DNA from: a virus
IMG/VR virus record: IMGVR_UViG_3300027870_000353
Location: 1 to 39,779 of that record
Length of the DNA stretch: 39,779 nt
Strand: one strand, 5' to 3'
Part shown: positions 1 through 39,779 of the stretch, piece after piece
Layout of the letters: each line of letters opens with the position of its first letter
How positions within the stretch are numbered: position 1 is the stretch's first letter
Notes under the pieces: generated by a model
Told to the model about the DNA's origin: nothing
Databases searched by the model: none
Seen by the model: only the letters and a program-made list of their open reading frames with translations
Translations under genes and position numbers: made by a program

Positions 1-1299
1 ATGCAATTTGATGCGCGAACCGCCAAGCAGCTCACGGCAGGCCAACACTTTACCATTACCGACTGCCCCGGTCTGCGCCTTGAAGCAACGGCGACGCGGC
101 GGAGCTGGATCTACCGCTATAAAAGCCCCGTCGACGGGCGCATGCGCCAAGTCAAGATCGGCGAGTGGCCAGCGATGTCGCCGGCAGTGGCGCACGTCGA
201 GTGGGAGAAGGCGAGGCAGAAACGCGACGGCGGCGTCGACCTGTCGATCGAGGTCAAGTCGGCCCGCCTGGCTGAACGCGATGCCATCCAGGCCGCGCAA
301 GACAAGCGCAGGGCCGCAAAGTTGACGGTGGCCAAGGTCTGCGACGAGTACCTGGTGGGCCGGGTCGAGCGCAACCGCAAGGAAAAGGGCGCGGCTGAAG
401 TGCGCCGGATGTTCTCGACCATGCTCGGCGAGTTCGGCGAGATCGAGGCGGCAAGTCTCACCAGGTCGCAGGCGTTTGATCTGCTTGGCCAATACCTCGA
501 CATCCCCGTCCAGGCTGCGAAGCTGCGCGCCGAGCTGGGCGCGGCCTGGGACTATTCGCTCGATGCTGGCCGGCTACCCGAAACTGCGCCCAACTGGTGG
601 CGCCTGATCATGCGCGGCCAACTGAAAAGCAAGGGCCGCGTCGCGCAGGGCGTTTCCACCGGCACCAAGAAGCGAGTCCTTGACGAGCGCGAGCTGGGCG
701 ATCTGGTGCGATGGATACCGAACTTTTCGCGCCTGGTTGGCGACCTTGTTACGCTGCAGCTTTGGACGTGCACGCGCGGCTCGGAGATTACGGCGATTCA
801 GCGCGAGGAAGTGACGGAGGAGGTCGACGGCTTGTGGTGGACGATTCCTCACTCCAAAACTAAAAATGCTAGACATGAGAATTCGGGGGACTTGAGGGTG
901 CCGCTGATCGGGCGGGCCGAAGCGATCATTCGCCGGCGCTTGCAGGCAGTGGAGGGGTCTTACTTATTCCCGTCAAGCGGGAAAGCAGACCACGTTCAAC
1001 AGAAGACTGTCGGCGCAACGGTGTGGATGCACATGCCGTACAGTGAGACGCGGCCCGACTATGTACGCCCGCGTCTCACTGTGACGCACTGGGCACCGCA
1101 TGACCTGCGCCGCAGCGGCCGAACGCAGCTCGCCGCGCTCGGCTGTAGCGATGAAATCGCCGAGGCGTGTCTCGGTCATATGCCGGTTGGCGTGAAAGGG
1201 ATTTACAACCGGCACCGCTACGATCAGGAGCGCCGGCTCTGGCTCACAAAACTGAGCGACCACCTGGAGACGCTTGCCGCTACCAATTCAGTGTACTAG
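1..1299 (+). CDS. int: Phage tyrosine recombinase (integrase)
   Basis: Catalyses site-specific integration and, with an excisionase, excision of the prophage. The N-terminal part (about residues 1-95) looks like the DUF4102 arm-binding domain of P4-type integrases; the catalytic domain is C-terminal. Visible active-site residues are R259 (in CTRGSEI), a Lys in the HSKTKN segment near 286, H367 and R370 (HDLRRSGRT), H393 (LGH) and the nucleophile, probably Y402 in IYNRHRY. At 432 aa it is full length for the family, so the ATG at base 1 is a plausible true start, although the upstream region is outside the window. It points inward, away from the expected attL, and is transcribed opposite to the left operon that holds the putative excisionase. 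A perfect 14-bp inverted repeat lies inside the catalytic half. Confidence 0.95.
   Translation: MQFDARTAKQLTAGQHFTITDCPGLRLEATATRRSWIYRYKSPVDGRMRQVKIGEWPAMSPAVAHVEWEKARQKRDGGVDLSIEVKSARLAERDAIQAAQDKRRAAKLTVAKVCDEYLVGRVERNRKEKGAAEVRRMFSTMLGEFGEIEAASLTRSQAFDLLGQYLDIPVQAAKLRAELGAAWDYSLDAGRLPETAPNWWRLIMRGQLKSKGRVAQGVSTGTKKRVLDERELGDLVRWIPNFSRLVGDLVTLQLWTCTRGSEITAIQREEVTEEVDGLWWTIPHSKTKNARHENSGDLRVPLIGRAEAIIRRRLQAVEGSYLFPSSGKADHVQQKTVGATVWMHMPYSETRPDYVRPRLTVTHWAPHDLRRSGRTQLAALGCSDEIAEACLGHMPVGVKGIYNRHRYDQERRLWLTKLSDHLETLAATNSVY
1040..1082. repeat. Perfect 14-bp inverted repeat inside int
   Basis: The arms ACAGTGAGACGCGG (1040-1053) and CCGCGTCTCACTGT (1069-1082) are exact reverse complements separated by 15 bases. 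They sit in the integrase reading frame just before the HDLRRS box. In mRNA they would form a strong hairpin; as DNA they could be a protein site. The function is unknown. Confidence 0.8.
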
Positions 1300-1488
1300 G
1301 CAAAACCTGATCGAAATTCTTCTCATTTGTCGTTAATAGGGCGGTTGAGTGGCAAAATCAATCCTCTTGCCCCCGCAATACCAAGCGACATAGTAGCTCG
1401 CGTCATAAAACGAACCAGCGATAGGAAAAGACTTTTCTAAGCCATCGAGGTTGGTGTTACTGTTAGAAACTTAATTGGAGGAGCGAAC
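1300..1488. other. Intergenic region after int
   Basis: This 189-base stretch is more AT-rich than its surroundings. It holds a short 13-bp palindrome GAAAAGACTTTTC (1425-1437) and, at its end, a good ribosome binding site (TTGGAGGAG) for the next gene. I see no tRNA, no clear terminator and no duplicated att-like core here. A promoter for the next gene must lie here or in int, but no good -35/-10 pair stands out. Confidence 0.5.
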
Positions 1489-1755
1489 ATGAGCAACACA
1501 GTGATACGCTCCTACCTTGGATGGGACATCACCATTCGATGTTCGCATCGTTCTGGAGTTGCCACAGCGATTCGCGCAGCAACCTTCACCGCGATCGCTG
1601 AAGCAGAGCTTCAGGCAGACCAGGATCCGGCCAAGTGGGTGGATGCCCGGATGCAGATGATAAACACCGGCAACCGATCTTTTGGTAGTGATGGTGGTTG
1701 CATCGACAGTTTGTTCGCAGAGGCAATGGAACTGATAGATGCGCTCAGGCGCTAA
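1489..1755 (+). CDS. Small hypothetical protein
   Basis: An 88-aa protein that I do not recognise. The ATG is supported by TTGGAGGAG seven to eight bases upstream. It is soluble, with no membrane segment or signal peptide. The middle part (about residues 20-60) is Ala/Gln/Asp rich and likely helical. It stands alone between int and the convergent left operon, with its own AT-rich upstream region, so it may be expressed in the lysogen. Its function cannot be told from sequence. Confidence 0.65.
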   Translation: MSNTVIRSYLGWDITIRCSHRSGVATAIRAATFTAIAEAELQADQDPAKWVDARMQMINTGNRSFGSDGGCIDSLFAEAMELIDALRR

Positions 1756-1824
1756 TCGCGTTAGTTGGGGGCGTAATAGTCACTCAAGGCAGGGCATAGG
1801 TCAGGGCGCGTCGGCGACTAAGAG

Positions 1825-2076
1825 TTAGTTCAGCTCGGGTTTGCCTTTCGCGTTCTTTCTAGAAGTGTTCTCTGGCGGCAGGTTTTCCGAGACGGGGCGC
1901 TGTTCTGCCCACTCGGCGATCTCGCGATAGAGCCACGCCACGCGACGCCCGGACAAAGAACGCGGCGGCGGGAAGGCACCCTCTCGCACGAGGCGCTGAA
2001 TGCTCGTCTCGCTGAGCGACATTGCAGCAGCAACTTCTGGCAGGCCCAGATAGAGCGGAGGTAAAGCTATTTTCAT
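1825..2076 (-). CDS. AlpA/MerR-like excisionase or DNA-binding protein
   Basis: An 83-aa protein with one winged-helix DNA-binding domain of the AlpA/HTH_17 type: a helix-turn-helix around residues 10-35 (LGLPEVAAAMSLSETSIQRL), then FPPP, a basic turn and a final helix ending in EIAEWAEQRP. The C-terminal 20 residues are polar and charged. The start at 2076 is preferred over a longer in-frame start because GAGGG precedes it and it overlaps the upstream stop as ATGA. It is the last gene of the left operon and the one nearest int, the classic place of xis/recombination directionality factors. AlpA-type proteins can also be plain transcriptional regulators, so the excisionase role is inferred. 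Confidence 0.75.
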   Translation of the reverse strand: MKIALPPLYLGLPEVAAAMSLSETSIQRLVREGAFPPPRSLSGRRVAWLYREIAEWAEQRPVSENLPPENTSRKNAKGKPELN

Positions 2077-2456
2077 TGTGCCCTCATCCGAATAGTGGAA
2101 CGAAGAGCGGCATGCAGTGCGTCCATGCGAGGGCCAATTGTCTCCCCATCGCCGTTCTGGTAATCGCCAAACGACGCCTGGCTGCATCCGATAAGCATGA
2201 GGTCGAAGACGGCGTGCGCTTCAGCCAGCAGATCACCGTGCGGTGGTAATTCTAGGCCTGCCTGGGATCCGACCAGGTCATGCCGCGCGATGATCGCAGC
2301 CCATAGGGGCTCTGGCTGGAACACGCCGCATTCGCGGATCGCGTCTTTGATGTGCGGCGCCAGCGCGACCGAGAGCACGCGGAAGCCAGCGGGCACGCGC
2401 CAGTTTTGGCACTGGCTGAGCGTGTGCTCGCCGCCACATTGTGGGCATTTTTTCAT
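2073..2456 (-). CDS. Hypothetical phage protein with N-terminal zinc-finger-like motif
   Basis: A 127-aa protein starting at 2456 after AAGGAAG, overlapping the gene before it (ATGA) and the one after it (ATGA), so translation of the three is probably coupled. The N-terminus has CPQCGGEH followed by SQC, a small knuckle-like zinc motif. The rest is helical and unrecognised. It probably serves the early phase of infection, given its place in the PL operon, but no function is supported. Confidence 0.65.
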   Translation of the reverse strand: MKKCPQCGGEHTLSQCQNWRVPAGFRVLSVALAPHIKDAIRECGVFQPEPLWAAIIARHDLVGSQAGLELPPHGDLLAEAHAVFDLMLIGCSQASFGDYQNGDGETIGPRMDALHAALRSTIRMRAQ

Positions 2457-2641
2457 GGCAGCTTCCTTTTGTCGCGGCACGGAGCGCAGGCATTACGTAC
2501 AAGTCGCGGCGATTGCTCACCGCAGTATTCGCACTCGCCCGGCGCGCCGGGCTCCAGCTGTGCATGGCGGCGCAGGTTTGCAATGCGCGCCTCCTCCAGC
2601 ACCGCCTGGCGCTCGTCAGATTGATCGATAAAATCAGGCAT
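2453..2641 (-). CDS. TraR/DksA-type C4 zinc-finger protein
   Basis: A 62-aa protein with a short helical N-terminus (residues 5-28, acidic, ending in arginines) and a four-cysteine zinc finger with C37, C40, C52 and C55 (CEYCGEQ...ACAPCRD). This is the pattern of short phage and plasmid TraR/DksA-like proteins, which bind in the RNA polymerase secondary channel and mimic DksA plus ppGpp. The start at 2641 has GGAGAG upstream. It is coupled to the next gene by ATGA. Family membership is fairly clear; an effect on host transcription is inferred from the family. Confidence 0.8.
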   Translation of the reverse strand: MPDFIDQSDERQAVLEEARIANLRRHAQLEPGAPGECEYCGEQSPRLVRNACAPCRDKRKLP

Positions 2642-3011
2642 GGATCGCTCTCCAGCGTGAGTTGTACCCGCGATACTCGGTCTCCTGGCCTGGCCGCTCT
2701 GCGCCATGCCAGCAGATCATTGCCTGAAGCCGGCCGGCGCGTACAAGGCTGCTCAGGACGTGCCCCATGCAGAAGCCGATCTTGTGCTTGTCGCGGACCT
2801 GGGCGAAATCGTGCCATCCCAGCCATCGCTCCGGGTTTGCAGTGGCAACGGCGAGCAGCTCGACTTTGATCGGCTCGGTGAACGCAAGATCGAAGCGACG
2901 CTGCACGTCTGGTGGTCCCCCGCCGATGCGGCGCGTTGGTTCAGGAAACAGGGCCATTTGTGCGATGGCCGGGCGGCGACGCGCAGTTTCAGATCTCACA
3001 CTTAACCTCAT
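2634..3011 (-). CDS. Hypothetical early phage protein
   Basis: An open frame of 125 aa. An internal Met at 2957 (MALFPEPTRR) would give 107 aa and avoids the 23-base overlap with the gene upstream; neither start has a strong ribosome binding site, so the start is uncertain. The central part (about residues 45-95) reads like a small winged-helix fold, with GWHDFAQVRDKHKIGFCMGHVLSSLVRAGRL resembling a helix-turn-helix plus wing. I do not recognise the family. Confidence 0.55.
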   Translation of the reverse strand: MRLSVRSETARRRPAIAQMALFPEPTRRIGGGPPDVQRRFDLAFTEPIKVELLAVATANPERWLGWHDFAQVRDKHKIGFCMGHVLSSLVRAGRLQAMICWHGAERPGQETEYRGYNSRWRAIHA

Positions 3012-3189
3012 GGATAAAGTTTTTCAGGGCTACGCGGTACTGGCTCAGACTTTGAAAGGCCGACGCGTACTGGTCGGACTCGACGAGGTGAAGTATTGCG
3101 TCGAGTCGCTCGGTCATCTGTTCAACCGTCGGCCCGGCCAGGGCGCCTTCAGCGCGGGGTGCCGGTTTGGGCATTGTGTTCGTGTTCAT
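2989..3189 (-). CDS. Small hypothetical protein
   Basis: A 66-aa protein with a Pro/Ala-rich N-terminus and a helical rest (about residues 22-62). No known domain is seen. It lies in line with the left operon and ends just inside the start of the next gene. The ribosome binding site is weak. Existence is supported mainly by operon packing. Confidence 0.5.
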   Translation of the reverse strand: MNTNTMPKPAPRAEGALAGPTVEQMTERLDAILHLVESDQYASAFQSLSQYRVALKNFIHEVKCEI

Positions 3190-3213
3190 GTAAGACTTTG
3201 GCAGTAGCGCCTC

Positions 3214-3594
3214 TCAGGCGCCGACGGTGGATAAATAAATCTCGACTTCGGCTATAGCGCGCTGGAGCACATTGACCGGCACTTTTGGGAGCGCTCTGTC
3301 GATGCTCCGGATTGACTCGCGCAGGTCCTGCGCTTCGTCCTCAGTGAGGCCAATTCTGTGCACCCGCTCGTATCGGTCGCATACGTTCGAGAGCGTATCG
3401 GTGCCCAGGTCGATTCCTTCCCCGTACACCCCGGCGCGCGCCAGCTGGGCCAGCATCTTTGACATCGTGTTGTAGGCATCGACGGACGGGCGGTTGATCA
3501 ACGTTTCGCACGCGGCGAACAGCTCCAGCATCAGGCGCTTGTAGGTTTCGCTGCCCATGGGCACGTGCGCCTTCGGCTGGAACTGTTTGCGCAT
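3214..3594 (-). CDS. Hypothetical early phage protein
   Basis: A 126-aa, mostly helical, soluble protein. It has no recognised motif. It follows the DUF2303 gene by eight bases in the left operon. Phage operons with DUF2303 genes often carry such all-helical proteins of unknown role; nothing in the sequence tells more. Confidence 0.65.
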   Translation of the reverse strand: MRKQFQPKAHVPMGSETYKRLMLELFAACETLINRPSVDAYNTMSKMLAQLARAGVYGEGIDLGTDTLSNVCDRYERVHRIGLTEDEAQDLRESIRSIDRALPKVPVNVLQRAIAEVEIYLSTVGA

Positions 3595-3602
3595 GTGCCC
3601 GC

Positions 3603-4460
3603 CTACGGCTTGCCGATGAGGACGGTGAAGCCGTTCTCACGCGCGTGGTCGATATAGCCCTGGAAGGCGTCTTCGATGACGTCGAGCGGCCGCTCCAGCT
3701 CGAACCAGAACTTGACCTTGCCGGCCAGTAGGCGATACTTAAGCCGGGCGTGAACCTTGTAGCCTTCGCCGCCCTTGAAGATGCGCAGCCCAATTGAGAA
3801 CGCCCGGGGGATCTCCAGCGCGCCATTGGCGCCAGCGCGCGCGTCGATGTTCTCGCTGTACGCCAGCTGCACCTGGCCGTTATCCAGGCGCCGGGCGGTA
3901 TTGAAGTTGACTTCGGTCTTGGTCTGGAGCGTGGTGGCCACCGCCAGCAGAGTTTCGCCCGACGGCTCGGCAATGTCCGCGATGTTATCTTCGAGGAAAA
4001 TCGCAAATGCCTCTTGCTCCATGGCCTTGCCGTTATGGGCCATCCAGACAGCGAATTCGCGGCTCAGCTCGGCGGTATAGACAGCGCGGTGGTCACGCCA
4101 GCCGGCGTAGTCTTCCAGCTTGCGATGCTCATTGAAAACAGCAGTCAGGGTGCGGCTGTCCGGGTCGGCATAGATATACGTGTTCCAGGGTTCGCCCTGA
4201 TCGGCAGCATACACGTTGAAACTGGCCAGGTCGCCGAGGTGAACAGTGCCGCGCTTACGGCTGGGTGCAGCACTGGCTTTCTCGACCGCATCCGTCAGGT
4301 CGATATGGCGGTGATCAGCAGGGATCACCAGGTGAGTCGTGTCCGCGTGCTGTTGGATGGCACAGGCGGCTAGGGACAGCGCGCCAATACGGTCGATGGC
4401 CGATTCAGTGACGACGATCTGCTCGTCCGCGTGGGCGTTGCTTTGCGTGTTCTCGATCAT
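3603..4460 (-). CDS. DUF2303 (YfdQ-like) family protein
   Basis: A 285-aa protein recognised as a member of the DUF2303 family, found in temperate phages and in the E. coli CPS-53 prophage (YfdQ). Family-like traits are the N-terminal Ala-rich part, the HLGDLASFNVYAADQ segment, the EFAVWMAHNGKAMEQEAFAIFLEDN region and a beta-rich C-terminus with YKVHARLKYRLLAGKVKFWFELERP. The ATG is preceded by AAGGAAG and overlaps the gene upstream as ATGA. The biochemical role of the family is not established; association with phage recombination or replication loci is inference from context. Confidence 0.85.
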   Translation of the reverse strand: MIENTQSNAHADEQIVVTESAIDRIGALSLAACAIQQHADTTHLVIPADHRHIDLTDAVEKASAAPSRKRGTVHLGDLASFNVYAADQGEPWNTYIYADPDSRTLTAVFNEHRKLEDYAGWRDHRAVYTAELSREFAVWMAHNGKAMEQEAFAIFLEDNIADIAEPSGETLLAVATTLQTKTEVNFNTARRLDNGQVQLAYSENIDARAGANGALEIPRAFSIGLRIFKGGEGYKVHARLKYRLLAGKVKFWFELERPLDVIEDAFQGYIDHARENGFTVLIGKP

Positions 4461-4804
4461 TGCGCTGCTTCCTTAAAGGTTGTCGGCTTTGCCGGGGTCG
4501 CGTCGCGCAACTCGAGGTTGCCCTGGCGCGGGTGGTTGCGGGACAGCTCGTTGTCGTCGGTGAGCCAGTAGAAGTCGGAGCCGCGCTCGGGCTTGGGCAC
4601 ATCGACCTTGAGGGTGTCGGTGATCGTGACCTTGTCGATGTCGCTGCCGCGGCTGGCCGGCTTGATCTTGATCTGCAGCGTGATCGAACCGCCCTTGCCG
4701 TTTTCCTTGACGGCGGTGATCAGCTCGCCCAGGGCGGCAGTCAATTCGGAGTGGGCGCGGCCGTCACGCAAGTCTTGCAGGAATACGGCGAATGCTTTGG
4801 ACAT
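4457..4804 (-). CDS. Conserved phage protein, partner of the DUF2303 gene
   Basis: A 115-aa protein. An N-terminal helix (about 1-35) is followed by a beta-rich part with SITLQIKIKPAS and a DTLKVDVPKPERGSDFYWLTDDN segment. I recall similar genes next to DUF2303 genes in other prophages but cannot name a function. GGAG lies upstream of the ATG. It overlaps the DUF2303 gene by four bases, so the two are probably translationally coupled and may act together. Confidence 0.75.
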   Translation of the reverse strand: MSKAFAVFLQDLRDGRAHSELTAALGELITAVKENGKGGSITLQIKIKPASRGSDIDKVTITDTLKVDVPKPERGSDFYWLTDDNELSRNHPRQGNLELRDATPAKPTTFKEAAQ

Positions 4805-4815
4805 GCTGGCTCCGA

Positions 4816-5205
4816 TCAGTATTTCTTGCCGCCCGCGGCCAGGCGTGCTTCTGGCTTGTGGTCGGCGCGGGTAAGATTGAAGGCGAGCTTTTCGGCGATG
4901 GTGGTGCCCAGGTCATATCCCTTACTGCCGGCCAGGTCGAAGATGCGGATCACGGCGTCGGCCAGCTCGACTTCGAGCATGTCGCGGTGGGGCAGAGCGT
5001 CGTCCTTGAGGCCCTTGCGGTGGCCTTCCATACCTTCTGCCACTTCGGAGACGATCAGCATCAGGATCTCGCCGGTGTTGCGCTGGATGCGCTCGCCCGT
5101 CTTGGGATCGGACCACCAGCCACCGTGCACGGCGGCACCATGGCACTGCTGGTTGAGGATTTGGCCGGCGGTCTGGAGCGCCGGGCTGTTCATTTGAAAT
5201 TGCAT
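4816..5205 (-). CDS. MazG-like nucleotide pyrophosphohydrolase-type protein
   Basis: A 129-aa all-helical protein with the metal-binding pattern of the MazG/all-alpha NTP pyrophosphatase superfamily: E54-x2-E57 in ILMLIVSEVAEGMEG and E80-x2-D83 in EVELADAVIRIFD, 22 residues apart. Such phage proteins hydrolyse (d)NTPs or act on alarmone signalling during infection. The N-terminal part (CHGAAVHGGWW) is unlike the core family and may set substrate choice. The ATG has GAGGAAATT directly upstream, overlapping the stop of the preceding gene. Fold assignment is good; the substrate is unknown. Confidence 0.78.
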   Translation of the reverse strand: MQFQMNSPALQTAGQILNQQCHGAAVHGGWWSDPKTGERIQRNTGEILMLIVSEVAEGMEGHRKGLKDDALPHRDMLEVELADAVIRIFDLAGSKGYDLGTTIAEKLAFNLTRADHKPEARLAAGGKKY

Positions 5206-5213
5206 AATTTCCT

Positions 5214-5402
5214 CTATTCGTTGTCGTTGGCTTGCAGCTTTTTCACATCAAACCGCGCGCGGCGCTGCATGTGCCGACGTGCGAGTAACTTCAAAATCAA
5301 TTCCAGGGCCCGGTCTTTGAGCATCTCGTCCAGCGGGGCTTTGGTGCACAGCGCGCGGTGTGCAATTTCCAGTGCTGCGCGATCTGGCTCGACGCGGTCC
5401 AT
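5214..5402 (-). CDS. Small hypothetical protein
   Basis: A 62-aa, charged, helical protein with a basic tail (RRHMQRRARFDVKK). AGGTGAAG precedes the ATG. It follows closely on the 30-aa gene and precedes the MazG-like gene in the left operon. No family is recognised. Confidence 0.55.
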   Translation of the reverse strand: MDRVEPDRAALEIAHRALCTKAPLDEMLKDRALELILKLLARRHMQRRARFDVKKLQANDNE

Positions 5403-5405
5403 GCT

Positions 5406-5498
5406 TCACCTGCGGCGCAGCTTGTAGGCGTGGAAAGCGGCATCGATGATCGACATGCCGATGAAGCGGTAGTAGCGGTACAGGGCAAGGAAGCGCAT
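5406..5498 (-). CDS. Very small ORF (30 aa), basic amphipathic
   Basis: Thirty codons from an ATG at 5498 with TGAGGA upstream; the stop is three bases before the next gene. The product is tyrosine and arginine rich (RYYRFIG) and amphipathic, ending in KLRRR. It fits the tight packing of the operon, and comparable tiny basic ORFs occur in related phages, but this small size keeps confidence moderate. Confidence 0.5.
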   Translation of the reverse strand: MRFLALYRYYRFIGMSIIDAAFHAYKLRRR

Positions 5499-5505
5499 AC
5501 GGTCC

Positions 5506-5643
5506 TCAGGCGGGCATGACGGTGATGGCGCAAGCACCAAAGCGATCAATGGCTTCCATGTGGACAGCCGCGCTGTCAGTGCCGATTGCGATGTAGGTAA
5601 CGGTGGCGCAGCTGGTGCGCACGCGGACATTGAAGGCGCTCAT
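5506..5643 (-). CDS. Small conserved-type phage protein (45 aa)
   Basis: Forty-five codons starting at 5643, overlapping the upstream P-loop gene as ATGA. The pattern VRVRTSCATVTYIAIG followed by AAVHMEAIDRFGACAITVMPA matches a short protein type I recall from Burkholderiales phages, usually annotated as hypothetical. It is probably a small beta-alpha-beta protein. Function unknown. Confidence 0.6.
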   Translation of the reverse strand: MSAFNVRVRTSCATVTYIAIGTDSAAVHMEAIDRFGACAITVMPA

Positions 5644-5990
5644 GCGGCGGCCCCGGTAGTGAAATCGGCGAAAGCACAGTATTCGAGGTGAGCCTCGCCC
5701 ATCGGCATGCGGCAGCAGGCGCATGCGGGGGCGCTGCGAGTGATGGATGGCGCAGGTGCGGACATAGCGGCCGCTGCAATAGCTTCCGTGATGTGAATCG
5801 CCCCGTCATACGGCTGATCGGTCAGCGCAAGGGTGTCACGTGGGACGGGTCCGCCTGGCACCCAGTCGTCAACGACGCGCGACTTGCCGTAGAACTTGGC
5901 GATGGCCGTGGCGTGCACGGTCTTGCCGCTGCCTGGTGGCCCGTACACCACGATGCCTTTGTGGGCAACAGCACTTGATAGTTGACTCAT
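5640..5990 (-). CDS. Short P-loop protein, first gene of the PL operon
   Basis: A 116-aa protein with a clear Walker A motif GPPGSGKT at residues 17-24 after a beta strand (GIVVYG). The rest is too short for a full AAA+ or kinase domain. A possible Walker B-like strand is LALTDQP near 54-60. The C-terminus has CACC (90-93) and a further Cys at 105, a possible zinc site. GGAGGTGAA precedes the ATG, a strong initiation signal. As the first PL gene it may act very early. It may be a reduced nucleotide-binding adapter or a small kinase; which one is not clear. Confidence 0.7.
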   Translation of the reverse strand: MSQLSSAVAHKGIVVYGPPGSGKTVHATAIAKFYGKSRVVDDWVPGGPVPRDTLALTDQPYDGAIHITEAIAAAAMSAPAPSITRSAPACACCRMPMGEAHLEYCAFADFTTGAAA

Positions 5991-6028
5991 TTCACCTCCG
6001 TTAAGGTCTTTCCGCGACCTGGTGATTT

Positions 6029-6058
6029 AGTATAGAACAACTATACATCATCAGTAAA
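6029..6058 (-). promoter_or_regulatory. PL-like promoter of the left operon
   Basis: On the minus strand, TATACT (-10, 6034-6029) is preceded by TTTACT (6058-6053, 18-base spacer) or TTACTG (17-base spacer). The -10 overlaps one half of a perfect operator, the same geometry as at PR. The predicted start is near 6022, giving a leader of about 30 bases to the P-loop gene. The -35 is weak. Confidence 0.6.
6030..6046. promoter_or_regulatory. Repressor operator OL1 (perfect palindrome)
   Basis: GTATAGAACAACTATAC: 6-bp arms GTATAG/CTATAC around a 5-base spacer, exact. It covers the -10 region of the left promoter. The same 17-bp design recurs at 6054-6070 and three times at 7741-7804. Confidence 0.85.
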
Positions 6059-6070
6059 GAAAAACTATAC
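6054..6070. promoter_or_regulatory. Repressor operator OL2 (one mismatch)
   Basis: GTAAAGAAAAACTATAC: the same design with one base off in the left arm. Its centre is 24 bp from OL1, which allows cooperative binding by neighbouring repressor dimers. It covers the -35 region of the left promoter. Confidence 0.75.
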
Positions 6071-6094
6071 TAAGGAGGCAAATTTTTTTTGGCG

Positions 6095-6120
6095 AAAAAA
6101 AAACCCGCAAGGCTGCGGGT
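6095..6120 (-). terminator. Rho-independent terminator after the zinc-ribbon gene
   Basis: The arms ACCCGCA (6103-6109) and TGCGGGT (6114-6120) form a 7-bp stem with loop AGGC. On the minus strand the stem is followed by nine T residues (6103-6095). It lies 25 bases downstream of the 6145-6906 stop and upstream of PL, so it insulates the lysogenic transcript from the left operon. Confidence 0.88.
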
Positions 6121-6144
6121 CTATCTAAGGTGGATTTTAGAGTT

Positions 6145-6906
6145 TTACGCTGGGCCGGCCAGGGGCACCTGGAGGAGGGCTCGGTATGCTTCGAGCGTCT
6201 TTGTGATATTTTTTATGGCTTTCGGCGACAGCTCATAGTCACGCTGTTTCTCGTCCCCGCTCAAACGGATAGTGGACTTTTTCCCGGACACAATCCTTTG
6301 CAGCGCGGCCAGGTCGGATTGAGTGGCAAAAAAATCAGCTCTCTCGAACACCCCGGCAGAGTTATTGTCTCGAACGACGCCCGACCGGCCAAGAATCTTC
6401 TCATAAACAATCACGTCGTCGGACATGACTTTGAATTTGTTCCAAAAGATCCAGCTGTCGGCGTGAAAATCAACGCTGATGCGTAATACAGGACCGCTCC
6501 CATCCATCAGGCCTATGTAAGTCGACAGGTGGTCGCCAAAAACGTTCGTGCCAGCAGCAGTGTAGAAAGTCACTTTCTCGATCTTGTCACGTTCGGACTT
6601 AAATCCCTTTAGGATATCCGCTACTCGTTTCGCACGCTCTTCTTTGGTTATAAGGGCGGTGGCTGGAGACGGCCCTGTGGTGCTGGCCGAATTAGCAGTC
6701 AAAGTCGATGGCGATACCGAGGTTTTTGAAGCGGCAGCCGGTGCCTTATCCGAACAGCGAGACGCCGCGATTCCAACTACGAAGATACCTATCACCCAAT
6801 ACCAAACCTTCGATGCGGGCTTTTTTGGCTTGGCGCCGCAGTTCGCGCATGCAGCAGCTGTAGTGCTCACATCTTTTCCACATTCACTGCATTTAATCAG
6901 GGCCAT
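6145..6906 (-). CDS. Zinc-ribbon, single-pass membrane protein in the rex position
   Basis: A 253-aa protein. Residues 1-25 form a zinc ribbon (CSECGKDV...CANCGAKP), followed by a membrane helix at about 35-50 (VWYWVIGIFVVGIAASRC), an Ala/Ser/Thr-rich linker (about 52-88) and a soluble domain of about 160 residues with an alpha/beta look (KVTFYTAAG..., DSWIFWNKFKVM). The zinc ribbon would face the cytoplasm. It lies 96 bases after the repressor gene on the same strand and ends at a strong terminator, so it may be made in the lysogen with the repressor, as rexAB is in lambda. I do not recognise the C-terminal domain. Superinfection exclusion or anti-phage action is inference from position only. 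Confidence 0.75.
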   Translation of the reverse strand: MALIKCSECGKDVSTTAAACANCGAKPKKPASKVWYWVIGIFVVGIAASRCSDKAPAAASKTSVSPSTLTANSASTTGPSPATALITKEERAKRVADILKGFKSERDKIEKVTFYTAAGTNVFGDHLSTYIGLMDGSGPVLRISVDFHADSWIFWNKFKVMSDDVIVYEKILGRSGVVRDNNSAGVFERADFFATQSDLAALQRIVSGKKSTIRLSGDEKQRDYELSPKAIKNITKTLEAYRALLQVPLAGPA

Positions 6907-7002
6907 AGTAGTCTTTGCAAGTTTAGGGATTTTTCGAAGATTCCATTTTAGTGAATTATTCTTGCAGGAAACTCACGAAAAATATCGAATCCCGGACCTT
7001 TA

Positions 7003-7731
7003 TCAAATCCGATCGCTCTCCTTACGGACTACTTTTCCAATGATGATGCACGCGTCGCCTCGGCAAATTTTGCGGTGATGCTTTCGCTGATCCGAATTAT
7101 CAGACGTAAGCCACCATTCTCCGGCGTCGCGGGAAAGCCGCTTCACGACGGCTTCGCCCTCGTAGTTGACGGCGAAAACCGCACCGTCGACTGGGGACTT
7201 ATCAGCCGTGTTTATCACCACGATGTCGTCCTCATACAGAGAAGGCTCCATACTTTCGCCTTTCACCAAAATACCTATCAGACTGGATGGGTTAAAGCCC
7301 GAGCGGTCAATCCAGTTCCTGCGCATCCCGACGGTCCCTGAGTCACGCCGCTCTGGTTCGGTTTGGAATCCTGTCACACCCGCTTGAAGCCTCAATTTCA
7401 CCATCGGAATCTGCACAAAATCTGGATCATCTTTCTCTGCTATCCGAACGGCCATTGCACCCGCAATTTGAGGTATTTCGCTCGGGGCGGCAACATTCAG
7501 ACCCTTGACAATCTCATCGGGAAGCATCTTCCCTGTGACCTTCGATATCGCCATCAACTGCCATAGGCTGGGCGCGTGCTTGCCGGTCTCCCAATGCGAA
7601 ATATTGGCTTTGGTATGGCCGCGTTCTGTGCCCAGCTCCAGGGCAAGCTTCGCTCCCAGAGCCGCTCCAGAAAGCCCGGCTTCGGTCCGGGCTTCTTTAA
7701 CCCAGTGCGAGATGAGGTCTTTAGTTTCCAT
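7003..7731 (-). CDS. cI: CI-type repressor, S24/LexA-like self-cleaving
   Basis: A 242-aa lysogeny repressor. The N-terminal helix-turn-helix (about residues 5-70) has the XRE pattern with AALGAKLAL...KANISHWETGKHAPSLWQLM. The C-terminal half is an S24 peptidase domain with catalytic S160 (VKGESMEPSL) and K197 (EAVVKRL). The likely self-cleavage bond is A117-G118 (LQAGVTG), 43 residues before the serine. It would bind the five 17-bp operators flanking its own gene and the PL region and hold PR and PL shut until RecA-stimulated cleavage. No Shine-Dalgarno sequence is evident before the ATG. Confidence 0.95.
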   Translation of the reverse strand: METKDLISHWVKEARTEAGLSGAALGAKLALELGTERGHTKANISHWETGKHAPSLWQLMAISKVTGKMLPDEIVKGLNVAAPSEIPQIAGAMAVRIAEKDDPDFVQIPMVKLRLQAGVTGFQTEPERRDSGTVGMRRNWIDRSGFNPSSLIGILVKGESMEPSLYEDDIVVINTADKSPVDGAVFAVNYEGEAVVKRLSRDAGEWWLTSDNSDQRKHHRKICRGDACIIIGKVVRKESDRI

Positions 7732-7740
7732 GCGCGGATC

Positions 7741-7757
7741 GTATAGGAAATCTAAAC
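7741..7757. promoter_or_regulatory. Repressor operator, repressor-proximal
   Basis: GTATAGGAAATCTAAAC: one arm exact (GTATAG), the other with one base changed. It begins ten bases upstream of the repressor ATG and overlaps the predicted start of PRM, so filling it would shut off repressor synthesis, as OR3 does in lambda. Confidence 0.75.
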
Positions 7758-7783
7758 AATAATGGTATAGAAAAGCTGGACAA
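7756..7783 (-). promoter_or_regulatory. Candidate PRM promoter
   Basis: On the minus strand, TTGTCC (7783-7778) and TATTGT (7761-7756) are 16 bases apart. The predicted start is about 18 bases before the repressor ATG, so the mRNA would have a very short leader without a ribosome binding site. The hexamers match consensus only 4/6 each, in keeping with a promoter that needs activation. Confidence 0.4.
7765..7781. promoter_or_regulatory. Repressor operator, middle (degenerate)
   Basis: GTATAGAAAAGCTGGAC: left arm exact, right arm 4 of 6. Its centre is 24 bp from the repressor-proximal site and 23 bp from the cro-proximal one. It overlaps the -35 elements of both PR and PRM. Confidence 0.65.
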
Positions 7784-7805
7784 CATAGTATAGAATCCCT
7801 ATACT
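7777..7805 (+). promoter_or_regulatory. PR promoter
   Basis: TGGACA (7777-7782), a 17-base spacer, and TATACT (7800-7805): 5/6 matches to both consensus hexamers with ideal spacing. The start is predicted near 7812, about 23 bases before the Cro-like ATG. Two operators cover it. Confidence 0.8.
7788..7804. promoter_or_regulatory. Repressor operator, cro-proximal (perfect palindrome)
   Basis: GTATAGAATCCCTATAC: exact 6-bp arms around a 5-base spacer, covering the PR -10. It is likely the strongest site of the three, comparable to lambda OR1. Confidence 0.85.
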
Positions 7806-7834
7806 TTGGAAATATTACTCACCAGGCCGATGAA

Positions 7835-8080
7835 ATGACCCCAGAAGAAGCACTTGATCAAGCGGTTGCGCGTGTCGGCTCCATGCAGGCATTGGCGAAT
7901 CTTCTTGGCGTAACCAAAGGCGCGGTTAGTCAATGGAAGCTGGATGGCCGCCGAATCCCAGCCGAACACTGCCCGACGATTGAACGGATTACAGAAGGCT
8001 GCGTGCGATCCGAGCAGCTCAGGCCAGATGTCGATTGGGCGGTGATTCGCCATAGCGAAACTGCCTCCAACTGTGCCTAA
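7835..8080 (+). CDS. Cro/YdaS-like transcriptional regulator
   Basis: An 81-aa protein divergent from the repressor. It carries a helix-turn-helix at about residues 5-60 (QALANLLGVTKGAVSQWK, then RRIPAEHCPTIERIT), the typical pattern of YdaS-type Cro analogues. It is the first gene of the PR transcript and should bind the same operators to lower repressor synthesis and tip the switch toward lysis. The ribosome binding site is modest (AGGCCGATGAA). Confidence 0.85.
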   Translation: MTPEEALDQAVARVGSMQALANLLGVTKGAVSQWKLDGRRIPAEHCPTIERITEGCVRSEQLRPDVDWAVIRHSETASNCA

Positions 8081-8086
8081 GTAAGA

Positions 8087-8138
8087 AAGATCTGTTTTCA
8101 CGCCTGATTTCTTTCGGAAATTTGTATGCACAGATCTT
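8087..8138 (+). promoter_or_regulatory. Structured leader between cro-like and cII-like genes
   Basis: The arms AAGATCTG (8087-8094) and CAGATCTT (8131-8138) are perfect inverted repeats enclosing a smaller hairpin ATTTC/GAAAT (8107-8121). It lies where lambda has nutR/tR1, so an attenuator or antitermination site is possible. It has no long U-tract. Confidence 0.4.
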
Positions 8139-8184
8139 CGTTCAAATTTACTTGCTTTTCATCATTCATTTTGAGGCACCCCGC

Positions 8185-8628
8185 ATGAACATTCTTGACG
8201 CGTTCCACAGCACCGTGCATTCGGCTCCAGGCGGCTGCGAGGCCTTAGCCGTCCGGCTGGGGATGTCGCCCGTAATCCTCCGGAACAAGGCAAATCCGAA
8301 CAGCACGACGAACAAACCGATGCTCGATGACGCGGATCGCATCATGGGCCTGACCGGCGACTACAGCGTGCTTCATGCCCTGGCCGCAAATCACGGCTTC
8401 GTACTGGTGAGCGTTGAGGATTCAGCGAAGGCTTCTGACATGGCAGTCCTGGAGATGATGAGCAAGTGCTGGGCCACAAATGGCGAGTTTGGCGCGGAGG
8501 TCAATAAAGCCCTGGCTGATGGGCGCATCGAGCGCCGTGAAATCCCGGTTATTCGCGAAGCGCTGCTCCGCAACATTGGTGCCATGCATCAGCTGGTCGC
8601 GCGGCTCGAGGCAATGGCCGAGAAGTAA
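8185..8628 (+). CDS. CII-like phage regulatory protein (Phage_CP76 family)
   Basis: A 147-aa protein of the Phage_CP76 (CII-like) type: N-terminal MNILDAFHSTVHSAPGGC, a helix-turn-helix with ALAVRLGMSPVILRNKANP, then KPMLDDADRIMGLTGD and a helical C-terminus. It probably acts as a transcription factor in the lysis-lysogeny choice or early replication control. The ATG at 8185 is chosen over an upstream in-frame ATG (8122) because TGAGGC precedes it and the upstream residues are AT-rich and hydrophobic. It is the second gene of PR. Confidence 0.87.
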   Translation: MNILDAFHSTVHSAPGGCEALAVRLGMSPVILRNKANPNSTTNKPMLDDADRIMGLTGDYSVLHALAANHGFVLVSVEDSAKASDMAVLEMMSKCWATNGEFGAEVNKALADGRIERREIPVIREALLRNIGAMHQLVARLEAMAEK

Positions 8629-8666
8629 GAACTCGGCAATCCACAGAAAATTTACAAAAATCGGCT

Positions 8667-8867
8667 ATGACAATACACACCGCCCCGCCTCACGTTACAC
8701 CCCGCGAACCAATCGCGCCACGCGTTACGACCAGGAAAACGCCTGTCGAATGCACTTGCCCGCCTGAAGGGCAAGTTTTCCGTCGCGATAAAGTGAGCTG
8801 CCGCCAGCACTACGAAGGCATGCTGACGCAGCAGTTGAATGAGGCCGGTGCGCATGGCCACGCTTGA
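8667..8867 (+). CDS. Small Cys-containing hypothetical protein
   Basis: A 66-aa protein with a Pro/Arg-rich N-terminus, a CTCPPEG segment and a later C/H pair (SCRQHYEGM), which could bind a metal. It overlaps the start of the primase gene by 14 bases. The ribosome binding site is weak. No family is recognised; such small genes often precede phage primases. Confidence 0.5.
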   Translation: MTIHTAPPHVTPREPIAPRVTTRKTPVECTCPPEGQVFRRDKVSCRQHYEGMLTQQLNEAGAHGHA

Positions 8868-11571
8868 CCAAGTTGTCGAGCAGATGGCCGCCCACGGCCT
8901 GCCGCAGTTGCCGCACGGTCATCCTGTGCTCGATGGCAAGATCCACCGGTTCGGTCCAGGCAAGAAAGCGTGGTACGTGCTCCGCGAGCTGGACCTAAAT
9001 TCCGGGCGGCGTGTAGTCACTGGTGCCTTCGGCTTGTGGCAGGGGCAAAGCCAGAATGCCATCCCGGTAAAGCTGGACTGGGATGGCGTATCGAGTGAGG
9101 AGCGCGCCGAATTTGAGCGCAAGCAGAAGGCCTTCGAAGAAAAGGAAGCGGAGAAGCGCGCCCGGCAGGCTGAGATGGCAGCGAACCGCGCCAGAATGCA
9201 GTGGTCTGCCGGGGTCTCGCTGGAGACTGGCACCGACTCTCCGTACCTCACTCGCAAGCAAGTCGCGGCCGAGGGCTTACGCTGCCAGCCTGACGGCACC
9301 ATCCTCATTCCCATGAAGAAATACACGTCGACTGGCGCCATGCTGGTCGGCTTACAGAAGATCGCCCCTGACGGCAGCAAACGCTACAGCAGCGGCATGG
9401 ACAAGATCGGTGCCGGCTACCTGCTTGGGAAGATCGCCCCTGACACCATGGTAATCGGCATGGGGGAAGGATATGCGACGGGGGCTACCGTGCGTATGGC
9501 CGATGGGTACATGACGCCGATCATGCTGGCGTTCGATGCGGGCAGCTTGCTTGCTGTGGCGCGCCAGCTTCGCGCCGATTTTCCGCTGGCGCACATCCTG
9601 TTCTTTGCTGACGATGATAACTTTGCGGCAGCCAGGCTTACCGAATACCTGGCAAGCGAGTTCAAAGTCAGCACGCCTGTGCATATCGATGGCATCGAGC
9701 AGCAGCTGGTGGCGCTCGATGGCAGCGCAGTAAAGGTGATCGCTACCTGGCGCACGGATTCGAACGGTACGCCGTTTATCGAAGCTGACATTCGCTGTGG
9801 CCGCCTCATGCGGATCACAAAATTTGAGAACGCCGGCATCGCTAAGGCCAGGGCCGCTGCTCGCGCTGTTGGCAATGCTTCCGTGGTCGTGCCTTCCTTC
9901 GCTGCTCGTGGTGAGAATCGCTGGTCCGACTTCAACGATCTGCACGTGAACGAATCGCTTCAGGTGGTACAGGATCAGGTCCGCACCGCTATCGCCGCAG
10001 CGCGCAGCGCGGCCCCTGGTGATGCGGCTCCCTGGCCTGTCGATGCAGCGCCACCGTCTCCCGCACCCTCTATCGCAGGAGAACCGGCCACGGATGTGAC
10101 GCCACCCAGTGCAGAGATTTTGCTGGCCCACTTTGCTCTGGTCTACGGTACGACGGATGTGTGGGATGGTCTGCGCAAGCAAAAGCTCAAGCGTTCGGCC
10201 TTTCACGCCGCTGTAGGCAAAGCCGCAGCGACGGCATGGGAGGCCGATCCAAGGCACCGGATCGTGACGCCTGAGACCTTGCCTTCGCTGATTCGCGGCC
10301 GCGCCGTCGGTCCGGGGGGCGGGGGGAGGCTCACCGAGATGCTCGACCAGCTGACGCTGCTGCGCGGTACCGAAACTGTATGGGACGGCATTGGCCACCA
10401 GGTGATGTCCCTGGGCGCCGTGCGCGCCGACTATACCGCCGAGCTGACGGGCAAGTGGCAAGAGCACGCCCTGCGCAAGACCATCGAGGCCAAGAATCTG
10501 GTATTCGATCCCACTCAGCAGGCCGATCCTGAGACGCACGTCAATATTTTCCTCGGCTGGCCCTTGGTGCCGAAAGCTGACATTGACCTTGTGACCCCAA
10601 TCTTGGCTTTGCTTGAGTCGCTATGCGCTGGCGAGGACAACGTCGACGAGTGCGTCGTCTGGATCCTGCGCTGGTTGGCCTATCCGCTGCAACACCCGGG
10701 CGCCAAGATGCAAACCGCGCTCCTGATGTTTGGCGAAAAGCAGGGCACCGGCAAGAGCCTGTTCTTCCAGGATGTGATCTCCCCGATCTATGGCGACTAT
10801 GGCACTGTGGCCAGTCAGCACCAGCTGGACTCCAGCTTTACTGCATGGCGCTCGCGCAAGCTGTTCGTGCTGTTTGAAGAGGTGCTATCGCGGGATGATA
10901 AGTACAGCCATAACGGCACGCTCAAGTACATGGTCACGGGCAAGTCCATGAGCATCAACCAGAAGAACTTGCCAGAGCGGGAAGAGCGCAACCACATGAA
11001 CGCCGCTTTCCTCTCGAACGAGCCTCAGCCCATCCCGCTCGAGCTGGAAGACCGCCGCTTCATGGTGATCGAGGCCCGCAACAAGCGAGACCCAGACTTC
11101 TACCGGGCTGTCACAGAATCGATTGCACGCGGTGGCATCGAGGCCTTCTACCACTTCCTGCTCAACTTCCCGCTGGATGATTTCACGGAACACAGCAAGC
11201 CCATCATGACGCTGGCGAAAGAGCGGGTTATTGAGTTCGGTCTGAACGGCTGGATGTCGTTCCACCGGGCCTGGAAGGACGGCTATCTTACCGCACCGTA
11301 CTGCTCTTGTCTCAGCGAGGACCTGTACATCATGTATCGACGCTGGTGCGACAAGAGCGGCGAAAAGCCCCTGACTCTCTGCAAGTTCGCTGGCCTGATC
11401 GGCAGCCGCGAGACGAAGACAAAAAAGAGCGTCGAGGTGGGCAAGAAAAAGAAGGCCACCAGGATGGTATTCATCATCGATAACCCTGACCACACTTCAT
11501 CGCTGGATGAGCAAATTAATACTTTTCGAGATCTGGCCGACGTCCGGGCGGATGGTGCATTGCACGGTTGA
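8854..11571 (+). CDS. Phage primase-helicase (Toprim plus DUF5906-type helicase)
   Basis: A 905-aa replication protein with two parts. The first has a Toprim domain with the acidic motifs GEGYATG (about residue 203) and FFADDDN (about 250), preceded by a long charged helix near 75-110. The second is an SF3-like helicase with Walker A GEKQGTGKS (about 627-635), Walker B-like LFVLFEE and an FLSNEPQPIPLELEDRRF segment typical of DUF5906 helicases. It would open the origin and prime phage DNA synthesis. The start at 8854 has GAGGCCGG upstream. A Pro-rich linker at about 385-415 joins the halves. GCAGGG repeats begin right after the stop. Confidence 0.93.
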   Translation: MATLDQVVEQMAAHGLPQLPHGHPVLDGKIHRFGPGKKAWYVLRELDLNSGRRVVTGAFGLWQGQSQNAIPVKLDWDGVSSEERAEFERKQKAFEEKEAEKRARQAEMAANRARMQWSAGVSLETGTDSPYLTRKQVAAEGLRCQPDGTILIPMKKYTSTGAMLVGLQKIAPDGSKRYSSGMDKIGAGYLLGKIAPDTMVIGMGEGYATGATVRMADGYMTPIMLAFDAGSLLAVARQLRADFPLAHILFFADDDNFAAARLTEYLASEFKVSTPVHIDGIEQQLVALDGSAVKVIATWRTDSNGTPFIEADIRCGRLMRITKFENAGIAKARAAARAVGNASVVVPSFAARGENRWSDFNDLHVNESLQVVQDQVRTAIAAARSAAPGDAAPWPVDAAPPSPAPSIAGEPATDVTPPSAEILLAHFALVYGTTDVWDGLRKQKLKRSAFHAAVGKAAATAWEADPRHRIVTPETLPSLIRGRAVGPGGGGRLTEMLDQLTLLRGTETVWDGIGHQVMSLGAVRADYTAELTGKWQEHALRKTIEAKNLVFDPTQQADPETHVNIFLGWPLVPKADIDLVTPILALLESLCAGEDNVDECVVWILRWLAYPLQHPGAKMQTALLMFGEKQGTGKSLFFQDVISPIYGDYGTVASQHQLDSSFTAWRSRKLFVLFEEVLSRDDKYSHNGTLKYMVTGKSMSINQKNLPEREERNHMNAAFLSNEPQPIPLELEDRRFMVIEARNKRDPDFYRAVTESIARGGIEAFYHFLLNFPLDDFTEHSKPIMTLAKERVIEFGLNGWMSFHRAWKDGYLTAPYCSCLSEDLYIMYRRWCDKSGEKPLTLCKFAGLIGSRETKTKKSVEVGKKKKATRMVFIIDNPDHTSSLDEQINTFRDLADVRADGALHG

Positions 11572-11786
11572 GCAGGGTTGGCTTTAAACCCTGCAACGAA
11601 GTAAGCCTACTGCTGATTGGGTCATTGCAGGGTTAGCAGGGTCAGCATGGTTTCCGCGCACATGTAAGCGCTTTTTTCACCCAAGTATTAATGGAATATT
11701 TTTTTGACACACATACGTAACTACCCTGCATCCCTGCATACCCGGCAGACAGTCAATGTTTATAAGGGTTACTTTCTTGCAGGGTT
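11572..11786. repeat. Candidate replication origin: GCAGGGT-type iterons around an AT-rich core
   Basis: The gap after the primase holds repeated GCAGGGTT-like octamers. Forward copies: 11572-11579, 11627-11634, 11636-11643 (GCAGGGTC), 11645-11652 (GCATGGTT), 11779-11786. Reverse copies: 11587-11594 (AACCCTGC), 11723-11729 (ACCCTGC), 11731-11737 (TCCCTGC), 11740-11746 (ACCCGGC). The three forward and three reverse central copies are spaced about 8-9 bp and face each other across an AT-rich stretch (about 11671-11706). This looks like helicase-binding iterons beside a DNA-unwinding element. The function is inferred. Confidence 0.55.
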
Positions 11787-11885
11787 TGAAATGAAGCCGG
11801 AAAAGCCTGCAAAACAGGCTCTCCGGTCGGCAAAGACAACTGAGGGCTACGAAAAATGCAAACGTGCAACACCATAGGAGGCGAT

Positions 11886-12374
11886 ATGACCAGGCAAAAG
11901 ATTACATTGGGATGGCGTGGGCGCTGCGCGCCGGTGCCTGAGCTGCCCCTGGTGGAGGTATCGTGCAAGCTGCCTGAACGTGCAGCCTCTATCCCGGCGT
12001 CTGAGCTGCGGGTTGATCCTTGGGTACCGCCTGCCCCGCTCGATGAATGCCTCGCCTGCTGGAAGGCCTGGATGCACGGCGACGCTGATCGCAACCTCAG
12101 TGCGAAGTCGATGGGCGGCCTCGTCGGCAACACTGATGGCCATGGTGCAGATATCCACGAGCAGCAGCAGGCCCGTGACACACGTATTGCAGTGGCTACA
12201 GACGCGATGATAGACAGCCTCCCGCGGCAGCAGATCTGGGCTATCTATCGGCTCTGCTCACTGGCTACTCCGTGGCGCTTCCCAGGTGCCGATCTGGTTG
12301 TTGTGGGTGAGCAGGCAAGGCAGGCATTACTGGTCAAACTGAAAAAAAATGTTTGCACTTCAGTTCTTTTCTGA
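11886..12374 (+). CDS. Conserved phage protein, candidate late regulator (Q-like position)
   Basis: A 162-aa protein. The start at 11886 follows a perfect AGGAGG; an in-frame ATG at 11856 lacks one. Recognisable parts are ADRNLSAKSMGGLVGNTDGHGADIHEQQQ in the middle and a C-terminal segment RQQIWAIYRLCSLATPWRFP that resembles a helix-turn-helix-like region. Proteins of this look occur before the late operon of Burkholderiales phages and are unnamed. It sits where lambda has Q, directly upstream of a possible promoter and terminator, so a late antitermination role is plausible but not shown. Confidence 0.6.
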   Translation: MTRQKITLGWRGRCAPVPELPLVEVSCKLPERAASIPASELRVDPWVPPAPLDECLACWKAWMHGDADRNLSAKSMGGLVGNTDGHGADIHEQQQARDTRIAVATDAMIDSLPRQQIWAIYRLCSLATPWRFPGADLVVVGEQARQALLVKLKKNVCTSVLF

Positions 12375-12380
12375 TATTCT
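12353..12380 (+). promoter_or_regulatory. Candidate late promoter (PR'-like)
   Basis: TTGCAC (12353-12358), a 16-base spacer and TATTCT (12375-12380), at the end of the Q-like gene. The start would be near 12387, giving a leader of only about 50 bases before a strong terminator, the layout of lambda PR'-tR'. Confidence 0.45.
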
Positions 12381-12413
12381 CCTGAACCATAGAGCGACTT
12401 CGTTCGCCTAAAG

Positions 12414-12443
12414 AAAAGCCCTGCCTAAACAGCAGGGCTTTTT
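12414..12443 (+). terminator. Rho-independent terminator before the late genes
   Basis: AAAGCCCTGC (12415-12424) and GCAGGGCTTT (12432-12441) form a 10-bp stem with a 7-base loop, followed by a T-run to 12443. It separates early from late genes and would need antitermination or readthrough for late expression. Confidence 0.9.
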
Positions 12444-12478
12444 GCGTTTACGCCGCTGTTTGCCAAGTGAGGCCACCG

Positions 12479-12760
12479 ATGTCCGTCTTTCGTATCAAGC
12501 CCGTGGTCGTGACCGCGATCACCTTCGATGACCTGGTGCAGCATGGCCGCGACCACGGCGCGAATATCGTCAACGGTATGCCCTGGTCGTTCGCGTATAA
12601 GGGCAGGCCCATTTCGCATGAGAACGACGATTGCTACCTGATCACCGATGGCGGCAAGACTCACCAGGTGCGGCGTGATGCAGTTGTTGTGATCGACAGC
12701 CAAGGCTTCCTTTCGGTGCAGTCGGCCGCTGTCTTCCGCACGCTGTTCGAACCGGCTTAA
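12479..12760 (+). CDS. Small conserved phage protein before the packaging genes
   Basis: A 93-aa protein from ATG 12479 with GAGG six bases upstream. Its motifs VTAITFDDLVQHGRDHG, NGMPWSFAYKG and HENDDCYLIT are of a type I recall from phage genomes close to HNH and terminase genes. The function is unknown. It is the first gene after the early terminator. Confidence 0.68.
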   Translation: MSVFRIKPVVVTAITFDDLVQHGRDHGANIVNGMPWSFAYKGRPISHENDDCYLITDGGKTHQVRRDAVVVIDSQGFLSVQSAAVFRTLFEPA

Positions 12761-12768
12761 CCCAGGCC

Positions 12769-12960
12769 ATGAAGCTGCAGTACTATCGCGCGCTGCTTAT
12801 CCGCGCAGTGGAGGCCAGGGACACGGCGCTGCTCGATCAGATAGCGATCCAGCTGGAGGCCAGCGAGCAGGCGCATTCGATCCTGCGGTTCAAGGGCTAT
12901 GGCATGCAAGGCATGATGATTGACGCCACTGCACGGCAAGTCCCAACTTCGCTGCCGTAG
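12769..12960 (+). CDS. Small hypothetical protein
   Basis: A 63-aa helical protein (YYRALLIRAVEARDTALLDQIA...). It lies eight bases after the previous gene and three bases before the HNH gene, clearly in the same transcript. No function is known. Confidence 0.55.
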   Translation: MKLQYYRALLIRAVEARDTALLDQIAIQLEASEQAHSILRFKGYGMQGMMIDATARQVPTSLP

Positions 12961-12963
12961 GCC

Positions 12964-13278
12964 ATGGCGAACGCAGCTTACAAACACCTGTACAACACGC
13001 GCCGCTGGTACCGGCTTCGCCATCACCAGCTGGCCCAGCAGCCGTTCTGCGTGGACTGTGCACGCAGGGACCGCTCCACCGCTGCAAAAATCGTTGACCA
13101 TATTCGCCCGCATCGTGGTGATGAGGCACTGTTCTTTGACGACCAGAACCTTCAGTCGCTCTGTAAGCCGTGCCATGACGGGGCGAAGCAGCAGTTCGAG
13201 AAGAGCGGGACGGTTCGTGGGTGCGGCGTGGACGGCGTACCCGTTGATGTAAATCACCACTGGAATGTGAAGGATTGA
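12964..13278 (+). CDS. HNH endonuclease
   Basis: A 104-aa HNH nuclease. The core is CVDC (zinc ligands), VDHIRPHRGDEALFFDDQNLQSLC and KPCHD, giving the HNH residues His (DHI), Asn (QNL) and His (CHD) plus a second Cys pair. In HK97-type phages a small HNH protein next to the terminase genes helps terminase cut at cos. It has the usual length. Family assignment is firm; the packaging role is from the family and place. Confidence 0.92.
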   Translation: MANAAYKHLYNTRRWYRLRHHQLAQQPFCVDCARRDRSTAAKIVDHIRPHRGDEALFFDDQNLQSLCKPCHDGAKQQFEKSGTVRGCGVDGVPVDVNHHWNVKD

Positions 13279-13280
13279 CA

Positions 13281-13526
13281 ATGTCTGCTATCGGCGGTGA
13301 GGTCGGCAAGCGACTGTGCAAAGCACTGGGACTTCCTCCGACCACGTACAAATTCACGATGCACGCTCAGGCTGGCGACATCATCAGGATCGAGTGCGAG
13401 TTCTGGGCCAGCTTCGACAATGACGAACTCATACGGGCGCTGGCGCAATACGAGCTTTCTCAGAAGTCCGAGCCAACACCGCTCGATACGGCGCTTGACG
13501 GGCTCGCGGTGCACAAAATCGATTGA
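13281..13526 (+). CDS. Hypothetical phage protein
   Basis: An 81-aa protein from ATG 13281 with GAAGGA upstream, two bases after the HNH stop. The central beta segment KFTMHAQAGDIIRIECEFWA and a helical C-terminus suggest a small alpha/beta fold. It is unrecognised and lies between the HNH and terminase genes. Confidence 0.6.
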   Translation: MSAIGGEVGKRLCKALGLPPTTYKFTMHAQAGDIIRIECEFWASFDNDELIRALAQYELSQKSEPTPLDTALDGLAVHKID

Positions 13527-13653
13527 CCACGCCCAGGTACCCGGGGGGGGTGTTGATCTCTACAACGTTTAAAACATAAGACCGCTCCCTGACTCTATTT
13601 GCATGAGCGGGATAAATGGGAGGGGGGTATATCAGCCCCCTGGAGGAACAAAA
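13527..13653. other. Gap before small terminase: candidate cos region
   Basis: It holds a run of eight G (13543-13550) after GGTACCC and an inverted repeat AGGGGG (13621-13626)/CCCCCT (13636-13641) right before the terminase ribosome binding site TGGAGGA. In HK97-like phages with an HNH protein the cos site lies close to here. No cut position can be read from the sequence alone. Confidence 0.35.
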
Positions 13654-14169
13654 ATGGCAGGCAATTCAAACTCTGGACGTCGGGCGGTGCCTGCGACCGT
13701 CCACGCCATTCGCGGAAACCCGTCCAAGAAGTCCGCCGCCGAACTGGCCGACGCGATGTCGAAGCGGCCAATCGACCCGGCCACCGCCGCGCCGGCGTGC
13801 CCGGATTTCTTGACCCCGGACGCCAAGGCCGAGTGGCGCCGCATCATCAACGATCTCGTCACCCTGGGCGTGGTCACGAAAATCGACCGCGGCGAGCTGG
13901 CGGTCTACTGCCAGGCCTGGGGCGACTGGAAGCATGCGCGCAAAAAAATCGCGGAAAGCAATGATGCCGGCTACGTTGACATGACGCCCAGCGGCTACAA
14001 GCAGATGGGTGTCTGGATGCAGATCGCCAATCGGGCCGAAGATCGCATGCGCACGGCTGGCAATTCGTTCGGCTTGAACCCAGCGGCACGCACGCGCCTG
14101 GAGGTGCGGGTGCCACAAGGCGAACTTTTCCCAAATGACGAAAAAACCAAAGCAGCCGGTTATTTCTGA
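13654..14169 (+). CDS. terS: Small terminase subunit (P27 family)
   Basis: A 171-aa DNA-recognition subunit of the packaging motor. The start at 13654 has TGGAGGA upstream and begins with the basic MAGNSNSGRRAVP typical of P27/Terminase_4 proteins; a longer frame from 13603 lacks support. Family traits: the PACPDFLTPDAKAEWRRI segment, the helix with LVTLGVVTKIDRGELAVYCQAW and the C-terminal SFGLNPAARTRL motif. It overlaps the large terminase by 35 bases in another frame. Confidence 0.92.
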   Translation: MAGNSNSGRRAVPATVHAIRGNPSKKSAAELADAMSKRPIDPATAAPACPDFLTPDAKAEWRRIINDLVTLGVVTKIDRGELAVYCQAWGDWKHARKKIAESNDAGYVDMTPSGYKQMGVWMQIANRAEDRMRTAGNSFGLNPAARTRLEVRVPQGELFPNDEKTKAAGYF

Positions 14170-15847
14170 CCGCTGCACGGAATTTGCCGCTGCCGTCGCA
14201 TCAGGCGCAACAATCGCAGGCCCGATCGTAAGGGATGCGTGCAATCGACACCTGAAGGACTTGAAGGAAGGCCCCCAGCGCGGGCTGGTCTACGACCTGG
14301 AGGCAGCGAACCGCGCCATCGGCTACTTTGAAGACGTGCTCTGTCTCAATGGGGGCAAGTTCGAAGGCAAACCATTCGAGGTACTGGGCTGGCAGGCGTT
14401 TGTAATTGGCAGCTTGTTCGGCTGGAAGGGTCCCGATGGGCTCAGACGTTTCCGGGTTGGGTATGTCGAGACGGCAAAAGGTAGCGGGAAGTCGCCCCTG
14501 GCCGCCGGCATTGGCCTGTATGGATTGACCGCTGACGGCGAGTCGCGCGCGGAAATCTATGCGGCGGCGACCAAGATCGACCAGGCAAAAATTCTGTTCC
14601 GCGACGCGATCGCGATGGTCGACTGGTCCCCCCAGCTGGCTGGCCGCCTTGCAATATCAGGTTCGAAGGGCAAGGAGTGGAACCTTGCCTACAACAAAAC
14701 ATCGTCGTTTTTCAGGCCGATCAGTGCGGACGACGGCCAGTCAGGACCACGTCCGCACATGGTGTTGTTGGACGAAATCCACGAGCACAAAACCGGGCAC
14801 GTGGTCGAGATGATGCGGGCCGGTACCAAGAGCCGGGCTCAGGCCTTGATTTTCATGATCACGAACAGCGGGACGGACAAACGGACGGTCTGCTGGGAGT
14901 ATCACGAATACGGCGCGCAGGTGTGCGCTGGCCAGCTGCTCGACGACAGCTTCTTTGCCTTCATCTGTAGCTTGGACATCCTGGATGATCCATTCAAGGA
15001 CGAGGGTTGCTGGCAGAAGGTAAACCCATCGCTGGACAGCGGCATCCCGGGTATCAAATACCTACGAGAGCAGGTTACACAGGCGCGCGGGATGCCTTCA
15101 AAGGAGGCGCTGGTACGTCGGGTGAATTTTTGCCAGTGGACGGAAAGCAGTTCGCCTTGGATTTCGGCTGATGTTTGGTTCGGTTGTAAAGATAGTGAAG
15201 GTCGACCGTACTCAGAATACGCCGGCCGTACCGGTGTTGCAGGGCTGGATCTGTCTAGTACGCAAGACTTGACCTCCCTGGTGCTGGTGTTGGACCCAAC
15301 GGAAGAGGATCCAGTCCACCGCCTTATCCCCTTTTTCTGGCTTCCGGGGGACGGCCTGCATGCCAAGGCGGATAAAGACCGCGTGCCATATCTGGCCTGG
15401 CGCGACGCAGGATTTCTGACTGCACTGCCTGGTAAAGCGATCAATAAAAAGGCTGTGCTCAAGCAACTGAGCGGACTGTGCGAGATGTTTGAGATCCGCG
15501 AGATCGCCTATGACCGGTGGCGGATCGAGGACCTGCAGGCGATGGTCGATGACGAGGGCTACAACCTGTCGCCGCTTTCCCCGTTCGGGCAGGGCTTCAA
15601 AGATATGGCGCCGGCGGTCGACGAATTTGAGCGTCTGATGCTCGAGCAAGAAATTGTACACAACGATAACCCGGTGATGACCTGGTGTATGGCGAACGCG
15701 GTCCTGAGCAGCGACCCGGCCGGCAACAGGAAGATTGCCAAGGAGCGCGCCACGGGGCGCGTAGACGGCGCAGTCGCGGCAGTGATGGCAATCGGCCTCC
15801 TTGGAGCCGCTGAAACCGAAGCAAAATCTTTTTGGGACAGCCCTTGA
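14135..15847 (+). CDS. terL: Large terminase subunit
   Basis: A 570-aa packaging ATPase-nuclease of the HK97/Terminase_1 type. Walker A is TAKGSGKS (about 113-120), Walker B MVLLDE (209-214) with the catalytic Glu, and the coupling motif is near MITNSGT (241-247). The C-terminal nuclease begins at GLDLSSTQDLTSLV with its first metal-binding Asp near residue 371. Length fits the family. It follows terS and precedes portal, the standard order. Confidence 0.97.
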   Translation: MTKKPKQPVISDRCTEFAAAVASGATIAGPIVRDACNRHLKDLKEGPQRGLVYDLEAANRAIGYFEDVLCLNGGKFEGKPFEVLGWQAFVIGSLFGWKGPDGLRRFRVGYVETAKGSGKSPLAAGIGLYGLTADGESRAEIYAAATKIDQAKILFRDAIAMVDWSPQLAGRLAISGSKGKEWNLAYNKTSSFFRPISADDGQSGPRPHMVLLDEIHEHKTGHVVEMMRAGTKSRAQALIFMITNSGTDKRTVCWEYHEYGAQVCAGQLLDDSFFAFICSLDILDDPFKDEGCWQKVNPSLDSGIPGIKYLREQVTQARGMPSKEALVRRVNFCQWTESSSPWISADVWFGCKDSEGRPYSEYAGRTGVAGLDLSSTQDLTSLVLVLDPTEEDPVHRLIPFFWLPGDGLHAKADKDRVPYLAWRDAGFLTALPGKAINKKAVLKQLSGLCEMFEIREIAYDRWRIEDLQAMVDDEGYNLSPLSPFGQGFKDMAPAVDEFERLMLEQEIVHNDNPVMTWCMANAVLSSDPAGNRKIAKERATGRVDGAVAAVMAIGLLGAAETEAKSFWDSP

Positions 15848-17058
15848 AACTATTTGACCGACTATTTGGGCGCAAAGCGGCCCAGCTTACGTACGACCAG
15901 GTCGCTGATCTGATCGACGGTTCGAGCGGCGGTCGCATCGCGGGCGTGCACGTAAGCGATAAGACGGCCCTACAGGTATCCACGGTACTGGCCTGCGTTA
16001 AGGCTATCGCTGATGGGTGCGCGACCCCGAAGCTGCGCGTGTTTCGCGAGACCTCCGGCGGGCGGCGCGAGCTGGCCGACAACATCCCCGAATATCGGCT
16101 TCTGGCGCGCCGGCCAAATGAGTGGCAAACCTCCCTGGAGTGGCGCCGCCAGATGACACTACACGCGGCGCTCACCGGCACCGGGCTTTCCATCAAGGTG
16201 CGTGGTGGAAACGGTCGCGTGCGTGAGCTAATCCCCGTGCAACCTGGCCAATGGGACGTCCAGCATGTATCGCGCTATGAGCTCGTGTACCGGTGTTACG
16301 ACCAGTTCGGCCTGATCGGTGAATTCAGCCCTGACGACGTGTTCCTGCTCAACGGCTTGCAGTGGGAGTGGGCCAAAAGCATGGACGCTGTCACGCTGGC
16401 GGCAGCAGCCGTGGGCCTGGCCATGGTCACGGAGCGCAGCCAGATGGCTATGCATGCCAACGGGCTGCGGCCAAGCGGCGTGTATTCATTCGAAGGCAAT
16501 CTGAACGACCAGCAGCATGAACGCTTGACGAAATGGCTGCAGGCGAAGGGTGGAGCGGGTAATACGGGCACGCCTTTGGTCCTTGACCGGTCGGCCAAGT
16601 GGCTAAGCACCGCCATGAGTGGCGTCGATGCACAGCATGACCAGACGCGGCGGACCCAGATCGAGGAGATCTGCCGCGTCTACGGTGTGTTTCCCATCAT
16701 CGTGGGGCATTCGGACAAGGCGGCTACCTTCGCCAGCTCGGAAGCGTTCTTCGCGGCCCACGTCAAGCACACCTTGGCCCCATGGCACGAAGCGTGGACC
16801 CAGCGCATTGATGAAATGCTTCTGGACGGGTCCGGGCCCCTCTATGCGGAGTTTGATACCCGATACATGACCGCCGGATCGATGAAGGACCGCGCCCAGT
16901 GGGCCAGAACCATGACCGAAATGGGCATCTACACGCGCAACGAGATCCGCGACGAAGAAGGTATGGACCCATTGCCAGGCCTTGATGAGCCACTTACCCC
17001 CATGAATATGAACCCTGGCCCCTCGCCAAAAGGAACCGAAGATGACACCACTGCATAA
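15844..17058 (+). CDS. Portal protein (HK97 type)
   Basis: A 404-aa portal monomer of the dodecameric ring through which DNA enters the head. I place the start at TTG 15844, which gives the usual MKLFDRLFGRK beginning and overlaps the terL stop; an upstream in-frame TTG (15832) is possible. Typical features: LQVSTVLACVKAIADGCATPKLRVF, RPNEWQTSLEWRRQM, the GVDAQHDQTRRTQIEEICRVYGVFP region and the LAPWHEAWTQRIDEMLL helix. The end overlaps the protease gene by 17 bases. Confidence 0.95.
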   Translation: MKLFDRLFGRKAAQLTYDQVADLIDGSSGGRIAGVHVSDKTALQVSTVLACVKAIADGCATPKLRVFRETSGGRRELADNIPEYRLLARRPNEWQTSLEWRRQMTLHAALTGTGLSIKVRGGNGRVRELIPVQPGQWDVQHVSRYELVYRCYDQFGLIGEFSPDDVFLLNGLQWEWAKSMDAVTLAAAAVGLAMVTERSQMAMHANGLRPSGVYSFEGNLNDQQHERLTKWLQAKGGAGNTGTPLVLDRSAKWLSTAMSGVDAQHDQTRRTQIEEICRVYGVFPIIVGHSDKAATFASSEAFFAAHVKHTLAPWHEAWTQRIDEMLLDGSGPLYAEFDTRYMTAGSMKDRAQWARTMTEMGIYTRNEIRDEEGMDPLPGLDEPLTPMNMNPGPSPKGTEDDTTA

Positions 17059-17812
17059 CCCGCCTATGCCACGCAGCCGGAAGGACATGCCTGCGCCTGT
17101 CGCCATCAAGGCACCAGTCCAACGCAATTCCCCGCCGCTTGAGCGTAAGGAGGCAGCCGGCGGCCGCCAAGTCCGTTCATTTGCGCTCCAGATCAAGGCG
17201 ACTGGCGACGATGGCAGCATTGAAGGCTACGGCTCGGTCTTCGGCGTCCGGGACAACTATGACGACGTGATCGCTGCGGGCGCCTTCCTGGCCACGCTGG
17301 CTGCGCACAAGGCGGCCGGCACAATGCCGGCCATGCTGTGGCAGCACGACGGCTGCCAGCCGATTGGGATCTGGACTGAAATGGTAGAGGATGCCAAGGG
17401 CTTGCGTATCAAAGGCCAGCTGGCACTCGAAACCACCTTGGGCAAGGAGGCGCACGCGCTGTTGAAGATGGGCGCCTTGAACGGCCTGTCGATCGGGTTT
17501 ATTTCCAAGCAGTGGGCGTATGACCGCGAAAGCGAAGTCCGCACACTGACCGAGATCGACCTCTGGGAGGTATCCCTGGTTACCTTCCCCGCGAATGAAA
17601 AGGCGCGAATCACCAACGTCAAGTCGGCGTCCGACTTGGCGACGCCAAAAGATGCCGAACGGGTCCTGCGCGATGCAGGGTTCAGCAAGTCCGACGCGAC
17701 GGCGCTGGTGTCGCGCGTCATGCGGATGGGAGAAGAGCGGAGTGATTCCGTGGATTCGACCGCCAAAGCCATGAGCGCCGCGACCCGGCTGCTCAAATCA
17801 CTCAACTCCTGA
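17042..17812 (+). CDS. HK97-family prohead protease (S78)
   Basis: A 256-aa capsid maturation protease. Candidate catalytic residues are H102 (LWQHDG), S150 (NGLSIGF) and an acidic residue in EIDLWEVSLVTFPAN (E171 or E176). Residues 1-45 form a disordered, basic extension. The C-terminal 70 residues are helical and may be the scaffold-like self-cleaved part. It lies between portal and major capsid, as expected. Confidence 0.94.
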   Translation: MTPLHNPPMPRSRKDMPAPVAIKAPVQRNSPPLERKEAAGGRQVRSFALQIKATGDDGSIEGYGSVFGVRDNYDDVIAAGAFLATLAAHKAAGTMPAMLWQHDGCQPIGIWTEMVEDAKGLRIKGQLALETTLGKEAHALLKMGALNGLSIGFISKQWAYDRESEVRTLTEIDLWEVSLVTFPANEKARITNVKSASDLATPKDAERVLRDAGFSKSDATALVSRVMRMGEERSDSVDSTAKAMSAATRLLKSLNS

Positions 17813-17821
17813 AAGAGACTC

Positions 17822-19210
17822 ATGAAAAAAGCAACTATTCTGGCCATCATGGCCTGCCACATGGCCGCCTTTACCGCCAAGGCCGGCGCCGTCCCGACCT
17901 ACGAACAGCGCGATGACCCAAGCATCAATTCGGTGGCGGATTCGATCGAAAAGATCGCGACTGCCTTCGACGAATACAAGAAAACGAACGACGCACGTCT
18001 GGATGCGGTGAAGTCTGGCCAAAGCACCGCCGACTACGATGCCAAGCTCGCAAAGATGGATGAGCATATGGACGCCATGTCCGAAGCGAAAAGCCGTCTG
18101 GAAAAGCTGGAAGCGAAGCTGGCCCGTCCTGGCGTGTTCTCGGGCTCGGACGGCGAAAAGCGACAGAGCAAAGAAGAAATTGACTACAAAAATGCCTTCT
18201 TTGACTGGGTGCGCTCGCCGCGCGACCACGAATGCGAACAGCGCATGACTCACGCGCAAAAGGCGCTGGAAGCGAAAAACCTCGCGGATAGCCGCGAGCG
18301 CCGCGCGGCCCAAACCGTGGTCGGCACGAACGCGTCCGGCGGCTATGCCTTGCCGAAATTCATCGAGAACGCAATCGCGCGTCTCTCGGTTGATATTTCG
18401 CCTATCCGCCAGATCGCCACCGTTCGCCAAATCGGTACCACCGATTACCATGAACTGTTCGACCTGAATGGTGCCGGTTTCGAATGGCTGGGCGAAGGCG
18501 ACACCCGCAACCAGACCAACACGCCCGACCTGTATGACATCACCCCGACCTTTGGCATGGCCTCGGCCAAGCCACAGGCATCGGAAGAGTCGCTGGACGA
18601 CCTGTTCTTCAATGTTGAAGACTGGCTGACGATGTCGGCCACGGAAGCGATGACGGCCGGCGAAGGCGCCGCATTCATCAGCGGCAACGGTACCAAGAAG
18701 CCAACCGGCATCCTCGCAGGCCCGACGCCAGTTTCCACGGCTGATGCCGGTCGCGCCTTCGGCACGCTGCAATATATCGCTTCCGGCCAGGCCGCAGCTA
18801 TGCCGACCAGCACGGATCTGTTCTACGACATTGTGTATTCGATCCGCGCGCGCTATCGCAACAATGCCCGCTGGCTCACCAGCAAGCTGGTGCTGGCGGC
18901 GCTCCGCAAATACAAGGACTCCACCGGCCAGTACCTGTGGCAGCCGACCTTGACCGCCAGCCAGCCCGACACCTTCCTCGGCTACGGCATCACCGAGGCT
19001 GAAGATATGCCAGTGGTGGCCGCGAACTCGTTCCCGCTCGCCTTCGGTGACTTCAAGGAAGGCTACTTGATCTGCGACAAGGTCGGCATGCGAATGACCC
19101 GTGACGAGATCACTACGCCTGGCTTCGTGAAGTTCTACGTGCGCAAGCGCGTGGGCGGCAAGCTGCGCAACACCCAGGCGATCAAGCTGCTGAAAATCGC
19201 CGTCTCGTAA
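17822..19210 (+). CDS. Major capsid protein (HK97 fold)
   Basis: A 462-aa protein. Residues 30-105 are a charged coiled coil (delta domain, internal scaffold) that the S78 protease removes; the HK97-fold domain follows from about residue 115 (EEIDYKNAFFDWVRS), with GGYALPKFIENAIARL, the E-loop region near EWLGEGDTRNQ and a C-terminus with KEGYLICDKVGMRMTRD. The first 23 residues (MKKATILAIMACHMAAFTAK...) look like a signal peptide, which is odd for a capsid protein and probably part of the removed piece. Confidence 0.95.
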   Translation: MKKATILAIMACHMAAFTAKAGAVPTYEQRDDPSINSVADSIEKIATAFDEYKKTNDARLDAVKSGQSTADYDAKLAKMDEHMDAMSEAKSRLEKLEAKLARPGVFSGSDGEKRQSKEEIDYKNAFFDWVRSPRDHECEQRMTHAQKALEAKNLADSRERRAAQTVVGTNASGGYALPKFIENAIARLSVDISPIRQIATVRQIGTTDYHELFDLNGAGFEWLGEGDTRNQTNTPDLYDITPTFGMASAKPQASEESLDDLFFNVEDWLTMSATEAMTAGEGAAFISGNGTKKPTGILAGPTPVSTADAGRAFGTLQYIASGQAAAMPTSTDLFYDIVYSIRARYRNNARWLTSKLVLAALRKYKDSTGQYLWQPTLTASQPDTFLGYGITEAEDMPVVAANSFPLAFGDFKEGYLICDKVGMRMTRDEITTPGFVKFYVRKRVGGKLRNTQAIKLLKIAVS

Positions 19211-19228
19211 TCCAGCGAAACTATACCA

Positions 19229-19250
19229 AGCGGCCCCTGCGGGGGCTGCT
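19229..19250 (+). promoter_or_regulatory. Strong RNA hairpin after the major capsid gene
   Basis: AGCGGCCCC pairs with GGGGCTGCT (nine pairs, one G-U) around the tetraloop TGCG. No U-run follows, so it is not a normal terminator. It may protect the capsid mRNA 3' end or set the step in expression to the downstream genes. Confidence 0.6.
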
Positions 19251-19264
19251 CTTAGGAGAAATTC

Positions 19265-19489
19265 ATGAAAATCATTGCAATCCAGGCGTTCTCCTGGGCG
19301 CATCGCGGTGTCGAAGTACAGGAGTTTGCCAAGGGCGAAGTTATCGAGACCGAGGACGAAGACCTGATCGCTGTCGCAACAGCAGAGGGCTGGGCATCGA
19401 AGGATGGGAAACCGTCGAAGAAGAAGTCCGGGCCAGCCGAACCTGACGCTGGCGAAAATGCCGACTCGCTGAGCGCCGAGGGCGAATAA
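19265..19489 (+). CDS. Small hypothetical head-region protein
   Basis: A 74-aa protein. TTAGGAGAA precedes the ATG. The N-terminal half is beta-like with an FAKGEVIETEDEDLIAVATAEGWA segment, resembling short proteins with a KOW-like or head-fibre base found after capsid genes. The C-terminal third is disordered, charged and Ser/Ala/Glu rich. Role unknown. Confidence 0.62.
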   Translation: MKIIAIQAFSWAHRGVEVQEFAKGEVIETEDEDLIAVATAEGWASKDGKPSKKKSGPAEPDAGENADSLSAEGE

Positions 19490-19493
19490 CGAC

Positions 19494-19919
19494 ATGGCCG
19501 CCCTTCAAAAATTCAACGACTTCGCCGAACAGGTTTTGAAGGGCGTTCATAATTTTAGCGCTCACACCTTCAAGGCGGCGCTCACCAACACTGCGCCATC
19601 GGCCGCTAACACTGTCCTGTCCGATATAACGCAGATCGCCGCGACTGGTGGATATGTCGCCGGCGGGTATCAGCTCGATTCGGTTGTTCTGTCGGAATCT
19701 GCCGGCGTTGCAAAGGTAGTGATCGCTGACGAAGTGATCACCGCTTCCGGCGGCGCGGTCGGCCCGTTCCGCTACGTCGTCATCTACAACGACAGCGCGA
19801 CCTCACCGCTAGACGCCCTCGTCGGCTTCTACGACTACGGGTCGAACATCACCCTGGCCGACACCGAAACGCTAACGATCGACTTTGACGCATCAGCCGG
19901 TGTGCTGACCCTGACTTAA
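19494..19919 (+). CDS. Putative virion structural protein
   Basis: A 141-aa protein of a type I recall after capsid genes in HK97-like phages: FNDFAEQVLKGVHNF at the start, then LSDITQIAATGGYV, and TASGGAVGPFRYVVIYNDSAT...LVGFYDYGSNITLADTETLTIDF at the end. It is beta-rich and small. A head decoration or minor structural role is likely but not proven. Confidence 0.65.
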   Translation: MAALQKFNDFAEQVLKGVHNFSAHTFKAALTNTAPSAANTVLSDITQIAATGGYVAGGYQLDSVVLSESAGVAKVVIADEVITASGGAVGPFRYVVIYNDSATSPLDALVGFYDYGSNITLADTETLTIDFDASAGVLTLT

Positions 19920-19921
19920 TC

Positions 19922-20746
19922 ATGGCGATCAATACCCTCGACCAGCTGATTGCGGCAGCATCGCAACGTGTGTCTCTGTTAAAAACTGGTGGGCGCACCA
20001 CGGTGTCGACCTTTCCGTTTTCTGTGCTCGACCTGGCTGGCAACCCTGGTGCCGGTGTTCTGCCAGGCACCAGCACGACTGCGGGTGTCGTGCCGAACTC
20101 GTCGACGGCTGGATTCCCGTCGCTCAATGCGTTCGCCGGCGCGGCGATCGGCTACATCAACAAGATCGAGTTCTCGAACACGACTCCAAGTCGTTTTCTG
20201 CTGTTCGACCTGGTATTCAAGGCGGGCGCATACGCTTTTACGGCGGGCACATCATCGCTGACTGCGCAGCCGAGTTATTCGGCGCGCATGCTGGGCGGCA
20301 CCGATTACACGAACACCGAAATCTGGATCGAAGTGTCGACGGCGTTCGCCACTGGTACCGCGTGGCAAGTTCAGGTGACTTACACGAACCAGGCCGGCAC
20401 CACCGGCCGCACCTCGATCATCAGCGCGGCGCAGGCGGCAGCGGCGTTGACGCAAGGCAAAATGTTCATGCTGGGTCTACAAACCGGCGATACAGGCGTA
20501 CAGAAAATCGAATCTGTGATCGTTACCAATGGCGGCACTGCGATGACTGCAGGAGCGTTCAACGTGCTGGTCATGCGCCGCTTGTGGCAGGGCCGCGTTC
20601 GTATCGCCAATGACGGCGACGTGCATGACATGTTCAAGACTGGGCTGGTGCAAATTTTCGATTCGTCAGCGCTGTTCTTGGTGGTGGCCGGCGATAGTAC
20701 TTCTACTGGCGCGCCCGAACTTGTAATGGAAGTCGTCAGTGGCTAG
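19922..20746 (+). CDS. Hypothetical virion-region protein
   Basis: A 274-aa, Gly/Thr/Ala-rich, probably beta-structured protein with no recognised domain. It begins two bases after the stop of the previous gene and overlaps the next by eight bases. It may be a structural or decoration protein given its place between major capsid and connector genes. Confidence 0.62.
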   Translation: MAINTLDQLIAAASQRVSLLKTGGRTTVSTFPFSVLDLAGNPGAGVLPGTSTTAGVVPNSSTAGFPSLNAFAGAAIGYINKIEFSNTTPSRFLLFDLVFKAGAYAFTAGTSSLTAQPSYSARMLGGTDYTNTEIWIEVSTAFATGTAWQVQVTYTNQAGTTGRTSIISAAQAAAALTQGKMFMLGLQTGDTGVQKIESVIVTNGGTAMTAGAFNVLVMRRLWQGRVRIANDGDVHDMFKTGLVQIFDSSALFLVVAGDSTSTGAPELVMEVVSG

Positions 20747-21548
20747 TTTTTTCCGCTCTCAGCCCAGCGGGCGCCTGAGTGGCTTTTCTCTGATCAGGCA
20801 CGCATCCGGCGAGCAAGCGGCGAAGATTGTAGCTGCTGAATTTTTTGGTCCGCTGGGTACCCCAGGCGGTAGTTACACACTGTCGGCTGCTGCTGCTGGC
20901 TTCAATTTAAGCAGCCAGGCTGCAACATTGCGCGTCGCGCGCCGCGTGGTGATCGCCGCTGGTGCACTTGCTTACGCTGGCGGCGCTACCGGGCTGCGCT
21001 CGGCACGCCGGATGGTTGCCGCGGCTGTGGCGCTTTCGGTCACTGGCAGCGCCACAGCGCTTTCGTACGGCGCTGGCGCCGCGGCGTACGCACTGACGGC
21101 AGCGGTGGCGACATTCGCGCTCGGCGTGGCCGGCGCTGGCCTGCGCGTCGCGCGGCGGGTGCCTGCATCGGTGTCCAGCTTCGCCCTTGTTCACATTCCC
21201 AGCGGCATCAGGTACGGCCGGTCCCTGACAAATTCTGTCGCGGTGTTTGCTCTCGGTGCTGCGGCATCGACGATGCGCGCACAGCGCAAAATTGCCATGG
21301 GTGCAGGGGCGTACCTGGCTACGGGCTTGCCAGTTGCATTCCGGCTGGGCGGCACCATCGATTACACGACCGCACCGGCCGGCGCCGGCTACGCGCGGCA
21401 ACAGAGCGTCGCCGGCGTCCGGCAAGCGATGGGCACCTCGATGCGGCATGCTGCTGACAGTGGAGCGCGGCCTGTGCAAGCAAACTCAACGCGGCCAGCG
21501 TCTGGCAACTCCAGTCGCCCGGCAGCACAACAAAGGAACGCACGATGA
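20739..21548 (+). CDS. Ala/Arg-rich repeat protein of the head-tail region
   Basis: A 269-aa protein. From about residue 44 to 205 it contains roughly seven copies of a 22-residue unit. Each unit has a small hydrophobic strand (like GALAYAGGATG or VATFALGVAGAG) followed by a basic turn such as LRVARRV, LRSARRM or MRAQRKI. The last 50 residues are disordered, Arg/Ser/Gln rich. Its start and end overlap both neighbours (8 and 4 bases). Repeated strands with a basic cap suggest a fibrous or solenoid virion part, but I cannot name a function. The alanine content makes similarity searches prone to false hits. Confidence 0.65.
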   Translation: MASFFRSQPSGRLSGFSLIRHASGEQAAKIVAAEFFGPLGTPGGSYTLSAAAAGFNLSSQAATLRVARRVVIAAGALAYAGGATGLRSARRMVAAAVALSVTGSATALSYGAGAAAYALTAAVATFALGVAGAGLRVARRVPASVSSFALVHIPSGIRYGRSLTNSVAVFALGAAASTMRAQRKIAMGAGAYLATGLPVAFRLGGTIDYTTAPAGAGYARQQSVAGVRQAMGTSMRHAADSGARPVQANSTRPASGNSSRPAAQQRNAR

Positions 21549-22084
21549 CGGACAAGGCAATATCGGAACCGATCGCGACGGCGGTCTCGCTGGCGTCCGC
21601 GCGCATCGCCGCGCGGGCGAATGGCACCGATCTGGACACCGCGATCGAGGATCGTGTCCGCTCGATCACCAGCGAGGCCGAGCAGATCACACGCCGCGCG
21701 TTCATCACTCGCCCGCGCCGAGTCACCCTGGACGCTTTCCCCGACGCAATCCGGCTGGAAGTGTCGCCGGTCGCGTCAGTGACGAGCGTCAAGTACTTTG
21801 ACGAGGGCGGCGTCGAGCGCACCCTGGCGCCAGCCGACTACGACGTCGACCTGGTCAGCGAGCCGGCCTATATCGTGCCGGCGGTCGGCAAGTCCTGGCC
21901 GTCGACGCTTGACCGCATCAATGTTGTCAACATTGAGTACGTGGCCGGCTACGGAGCGAGCGACGCGGCGACTCCGCCGGGCGTCAAGGGCTACATTCTG
22001 GCGCGTGTCGAGGAGTTTTTTGGGCACGCCGAACCATCGCCGCACGTCGAGCGCGCGCTGGACAGCTACAAGGTGGTCGGATGA
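21545..22084 (+). CDS. Head-tail connector protein (HK97 gp6-like)
   Basis: A 179-aa protein with the gp6/Phage_connect_1 pattern: ITSEAEQITRRAFITRPRRVTLDAFP, EVSPVASVTSVKYFD and the C-terminal VNIEYVAGYG...PPGVKGYILARVEEFF. These proteins form a ring below the portal. It overlaps both neighbours by four bases. Confidence 0.85.
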   Translation: MTDKAISEPIATAVSLASARIAARANGTDLDTAIEDRVRSITSEAEQITRRAFITRPRRVTLDAFPDAIRLEVSPVASVTSVKYFDEGGVERTLAPADYDVDLVSEPAYIVPAVGKSWPSTLDRINVVNIEYVAGYGASDAATPPGVKGYILARVEEFFGHAEPSPHVERALDSYKVVG

Positions 22085-22425
22085 CTGCGCCATTCCGGAT
22101 GGATGAGACGATCACGATCGAGGTGCAAAGCGGCGCTACCGATCCAGACTACGGCACGCTCATCGACAGCTGGTCGACCGTCGCGTCGCGCGTATGGGCG
22201 AACGTCCAAGACGTTCTGCCAAGTCGGGCCGAGGTCACGGCCAACGCCCTGCGCATCGGTGCCCAGCGGTCCCGCCTGCGCATCCGCAATAACGCTGCCA
22301 TTACCGCAGGCATGCGCGTCACGCTGCATGGCAAGGGTGACCGAATTATGCAAATTGTCGCTGGCCCAGCGCTGCTGGACGACCAGCGGCACACCGAATT
22401 TATGCTTGAAAGCTACTCGTCATGA
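22081..22425 (+). CDS. Head closure protein (SPP1 gp16/HK97 gp7-like)
   Basis: A 114-aa beta-barrel head-tail joining protein (Phage_H_T_join type): TITIEVQSGATDPDYGTLIDSW, VWANVQDVLPSRAEV and the RLRIRNNAAITAGMRVT strand pattern. It would plug the connector after DNA packaging. It is coupled by ATGA at both ends. Confidence 0.82.
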   Translation: MTAPFRMDETITIEVQSGATDPDYGTLIDSWSTVASRVWANVQDVLPSRAEVTANALRIGAQRSRLRIRNNAAITAGMRVTLHGKGDRIMQIVAGPALLDDQRHTEFMLESYSS

Positions 22426-22982
22426 CAACGACAGACCAGACCATCACCGGTGGGCGCGAGCTCGATGCCTTCCTCCAAACGCTCGCGCCGAAGATCGAGC
22501 AGAACATCATGCGATCAGCTCTGAATGCCGGCGCGCGGGTAATTCGAGATGAAGCGAAATCTCTGGCTCCAGTCGGGCAGCCGAATGCTAATAATGTGGA
22601 AAAATATGGCGGCTACCAGGGAGCATTAAGGGATGCAATTCGGGTAAGTTCCAGAATAAGAAATGGTACTGTAAACGTTAGTGTCAAAGTCGGCGGGAAG
22701 GGGGGGAAGTCCCGATCAGCTGATGTTTTCTACGCTCATATGGTGGAATTTGGTACTGCCGCACACGAGATCAAGCCAAAGACCGCCGGCGGACTTTTCT
22801 TCGGCGGCTCCGTATTGCAATCAGTCATGCACCCCGGCTCCCAAGGGCAACCCTTCATGCGGCCAGCTTTTGACAACAAATCGGGTGAAGCGCTCCTCGC
22901 CATTTCCGCACAAATTCGCAAACGCCTTACAAGAGAGGGAATTAACACCCAGGCGCCAATTCCCACAGAGGATGACCAGTGA
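22422..22982 (+). CDS. HK97 gp10-family tail completion protein
   Basis: A 186-aa protein with family traits ALNAGARVIRDEAKSLAPVG, VFYAHMVEFGTAAHEIKP and MHPGSQGQPFMRPAFD. It joins tail tube to head. The middle (about 22560-22800) uses more AT-rich codons than its neighbours, so it may have come by recombination. It overlaps the next gene as GTGA. Confidence 0.9.
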   Translation: MTTTDQTITGGRELDAFLQTLAPKIEQNIMRSALNAGARVIRDEAKSLAPVGQPNANNVEKYGGYQGALRDAIRVSSRIRNGTVNVSVKVGGKGGKSRSADVFYAHMVEFGTAAHEIKPKTAGGLFFGGSVLQSVMHPGSQGQPFMRPAFDNKSGEALLAISAQIRKRLTREGINTQAPIPTEDDQ

Positions 22983-23386
22983 GCGCGGGTAAGGTCATTC
23001 GCGCGCTGCTGATCGCCGACGGTGGCGTACTCGCGCTGTGCCCGGCTGCGCGGATCGTGGCAGGCGTCATTCCGCAAGGCTCGGCACTACCGGCGATCTC
23101 GGTGATGCGGATCAGTCACTACAGCGCTGCGCGCATCGATGCGCAGGCGCCGACTGGCCTGGCAACCAGCCGGGTCCAGGTGTCAGTTCTCACAAAGGAT
23201 TACGCGGTTGCGGACGCGCTGGTGATCGCGGCGCGCAAGGCGTGTAATTTCCAGCGCGGCAGCCTGGGCGGTGTGGCCGTCATCAGTGTCGTGCGCGACG
23301 TCGAGGGTCCTGACATGGAGAACGACGACGCGAGGATCCAGTATCGCACGATCGATTTTATGGTGACCTACCACGAGCCGAACTAG
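22979..23386 (+). CDS. Tail terminator-type protein (DUF3168)
   Basis: A 135-aa protein of the DUF3168/tail completion type (KVIRALLIADGGVLALCPAARI, GVIPQGSALPAISVMRIS, DDARIQYRTIDFMVTY). It caps the tail tube. The start is GTG at 22979, overlapping the upstream stop. Confidence 0.82.
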   Translation: MSAGKVIRALLIADGGVLALCPAARIVAGVIPQGSALPAISVMRISHYSAARIDAQAPTGLATSRVQVSVLTKDYAVADALVIAARKACNFQRGSLGGVAVISVVRDVEGPDMENDDARIQYRTIDFMVTYHEPN

Positions 23387-23407
23387 CAGTAACATTTTCA
23401 CCAACCC

Positions 23408-23438
23408 AAACCGCATAGCGTCCGCTTGCGGTTTTTTT
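23408..23438 (+). terminator. Rho-independent terminator/attenuator before the tail tube gene
   Basis: AAACCGCA (23408-23415) and TGCGGTTT (23427-23434) with an 11-base loop and a T-run to 23438. It separates the head-tail connector genes from the major tail protein gene. It may set their expression ratio under an antiterminated late transcript. Confidence 0.82.
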
Positions 23439-23455
23439 ACGTTTAGAGGAATACC

Positions 23456-24667
23456 ATGGGCACAGCAAGCGGAATCTTTAAGCAGGTCAAGTACAAAAAA
23501 GAGGTCACCTACGGCGTTGTGCCGGTGGCCGCATCCTCCCAGGCGATTCGGCGCGTCACGTCGAGCCTCGACATGACGAAGGACACCTACCAGTCCGGTG
23601 AAATTCGGCCCGACTTCCAGATGGCAGACTATCGTCACGGCACCCGCAAGGTGGGCGGCGCCATCAATGGCGAGCTCTCGGCCGGAACCTATAAGGACTT
23701 CATGGCTGCAGCGCTGAAAAAGGTATTTGCTGCGACCGCCCCAATCACCGGCGCTTCGATCACCATCGGCGGTGTGGCGGGTGCCTGGACCTTCACGCGC
23801 GCAGCTGGCTCCTTCCTCACCGACGGCGTCAAAGTTGGCGATGTTATCGCGCTCACCGCAGGTACATTCAACGTCGCGAACAGCAACAAGAATATTATGG
23901 TCACAAACGTGACTGCATTGGTACTGACCGGGCTGGTGGTAAACGGCACCGTACTGGTCACCGAGGGGCCTATCACCGGCGCGACGGTTACCGTCCGTGG
24001 CAAGAAGTCGCTTGTGCCGCAGACTGCCCACACCGACGAATCGTTCTCGATCGAGCACTGGTATCCGGACGTGCCGACCAGCGAAGTATTCAGCGGCTGC
24101 AAGGTGTCGAAGCTCGGGTTTGGCCTGCCACCGACCGGCATGGCAACCTGCGCGGTCGAATTCATGGGTAAGGACGGCCTCACCTCGGCAGCTGAATACT
24201 TCACCGCCCCGACGCCTGTAACCGCCACTGGCGTGATGGCGGCTGTGAACGGTGTGCTTCGGGTCGGCGGCGTGACTGTGGCAAATGTCACCGGGCTCTC
24301 GATCGACGTTGTATCAGGCCAAAGCGGCGAGCCCACTGTCGGCAGTAACACGGTGGCCTTCCAGGCCGCCGGCCGCGTCCTCGTCACCGGACAGATCACC
24401 GCCACATTCGACTCGACCGCTCTGCGTGACGCGTTCTACAACGAGACCGAAATCAGTCTGTATGCGGTCTTCACGGCCGACAACTCGGCTCTTTCCGATT
24501 TCGTCGCATTCAGCATGGGCCGCATCAAGGTGGGCGGTGCAGCGAAAGATGACGGCGAAAAGACCATCATCCAGACCTTCCCGTTCCAGGCTCTGCTCAA
24601 CATCGCCGGCGGCGCCGCACTGGCCACCGACCTCACCACCCTGGCTATCCAGGACAGCGCAGCGTAA
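23456..24667 (+). CDS. Tail tube (major tail) protein
   Basis: A 403-aa tail tube protein of the Phage_tube_2 type: N-terminal KQVKYKKEVTYGVVPVA, DYRHGTRKVGGAINGELSAGTYKDFMAAALKK, and a C-terminal half with SKLGFGLPPTGMATCAVEFMGKD and an extra beta domain. GAGGAATACC precedes the ATG. The polymer forms the inner tube of the long non-contractile tail. Confidence 0.9.
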   Translation: MGTASGIFKQVKYKKEVTYGVVPVAASSQAIRRVTSSLDMTKDTYQSGEIRPDFQMADYRHGTRKVGGAINGELSAGTYKDFMAAALKKVFAATAPITGASITIGGVAGAWTFTRAAGSFLTDGVKVGDVIALTAGTFNVANSNKNIMVTNVTALVLTGLVVNGTVLVTEGPITGATVTVRGKKSLVPQTAHTDESFSIEHWYPDVPTSEVFSGCKVSKLGFGLPPTGMATCAVEFMGKDGLTSAAEYFTAPTPVTATGVMAAVNGVLRVGGVTVANVTGLSIDVVSGQSGEPTVGSNTVAFQAAGRVLVTGQITATFDSTALRDAFYNETEISLYAVFTADNSALSDFVAFSMGRIKVGGAAKDDGEKTIIQTFPFQALLNIAGGAALATDLTTLAIQDSAA

Positions 24668-24764
24668 AGCTGCATAACCAGCACCGGCCGGCTCGCTGTC
24701 GCCCTTTCGCGGGGCGCGGCGGGCCTGCACGGGCATTTATCAACTCCCGCGAAAGTATCAAATC
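24668..24764. other. Structured gap after the tail tube gene
   Basis: A GC-rich leader with a short hairpin CGCCC (24700-24704)/GGGCG (24712-24716) and many GGC/GCC steps, and no T-run. It probably affects mRNA stability or the step down to the low-level chaperone gene. No gene seen. Confidence 0.35.
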
Positions 24765-25214
24765 ATGCAAAATCAACCACAACTGTCCGACCTGGCATTT
24801 AAGCTGATCACCGACCTCGATATCGATGCCTACGAGGACATTGCAGTTGGCCGCTTGGTCCTCCTGGATCCGAAAACCAAGGCACCCACCAGCTCCCACA
24901 TTGACCTGGCCAGCCCGGAGCACGAGGCCCGCAAGCGCATCGACCTGACGCGCACTCGCAAGCTGCGCGCCGAGTTCTCTAACACTGGCAAGGTGCCGGC
25001 ATCCGACCCTGTCGACGATATTGCCGACGAGACCGAGTATCTGGTCGCCTCGACGTTGGGCTGGAGCTTGACCGCCGGCGGCGCGCCGCTGCCATTCTCG
25101 GCTGATGCAGCTCGCCGTCTGTACACCGATCCCAAGAAACAATGGCTGCGGGCCCAGGTGCTGGCCGGTTTGAACAAGACCGAGCTTTTTATCAAGGACT
25201 CCGCAAAAGTCTAG
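24765..25214 (+). CDS. Tail assembly chaperone (lambda gpG-like)
   Basis: A 149-aa protein between tail tube and tape measure, in the place of lambda gpG. It is acidic and helical, as the class is. The next reading frame (-1) overlaps its end and stays open from 25106, so a G-GT type frameshift product is likely. No strong ribosome binding site is seen, which fits low expression. Confidence 0.78.
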   Translation: MQNQPQLSDLAFKLITDLDIDAYEDIAVGRLVLLDPKTKAPTSSHIDLASPEHEARKRIDLTRTRKLRAEFSNTGKVPASDPVDDIADETEYLVASTLGWSLTAGGAPLPFSADAARRLYTDPKKQWLRAQVLAGLNKTELFIKDSAKV

Positions 25215-25534
25215 CGGAGTATTGCCGCGCCCAGTACGAGCTGGGCGCGCGGCAAGGCGACGGCGCCAGCCTGCGGGTCCACCTACAGCGCCTGGGCAAA
25301 AACACCGGCCGATTTGATTCAAGGCTGATGCTCGAGTGCCCATTGCTGTGCCGGCCGATCTGGGAGGCATTCACCCGGCTGGGTCGCCCGCCGTCGATGA
25401 ACGGAATCGAGCGGATCTCGAATCAAGAGCTTGCGGCGTATCAGACGGTCTACGGTGTCCGGTTCTCACGGTGGGAGCTGGACACCTTGGCTTTGCTCGA
25501 CGCGATTGCGGTCGAGATTTCAAACAAGAAATGA
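25142..25534 (+). CDS. Tail chaperone extension (gpT-like), probably made by -1 frameshift
   Basis: This frame lies -1 relative to the chaperone and has no good internal start near the upstream stop, other than ATG 25142, which lacks a ribosome binding site. The residues after the stop (SLAEYCRAQYELGARQGD) run into a helical domain with WEAFTRLGR, GIERISNQELAAYQ and SRWELDTLALLDAI, which resembles the DUF1799-like partner of gpG. Slippage could occur on the five T at 25186-25190 or on A AAA G at 25205-25209; neither is a classic heptamer. The mature product would be the fused GT protein. Confidence 0.72.
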   Translation: MAAGPGAGRFEQDRAFYQGLRKSLAEYCRAQYELGARQGDGASLRVHLQRLGKNTGRFDSRLMLECPLLCRPIWEAFTRLGRPPSMNGIERISNQELAAYQTVYGVRFSRWELDTLALLDAIAVEISNKK

Positions 25535-25544
25535 AGGGACGGAC

Positions 25545-28500
25545 ATGATCGTTGGCGATATGGAAATTCGGCTACGGGCTGACATTGCTCGCCTGCAGGC
25601 GGATATGGACCGGGCGCGCCAGGTAGTCGGCGGTGCCATGGACCGCATGAGCCAGGCCGCCAACGTCGCGAAGGCTGCAATCGGCGCGATCGCTGGCCTG
25701 CTGTCGGTCGCAGCTTTTGCATCTTGGGTCCGAGGTGCAATCGATGCGGCCGACGCGGCCAGCAAACTGTCGGCCAAAACCGGCATTGCCGTCAAAGACC
25801 TGGCTGGGCTGCAAATGTCGTTTGAGCTGGGCGGTGTTGGCAGCGATGCCATGGCGAGCGCGATGTCGCGCTTATCCAAGGGCATGGTCGAAGGAAACAA
25901 GACGCTGGAAGTCCTTGGCGTCAGCGCCAAAAATGCCAGTGGAACATTCAAGAGCACGCGCGACGTTCTCTACACCCTGGCAGATAAATTTGGCGGCATG
26001 CAGGACGGCGCCCAAAAAACAGCCCTTGCGATTCAGCTTTTCGGGAAATCGGGCGCCGACCTGATTCCGATGCTCAACGGTGGCTCCGAGGCCATGCGCG
26101 AAATGGACGAGATGGCCATCAAGCTCGGCATGTCGATCAGCGAGGAAACGGCCAAGAAGGCCGAGGAATTCAACGACACGATGGACCTGGTCAAGATGGG
26201 CAGCGAAGGCGTCGCCCGTGGCATTGCTGCGGAACTGCTGCCGACGCTGTCGGGGCTGGCGGGGTCGTTCCTGACGACGATGACGGAGGGCGACAAGCTT
26301 GCCAAAACCGGGCAGTTCCTTGGCAACGTGTTCAAGTTTCTTTATTCCGCCGTCCTGGTCGTCGTCGAGGCGTTCAAAACGGCGGGCACCATGATCGGCG
26401 GCGTGCTCGCCAACGTCAGCAATGGCGTGGCTGGACTGGCCGAGATCGCGCAGAAGGTCATGGCGGGCGATTTCAAGGGCGCATTCGAATCGGCAGCGAT
26501 GACCGTGCGCAAGTCGAAGGAAATTATCGTCGCCGTCAGCGAGGACGTGTCGACCAGCTGGGGCGATACCGGCAAGACCATCACGGGCGTCTGGGACGGC
26601 GCCGGCGCCTCGGCAGTCGAGGCGATGGTAAAAGCGCGCCGGGCCGCCACCGTCCTCGTCGCAGATTCCGAGACAATTGCCAAAGCCGAAGCGAAGCGGA
26701 AAAAGGACGCCGAGGCCGCCGAGAAGGCGCTGGCAAAATTGCGCGAAGCTTTAAGTAACGAGCGTGCATCAGCATTTGAGGGAGCAATGGCCGAGGTAAG
26801 TGCCAACGAAGCGCTGGTAGCGACATTCGGAATGACTAAGCTTCAGATCGAAGCTCTTACCGTGGCAAGGATGCAGGACCGTCTGGCGCAACGCGCGTCA
26901 CTAGAACTGGATGCCGAGGATGTCGCGCAAATGGAGCGGATGATCCAGGTCCGGCAGCGGAACATGGCGGCGATTGCCCAGCTTGACGAGCTGGAACAGC
27001 AAAGAAGCATGTGGGCCTCGATCGAGAAGACCGCCCACGACACCTTCGTCAGCATCTTCGACAGCGGCAAGTCTGCCTTCGATCGGCTGCGCGACACCCT
27101 AAAAAATGGGTTGCTCGACCTGCTTTACCAGATGACCATCAAGAAATGGATCTTCAACATTGGCGCCTCGGTTTCTGGCGGTGGTGTCGCTGGCTTGGCC
27201 CAGGCGGCAACCGGTGGCGACGTTAGTGGCGGCGGGTTGAGTTCAGTTTCGGGCCTCGTATCCATGGCAAAGGCCGCATACTCGGCCATCAGCACGGGCT
27301 TCGCCGGGATCTCGACGGCGGTCGCGGATACTGTGCAGGGCGTGATGTATCAGACCGGTATGACCAGCCAGATCGCTGGCAATGGCGCCTTCGCCACGGG
27401 CGCCGGGACGGCAGTGAGCTACCTGGGCGGCGCCGCCGTCGGCGTATATGGCGGGCGCGCAATCTCGAATGGCTATTCAGCGATCGGTGGCGGCTCGGGA
27501 AATACCGCCGTTAATGCGGGCACGGCAATCGGTGCTGCTATCGGCAGCGTGATCCCAATTTTGGGCACCGCGTTCGGCGCTGCGATCGGTGGCGCCATCG
27601 GCGGCCTGGTCAACCGTGCTTTCGGCAGCAAGCCGAAGGAGACCGTCGCGACCCGGTTGACCGGCACCTTTTCCGGTGACACATTCACTGGGAATTCGGA
27701 GGCGGATTGGCTGAAAAAGGGCGGCTGGTTCCGTAGTGACAAACGCGGCACAGATAAAACCGCACTGACGGCGGCCGATACTGAACCGCTGGCGCAGGCC
27801 TTCAAGGCAATTAAGTCCGCCACCAGCGACTATGCCAGCGTGCTTGGGCTGAACGCCGACTCCATCGTTTCAGTCACCCGGACGATGAACATCACCATGA
27901 CCAAGGATCCGGCCAAGAACGCGGAGCTAGTCGAGAAGTACTTTGCGGACCTGGCGAACACCATGGCTCTGCAGCTTGTTCCAGCCGTTGCTCAGTTCAG
28001 CAAGATGGGAGAGTCGGCCGCAGTGACGTTGCAGCGGATCACGTTCGACTATGCCTTCCTGGACCAGGGGCTTGCCGCAATCGGCAAGACGTTCGGTGCA
28101 GTGGGCGTGCAATCGATCGCAGCTCGTGAACGCTTGATCGAGCTGTCCGGCGGGATCGAAAACTTCGGCAAGAGCTCGGCATTCTTCGCGCAGAACTTCT
28201 TGAGCGATGCGGAGCGCCTTGCACCTGTTTCCGCGTCCGTCCGCAAGTCGATGCGAGAACTGAATCTTTCCTGGGTCGACACCCGCGAGGAGTTTAAGAA
28301 TGTCGTCCTCGGCCTCGACCTGACGACTGAAACAGGGGCCAAGACCTACGCTGCCTTGATGAAGGTGCAGGAGGGGTTCGCTCAGGTGTATCCGGCGATG
28401 CAAGACGCTACCGATGCTCAGGCGCTCCAGGCCAAGGCCCGCGAGAACCTGACAAACGCATACGGCCGGGAAACCGACGCACTGCGCACGCTGATCGACG

Positions 28501-29189
28501 GCATGAAGTCTGCGCGCTCGAGCACGCTCGCCTACAAGGATTCCCTGTCCCTGGGCAGCCTGTCCACGCTGACGCCTCTGGAAAAGGCTGCTGAAGCTCA
28601 ACGGCAGTACGAGGCCAGTCTTGCCAAGGTTCGGGCCCGCCCTGGCGATGCCGAGGCATACGGTGCATCCCAGTCGGCTGCGACCGCGTACTTGACGGCA
28701 AGCCAGGTAATCAACGCCAGCAGCGACGCCCAGGTGCAAGCGGTCGCCCGGGTGCAGGCGGACATGGCCATGCTGGCTGAATTGGCCGGCTCGCAGATGA
28801 CCGACTCCCAGCTGCAGCTGACGGAAATGGAGAAGCAGTACGGACAGCTGGTCACGTTGAATGAGACCGTGCTCAGCTTCCGCGACGCGCTGCTCGCTGT
28901 CTATGCCCTCCAGTCGGAGGCCGCCGTTGCGGCAGCTCCCGACCAGTTCCCGGAAATCAACTATTCGGAAATGGGAACGGCAAACATGGCGCCGTTGGTC
29001 GCCGAGATCGTCGCGCTCCGTCAAGAGGTCGCGGCGCTTCGTGCCGACCAGCAGCAGCAAACGGGTGCCCTGATGCAGAACAACGAGCAGGTGAATATGG
29101 CGGCGGCGGACCGCGTGGTCGCTGGTGCAACTGCGGCAACGCTCAGCGCGGCCTGGAAAGAGCAGAGCGAAACGGATATTGTGAAATGA
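25545..29189 (+). CDS. Tape measure protein
   Basis: A 1214-aa protein that sets tail length. The true start is ATG 25545 (AAGGGACGGAC upstream), not the longer frame from 25431. The N-terminus is coiled coil (ADIARLQADMDRARQVV), followed by hydrophobic segments (AAIGAIAGLLSVAAFASWV near 45-60 and a Gly/Ala-rich one near 700-730, ILGTAFGAAIGGAIGGLV). The charged middle has heavy helical repeats, and the C-terminus is helical with a final coiled coil. One codon averages about 1.5 angstrom of tail in this class, implying a tail near 180 nm. Confidence 0.95.
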   Translation: MIVGDMEIRLRADIARLQADMDRARQVVGGAMDRMSQAANVAKAAIGAIAGLLSVAAFASWVRGAIDAADAASKLSAKTGIAVKDLAGLQMSFELGGVGSDAMASAMSRLSKGMVEGNKTLEVLGVSAKNASGTFKSTRDVLYTLADKFGGMQDGAQKTALAIQLFGKSGADLIPMLNGGSEAMREMDEMAIKLGMSISEETAKKAEEFNDTMDLVKMGSEGVARGIAAELLPTLSGLAGSFLTTMTEGDKLAKTGQFLGNVFKFLYSAVLVVVEAFKTAGTMIGGVLANVSNGVAGLAEIAQKVMAGDFKGAFESAAMTVRKSKEIIVAVSEDVSTSWGDTGKTITGVWDGAGASAVEAMVKARRAATVLVADSETIAKAEAKRKKDAEAAEKALAKLREALSNERASAFEGAMAEVSANEALVATFGMTKLQIEALTVARMQDRLAQRASLELDAEDVAQMERMIQVRQRNMAAIAQLDELEQQRSMWASIEKTAHDTFVSIFDSGKSAFDRLRDTLKNGLLDLLYQMTIKKWIFNIGASVSGGGVAGLAQAATGGDVSGGGLSSVSGLVSMAKAAYSAISTGFAGISTAVADTVQGVMYQTGMTSQIAGNGAFATGAGTAVSYLGGAAVGVYGGRAISNGYSAIGGGSGNTAVNAGTAIGAAIGSVIPILGTAFGAAIGGAIGGLVNRAFGSKPKETVATRLTGTFSGDTFTGNSEADWLKKGGWFRSDKRGTDKTALTAADTEPLAQAFKAIKSATSDYASVLGLNADSIVSVTRTMNITMTKDPAKNAELVEKYFADLANTMALQLVPAVAQFSKMGESAAVTLQRITFDYAFLDQGLAAIGKTFGAVGVQSIAARERLIELSGGIENFGKSSAFFAQNFLSDAERLAPVSASVRKSMRELNLSWVDTREEFKNVVLGLDLTTETGAKTYAALMKVQEGFAQVYPAMQDATDAQALQAKARENLTNAYGRETDALRTLIDGMKSARSSTLAYKDSLSLGSLSTLTPLEKAAEAQRQYEASLAKVRARPGDAEAYGASQSAATAYLTASQVINASSDAQVQAVARVQADMAMLAELAGSQMTDSQLQLTEMEKQYGQLVTLNETVLSFRDALLAVYALQSEAAVAAAPDQFPEINYSEMGTANMAPLVAEIVALRQEVAALRADQQQQTGALMQNNEQVNMAAADRVVAGATAATLSAAWKEQSETDIVK

Positions 29190-30646
29190 AGACTGACGCC
29201 GAATGGGCGGCGTGGTTGGATGATTCCGACGCGCGCCGCGTGACCTTGTACCGGATGACAGCCAACAGCGGTGCTGGCGACTTCACCCGCCGGCTGTCCA
29301 ATAAACACTTCGGGAATGCAGCCGCGGCCACGCCTTACCAGACGACCGTATCCGGTGGCCTGAAGGTGACCGAGTCGATCTCGTTGTCCGGCCAGGCCAG
29401 CCTTTCTGCGGGCGATATCGAGAATTTCAACCCGAACGGCGATCTCGACTCATGGCTGGACGACGTCTGGGCGAACAAGCCTTTCGAGGTGCTGGCTGGC
29501 GACGTGACTTGGGCCGAGTCGGATTTCCGCCAGATTTTCAATGGCGTTCAGGCGGAGATTGGTTCGAAGAGCCGCAAGGCTCTAAACATCAAGATCCGTG
29601 ACAAGTTCCAGCGCTTGAACACGCCGATCAGCGAGGCGAAGCTCGGCGGCAGCACCCCGAACAAGGACGCGCTGATTCCGCTGTGCTTTGGCGAGTGCCA
29701 CAACATCACGCCGCTGCTGATCGACCCGGCGACCCTGCAGTACCAGGTGCACGACGGCCCAGTCGAGGATATTTTCGATGTACGGGACAACGGACGCAAG
29801 GTAAATGCCACGGTCAATAATGCAACGGGCAAGTTCACGCTCGCGGCGACGCCCGTGGGAGCTGTCACCTGCAGCGTCCTGGGAGACAAGCCGAGCGGGG
29901 TCTACAGCGACACGATCTCGAAGCTCGTACAGCGCATCGTGATGGGCTACGGTAAGGCGACCGATCGCTTTACGTCGGGCGACCTGGACGCGGCAAACCT
30001 GGCCGCCTTCGAATCCGCGCACACGCAGACGGTGGGCCTGTACGTCAGCGATCGCATGAACGTGATCGACGCGATCGCCCAGCTGGCCGGCAGTGTCGGT
30101 GCACAGGCGGTCCCATCGCGCGCCGGCCTGCTTCGGCTCATCCAGATCAGTTTCCCCGGCACCGCTGCGGTCGATTTCCCGCGTTCTGGCCAGCTCGACA
30201 GTTCGATTCAGATCGTCGCCAGGAGCGAAGTAGTCGCCGCGGTCAAGATCGGCTATTGCCGGAATTACACGCCGCAGCCTGGCCTGCTGACGAACATTCC
30301 AGCCCAGCACAAGGACCTGTATGCCACGGACTGGCTCTCGCAGACTCAGACCGATTCGGCCGTCAAGGCCGCGTACAAGCTCAACGACGAGCCGGTCCAG
30401 CGGAATACCTGCCTGATGGTCGGGTCTGACGCCCTGGCCGAGGCCGCGCGCGAGCTGGGCATTCGCAAAGTCGTCCGGACGACCTATCGGTTCGAGGCGC
30501 CGCCGACGGCGATGCTGTATGAGCTGGGCCAAACCTGCCGCCTGTTCAGTAATCGATTTGGCCTGGCCGCTGGCAAGTACGGCGTTATCACCGCGCTTGC
30601 GCCGGACTGGTCAAATTTCCATGTTACGGTCGAGGTAACTATATAA
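29186..30646 (+). CDS. Tail tip/baseplate hub-region protein
   Basis: A 486-aa protein directly after the tape measure (overlap ATGA). The N-terminal part (about 1-140) resembles phage distal-tail-type beta domains (RVTLYRMTANSGAG...), with a later GPVEDIFDVRDNGRKV domain. It is of the type found between tape measure and tail fibre in Burkholderiales siphophages. A role in the tail tip is inferred from place. Confidence 0.72.
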   Translation: MKTDAEWAAWLDDSDARRVTLYRMTANSGAGDFTRRLSNKHFGNAAAATPYQTTVSGGLKVTESISLSGQASLSAGDIENFNPNGDLDSWLDDVWANKPFEVLAGDVTWAESDFRQIFNGVQAEIGSKSRKALNIKIRDKFQRLNTPISEAKLGGSTPNKDALIPLCFGECHNITPLLIDPATLQYQVHDGPVEDIFDVRDNGRKVNATVNNATGKFTLAATPVGAVTCSVLGDKPSGVYSDTISKLVQRIVMGYGKATDRFTSGDLDAANLAAFESAHTQTVGLYVSDRMNVIDAIAQLAGSVGAQAVPSRAGLLRLIQISFPGTAAVDFPRSGQLDSSIQIVARSEVVAAVKIGYCRNYTPQPGLLTNIPAQHKDLYATDWLSQTQTDSAVKAAYKLNDEPVQRNTCLMVGSDALAEAARELGIRKVVRTTYRFEAPPTAMLYELGQTCRLFSNRFGLAAGKYGVITALAPDWSNFHVTVEVTI

Positions 30647-32149
30647 ATGGCAACTCCAAAGAACGACCGCGATGTGCTGATCCTGGCGGGACCCCGCACG
30701 GTGAATCTGCCGACCGCGGCCATCGACCTGTCGCCGACAACGAATGCTTTCCACGTTGATACGGGCGGCGGCTTCGATCCTGCCTCGATCTCGTTTGTCG
30801 CTAAGCTGACGGACCTGGAGGGAACTATCACCTTCACCGCAAGTGGCGCAACGCTCACCTCGGTGACCGCAAACAGTGCGGTTGTCACCTACGCGAACAT
30901 GCCTGGCGCCACGGCGACGGTCACTGCCTCCATCACGGTTAATGGAACGACGTTCAGCAAGACCGTGCCGATCACGAAGGTGCTCGACGGCGCGGCCGGT
31001 AGTGCAGGAGCGGCTGGCCTCAACAACGCGACGGTCACCATTTACCAGCGCACAAACAGCACGGTCGCCCCAACGCTGCCGAGCGCCACGACGACCTACA
31101 CGTTTTCCAATGGTGCCTTGAGTGGGCTGAACAACGGATGGAGCACTTCACCACCATCCTCTACCCTGAGTGGGGCGTATCTGCATGTCTCGACTGCGAC
31201 AGCGTCGGCAAGCACTGCGACGGACACGATCGCTGCCGGCGAATGGGCCACGCCGAAGATCCAAGCTCAGAACGGAGCCAGCATCAACAACATTGTGCCG
31301 GACCCGACCTATCGTGACCTCGGCTTCTGGAACCGCAATATCACCGGTAACTCGGTGATCGACTATTCTGCTGGCAGCACGACCTGGAAGATGGCGAGCA
31401 GCCTCAAAATTCAGGAGACCGCCAATACCCTGGTCGACACCAGCACGGGCTATTTCCCTATGACCCCGGGCGCAACCTATCGGGTCGAGATCCAGGTCTT
31501 CCTCAGCACCGGCTTCACCGGCTCGTTCTCGCCTTTCTGGTATGTCCCGGGCGCCCAGTACCATCCGATGGGATGCCCGGCCACCGGATCGACCTGGGCC
31601 GGTGACGGCTTGCAGATCTCGTTTAACACGAGCTCGACTAAAAACGCGATCACGACCTACACGGCTGTCTTCACAGTGCCTGCCAACGGAACCAGTTTCC
31701 AGGGGCAGATCCGCTTCAAGACCCAGATGTCGGCAGGCTACATCGAGGTTGGCAGCGTCAGCCTCGTGCGGATGGCTAACACCGAGCTGATTCCCCCAAG
31801 TGTGACACTGACGACGCCGATTATCGTGACCGGGTTCAGCGTCGCCTCTCTGTCGGATTTGAGCGGAAGCGGCGGCGCCGCCGGCGTGGTCAGCAGCCGT
31901 TCATACGGCGCCAGGACGGCCAGTGCCAGCGGCGGAACTTCGCCCTACACCTACAGCTGGAGCGTCAGTCAGTCTGCCGGAACATACCCCATCACCAGTT
32001 CGGGGAACACCACGGCGACCATCACGCTTGGTGGCAAAGGCAAGGACGAGTCGAATGATGCAACAGTGACGGTCACCGTTAACGATTCGAGCGGGTTCAG
32101 CGCGACCAAGTCATTCAACCTGTCTGAAGTCCACGGGACGCCACCATGA
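30647..32149 (+). CDS. Tail tip adhesin-like protein
   Basis: A 500-aa protein starting directly after the previous stop. It has a beta-rich N-terminus, a collagen-like patch (GAAGSAGAAGLN) and then a NNATVTIYQRTNSTVAPTLP region of the kind seen at the C-terminus of gpJ-type host-specificity proteins. A carbohydrate-binding-like module with VPDPTYRDLGFWNRN follows, and the end is an Ig/PKD-like fold (SGGTSPYTYSWSVSQSAGTY). It is likely exposed at the tail tip and involved in host binding. Confidence 0.68.
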   Translation: MATPKNDRDVLILAGPRTVNLPTAAIDLSPTTNAFHVDTGGGFDPASISFVAKLTDLEGTITFTASGATLTSVTANSAVVTYANMPGATATVTASITVNGTTFSKTVPITKVLDGAAGSAGAAGLNNATVTIYQRTNSTVAPTLPSATTTYTFSNGALSGLNNGWSTSPPSSTLSGAYLHVSTATASASTATDTIAAGEWATPKIQAQNGASINNIVPDPTYRDLGFWNRNITGNSVIDYSAGSTTWKMASSLKIQETANTLVDTSTGYFPMTPGATYRVEIQVFLSTGFTGSFSPFWYVPGAQYHPMGCPATGSTWAGDGLQISFNTSSTKNAITTYTAVFTVPANGTSFQGQIRFKTQMSAGYIEVGSVSLVRMANTELIPPSVTLTTPIIVTGFSVASLSDLSGSGGAAGVVSSRSYGARTASASGGTSPYTYSWSVSQSAGTYPITSSGNTTATITLGGKGKDESNDATVTVTVNDSSGFSATKSFNLSEVHGTPP

Positions 32150-32763
32150 TCAAGCGCTATTACGCCGAGGTGCTTCCAGACGGCACTGTGGAGCAAACAC
32201 TCATTGTCAGCGATCCGGATGAGGGGCCGCCACAGCTGCCAGAGACCGTGCACGATTTCTACCCGATCCCAGGTCCGTTGGGCTGGACCCCGCCGCGCGC
32301 TGGGATGGTGAAAAAGTGGATTGACGGTACCGATGTCTGGGTCAGCACGGCGGACCTCGAAACGCAGAAGGCCGAGTCCATTGCGAAGGCCTACAAGGAC
32401 GTCGACGACGTCTACCGCGACGCCGTGGGCAATCGCACCACCGAATACAACGAGGCCGAGCAGGACGCACTGGCGTTCAAGGCGGCCGGCTACACCGGTA
32501 CGGTGAGCGAGTACGTCTCATCGTACGCTCAATACAACCCGACCGGGGTGGTGCAGTCCGATCAATGGGCGGCGGACGTGATCATCGCGCGCGCGAACGC
32601 CTTCCGGACGGCCCAGCGCCTGATGCGCAGTGTGCGCTTCGCGCGCCAGGCCCAGATGCAGGCTGCCGCGAATGACCAGGAGCTTGCAACAGCGGTCGCA
32701 CTCTGGTCCGGATTCATTGCGCAGCTGCGCATACAACTTGGCCTGCCACCTAAAGGGGATTGA
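32146..32763 (+). CDS. Tail fibre-associated hypothetical protein
   Basis: A 205-aa protein with a beta-like N-terminal part (YYAEVLPDGTVEQTLIVSD) and a helical second half (ETQKAESIAKAYKDVDDVYR and ANAFRTAQRLMRSVRFARQAQ). It overlaps the previous gene (ATGA) and ends directly before the next. It may be a fibre assembly factor; this is inference. Confidence 0.6.
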   Translation: MIKRYYAEVLPDGTVEQTLIVSDPDEGPPQLPETVHDFYPIPGPLGWTPPRAGMVKKWIDGTDVWVSTADLETQKAESIAKAYKDVDDVYRDAVGNRTTEYNEAEQDALAFKAAGYTGTVSEYVSSYAQYNPTGVVQSDQWAADVIIARANAFRTAQRLMRSVRFARQAQMQAAANDQELATAVALWSGFIAQLRIQLGLPPKGD

Positions 32764-33252
32764 ATGCGCTATTCCGATGTCCGCAGCACGATCAAGTCAG
32801 GCGACCTACTTGCCTGGAGCCACCGCGGCTGGGGTTCCTGGCACGACTTCAAGATTCAGATGGTCAGATTCTTTACACAGAGCGAATACAGCCACGTGGC
32901 CACGGCCTGGGTGATCGGGGGGCGCGTGTTCGTCATCGAGGCGGTCGAGCCGATGGTCCGCATCTACCCACTGAGCAAGCTGGGCAGCTTTTACTTGATC
33001 CGCATGAACGCTCCCTGGATGCTCGGTACCGAGGACGCCGCGCTCGAATGCGTGGGCGCCGATTACAAACAGCTGCACGCGATCAAAGCTTTTTTCGCCC
33101 CGTTGGCGAAGGGTGACGTGAGCGAGTGCGCAGCGCTGGTGCTCGATCTTATGATGCGCGACGGCCAGTACCTTGGTACGCGCGCCACGCCGAGCGCCGT
33201 CGTCCTTGAAGCCCAGAAGCTGGGTTATCCAACACTTTTGATTGAAAACTGA
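32764..33252 (+). CDS. Permuted NlpC/P60 (YiiX-like) hydrolase-type protein
   Basis: A 162-aa protein with the order expected of permuted NlpC/P60 enzymes: a SGDLLAWSH segment, a His in YSHVA (about 43-45), FVIEAVEPMVRIYPLS in the middle, and a Cys in SECAALVLDLM (about 120). It may cut peptidoglycan peptides when the tail penetrates the cell wall. In lambda the equivalent tail gene is gpK. The Cys and His are both present, so it may be active; the substrate is unknown. Confidence 0.78.
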   Translation: MRYSDVRSTIKSGDLLAWSHRGWGSWHDFKIQMVRFFTQSEYSHVATAWVIGGRVFVIEAVEPMVRIYPLSKLGSFYLIRMNAPWMLGTEDAALECVGADYKQLHAIKAFFAPLAKGDVSECAALVLDLMMRDGQYLGTRATPSAVVLEAQKLGYPTLLIEN

Positions 33253-35285
33253 TGGCAAACCTTCGTATCGTTTCCGACAACGCGGTCGACCGCGCATCGT
33301 CCCTGGTCGCCTCATCGGTGTCAGGATTGCTGGCGGCCGCAAACCTGCTCACGGATAAGAAGTCGCAGACCTGGCGCGCAGCAGGGACGGCGGCCCGGGT
33401 CAACGCTCTTTTCTCGACAGCCGAGGTGCTGGGCTTTGTGGGTCTGGCGTTCTGCAATTTGTCGCCCACGGCTACCATGCGCGTGCGCATGACGAATGAA
33501 GCGTCGTCGACGAACCTTGTGGCCTTCTCGGACAATATCGCGGCCTGGGTGACAAACGGCGACACGGGAACCCTCGGGTTCTATGGGATCGCGCCTGATG
33601 GGACCCCCACGACTACCTACATGGCAAACGGCACCCGGTACCGCACAGTGGCTGCGACGATCGGCACAGTCTACACTTACTCCTACTACGTAAAGAGCGC
33701 AGGTGGTCCAGGAGCCGCCTTGTACGTAGACGGGATGACCCCTACGCTCACCGCGACGTTCACTTTCTCCACAAAAGCCTTCACGGGCGTGTCGGGCGGA
33801 GTCACCCCCCAGTACAAGGACATCGGTGGCGGCTGGTACCGCGTTGCGCTGACATTCACAGCTACGGGCACAAGCTTCAATGTACACGTGGTCACTTCGG
33901 GCGGAGCTATAGAAGTGTGGGGTGGCCAGGTTGAAGTGGGCGGCCTGACGTCGTACTACCCGAGCCTACAGACCCTTGCTTCCCGCTCTTCAGGCGCAAC
34001 CTATATCGACGCTAACGGTTTGATCGCAGTGGCCACGACAAACGTCGCCCGAATGCAGTACCAGTACCCGAGCCTCGGCACCGTGCCCGCTCGCCTTCTG
34101 GTGGAAGCCGCGGCGACCAACCTGCTGCTCTACTCAGAGGGCATCAACAACGCTGTTTGGACCAAGGGCGCAACGAGCATCGGGTCTCTCGGTACTGACC
34201 CGGCTGGAGGCACAGCAGCCTACTCTGTAGCGGATACCACAAACAACAGCCTACACTACTTGCAGCAGGTGATCACCCTCGCGGCCTCCACGAACTACAC
34301 CCTGTCGGTGTTTGCGAAGGCCTCCACGTGTACCAAGGTGCAGCTCATCAACGCGAGCCTGGGCGCCTTCGCCAACTTTGACCTTGTGGCAGGCACTGTT
34401 ACGTCGACTGGCGGCACGGGGTATGTCACCTCGAATATCCAGCCGTTCCCGAATGGCTGGTTCCGCATCTCGTTGTCGTTCCTTTCAGCGTCCGCCTCGG
34501 CGCAGTCGATGCTGATGTCGATGCTGAATGCCACCGGAAGCACGACCTACGTAGGCACCGGTTCAACCATGTCCGCCTGGGGTTTCCAGTGTGAGGTCGG
34601 CCGTGTTGCCACCTCGTATATTGGCACTGCTGCCACGACCATCAACCGCTCGGCAGACGTCCTCAACACCTCCGGCGCAGGCACCCGGCCACTCGGCTAC
34701 ATGGACTGGTGGCAGAGCTACACCTACGACAGCGGCGCAGTCCTGTGCTGCCCGGCGCCGGCGCGCGTTCCTCGTGGCCTCACCGCTGCGCAGGCGGCCA
34801 GTGCCTACGCCTACGGCGGCGGCACCTACGCGCGCGCGTGGAACGCCCAGGCTCAGGGCGCGTGCATCGCGCTTGCTGTCGACATCGTTGACACTGCGAA
34901 CCTGCAGGGCTACATCGAGGCCGGCAGGCTCATTGCAGGCCCGTACTGGAGTCCGGTGTACAACGCCTCAGCCGCTCCGCTGTCAGTGGTCGACAACACT
35001 GAAACCTACGAAAACGACGCCGGCGACCAGCTGGCCGACGCGGGAACAATCCGCCGCAAGGTTTCGATCGACATGAACAACATGCCGCCGGCCGACCGGG
35101 CAGTGGTCGCAAACATGCTGATGAACAGCAGAGCGTATCCGATCCTGCTCAGTGTTTTCCCCAACGATACCGATTTCGCGCTCGAGCGCGACTACATGGT
35201 CTGGGGGCGCAGGGGCAAGGACTCGGATATCGCGATTCAGAACTCAGTCACCTACGGAATTTCTATCCCTGTCGTCGAAGTTTAA
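33252..35285 (+). CDS. Tail tip protein with tandem lectin-like modules
   Basis: A 677-aa protein. Residues 1-82 and about 480-677 look like the two halves of a conserved tail protein (MANLRIVSDNAVDRAS...; YAYGGGTYAR..., DTANLQGYIEAGRLIAG). Between them sit two carbohydrate-binding-like beta modules, 85-240 and 285-460. Each begins with TNL-x-x-(F/Y)S, has a W-x-R strand (GGGWYRVAL; NGWFRISLSF) and ends with VEVG/CEVG...TSY. The second is preceded by the familiar ATYIDANG...LLVEAAATNLLLYSEG linker. This is likely a host-binding protein at the tail tip. Confidence 0.72.
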   Translation: MANLRIVSDNAVDRASSLVASSVSGLLAAANLLTDKKSQTWRAAGTAARVNALFSTAEVLGFVGLAFCNLSPTATMRVRMTNEASSTNLVAFSDNIAAWVTNGDTGTLGFYGIAPDGTPTTTYMANGTRYRTVAATIGTVYTYSYYVKSAGGPGAALYVDGMTPTLTATFTFSTKAFTGVSGGVTPQYKDIGGGWYRVALTFTATGTSFNVHVVTSGGAIEVWGGQVEVGGLTSYYPSLQTLASRSSGATYIDANGLIAVATTNVARMQYQYPSLGTVPARLLVEAAATNLLLYSEGINNAVWTKGATSIGSLGTDPAGGTAAYSVADTTNNSLHYLQQVITLAASTNYTLSVFAKASTCTKVQLINASLGAFANFDLVAGTVTSTGGTGYVTSNIQPFPNGWFRISLSFLSASASAQSMLMSMLNATGSTTYVGTGSTMSAWGFQCEVGRVATSYIGTAATTINRSADVLNTSGAGTRPLGYMDWWQSYTYDSGAVLCCPAPARVPRGLTAAQAASAYAYGGGTYARAWNAQAQGACIALAVDIVDTANLQGYIEAGRLIAGPYWSPVYNASAAPLSVVDNTETYENDAGDQLADAGTIRRKVSIDMNNMPPADRAVVANMLMNSRAYPILLSVFPNDTDFALERDYMVWGRRGKDSDIAIQNSVTYGISIPVVEV

Positions 35286-35307
35286 TTCAGTCTGATTTCA
35301 TCAACAG

Positions 35308-35329
35308 CCCGCCTTGCGCGGGTTTTTTT
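35308..35329 (+). terminator. Rho-independent terminator after the tail genes
   Basis: CCCGC (35308-35312) and GCGGG (35318-35322) with loop CTTGC, followed by seven T (35323-35329). It lies between the tail module and the lysis cassette. Confidence 0.82.
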
Positions 35330-35341
35330 ATAGGCGTCGAA

Positions 35342-35629
35342 ATGTCCACTCCGCATCCTCAAAGGATTATTGACTTGCAACTACCTCTGCCCTGGCTTTT
35401 GTCCTCATTCGTTGCTGTCATGACGGCCCTTTGCGTTATGACTTGGAGTATTGCCGGCCAGTCGAACAAGTTGGATCAGCTGATTGCAAATACATCGAAA
35501 TTGGAGAAACGCGTCGACGAGCGCGACACTCGCACCGATAGCATCAAGGAAAACCAGTACGAAATGCGGCGCGTGCAGGATTCCCACGCCATGCGTCTGG
35601 AAGCGCTCGAGCGGAGCATTCGGAAATGA
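35342..35629 (+). CDS. Small membrane protein with coiled-coil tail
   Basis: A 95-aa protein with one membrane helix (about 17-39, LPWLLSSFVAVMTALCVMTWSIAG) and a charged coiled-coil tail (NTSKLEKRVDERDTRTDSIKENQYEMRRVQDS). The place before the endolysin suggests a role in lysis or lysis control. It overlaps the endolysin start as ATGA. No family is recognised; it is not a classic holin because of the long soluble coiled coil. Confidence 0.62.
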   Translation: MSTPHPQRIIDLQLPLPWLLSSFVAVMTALCVMTWSIAGQSNKLDQLIANTSKLEKRVDERDTRTDSIKENQYEMRRVQDSHAMRLEALERSIRK

Positions 35630-36009
35630 CCTATTCACTGTCCGACCGCAGCAAGCAGCGCCTGGTCGGGGTGCATGCGGATCTGGTGCGCGTCGTCGCG
35701 CGCGCGCTGGAACTGTCGGAGGTCGACTTCGCTGTGCTTGAGGGTTTGCGCACGCCAGCGCGCCAGGCTGAGCTGGTCAAGGCCGGCGCGTCGCAGACCA
35801 TGCGCAGCCGTCACTTGACCGGCCACGCGGTCGACCTGGGTGCGTTTGTCGCCGGGTCGATTCGCTGGGACTGGCCGCTGTACGGCAAGATCGCCGCGGC
35901 CATGAAGCGCGCCGCCGGCGAACTTGGGGTCGAGCTCGAATGGGGTGGCGACTGGCGCACGTTGAAGGACGGCCCGCACTTCCAGCTCACATGGAAAGCA
36001 TACCCATGA
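35626..36009 (+). CDS. Endolysin, M15-type D-Ala-D-Ala/L-Ala-D-Glu peptidase
   Basis: A 127-aa zinc peptidase of the phage T5 endolysin/VanY M15 class. The zinc ligands are in SRHLTGHAVDL (H and D) and DGPHFQL (H), and the catalytic acid is in the WGGDW region. It cuts peptidoglycan cross-links at lysis. There is no signal peptide, so it needs the holin. It overlaps the next gene's ATG by four bases. Confidence 0.93.
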   Translation: MTYSLSDRSKQRLVGVHADLVRVVARALELSEVDFAVLEGLRTPARQAELVKAGASQTMRSRHLTGHAVDLGAFVAGSIRWDWPLYGKIAAAMKRAAGELGVELEWGGDWRTLKDGPHFQLTWKAYP

Positions 36010-36374
36010 TGATCTGGGCGACCCACGGCGCTGCTCTTTTTGTCGGGTTCGTTCTGGGTCTGGTCGTTTTCGCCTACCTGCTGGCCCTGATGCAGGCCGA
36101 CTTAAACCAAACTTTTACCACCTCACCCGAAAGGATCACCATGCCACGCAAGCGCAAGTTTCAACTCGTTGACGGATGGCGTAACGCCTGGCGCTGGATC
36201 AGCGTCAACTGCATGGCCGGCGCCGTCGCCGTCCAGGTTACCTGGGCCTCGCTCGACGCCGAACAGCGGGCGGCCCTGCCGTCATACTCGGCGACGGTCG
36301 TCACGGTCGTACTCCTGGTGCTGGGCATCATTGGCAGGATGACGAAGCAGAAAGAGACGGACAAGGCGCCATGA
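36006..36374 (+). CDS. Holin with two in-frame starts (long form)
   Basis: The frame opens at ATG 36006, coupled to the endolysin stop (ATGA), and runs 122 aa. A second ATG at 36141 with AAAGGA upstream begins a 77-aa protein (MPRKRKFQLVDGWRNAWRW...) that by itself is a typical small phage holin with two membrane helices. The long form adds a third, N-terminal hydrophobic helix (ALFVGFVLGLVVFAYLLAL, about residues 8-28) and a linker. No stop separates the parts. The long form may act as an antiholin, or the upstream part may be a fused small membrane gene. The short form is the safer holin call. Confidence 0.7.
   Translation: MMIWATHGAALFVGFVLGLVVFAYLLALMQADLNQTFTTSPERITMPRKRKFQLVDGWRNAWRWISVNCMAGAVAVQVTWASLDAEQRAALPSYSATVVTVVLLVLGIIGRMTKQKETDKAP
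36141..36374 (+). CDS. Holin, short form
   Basis: A 77-aa protein from ATG 36141. Two membrane segments are predicted: about 21-35 (SVNCMAGAVAVQVTW) and about 51-67 (SATVVTVVLLVLGIIG). The basic C-terminus (RMTKQKET) points into the cytoplasm. It would make the membrane lesion that frees the M15 endolysin. This is the same frame as the entry at 36006. Confidence 0.75.
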   Translation: MPRKRKFQLVDGWRNAWRWISVNCMAGAVAVQVTWASLDAEQRAALPSYSATVVTVVLLVLGIIGRMTKQKETDKAP

Positions 36375-36751
36375 CACCGCTCTTGATCGCGCCGCTGCGC
36401 GCGCTAGTCGGCGCCGTCTTGCTTCTGGCCGTTGGTGCAGGGGCCGGCTGGACTGTGAACGGCTGGCGCCTGCAGTCGGCTCTATCTGAGGAGCGGGCCG
36501 CGCGCGCGGACGAGAAGGCTGTACAGGCGGTGGAGGCAACTTTGACCTTGCACGCGGACGCCCAGGCCATCAACAGGGCGGCCAGCGATGTTCTGGCGGC
36601 CCAGCGGGCAATGGCGCCCAAGTTCGAACAATTCCAGAAGGCACTAAAAAATGCGAAACCACTCCCTCGTGATTGCCGCCCTGATGATCTCCGGGTGCGC
36701 ACCCTTGAAGCCGGTATTGACGCTGCCAACGCGGCCGCCGCTGGACACTAG
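36371..36751 (+). CDS. Rz: Inner-membrane spanin (Rz-like)
   Basis: A 126-aa i-spanin with an N-terminal membrane helix (about 8-28, LRALVGAVLLLAVGAGAGWTV), a periplasmic coiled coil (about 35-95) and a CRPDDLRVRTLEAGI end typical of Rz. It overlaps the holin (ATGA) and contains the start of Rz1 in another frame. Confidence 0.88.
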   Translation: MTPLLIAPLRALVGAVLLLAVGAGAGWTVNGWRLQSALSEERAARADEKAVQAVEATLTLHADAQAINRAASDVLAAQRAMAPKFEQFQKALKNAKPLPRDCRPDDLRVRTLEAGIDAANAAAAGH

Positions 36752-36893
36752 CCTCGCGGCGCCATGCGCGCCGATGGGCCGGCCAGCGGCCGCGGACTAT
36801 GACGAGTGGTTGGTCTGGTCGCTGGATCTGATGCAGAAATACAGCACGTGCGCGGTGCGGCATGCCAAAACGGTCGAGGCTTGGCCGAAATGA
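36651..36893 (+). CDS. Rz1: Outer-membrane spanin lipoprotein (Rz1-like)
   Basis: An 80-aa o-spanin that begins within Rz in another frame and extends 142 bases past its end. It has a lipoprotein signal with lipobox MISGC (Cys16) and a Pro-rich start of the mature part (LTLPTRPPLD). It pairs with Rz to fuse the two membranes at lysis. Its last 17 codons recur, diverged, at 37470-37520. Confidence 0.87.
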   Translation: MRNHSLVIAALMISGCAPLKPVLTLPTRPPLDTSLAAPCAPMGRPAAADYDEWLVWSLDLMQKYSTCAVRHAKTVEAWPK

Positions 36894-36943
36894 TCATGTA
36901 GCGATAACTGGGCGGAACACGGGACAATTCGTGGGTATCGGCT

Positions 36944-36971
36944 TTGTTACTGCTGATTTCATTTGTACAAT
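36944..36971 (+). promoter_or_regulatory. Promoter of the XRE regulator gene
   Basis: TTGTTA (36944-36949), a 16-base spacer and TACAAT (36966-36971, 5/6 to consensus). It lies outside the lysis operon and would start near 36978, making the downstream gene expressible in the lysogen. Confidence 0.6.
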
Positions 36972-37002
36972 GGGCCTCCGATGATATCCGTGTGAAGTGA
37001 TT

Positions 37003-37410
37003 ATGAAAATGAAAGATGAGACGAAACCGTTTGCTTCGGGACTGACTGCTTTTCAAGCTCGACTACACGAGGCCATTCGTGACGCGCGATTGTCGCTCAG
37101 TCCAACCGCGTTCACGGAGGAGTTCAATTTGAGAACTCAGCAGAAAAAAGTCACTGTTCACGCGGTCCGAAAGTGGTTGGTTGGTGATTCCTACCCTGTC
37201 CAGGAGCGTCTAACAGAAGTTGCGCGGATGCTAAATGTCTCGCCGCAGTGGCTTAGATATGGCGAATCTGGGACGCAGCCAGAAAGCGAGACTCGAGGTC
37301 GGATCCCACATGAGGAAGTACTACTCTTGGCCGACTACAGGAAACTCAATCCTGGCTCTAAGATAGCTGTGCGCGATCTCATCAAATCGCTTTTGAGAAA
37401 CGGCAACTAA
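37003..37410 (+). CDS. XRE-type helix-turn-helix regulator, lysogenic cargo
   Basis: A 135-aa protein. The N-terminal 75 residues form a helix-turn-helix (AFQARLHEAIRDARLS, then KKVTVHAVRKWLVGDSYPVQERL, and LTEVARMLNVSPQWLRYG). The C-terminal part (about 95-130) is a helix that may dimerise. It resembles a regulator type common after the lysis genes of Burkholderiales prophages. It has its own promoter and is flanked by the end of Rz1 and a diverged copy of that end, so it was probably inserted as a unit. Its target is unknown. Confidence 0.82.
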   Translation: MKMKDETKPFASGLTAFQARLHEAIRDARLSLSPTAFTEEFNLRTQQKKVTVHAVRKWLVGDSYPVQERLTEVARMLNVSPQWLRYGESGTQPESETRGRIPHEEVLLLADYRKLNPGSKIAVRDLIKSLLRNGN

Positions 37411-37665
37411 ATATCTGTACTCGATTCTTTGCCGGCCAAGCTTGAGGATCCTATTGAAGTTGGCAACATAGCACGTGCGCAGTGCGGCATGCCAAAACCG
37501 CCGAGGCTTGGACGAAGTGATTTCGGCGAAGCCTTAGCAAAAGCTGAGGTAAGTCGAGGGTACGCGAAGCGCCCCAGTTCGAGTTTGGTTCGGCCGCCGA
37601 TCGCACGTTAAGGGCACAAATTTTAGCAGTCTGTTTAAGTAGGGCGTCGGCTTTGCCTAACAAGT
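37411..37665. other. Gap with Rz1 remnant
   Basis: No gene is supported in this 255-base stretch. A 51-base segment at 37470-37520 is a diverged copy of the Rz1 3' end. After about 37600 the base composition turns AT-rich, which may mark the end of the phage core genome. No att core could be matched because the left end is outside the window. Confidence 0.6.
37470..37520 (+). pseudogene. Remnant of a second Rz1 3' end
   Basis: Compared with 36843-36893 it matches at 46 of 51 positions with no gap. Read in the Rz1 frame it encodes STCAVRHAKTAEAWTK followed by TGA. Similarity stops sharply on both sides. It is a relic left when the regulator cassette was joined between two related phage ends. 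Confidence 0.85.
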
Positions 37666-38445
37666 TTACTTCTTATCGCGCGCTTCGATCCCGTCCCTCT
37701 TGTCTTTAGGTAATTTCAAATATGTCTCGTTCACTGATCTTGGATGAGAAATCATTTGCTCCGCAATACTATTAACTAAGGTAAATAGTTGAATTGCGAG
37801 GGGTCGATCGTCATTCAAGTCAATCGATCCAGGGTGAACCGCCTCGTTGCCGACAACACGGACTATATCCAACGATTTTTGTATTAAGGGGTTTAGCCCT
37901 TTACTGACTAAACTCTTAATATCCTTGTCGATATTTTTTCCGGATTCTCCTAGATGAACGCAGAGCTTTTGAATGCCTAGTCTCAGTAGAGCTGCTGCAC
38001 CTCTGGGAGATAGATCAACTATGCTCCGCGCTTCGTCGAAGTCGTGCTTGACGTCGTCAGGTAAGTCAACATTCGGAAGTACCGGCAGCTGGACCGGAGG
38101 GTAAATTATTGAATCGTCAACCCATAGAGCGATTTCTCTACATGCATAGCATTGTGACGCGTGCAGAAGATTAAATCGAAAGCCCCACGAACTTTCCCCT
38201 TTCTTGCCAAGGTATATGCGCCCAAGTTGTTGTTTGCTCAGGATATCAAGCAAGACTTCCCTTTCCTCCTTGGGGATTTCAGAGGAATTTTATATGCGCT
38301 GTCGAGCGTCCGGATCAATTCGATAGGGGACATCTTGTGAGCCGCTGACTGTTGAGCCATTTAGCTCATACCAGGTCTGCGAGGCGAACGCTCCGCAATG
38401 TGGGCAAGAGAATGAATTGCTTTCAATACTGGCGGGTGCGCGCAT
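37666..38445 (-). pseudogene. DUF4145-type protein split by an in-frame TAA
   Basis: From ATG 38445 the frame runs 51 codons with a zinc-knuckle start CPHCGAFASQTWYEL, to a TAA at 38290-38292. The same frame continues after the stop (NSSEIPKEEREVLLDIL) to 37666 with a second Cys pair (CYACREIALWVDD) and a C-terminal DUF4145 domain (SPRGAAALLRLGIQKLCVHLGESGKNID, GNEAVHPGSIDL). The two parts together look like one protein of about 259 aa. Reinitiation at a TTG (38253) after AAGGAGG is possible. DUF4145 is found in defence-related genes, but its action is unknown. The gene is probably inactivated, or two parts are made. Confidence 0.72.
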
Positions 38446-38598
38446 GTTTTTGATGGGTGTATAGGGACTAGTGCCGAAATGGATTGTTCATTCTAAGCGA
38501 AAGTTAGGCGTGTGGACGCCTGCACTTGCGTAGGTTTTGGCATAACTTTGGCTTGAGGGTTGCACCCTCTATTTGAGGAACCCCCTATTCTGGAGGCG
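38446..38598. other. Gap between the DUF4145 gene and the unknown pair
   Basis: It is AT-rich. It holds a short perfect hairpin GAGGGT/ACCCTC (38555-38569, loop TGC) with no T-run, just downstream of the 38599 stop on the minus strand; it may be a weak 3' end structure. No gene is seen. Confidence 0.4.
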
Positions 38599-39177
38599 TT
38601 ATTCCCTAAGTTCTTCCAATGAACGTAGGTTGCCTTTCGCAAGTTCATAAAGACTATACCGCACATTGCGCGCCTGAATTTTGCTCTTTGATTCTATGCC
38701 GCCTTGGCAAATTTCGGCATGGGTAATGTCGTCCGCGTCGGCGGTATCAAAAACAAACAAGCCCCGCGCGCCGGTTTCCTTGCAAACAATTTTTCGTATG
38801 TCACGAACGGAGAAAGGTACAAAACCCCAAAGCTTTCGTTGGGGTTTATCGGGCGAGTTGCGATTGTACTCATGCGCCCTCGCTTCGCCTTTTTGCGTAA
38901 GCTCGGCAAGGGTAGAGTAGGCAAACCGATTTGTGGAAAGTCCATGGGAGCTGCAGACATCGAAAGCTTTCGGAAGCAGTCCGTCGCCCGTCGGGGAGAT
39001 ATGGGTCGGATCAACTACCTGCTGGTAGATCACTTCATCGTCCTTGACTATGCCGGGTGAATGCTCTGAAGCTGTCTCGGTTTCCCATTGAGCCAAAACG
39101 GGCGATTCCAATTCTTGGAGAAGTTTACACTTCTTATCGTTGTCTTTTTCGGAGTCGAAAAAAGCGCGGCAAGTCAT
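38599..39177 (-). CDS. Unknown protein, second gene of an accessory pair
   Basis: A 192-aa protein. AAAGGAAAAA precedes the ATG. It starts with a Lys/Glu-rich helix, then a segment EVIYQQVVDPTHISPTGDG, a GLSTNRFAYSTLAEL part and an alpha/beta part with FSVRDIRKIV, FVFDTADADDITHAEIC. The layout is like a small family of unknown enzymes or nucleic acid-associated proteins but I cannot name it. It follows its neighbour by eight bases on the minus strand, so the two form one unit. Confidence 0.7.
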   Translation of the reverse strand: MTCRAFFDSEKDNDKKCKLLQELESPVLAQWETETASEHSPGIVKDDEVIYQQVVDPTHISPTGDGLLPKAFDVCSSHGLSTNRFAYSTLAELTQKGEARAHEYNRNSPDKPQRKLWGFVPFSVRDIRKIVCKETGARGLFVFDTADADDITHAEICQGGIESKSKIQARNVRYSLYELAKGNLRSLEELRE

Positions 39178-39185
39178 TTTTTCCT

Positions 39186-39779
39186 TTAAGCGAATTCGAA
39201 ATTTTGCTCAAGGATGCGGCCAATATTTTCTTCATACCAGTTCGAATCGATGTCGTTCACCACAACATCTTCGAGCAATTTGTGCGCATCAGTGGCGCGT
39301 ACGCGGGTATAGACAGATACTGTTGTATCGGAATCGACATCAACATCGATATAGACCCTGTCATTGTCCCAGTACATACCAATGTGTCCTTCAGAATTCC
39401 GCATTAAACCTGGCAAAGGAATGCTGCCGGGTAGCTTTCGTAGAAATTGGTTTGCAATGAGGATATCTTCAATGCGCGAGGGCGTGTCGCCATTGTTAAC
39501 AGCGTCCCCAACTGGCATATAGCTCATCAGCTGTTGGAAGAGTCGTTCTTTTAGAACCTGTGCTGTGACTGGGGCGGCGACTGCTGGCGGTGTTTGCGCC
39601 ATCGCAACCGACTCAATTGCAGACGCCATCGCGGTGACGAAGGTAGTCCTCGGCGCGGACAATTCGACTTGCAGAGTTGAATGAGGATTCGCTGCCTTCG
39701 TGCTGTCTTCCCACTTTGGTCGCTGAGTGCTGGTAGCGAGCGTTACTGTTGCGACCAACGCCATCGTAATTGGGTCCAT
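39186..39779 (-). CDS. Unknown protein, first gene of an accessory pair (touches window edge)
   Basis: The frame opens with an ATG that is the last base triplet of the window, so the true start may lie outside. In the 197 residues seen, the N-terminal hundred are Ala/Thr-rich with a mildly hydrophobic first part. The last hundred form an alpha/beta domain with SEGHIGMYWDNDRVYIDVDV and the DAHKLLEDVVVNDIDSNWYEENI helix. The IGMYWDNDRVYIDVD pattern is one I recall from small unnamed bacterial proteins encoded beside partner genes. No function is supported. Codon use is AT-rich like its partner. Confidence 0.65.
   Translation of the reverse strand: MDPITMALVATVTLATSTQRPKWEDSTKAANPHSTLQVELSAPRTTFVTAMASAIESVAMAQTPPAVAAPVTAQVLKERLFQQLMSYMPVGDAVNNGDTPSRIEDILIANQFLRKLPGSIPLPGLMRNSEGHIGMYWDNDRVYIDVDVDSDTTVSVYTRVRATDAHKLLEDVVVNDIDSNWYEENIGRILEQNFEFA

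Follow-up and report, generated by a model that had tools for sequence, protein, structure and literature searches.

The window analysed here is a stretch of 39,779 nucleotides from an uncultured virus record (IMG/VR IMGVR_UViG_3300027870_000353). It has a tyrosine integrase at its start and a CI/Cro/CII-like control region, then the terminase and portal genes and then the lysis genes. The lysis genes comprise an endolysin (35626-36009), a holin (36141-36374) and two overlapping forward-strand spanin genes. Rz (36371-36751) matches the Rz-like inner-membrane spanins of PHROG 2466 (E = 5.8e-8). Rz1 (36651-36893), an intact outer-membrane spanin gene whose start lies within Rz, matches PHROG 2425 (4.3e-9) and the Rz-like spanins of PHROG 456, while its Pfam LysC match was below the cut-off. 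Rz and Rz1 form the conserved left anchor of a cargo region in which an XRE-type regulator, a stub of Rz1 and three reverse-strand genes follow 3' of Rz1. Across the lysis genes the GC content is 0.65; it drops to 0.50 in the segment with the regulator and is 0.49 at the window end.

The last 51 bases of Rz1 (36843-36893, forward strand) recur on the same strand at 37470-37520, and both copies reach a stop codon. Since 46 of the 51 bases are identical, the repeat reported in an earlier note on this DNA is confirmed. The core lies within an ungapped block of 57 nt (36838-36894 and 37465-37521, 88% identity), which is by far the longest direct repeat within 36000-39779; the chance expectation for such a match in the window is about 3e-16. 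The five core differences are GCG/GCA, ACG/ACC, GTC/GCC (V to A), CCG/ACG (P to T) and AAA/AAG. Three of them are synonymous, which is not above chance for five changes (P = 0.21). The second copy also has the readable frame that had been claimed for it and translates in the Rz1 frame as STCAVRHAKTAEAWTK followed by the stop. It covers just residues 63-80 of Rz1 (HMM match) and has no start codon, so it is a headless Rz1 fragment and not a gene; it also lacks the lipoprotein signal. We refer to it as the Rz1 stub (37465-37521, forward strand). The sequences 3' of the two stops are unrelated to each other.

The segment between the two copies (36894-37464) constitutes the newer cargo layer. Its forward-strand gene starts at GTG 36997 or ATG 37003, ends at 37410 and encodes an XRE/repressor-like regulator of 137 (or 135) amino acids with a match to the transcriptional repressors of PHROG 3037 (8.9e-7); its Pfam HTH_3 match was below the cut-off. 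The earlier note placed this regulator and its promoter between the copies. The regulator ORF is indeed there, whereas the promoter comes down to one weak sigma-70-like match (36944-36971, 9/12) in a region with 2 such sites against 0.6 expected. No forward terminator was found. The older cargo layer or layers (37522-39779) hold a DUF4145 protein gene (37666-38445, reverse strand) and two reverse genes without assigned function. The DUF4145 protein matches nearly the whole PADLOC model of the anti-phage defence system PD-T7-4 (E = 2.5e-71, model positions 39-209 of 211). The gene looks broken, as its frame from ATG 38445 meets an in-frame stop at 38290-38292. The regulator and two of the reverse genes had no matches in viral contigs, and the exact repeat-core pattern was absent from the viral contigs searched.

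Viral contigs supplied 80 loci with Rz1 homologues at 46-61% identity. Further homologues came from Bordetella phages and from bacterial genomes, mainly of Cupriavidus and a second genus of the Burkholderiales; most of these relatives are metagenome contigs. The last 120 nt of all Rz1 genes were searched against the DNA downstream of every Rz1, at 111 loci, some of which are near-copies of one another, so that the counts below are loci and not independent events. We observed 14 same-strand stubs in 11 of the 111 loci (the window, L041, L062, L087, L096, L102, L104 with three, L108, L131, L138 and L147 with two) and no opposite-strand stub downstream of any Rz1. In control segments of the same length taken 700, 1000 and 1400 nt upstream, the same-strand sites numbered 0, 1 and 0. 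Overlaps of 10-22 nt (L088, L106, L110, L117, L149) were used as displaced blocks and left out of the stub count. The check proposed earlier, to look in relatives for other cargo ending in the same remnant, thus yielded 10 further loci, all with the remnant downstream of Rz1 and on the same strand. Phages that lack the regulator carry their stubs at the equivalent place and not at an unrelated one, which had been named as the refuting case.

Several loci with unusual Rz1 tails were set apart. The L057/L066 and L043/L066 matches were dropped as stubs because the Rz1 tail of L066 is itself altered; in this locus 186-bp units are repeated in tandem about 0.5-2.0 kb behind Rz1. L072 is a Cupriavidus prophage with a single degenerate Rz1 tail (8761-8847, minus strand); it was left out since no intact Rz1 of the family was recognised nearby. 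In L062 (G164:C1) a tandem duplication of about 2.4 kb lies behind Rz1; it takes in the Rz1 tail together with a long reverse ORF of internally repetitive sequence.

At seven of the 10 further stub loci (L087, L096, L102, L104, L108, L131, L147) the right flank of the stub adjoins an intact Rz1 elsewhere. The stub and this flank form one block that matches the intact Rz1 and the directly following DNA of other phages: L119, L112 and L148 for L104, L090 for L102 and L108, L118 for L087, L109 for L131, L082 for L147 and L150 for L096. Pairwise alignments gave the same picture. L149 and L090 share 92% identity in the 1.2 kb that end at the Rz1 stop; past the stop L149 has an insert, and its positions +395 to +1316 then match -19 to +902 of L090. 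The same filled/empty pattern was seen for L117/L090, L108/L090, L131/L109 and L087/L118. The filled phages therefore have two copies of part of the Rz1 end, one within the intact gene and the other after the cargo. The empty sites that the earlier note had proposed to look for thus exist in the relatives, and the filled and empty partners align cleanly. The Bordetella phages IFTN2 (L075) and IFTN8 (L076) are 99.4% identical over 6.2 kb to the Rz1 end; their similarity ends within a few bases of this gene's stop, and from there up to different integrases their DNA is wholly different. The DNA to the right of the window's own stub (37521 onward) was not found beside Rz1 in any of the relatives, and phage and plasmid records contained no DNA relative of its Rz1-to-end region except for one weak DUF4145 match.

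In 44 of the 111 loci a block that adjoins Rz1 elsewhere lies displaced from it, the window and L062 being counted by self-match. Three recurring blocks keep a fixed order, namely Rz1|C in L089, Rz1|B|C in L119, Rz1|A|B|C in L090, L118 and L148, and Rz1|X|A|B|C in L087, L088, L096, L106, L110, L117 and L149. Without stubs such nesting could also be read as cargo loss. A stub ahead of a block means that the block once lay beside Rz1 and that the cargo in between is a later arrival, and the layers can be ordered, with the newest cargo adjoining Rz1. In L104 a second Rz1, full-length but broken, and two stubs (8870-9702) lie within 1.5 kb of the intact gene. The right flank of each adjoins Rz1 in a different phage, which gives at least three seams. 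Most layers are single genes, AT-rich relative to the lysis genes in most loci. They encode acyltransferases (L087, L106), a response-regulator receiver (L104), a D12-type adenine methylase (L002), a DUF4760 protein (L088) and unknowns, and most of the cargo we read is not recognisably defence. L096 contains blocks B and C twice in one contig (+1042 to +1956 and +5081 to +5671 from the Rz1 stop), the second copy behind a larger Rz1 remnant; these are perhaps two stacks or two neighbouring prophages.

Relative to the Rz1 stop, most right-hand joins, sought up to +40, fell from -60 to +20 and a few lay as far as -240, and no shared sequence marks them. This scatter argues against a site-specific recombinase and for joins that are illegitimate or use short homology and are retained only where one Rz1 stays intact. 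Phages often resemble each other more closely in the Rz/Rz1 segment (about 0.5-0.6 kb) than in the DNA preceding it, and this segment can therefore act as the homologous anchor of the left exchange.

These results suggest that two cargo layers were stacked behind the lysis cassette of the window by recombination between related phages, a reading to which we assign a probability of roughly 0.78. In the ancestor, the DNA that now starts at 37522 would have come immediately after an older Rz1. This ancestor would have recombined with a related phage carrying an intact Rz1 and then the regulator, with homologous recombination in the conserved Rz/Rz1 block on the left and a right join inside the older Rz1, about 50-57 nt ahead of its stop. 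The incoming Rz1 would have remained intact, while the older copy was reduced to a stub on the far side of the new cargo. In the relatives, repeated entry at the Rz1 stop has moved older cargo outward, and the stubs mark the seams and their order; the right joins would be illegitimate or based on short homology, and retained since one Rz1 stays intact.

The position, the strand, the empty-site partners and the presence of several layers are all seen directly in the relatives. In these Burkholderiales phages the Rz1 stop is a recurrent cargo docking point and the stubs are scars of joins made within an older Rz1. The suggestion of a general docking site made in the earlier note thus holds for the phage family, on the strength of the cargo and stubs in relatives, the empty-site pairs and IFTN2/IFTN8. 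Its second claim, the joining of two related genomes, is borne out for the family; for the window it is the likeliest explanation and falls short of proof. For the window no relative with an empty site was found, and the stub matches the window's own Rz1 best (46/51, the runner-up 38/51), so that we infer its two-genome origin, and a history like that of the relatives, from the relatives.

The closeness of the window stub to its own Rz1 is also what a duplication within one genome would predict. The Rz1 tail would have been copied when the regulator was inserted, by a long target duplication, by template switching or as a tandem duplication with its right part later replaced, and the extra copy would have drifted with no second phage involved. 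The tandem duplication in L062 demonstrates that such an event can leave a stub. However, the homology in the window stops at the stop codon, unlike in L062, and the window is an exception among the stubs. Most of the relatives' stubs are closer to the Rz1 of another phage than to their own, which ranks 2, 59, 37, 28, 9, 13, 5, 5, 6, 14, 67 and 24 of 111 in similarity. The L138 stub is 97% identical to the Rz1 of L108 and 86% to its own, and for an L147 stub the corresponding values are 81% and 65%. This pattern speaks for joins between phages, although a stub could also come to look foreign if the intact Rz1 had been replaced later. In L104 the full-length broken second Rz1 and its flank match L112. 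We regard a duplication in the window as unlikely.

The ends of tRNA and tmRNA genes serve as attachment sites for islands, and the Rz1 tail could in the same way be the attachment site of a site-specific recombinase, with the stub as the second att copy. Cargo does enter at the 3' end of a gene that is kept intact, and several stubs start near -48 to -60. However, Rz1 conservation rises near -55 and biases the starts of local alignments, the joins spread from -240 to beyond the stop, and no recombinase gene was found in the window's newer layer or in the small layers we read. Neither a constant core site nor a cognate recombinase within the element emerged, and we dropped this very improbable reading on the scatter of the joins. 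Chance similarity or an assembly chimaera, conceivable for an uncultured virus record, is next to negligible given the chance expectation, the 5 of 51 differences between copies that a chimaera should have left identical, and the recurrence of the pattern in bacterial genome assemblies such as L041.

Recombination between phages may also use the stubs themselves. As an elaboration that we hold to be speculative and rather improbable, the Rz1-tail repeats (about 20-60 bp) would be short homology arms of each layer as well as scars, and phage or host recombinases would move or delete layers among Rz1-sharing phages, giving an integrase-free cassette array on a lysis gene.

Gain of accessory genes by phages is usually inferred from presence and absence, which leaves gain and loss indistinguishable. 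A stub of the anchor gene gives the direction, since the DNA behind it was once beside Rz1 and the cargo ahead of it came later. In these phages the arrivals can thus be ordered, the join points measured and the requirement for homology tested. The DNA that follows Rz1 is also a convenient region in which to search for new defence or conversion genes in Burkholderiales prophages. In the literature we searched, which covered few subscription papers, there was no report of ordered cargo layers marked by anchor-gene stubs.

Morons, and hotspots that take up different morons at one place, have been described in phages (PMC3029335) and in Burkholderia prophages (PMC2920897). The cargo behind Rz1 is moron-like. 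As with morons and their hotspots, extra genes of differing GC lie between genes that are neighbours in relatives, and one place holds varied cargo. The relatives' layers are located between genes adjacent in related phages; for the window, no relative with an empty site was found for this comparison. The composition is unlike the phage core both in the window layer (0.50 vs 0.65) and in most relatives. The difference from described morons is that a stub of the anchor gene persists at the seams, so that several arrivals can be ordered; we read this as moron accretion whose junction record is unusually legible. Defence hotspots are known from P2-like phages (PMC9122126, PMC9519451) and likewise occupy a small variable interval beside conserved phage genes, and the older layer of the window has a PD-T7-4-like gene. 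However, those hotspots are near cos or between the replication and portal genes, whereas here the site is the Rz1 stop and the cargo is mostly not recognisably defence. Mosaic junctions made by illegitimate recombination (discussed in PMC3029335) are similar in that the joins lie near gene boundaries, share no boundary sequence and keep gene function. Unlike in such junctions, the same boundary is reused here and partial copies of the boundary gene persist.
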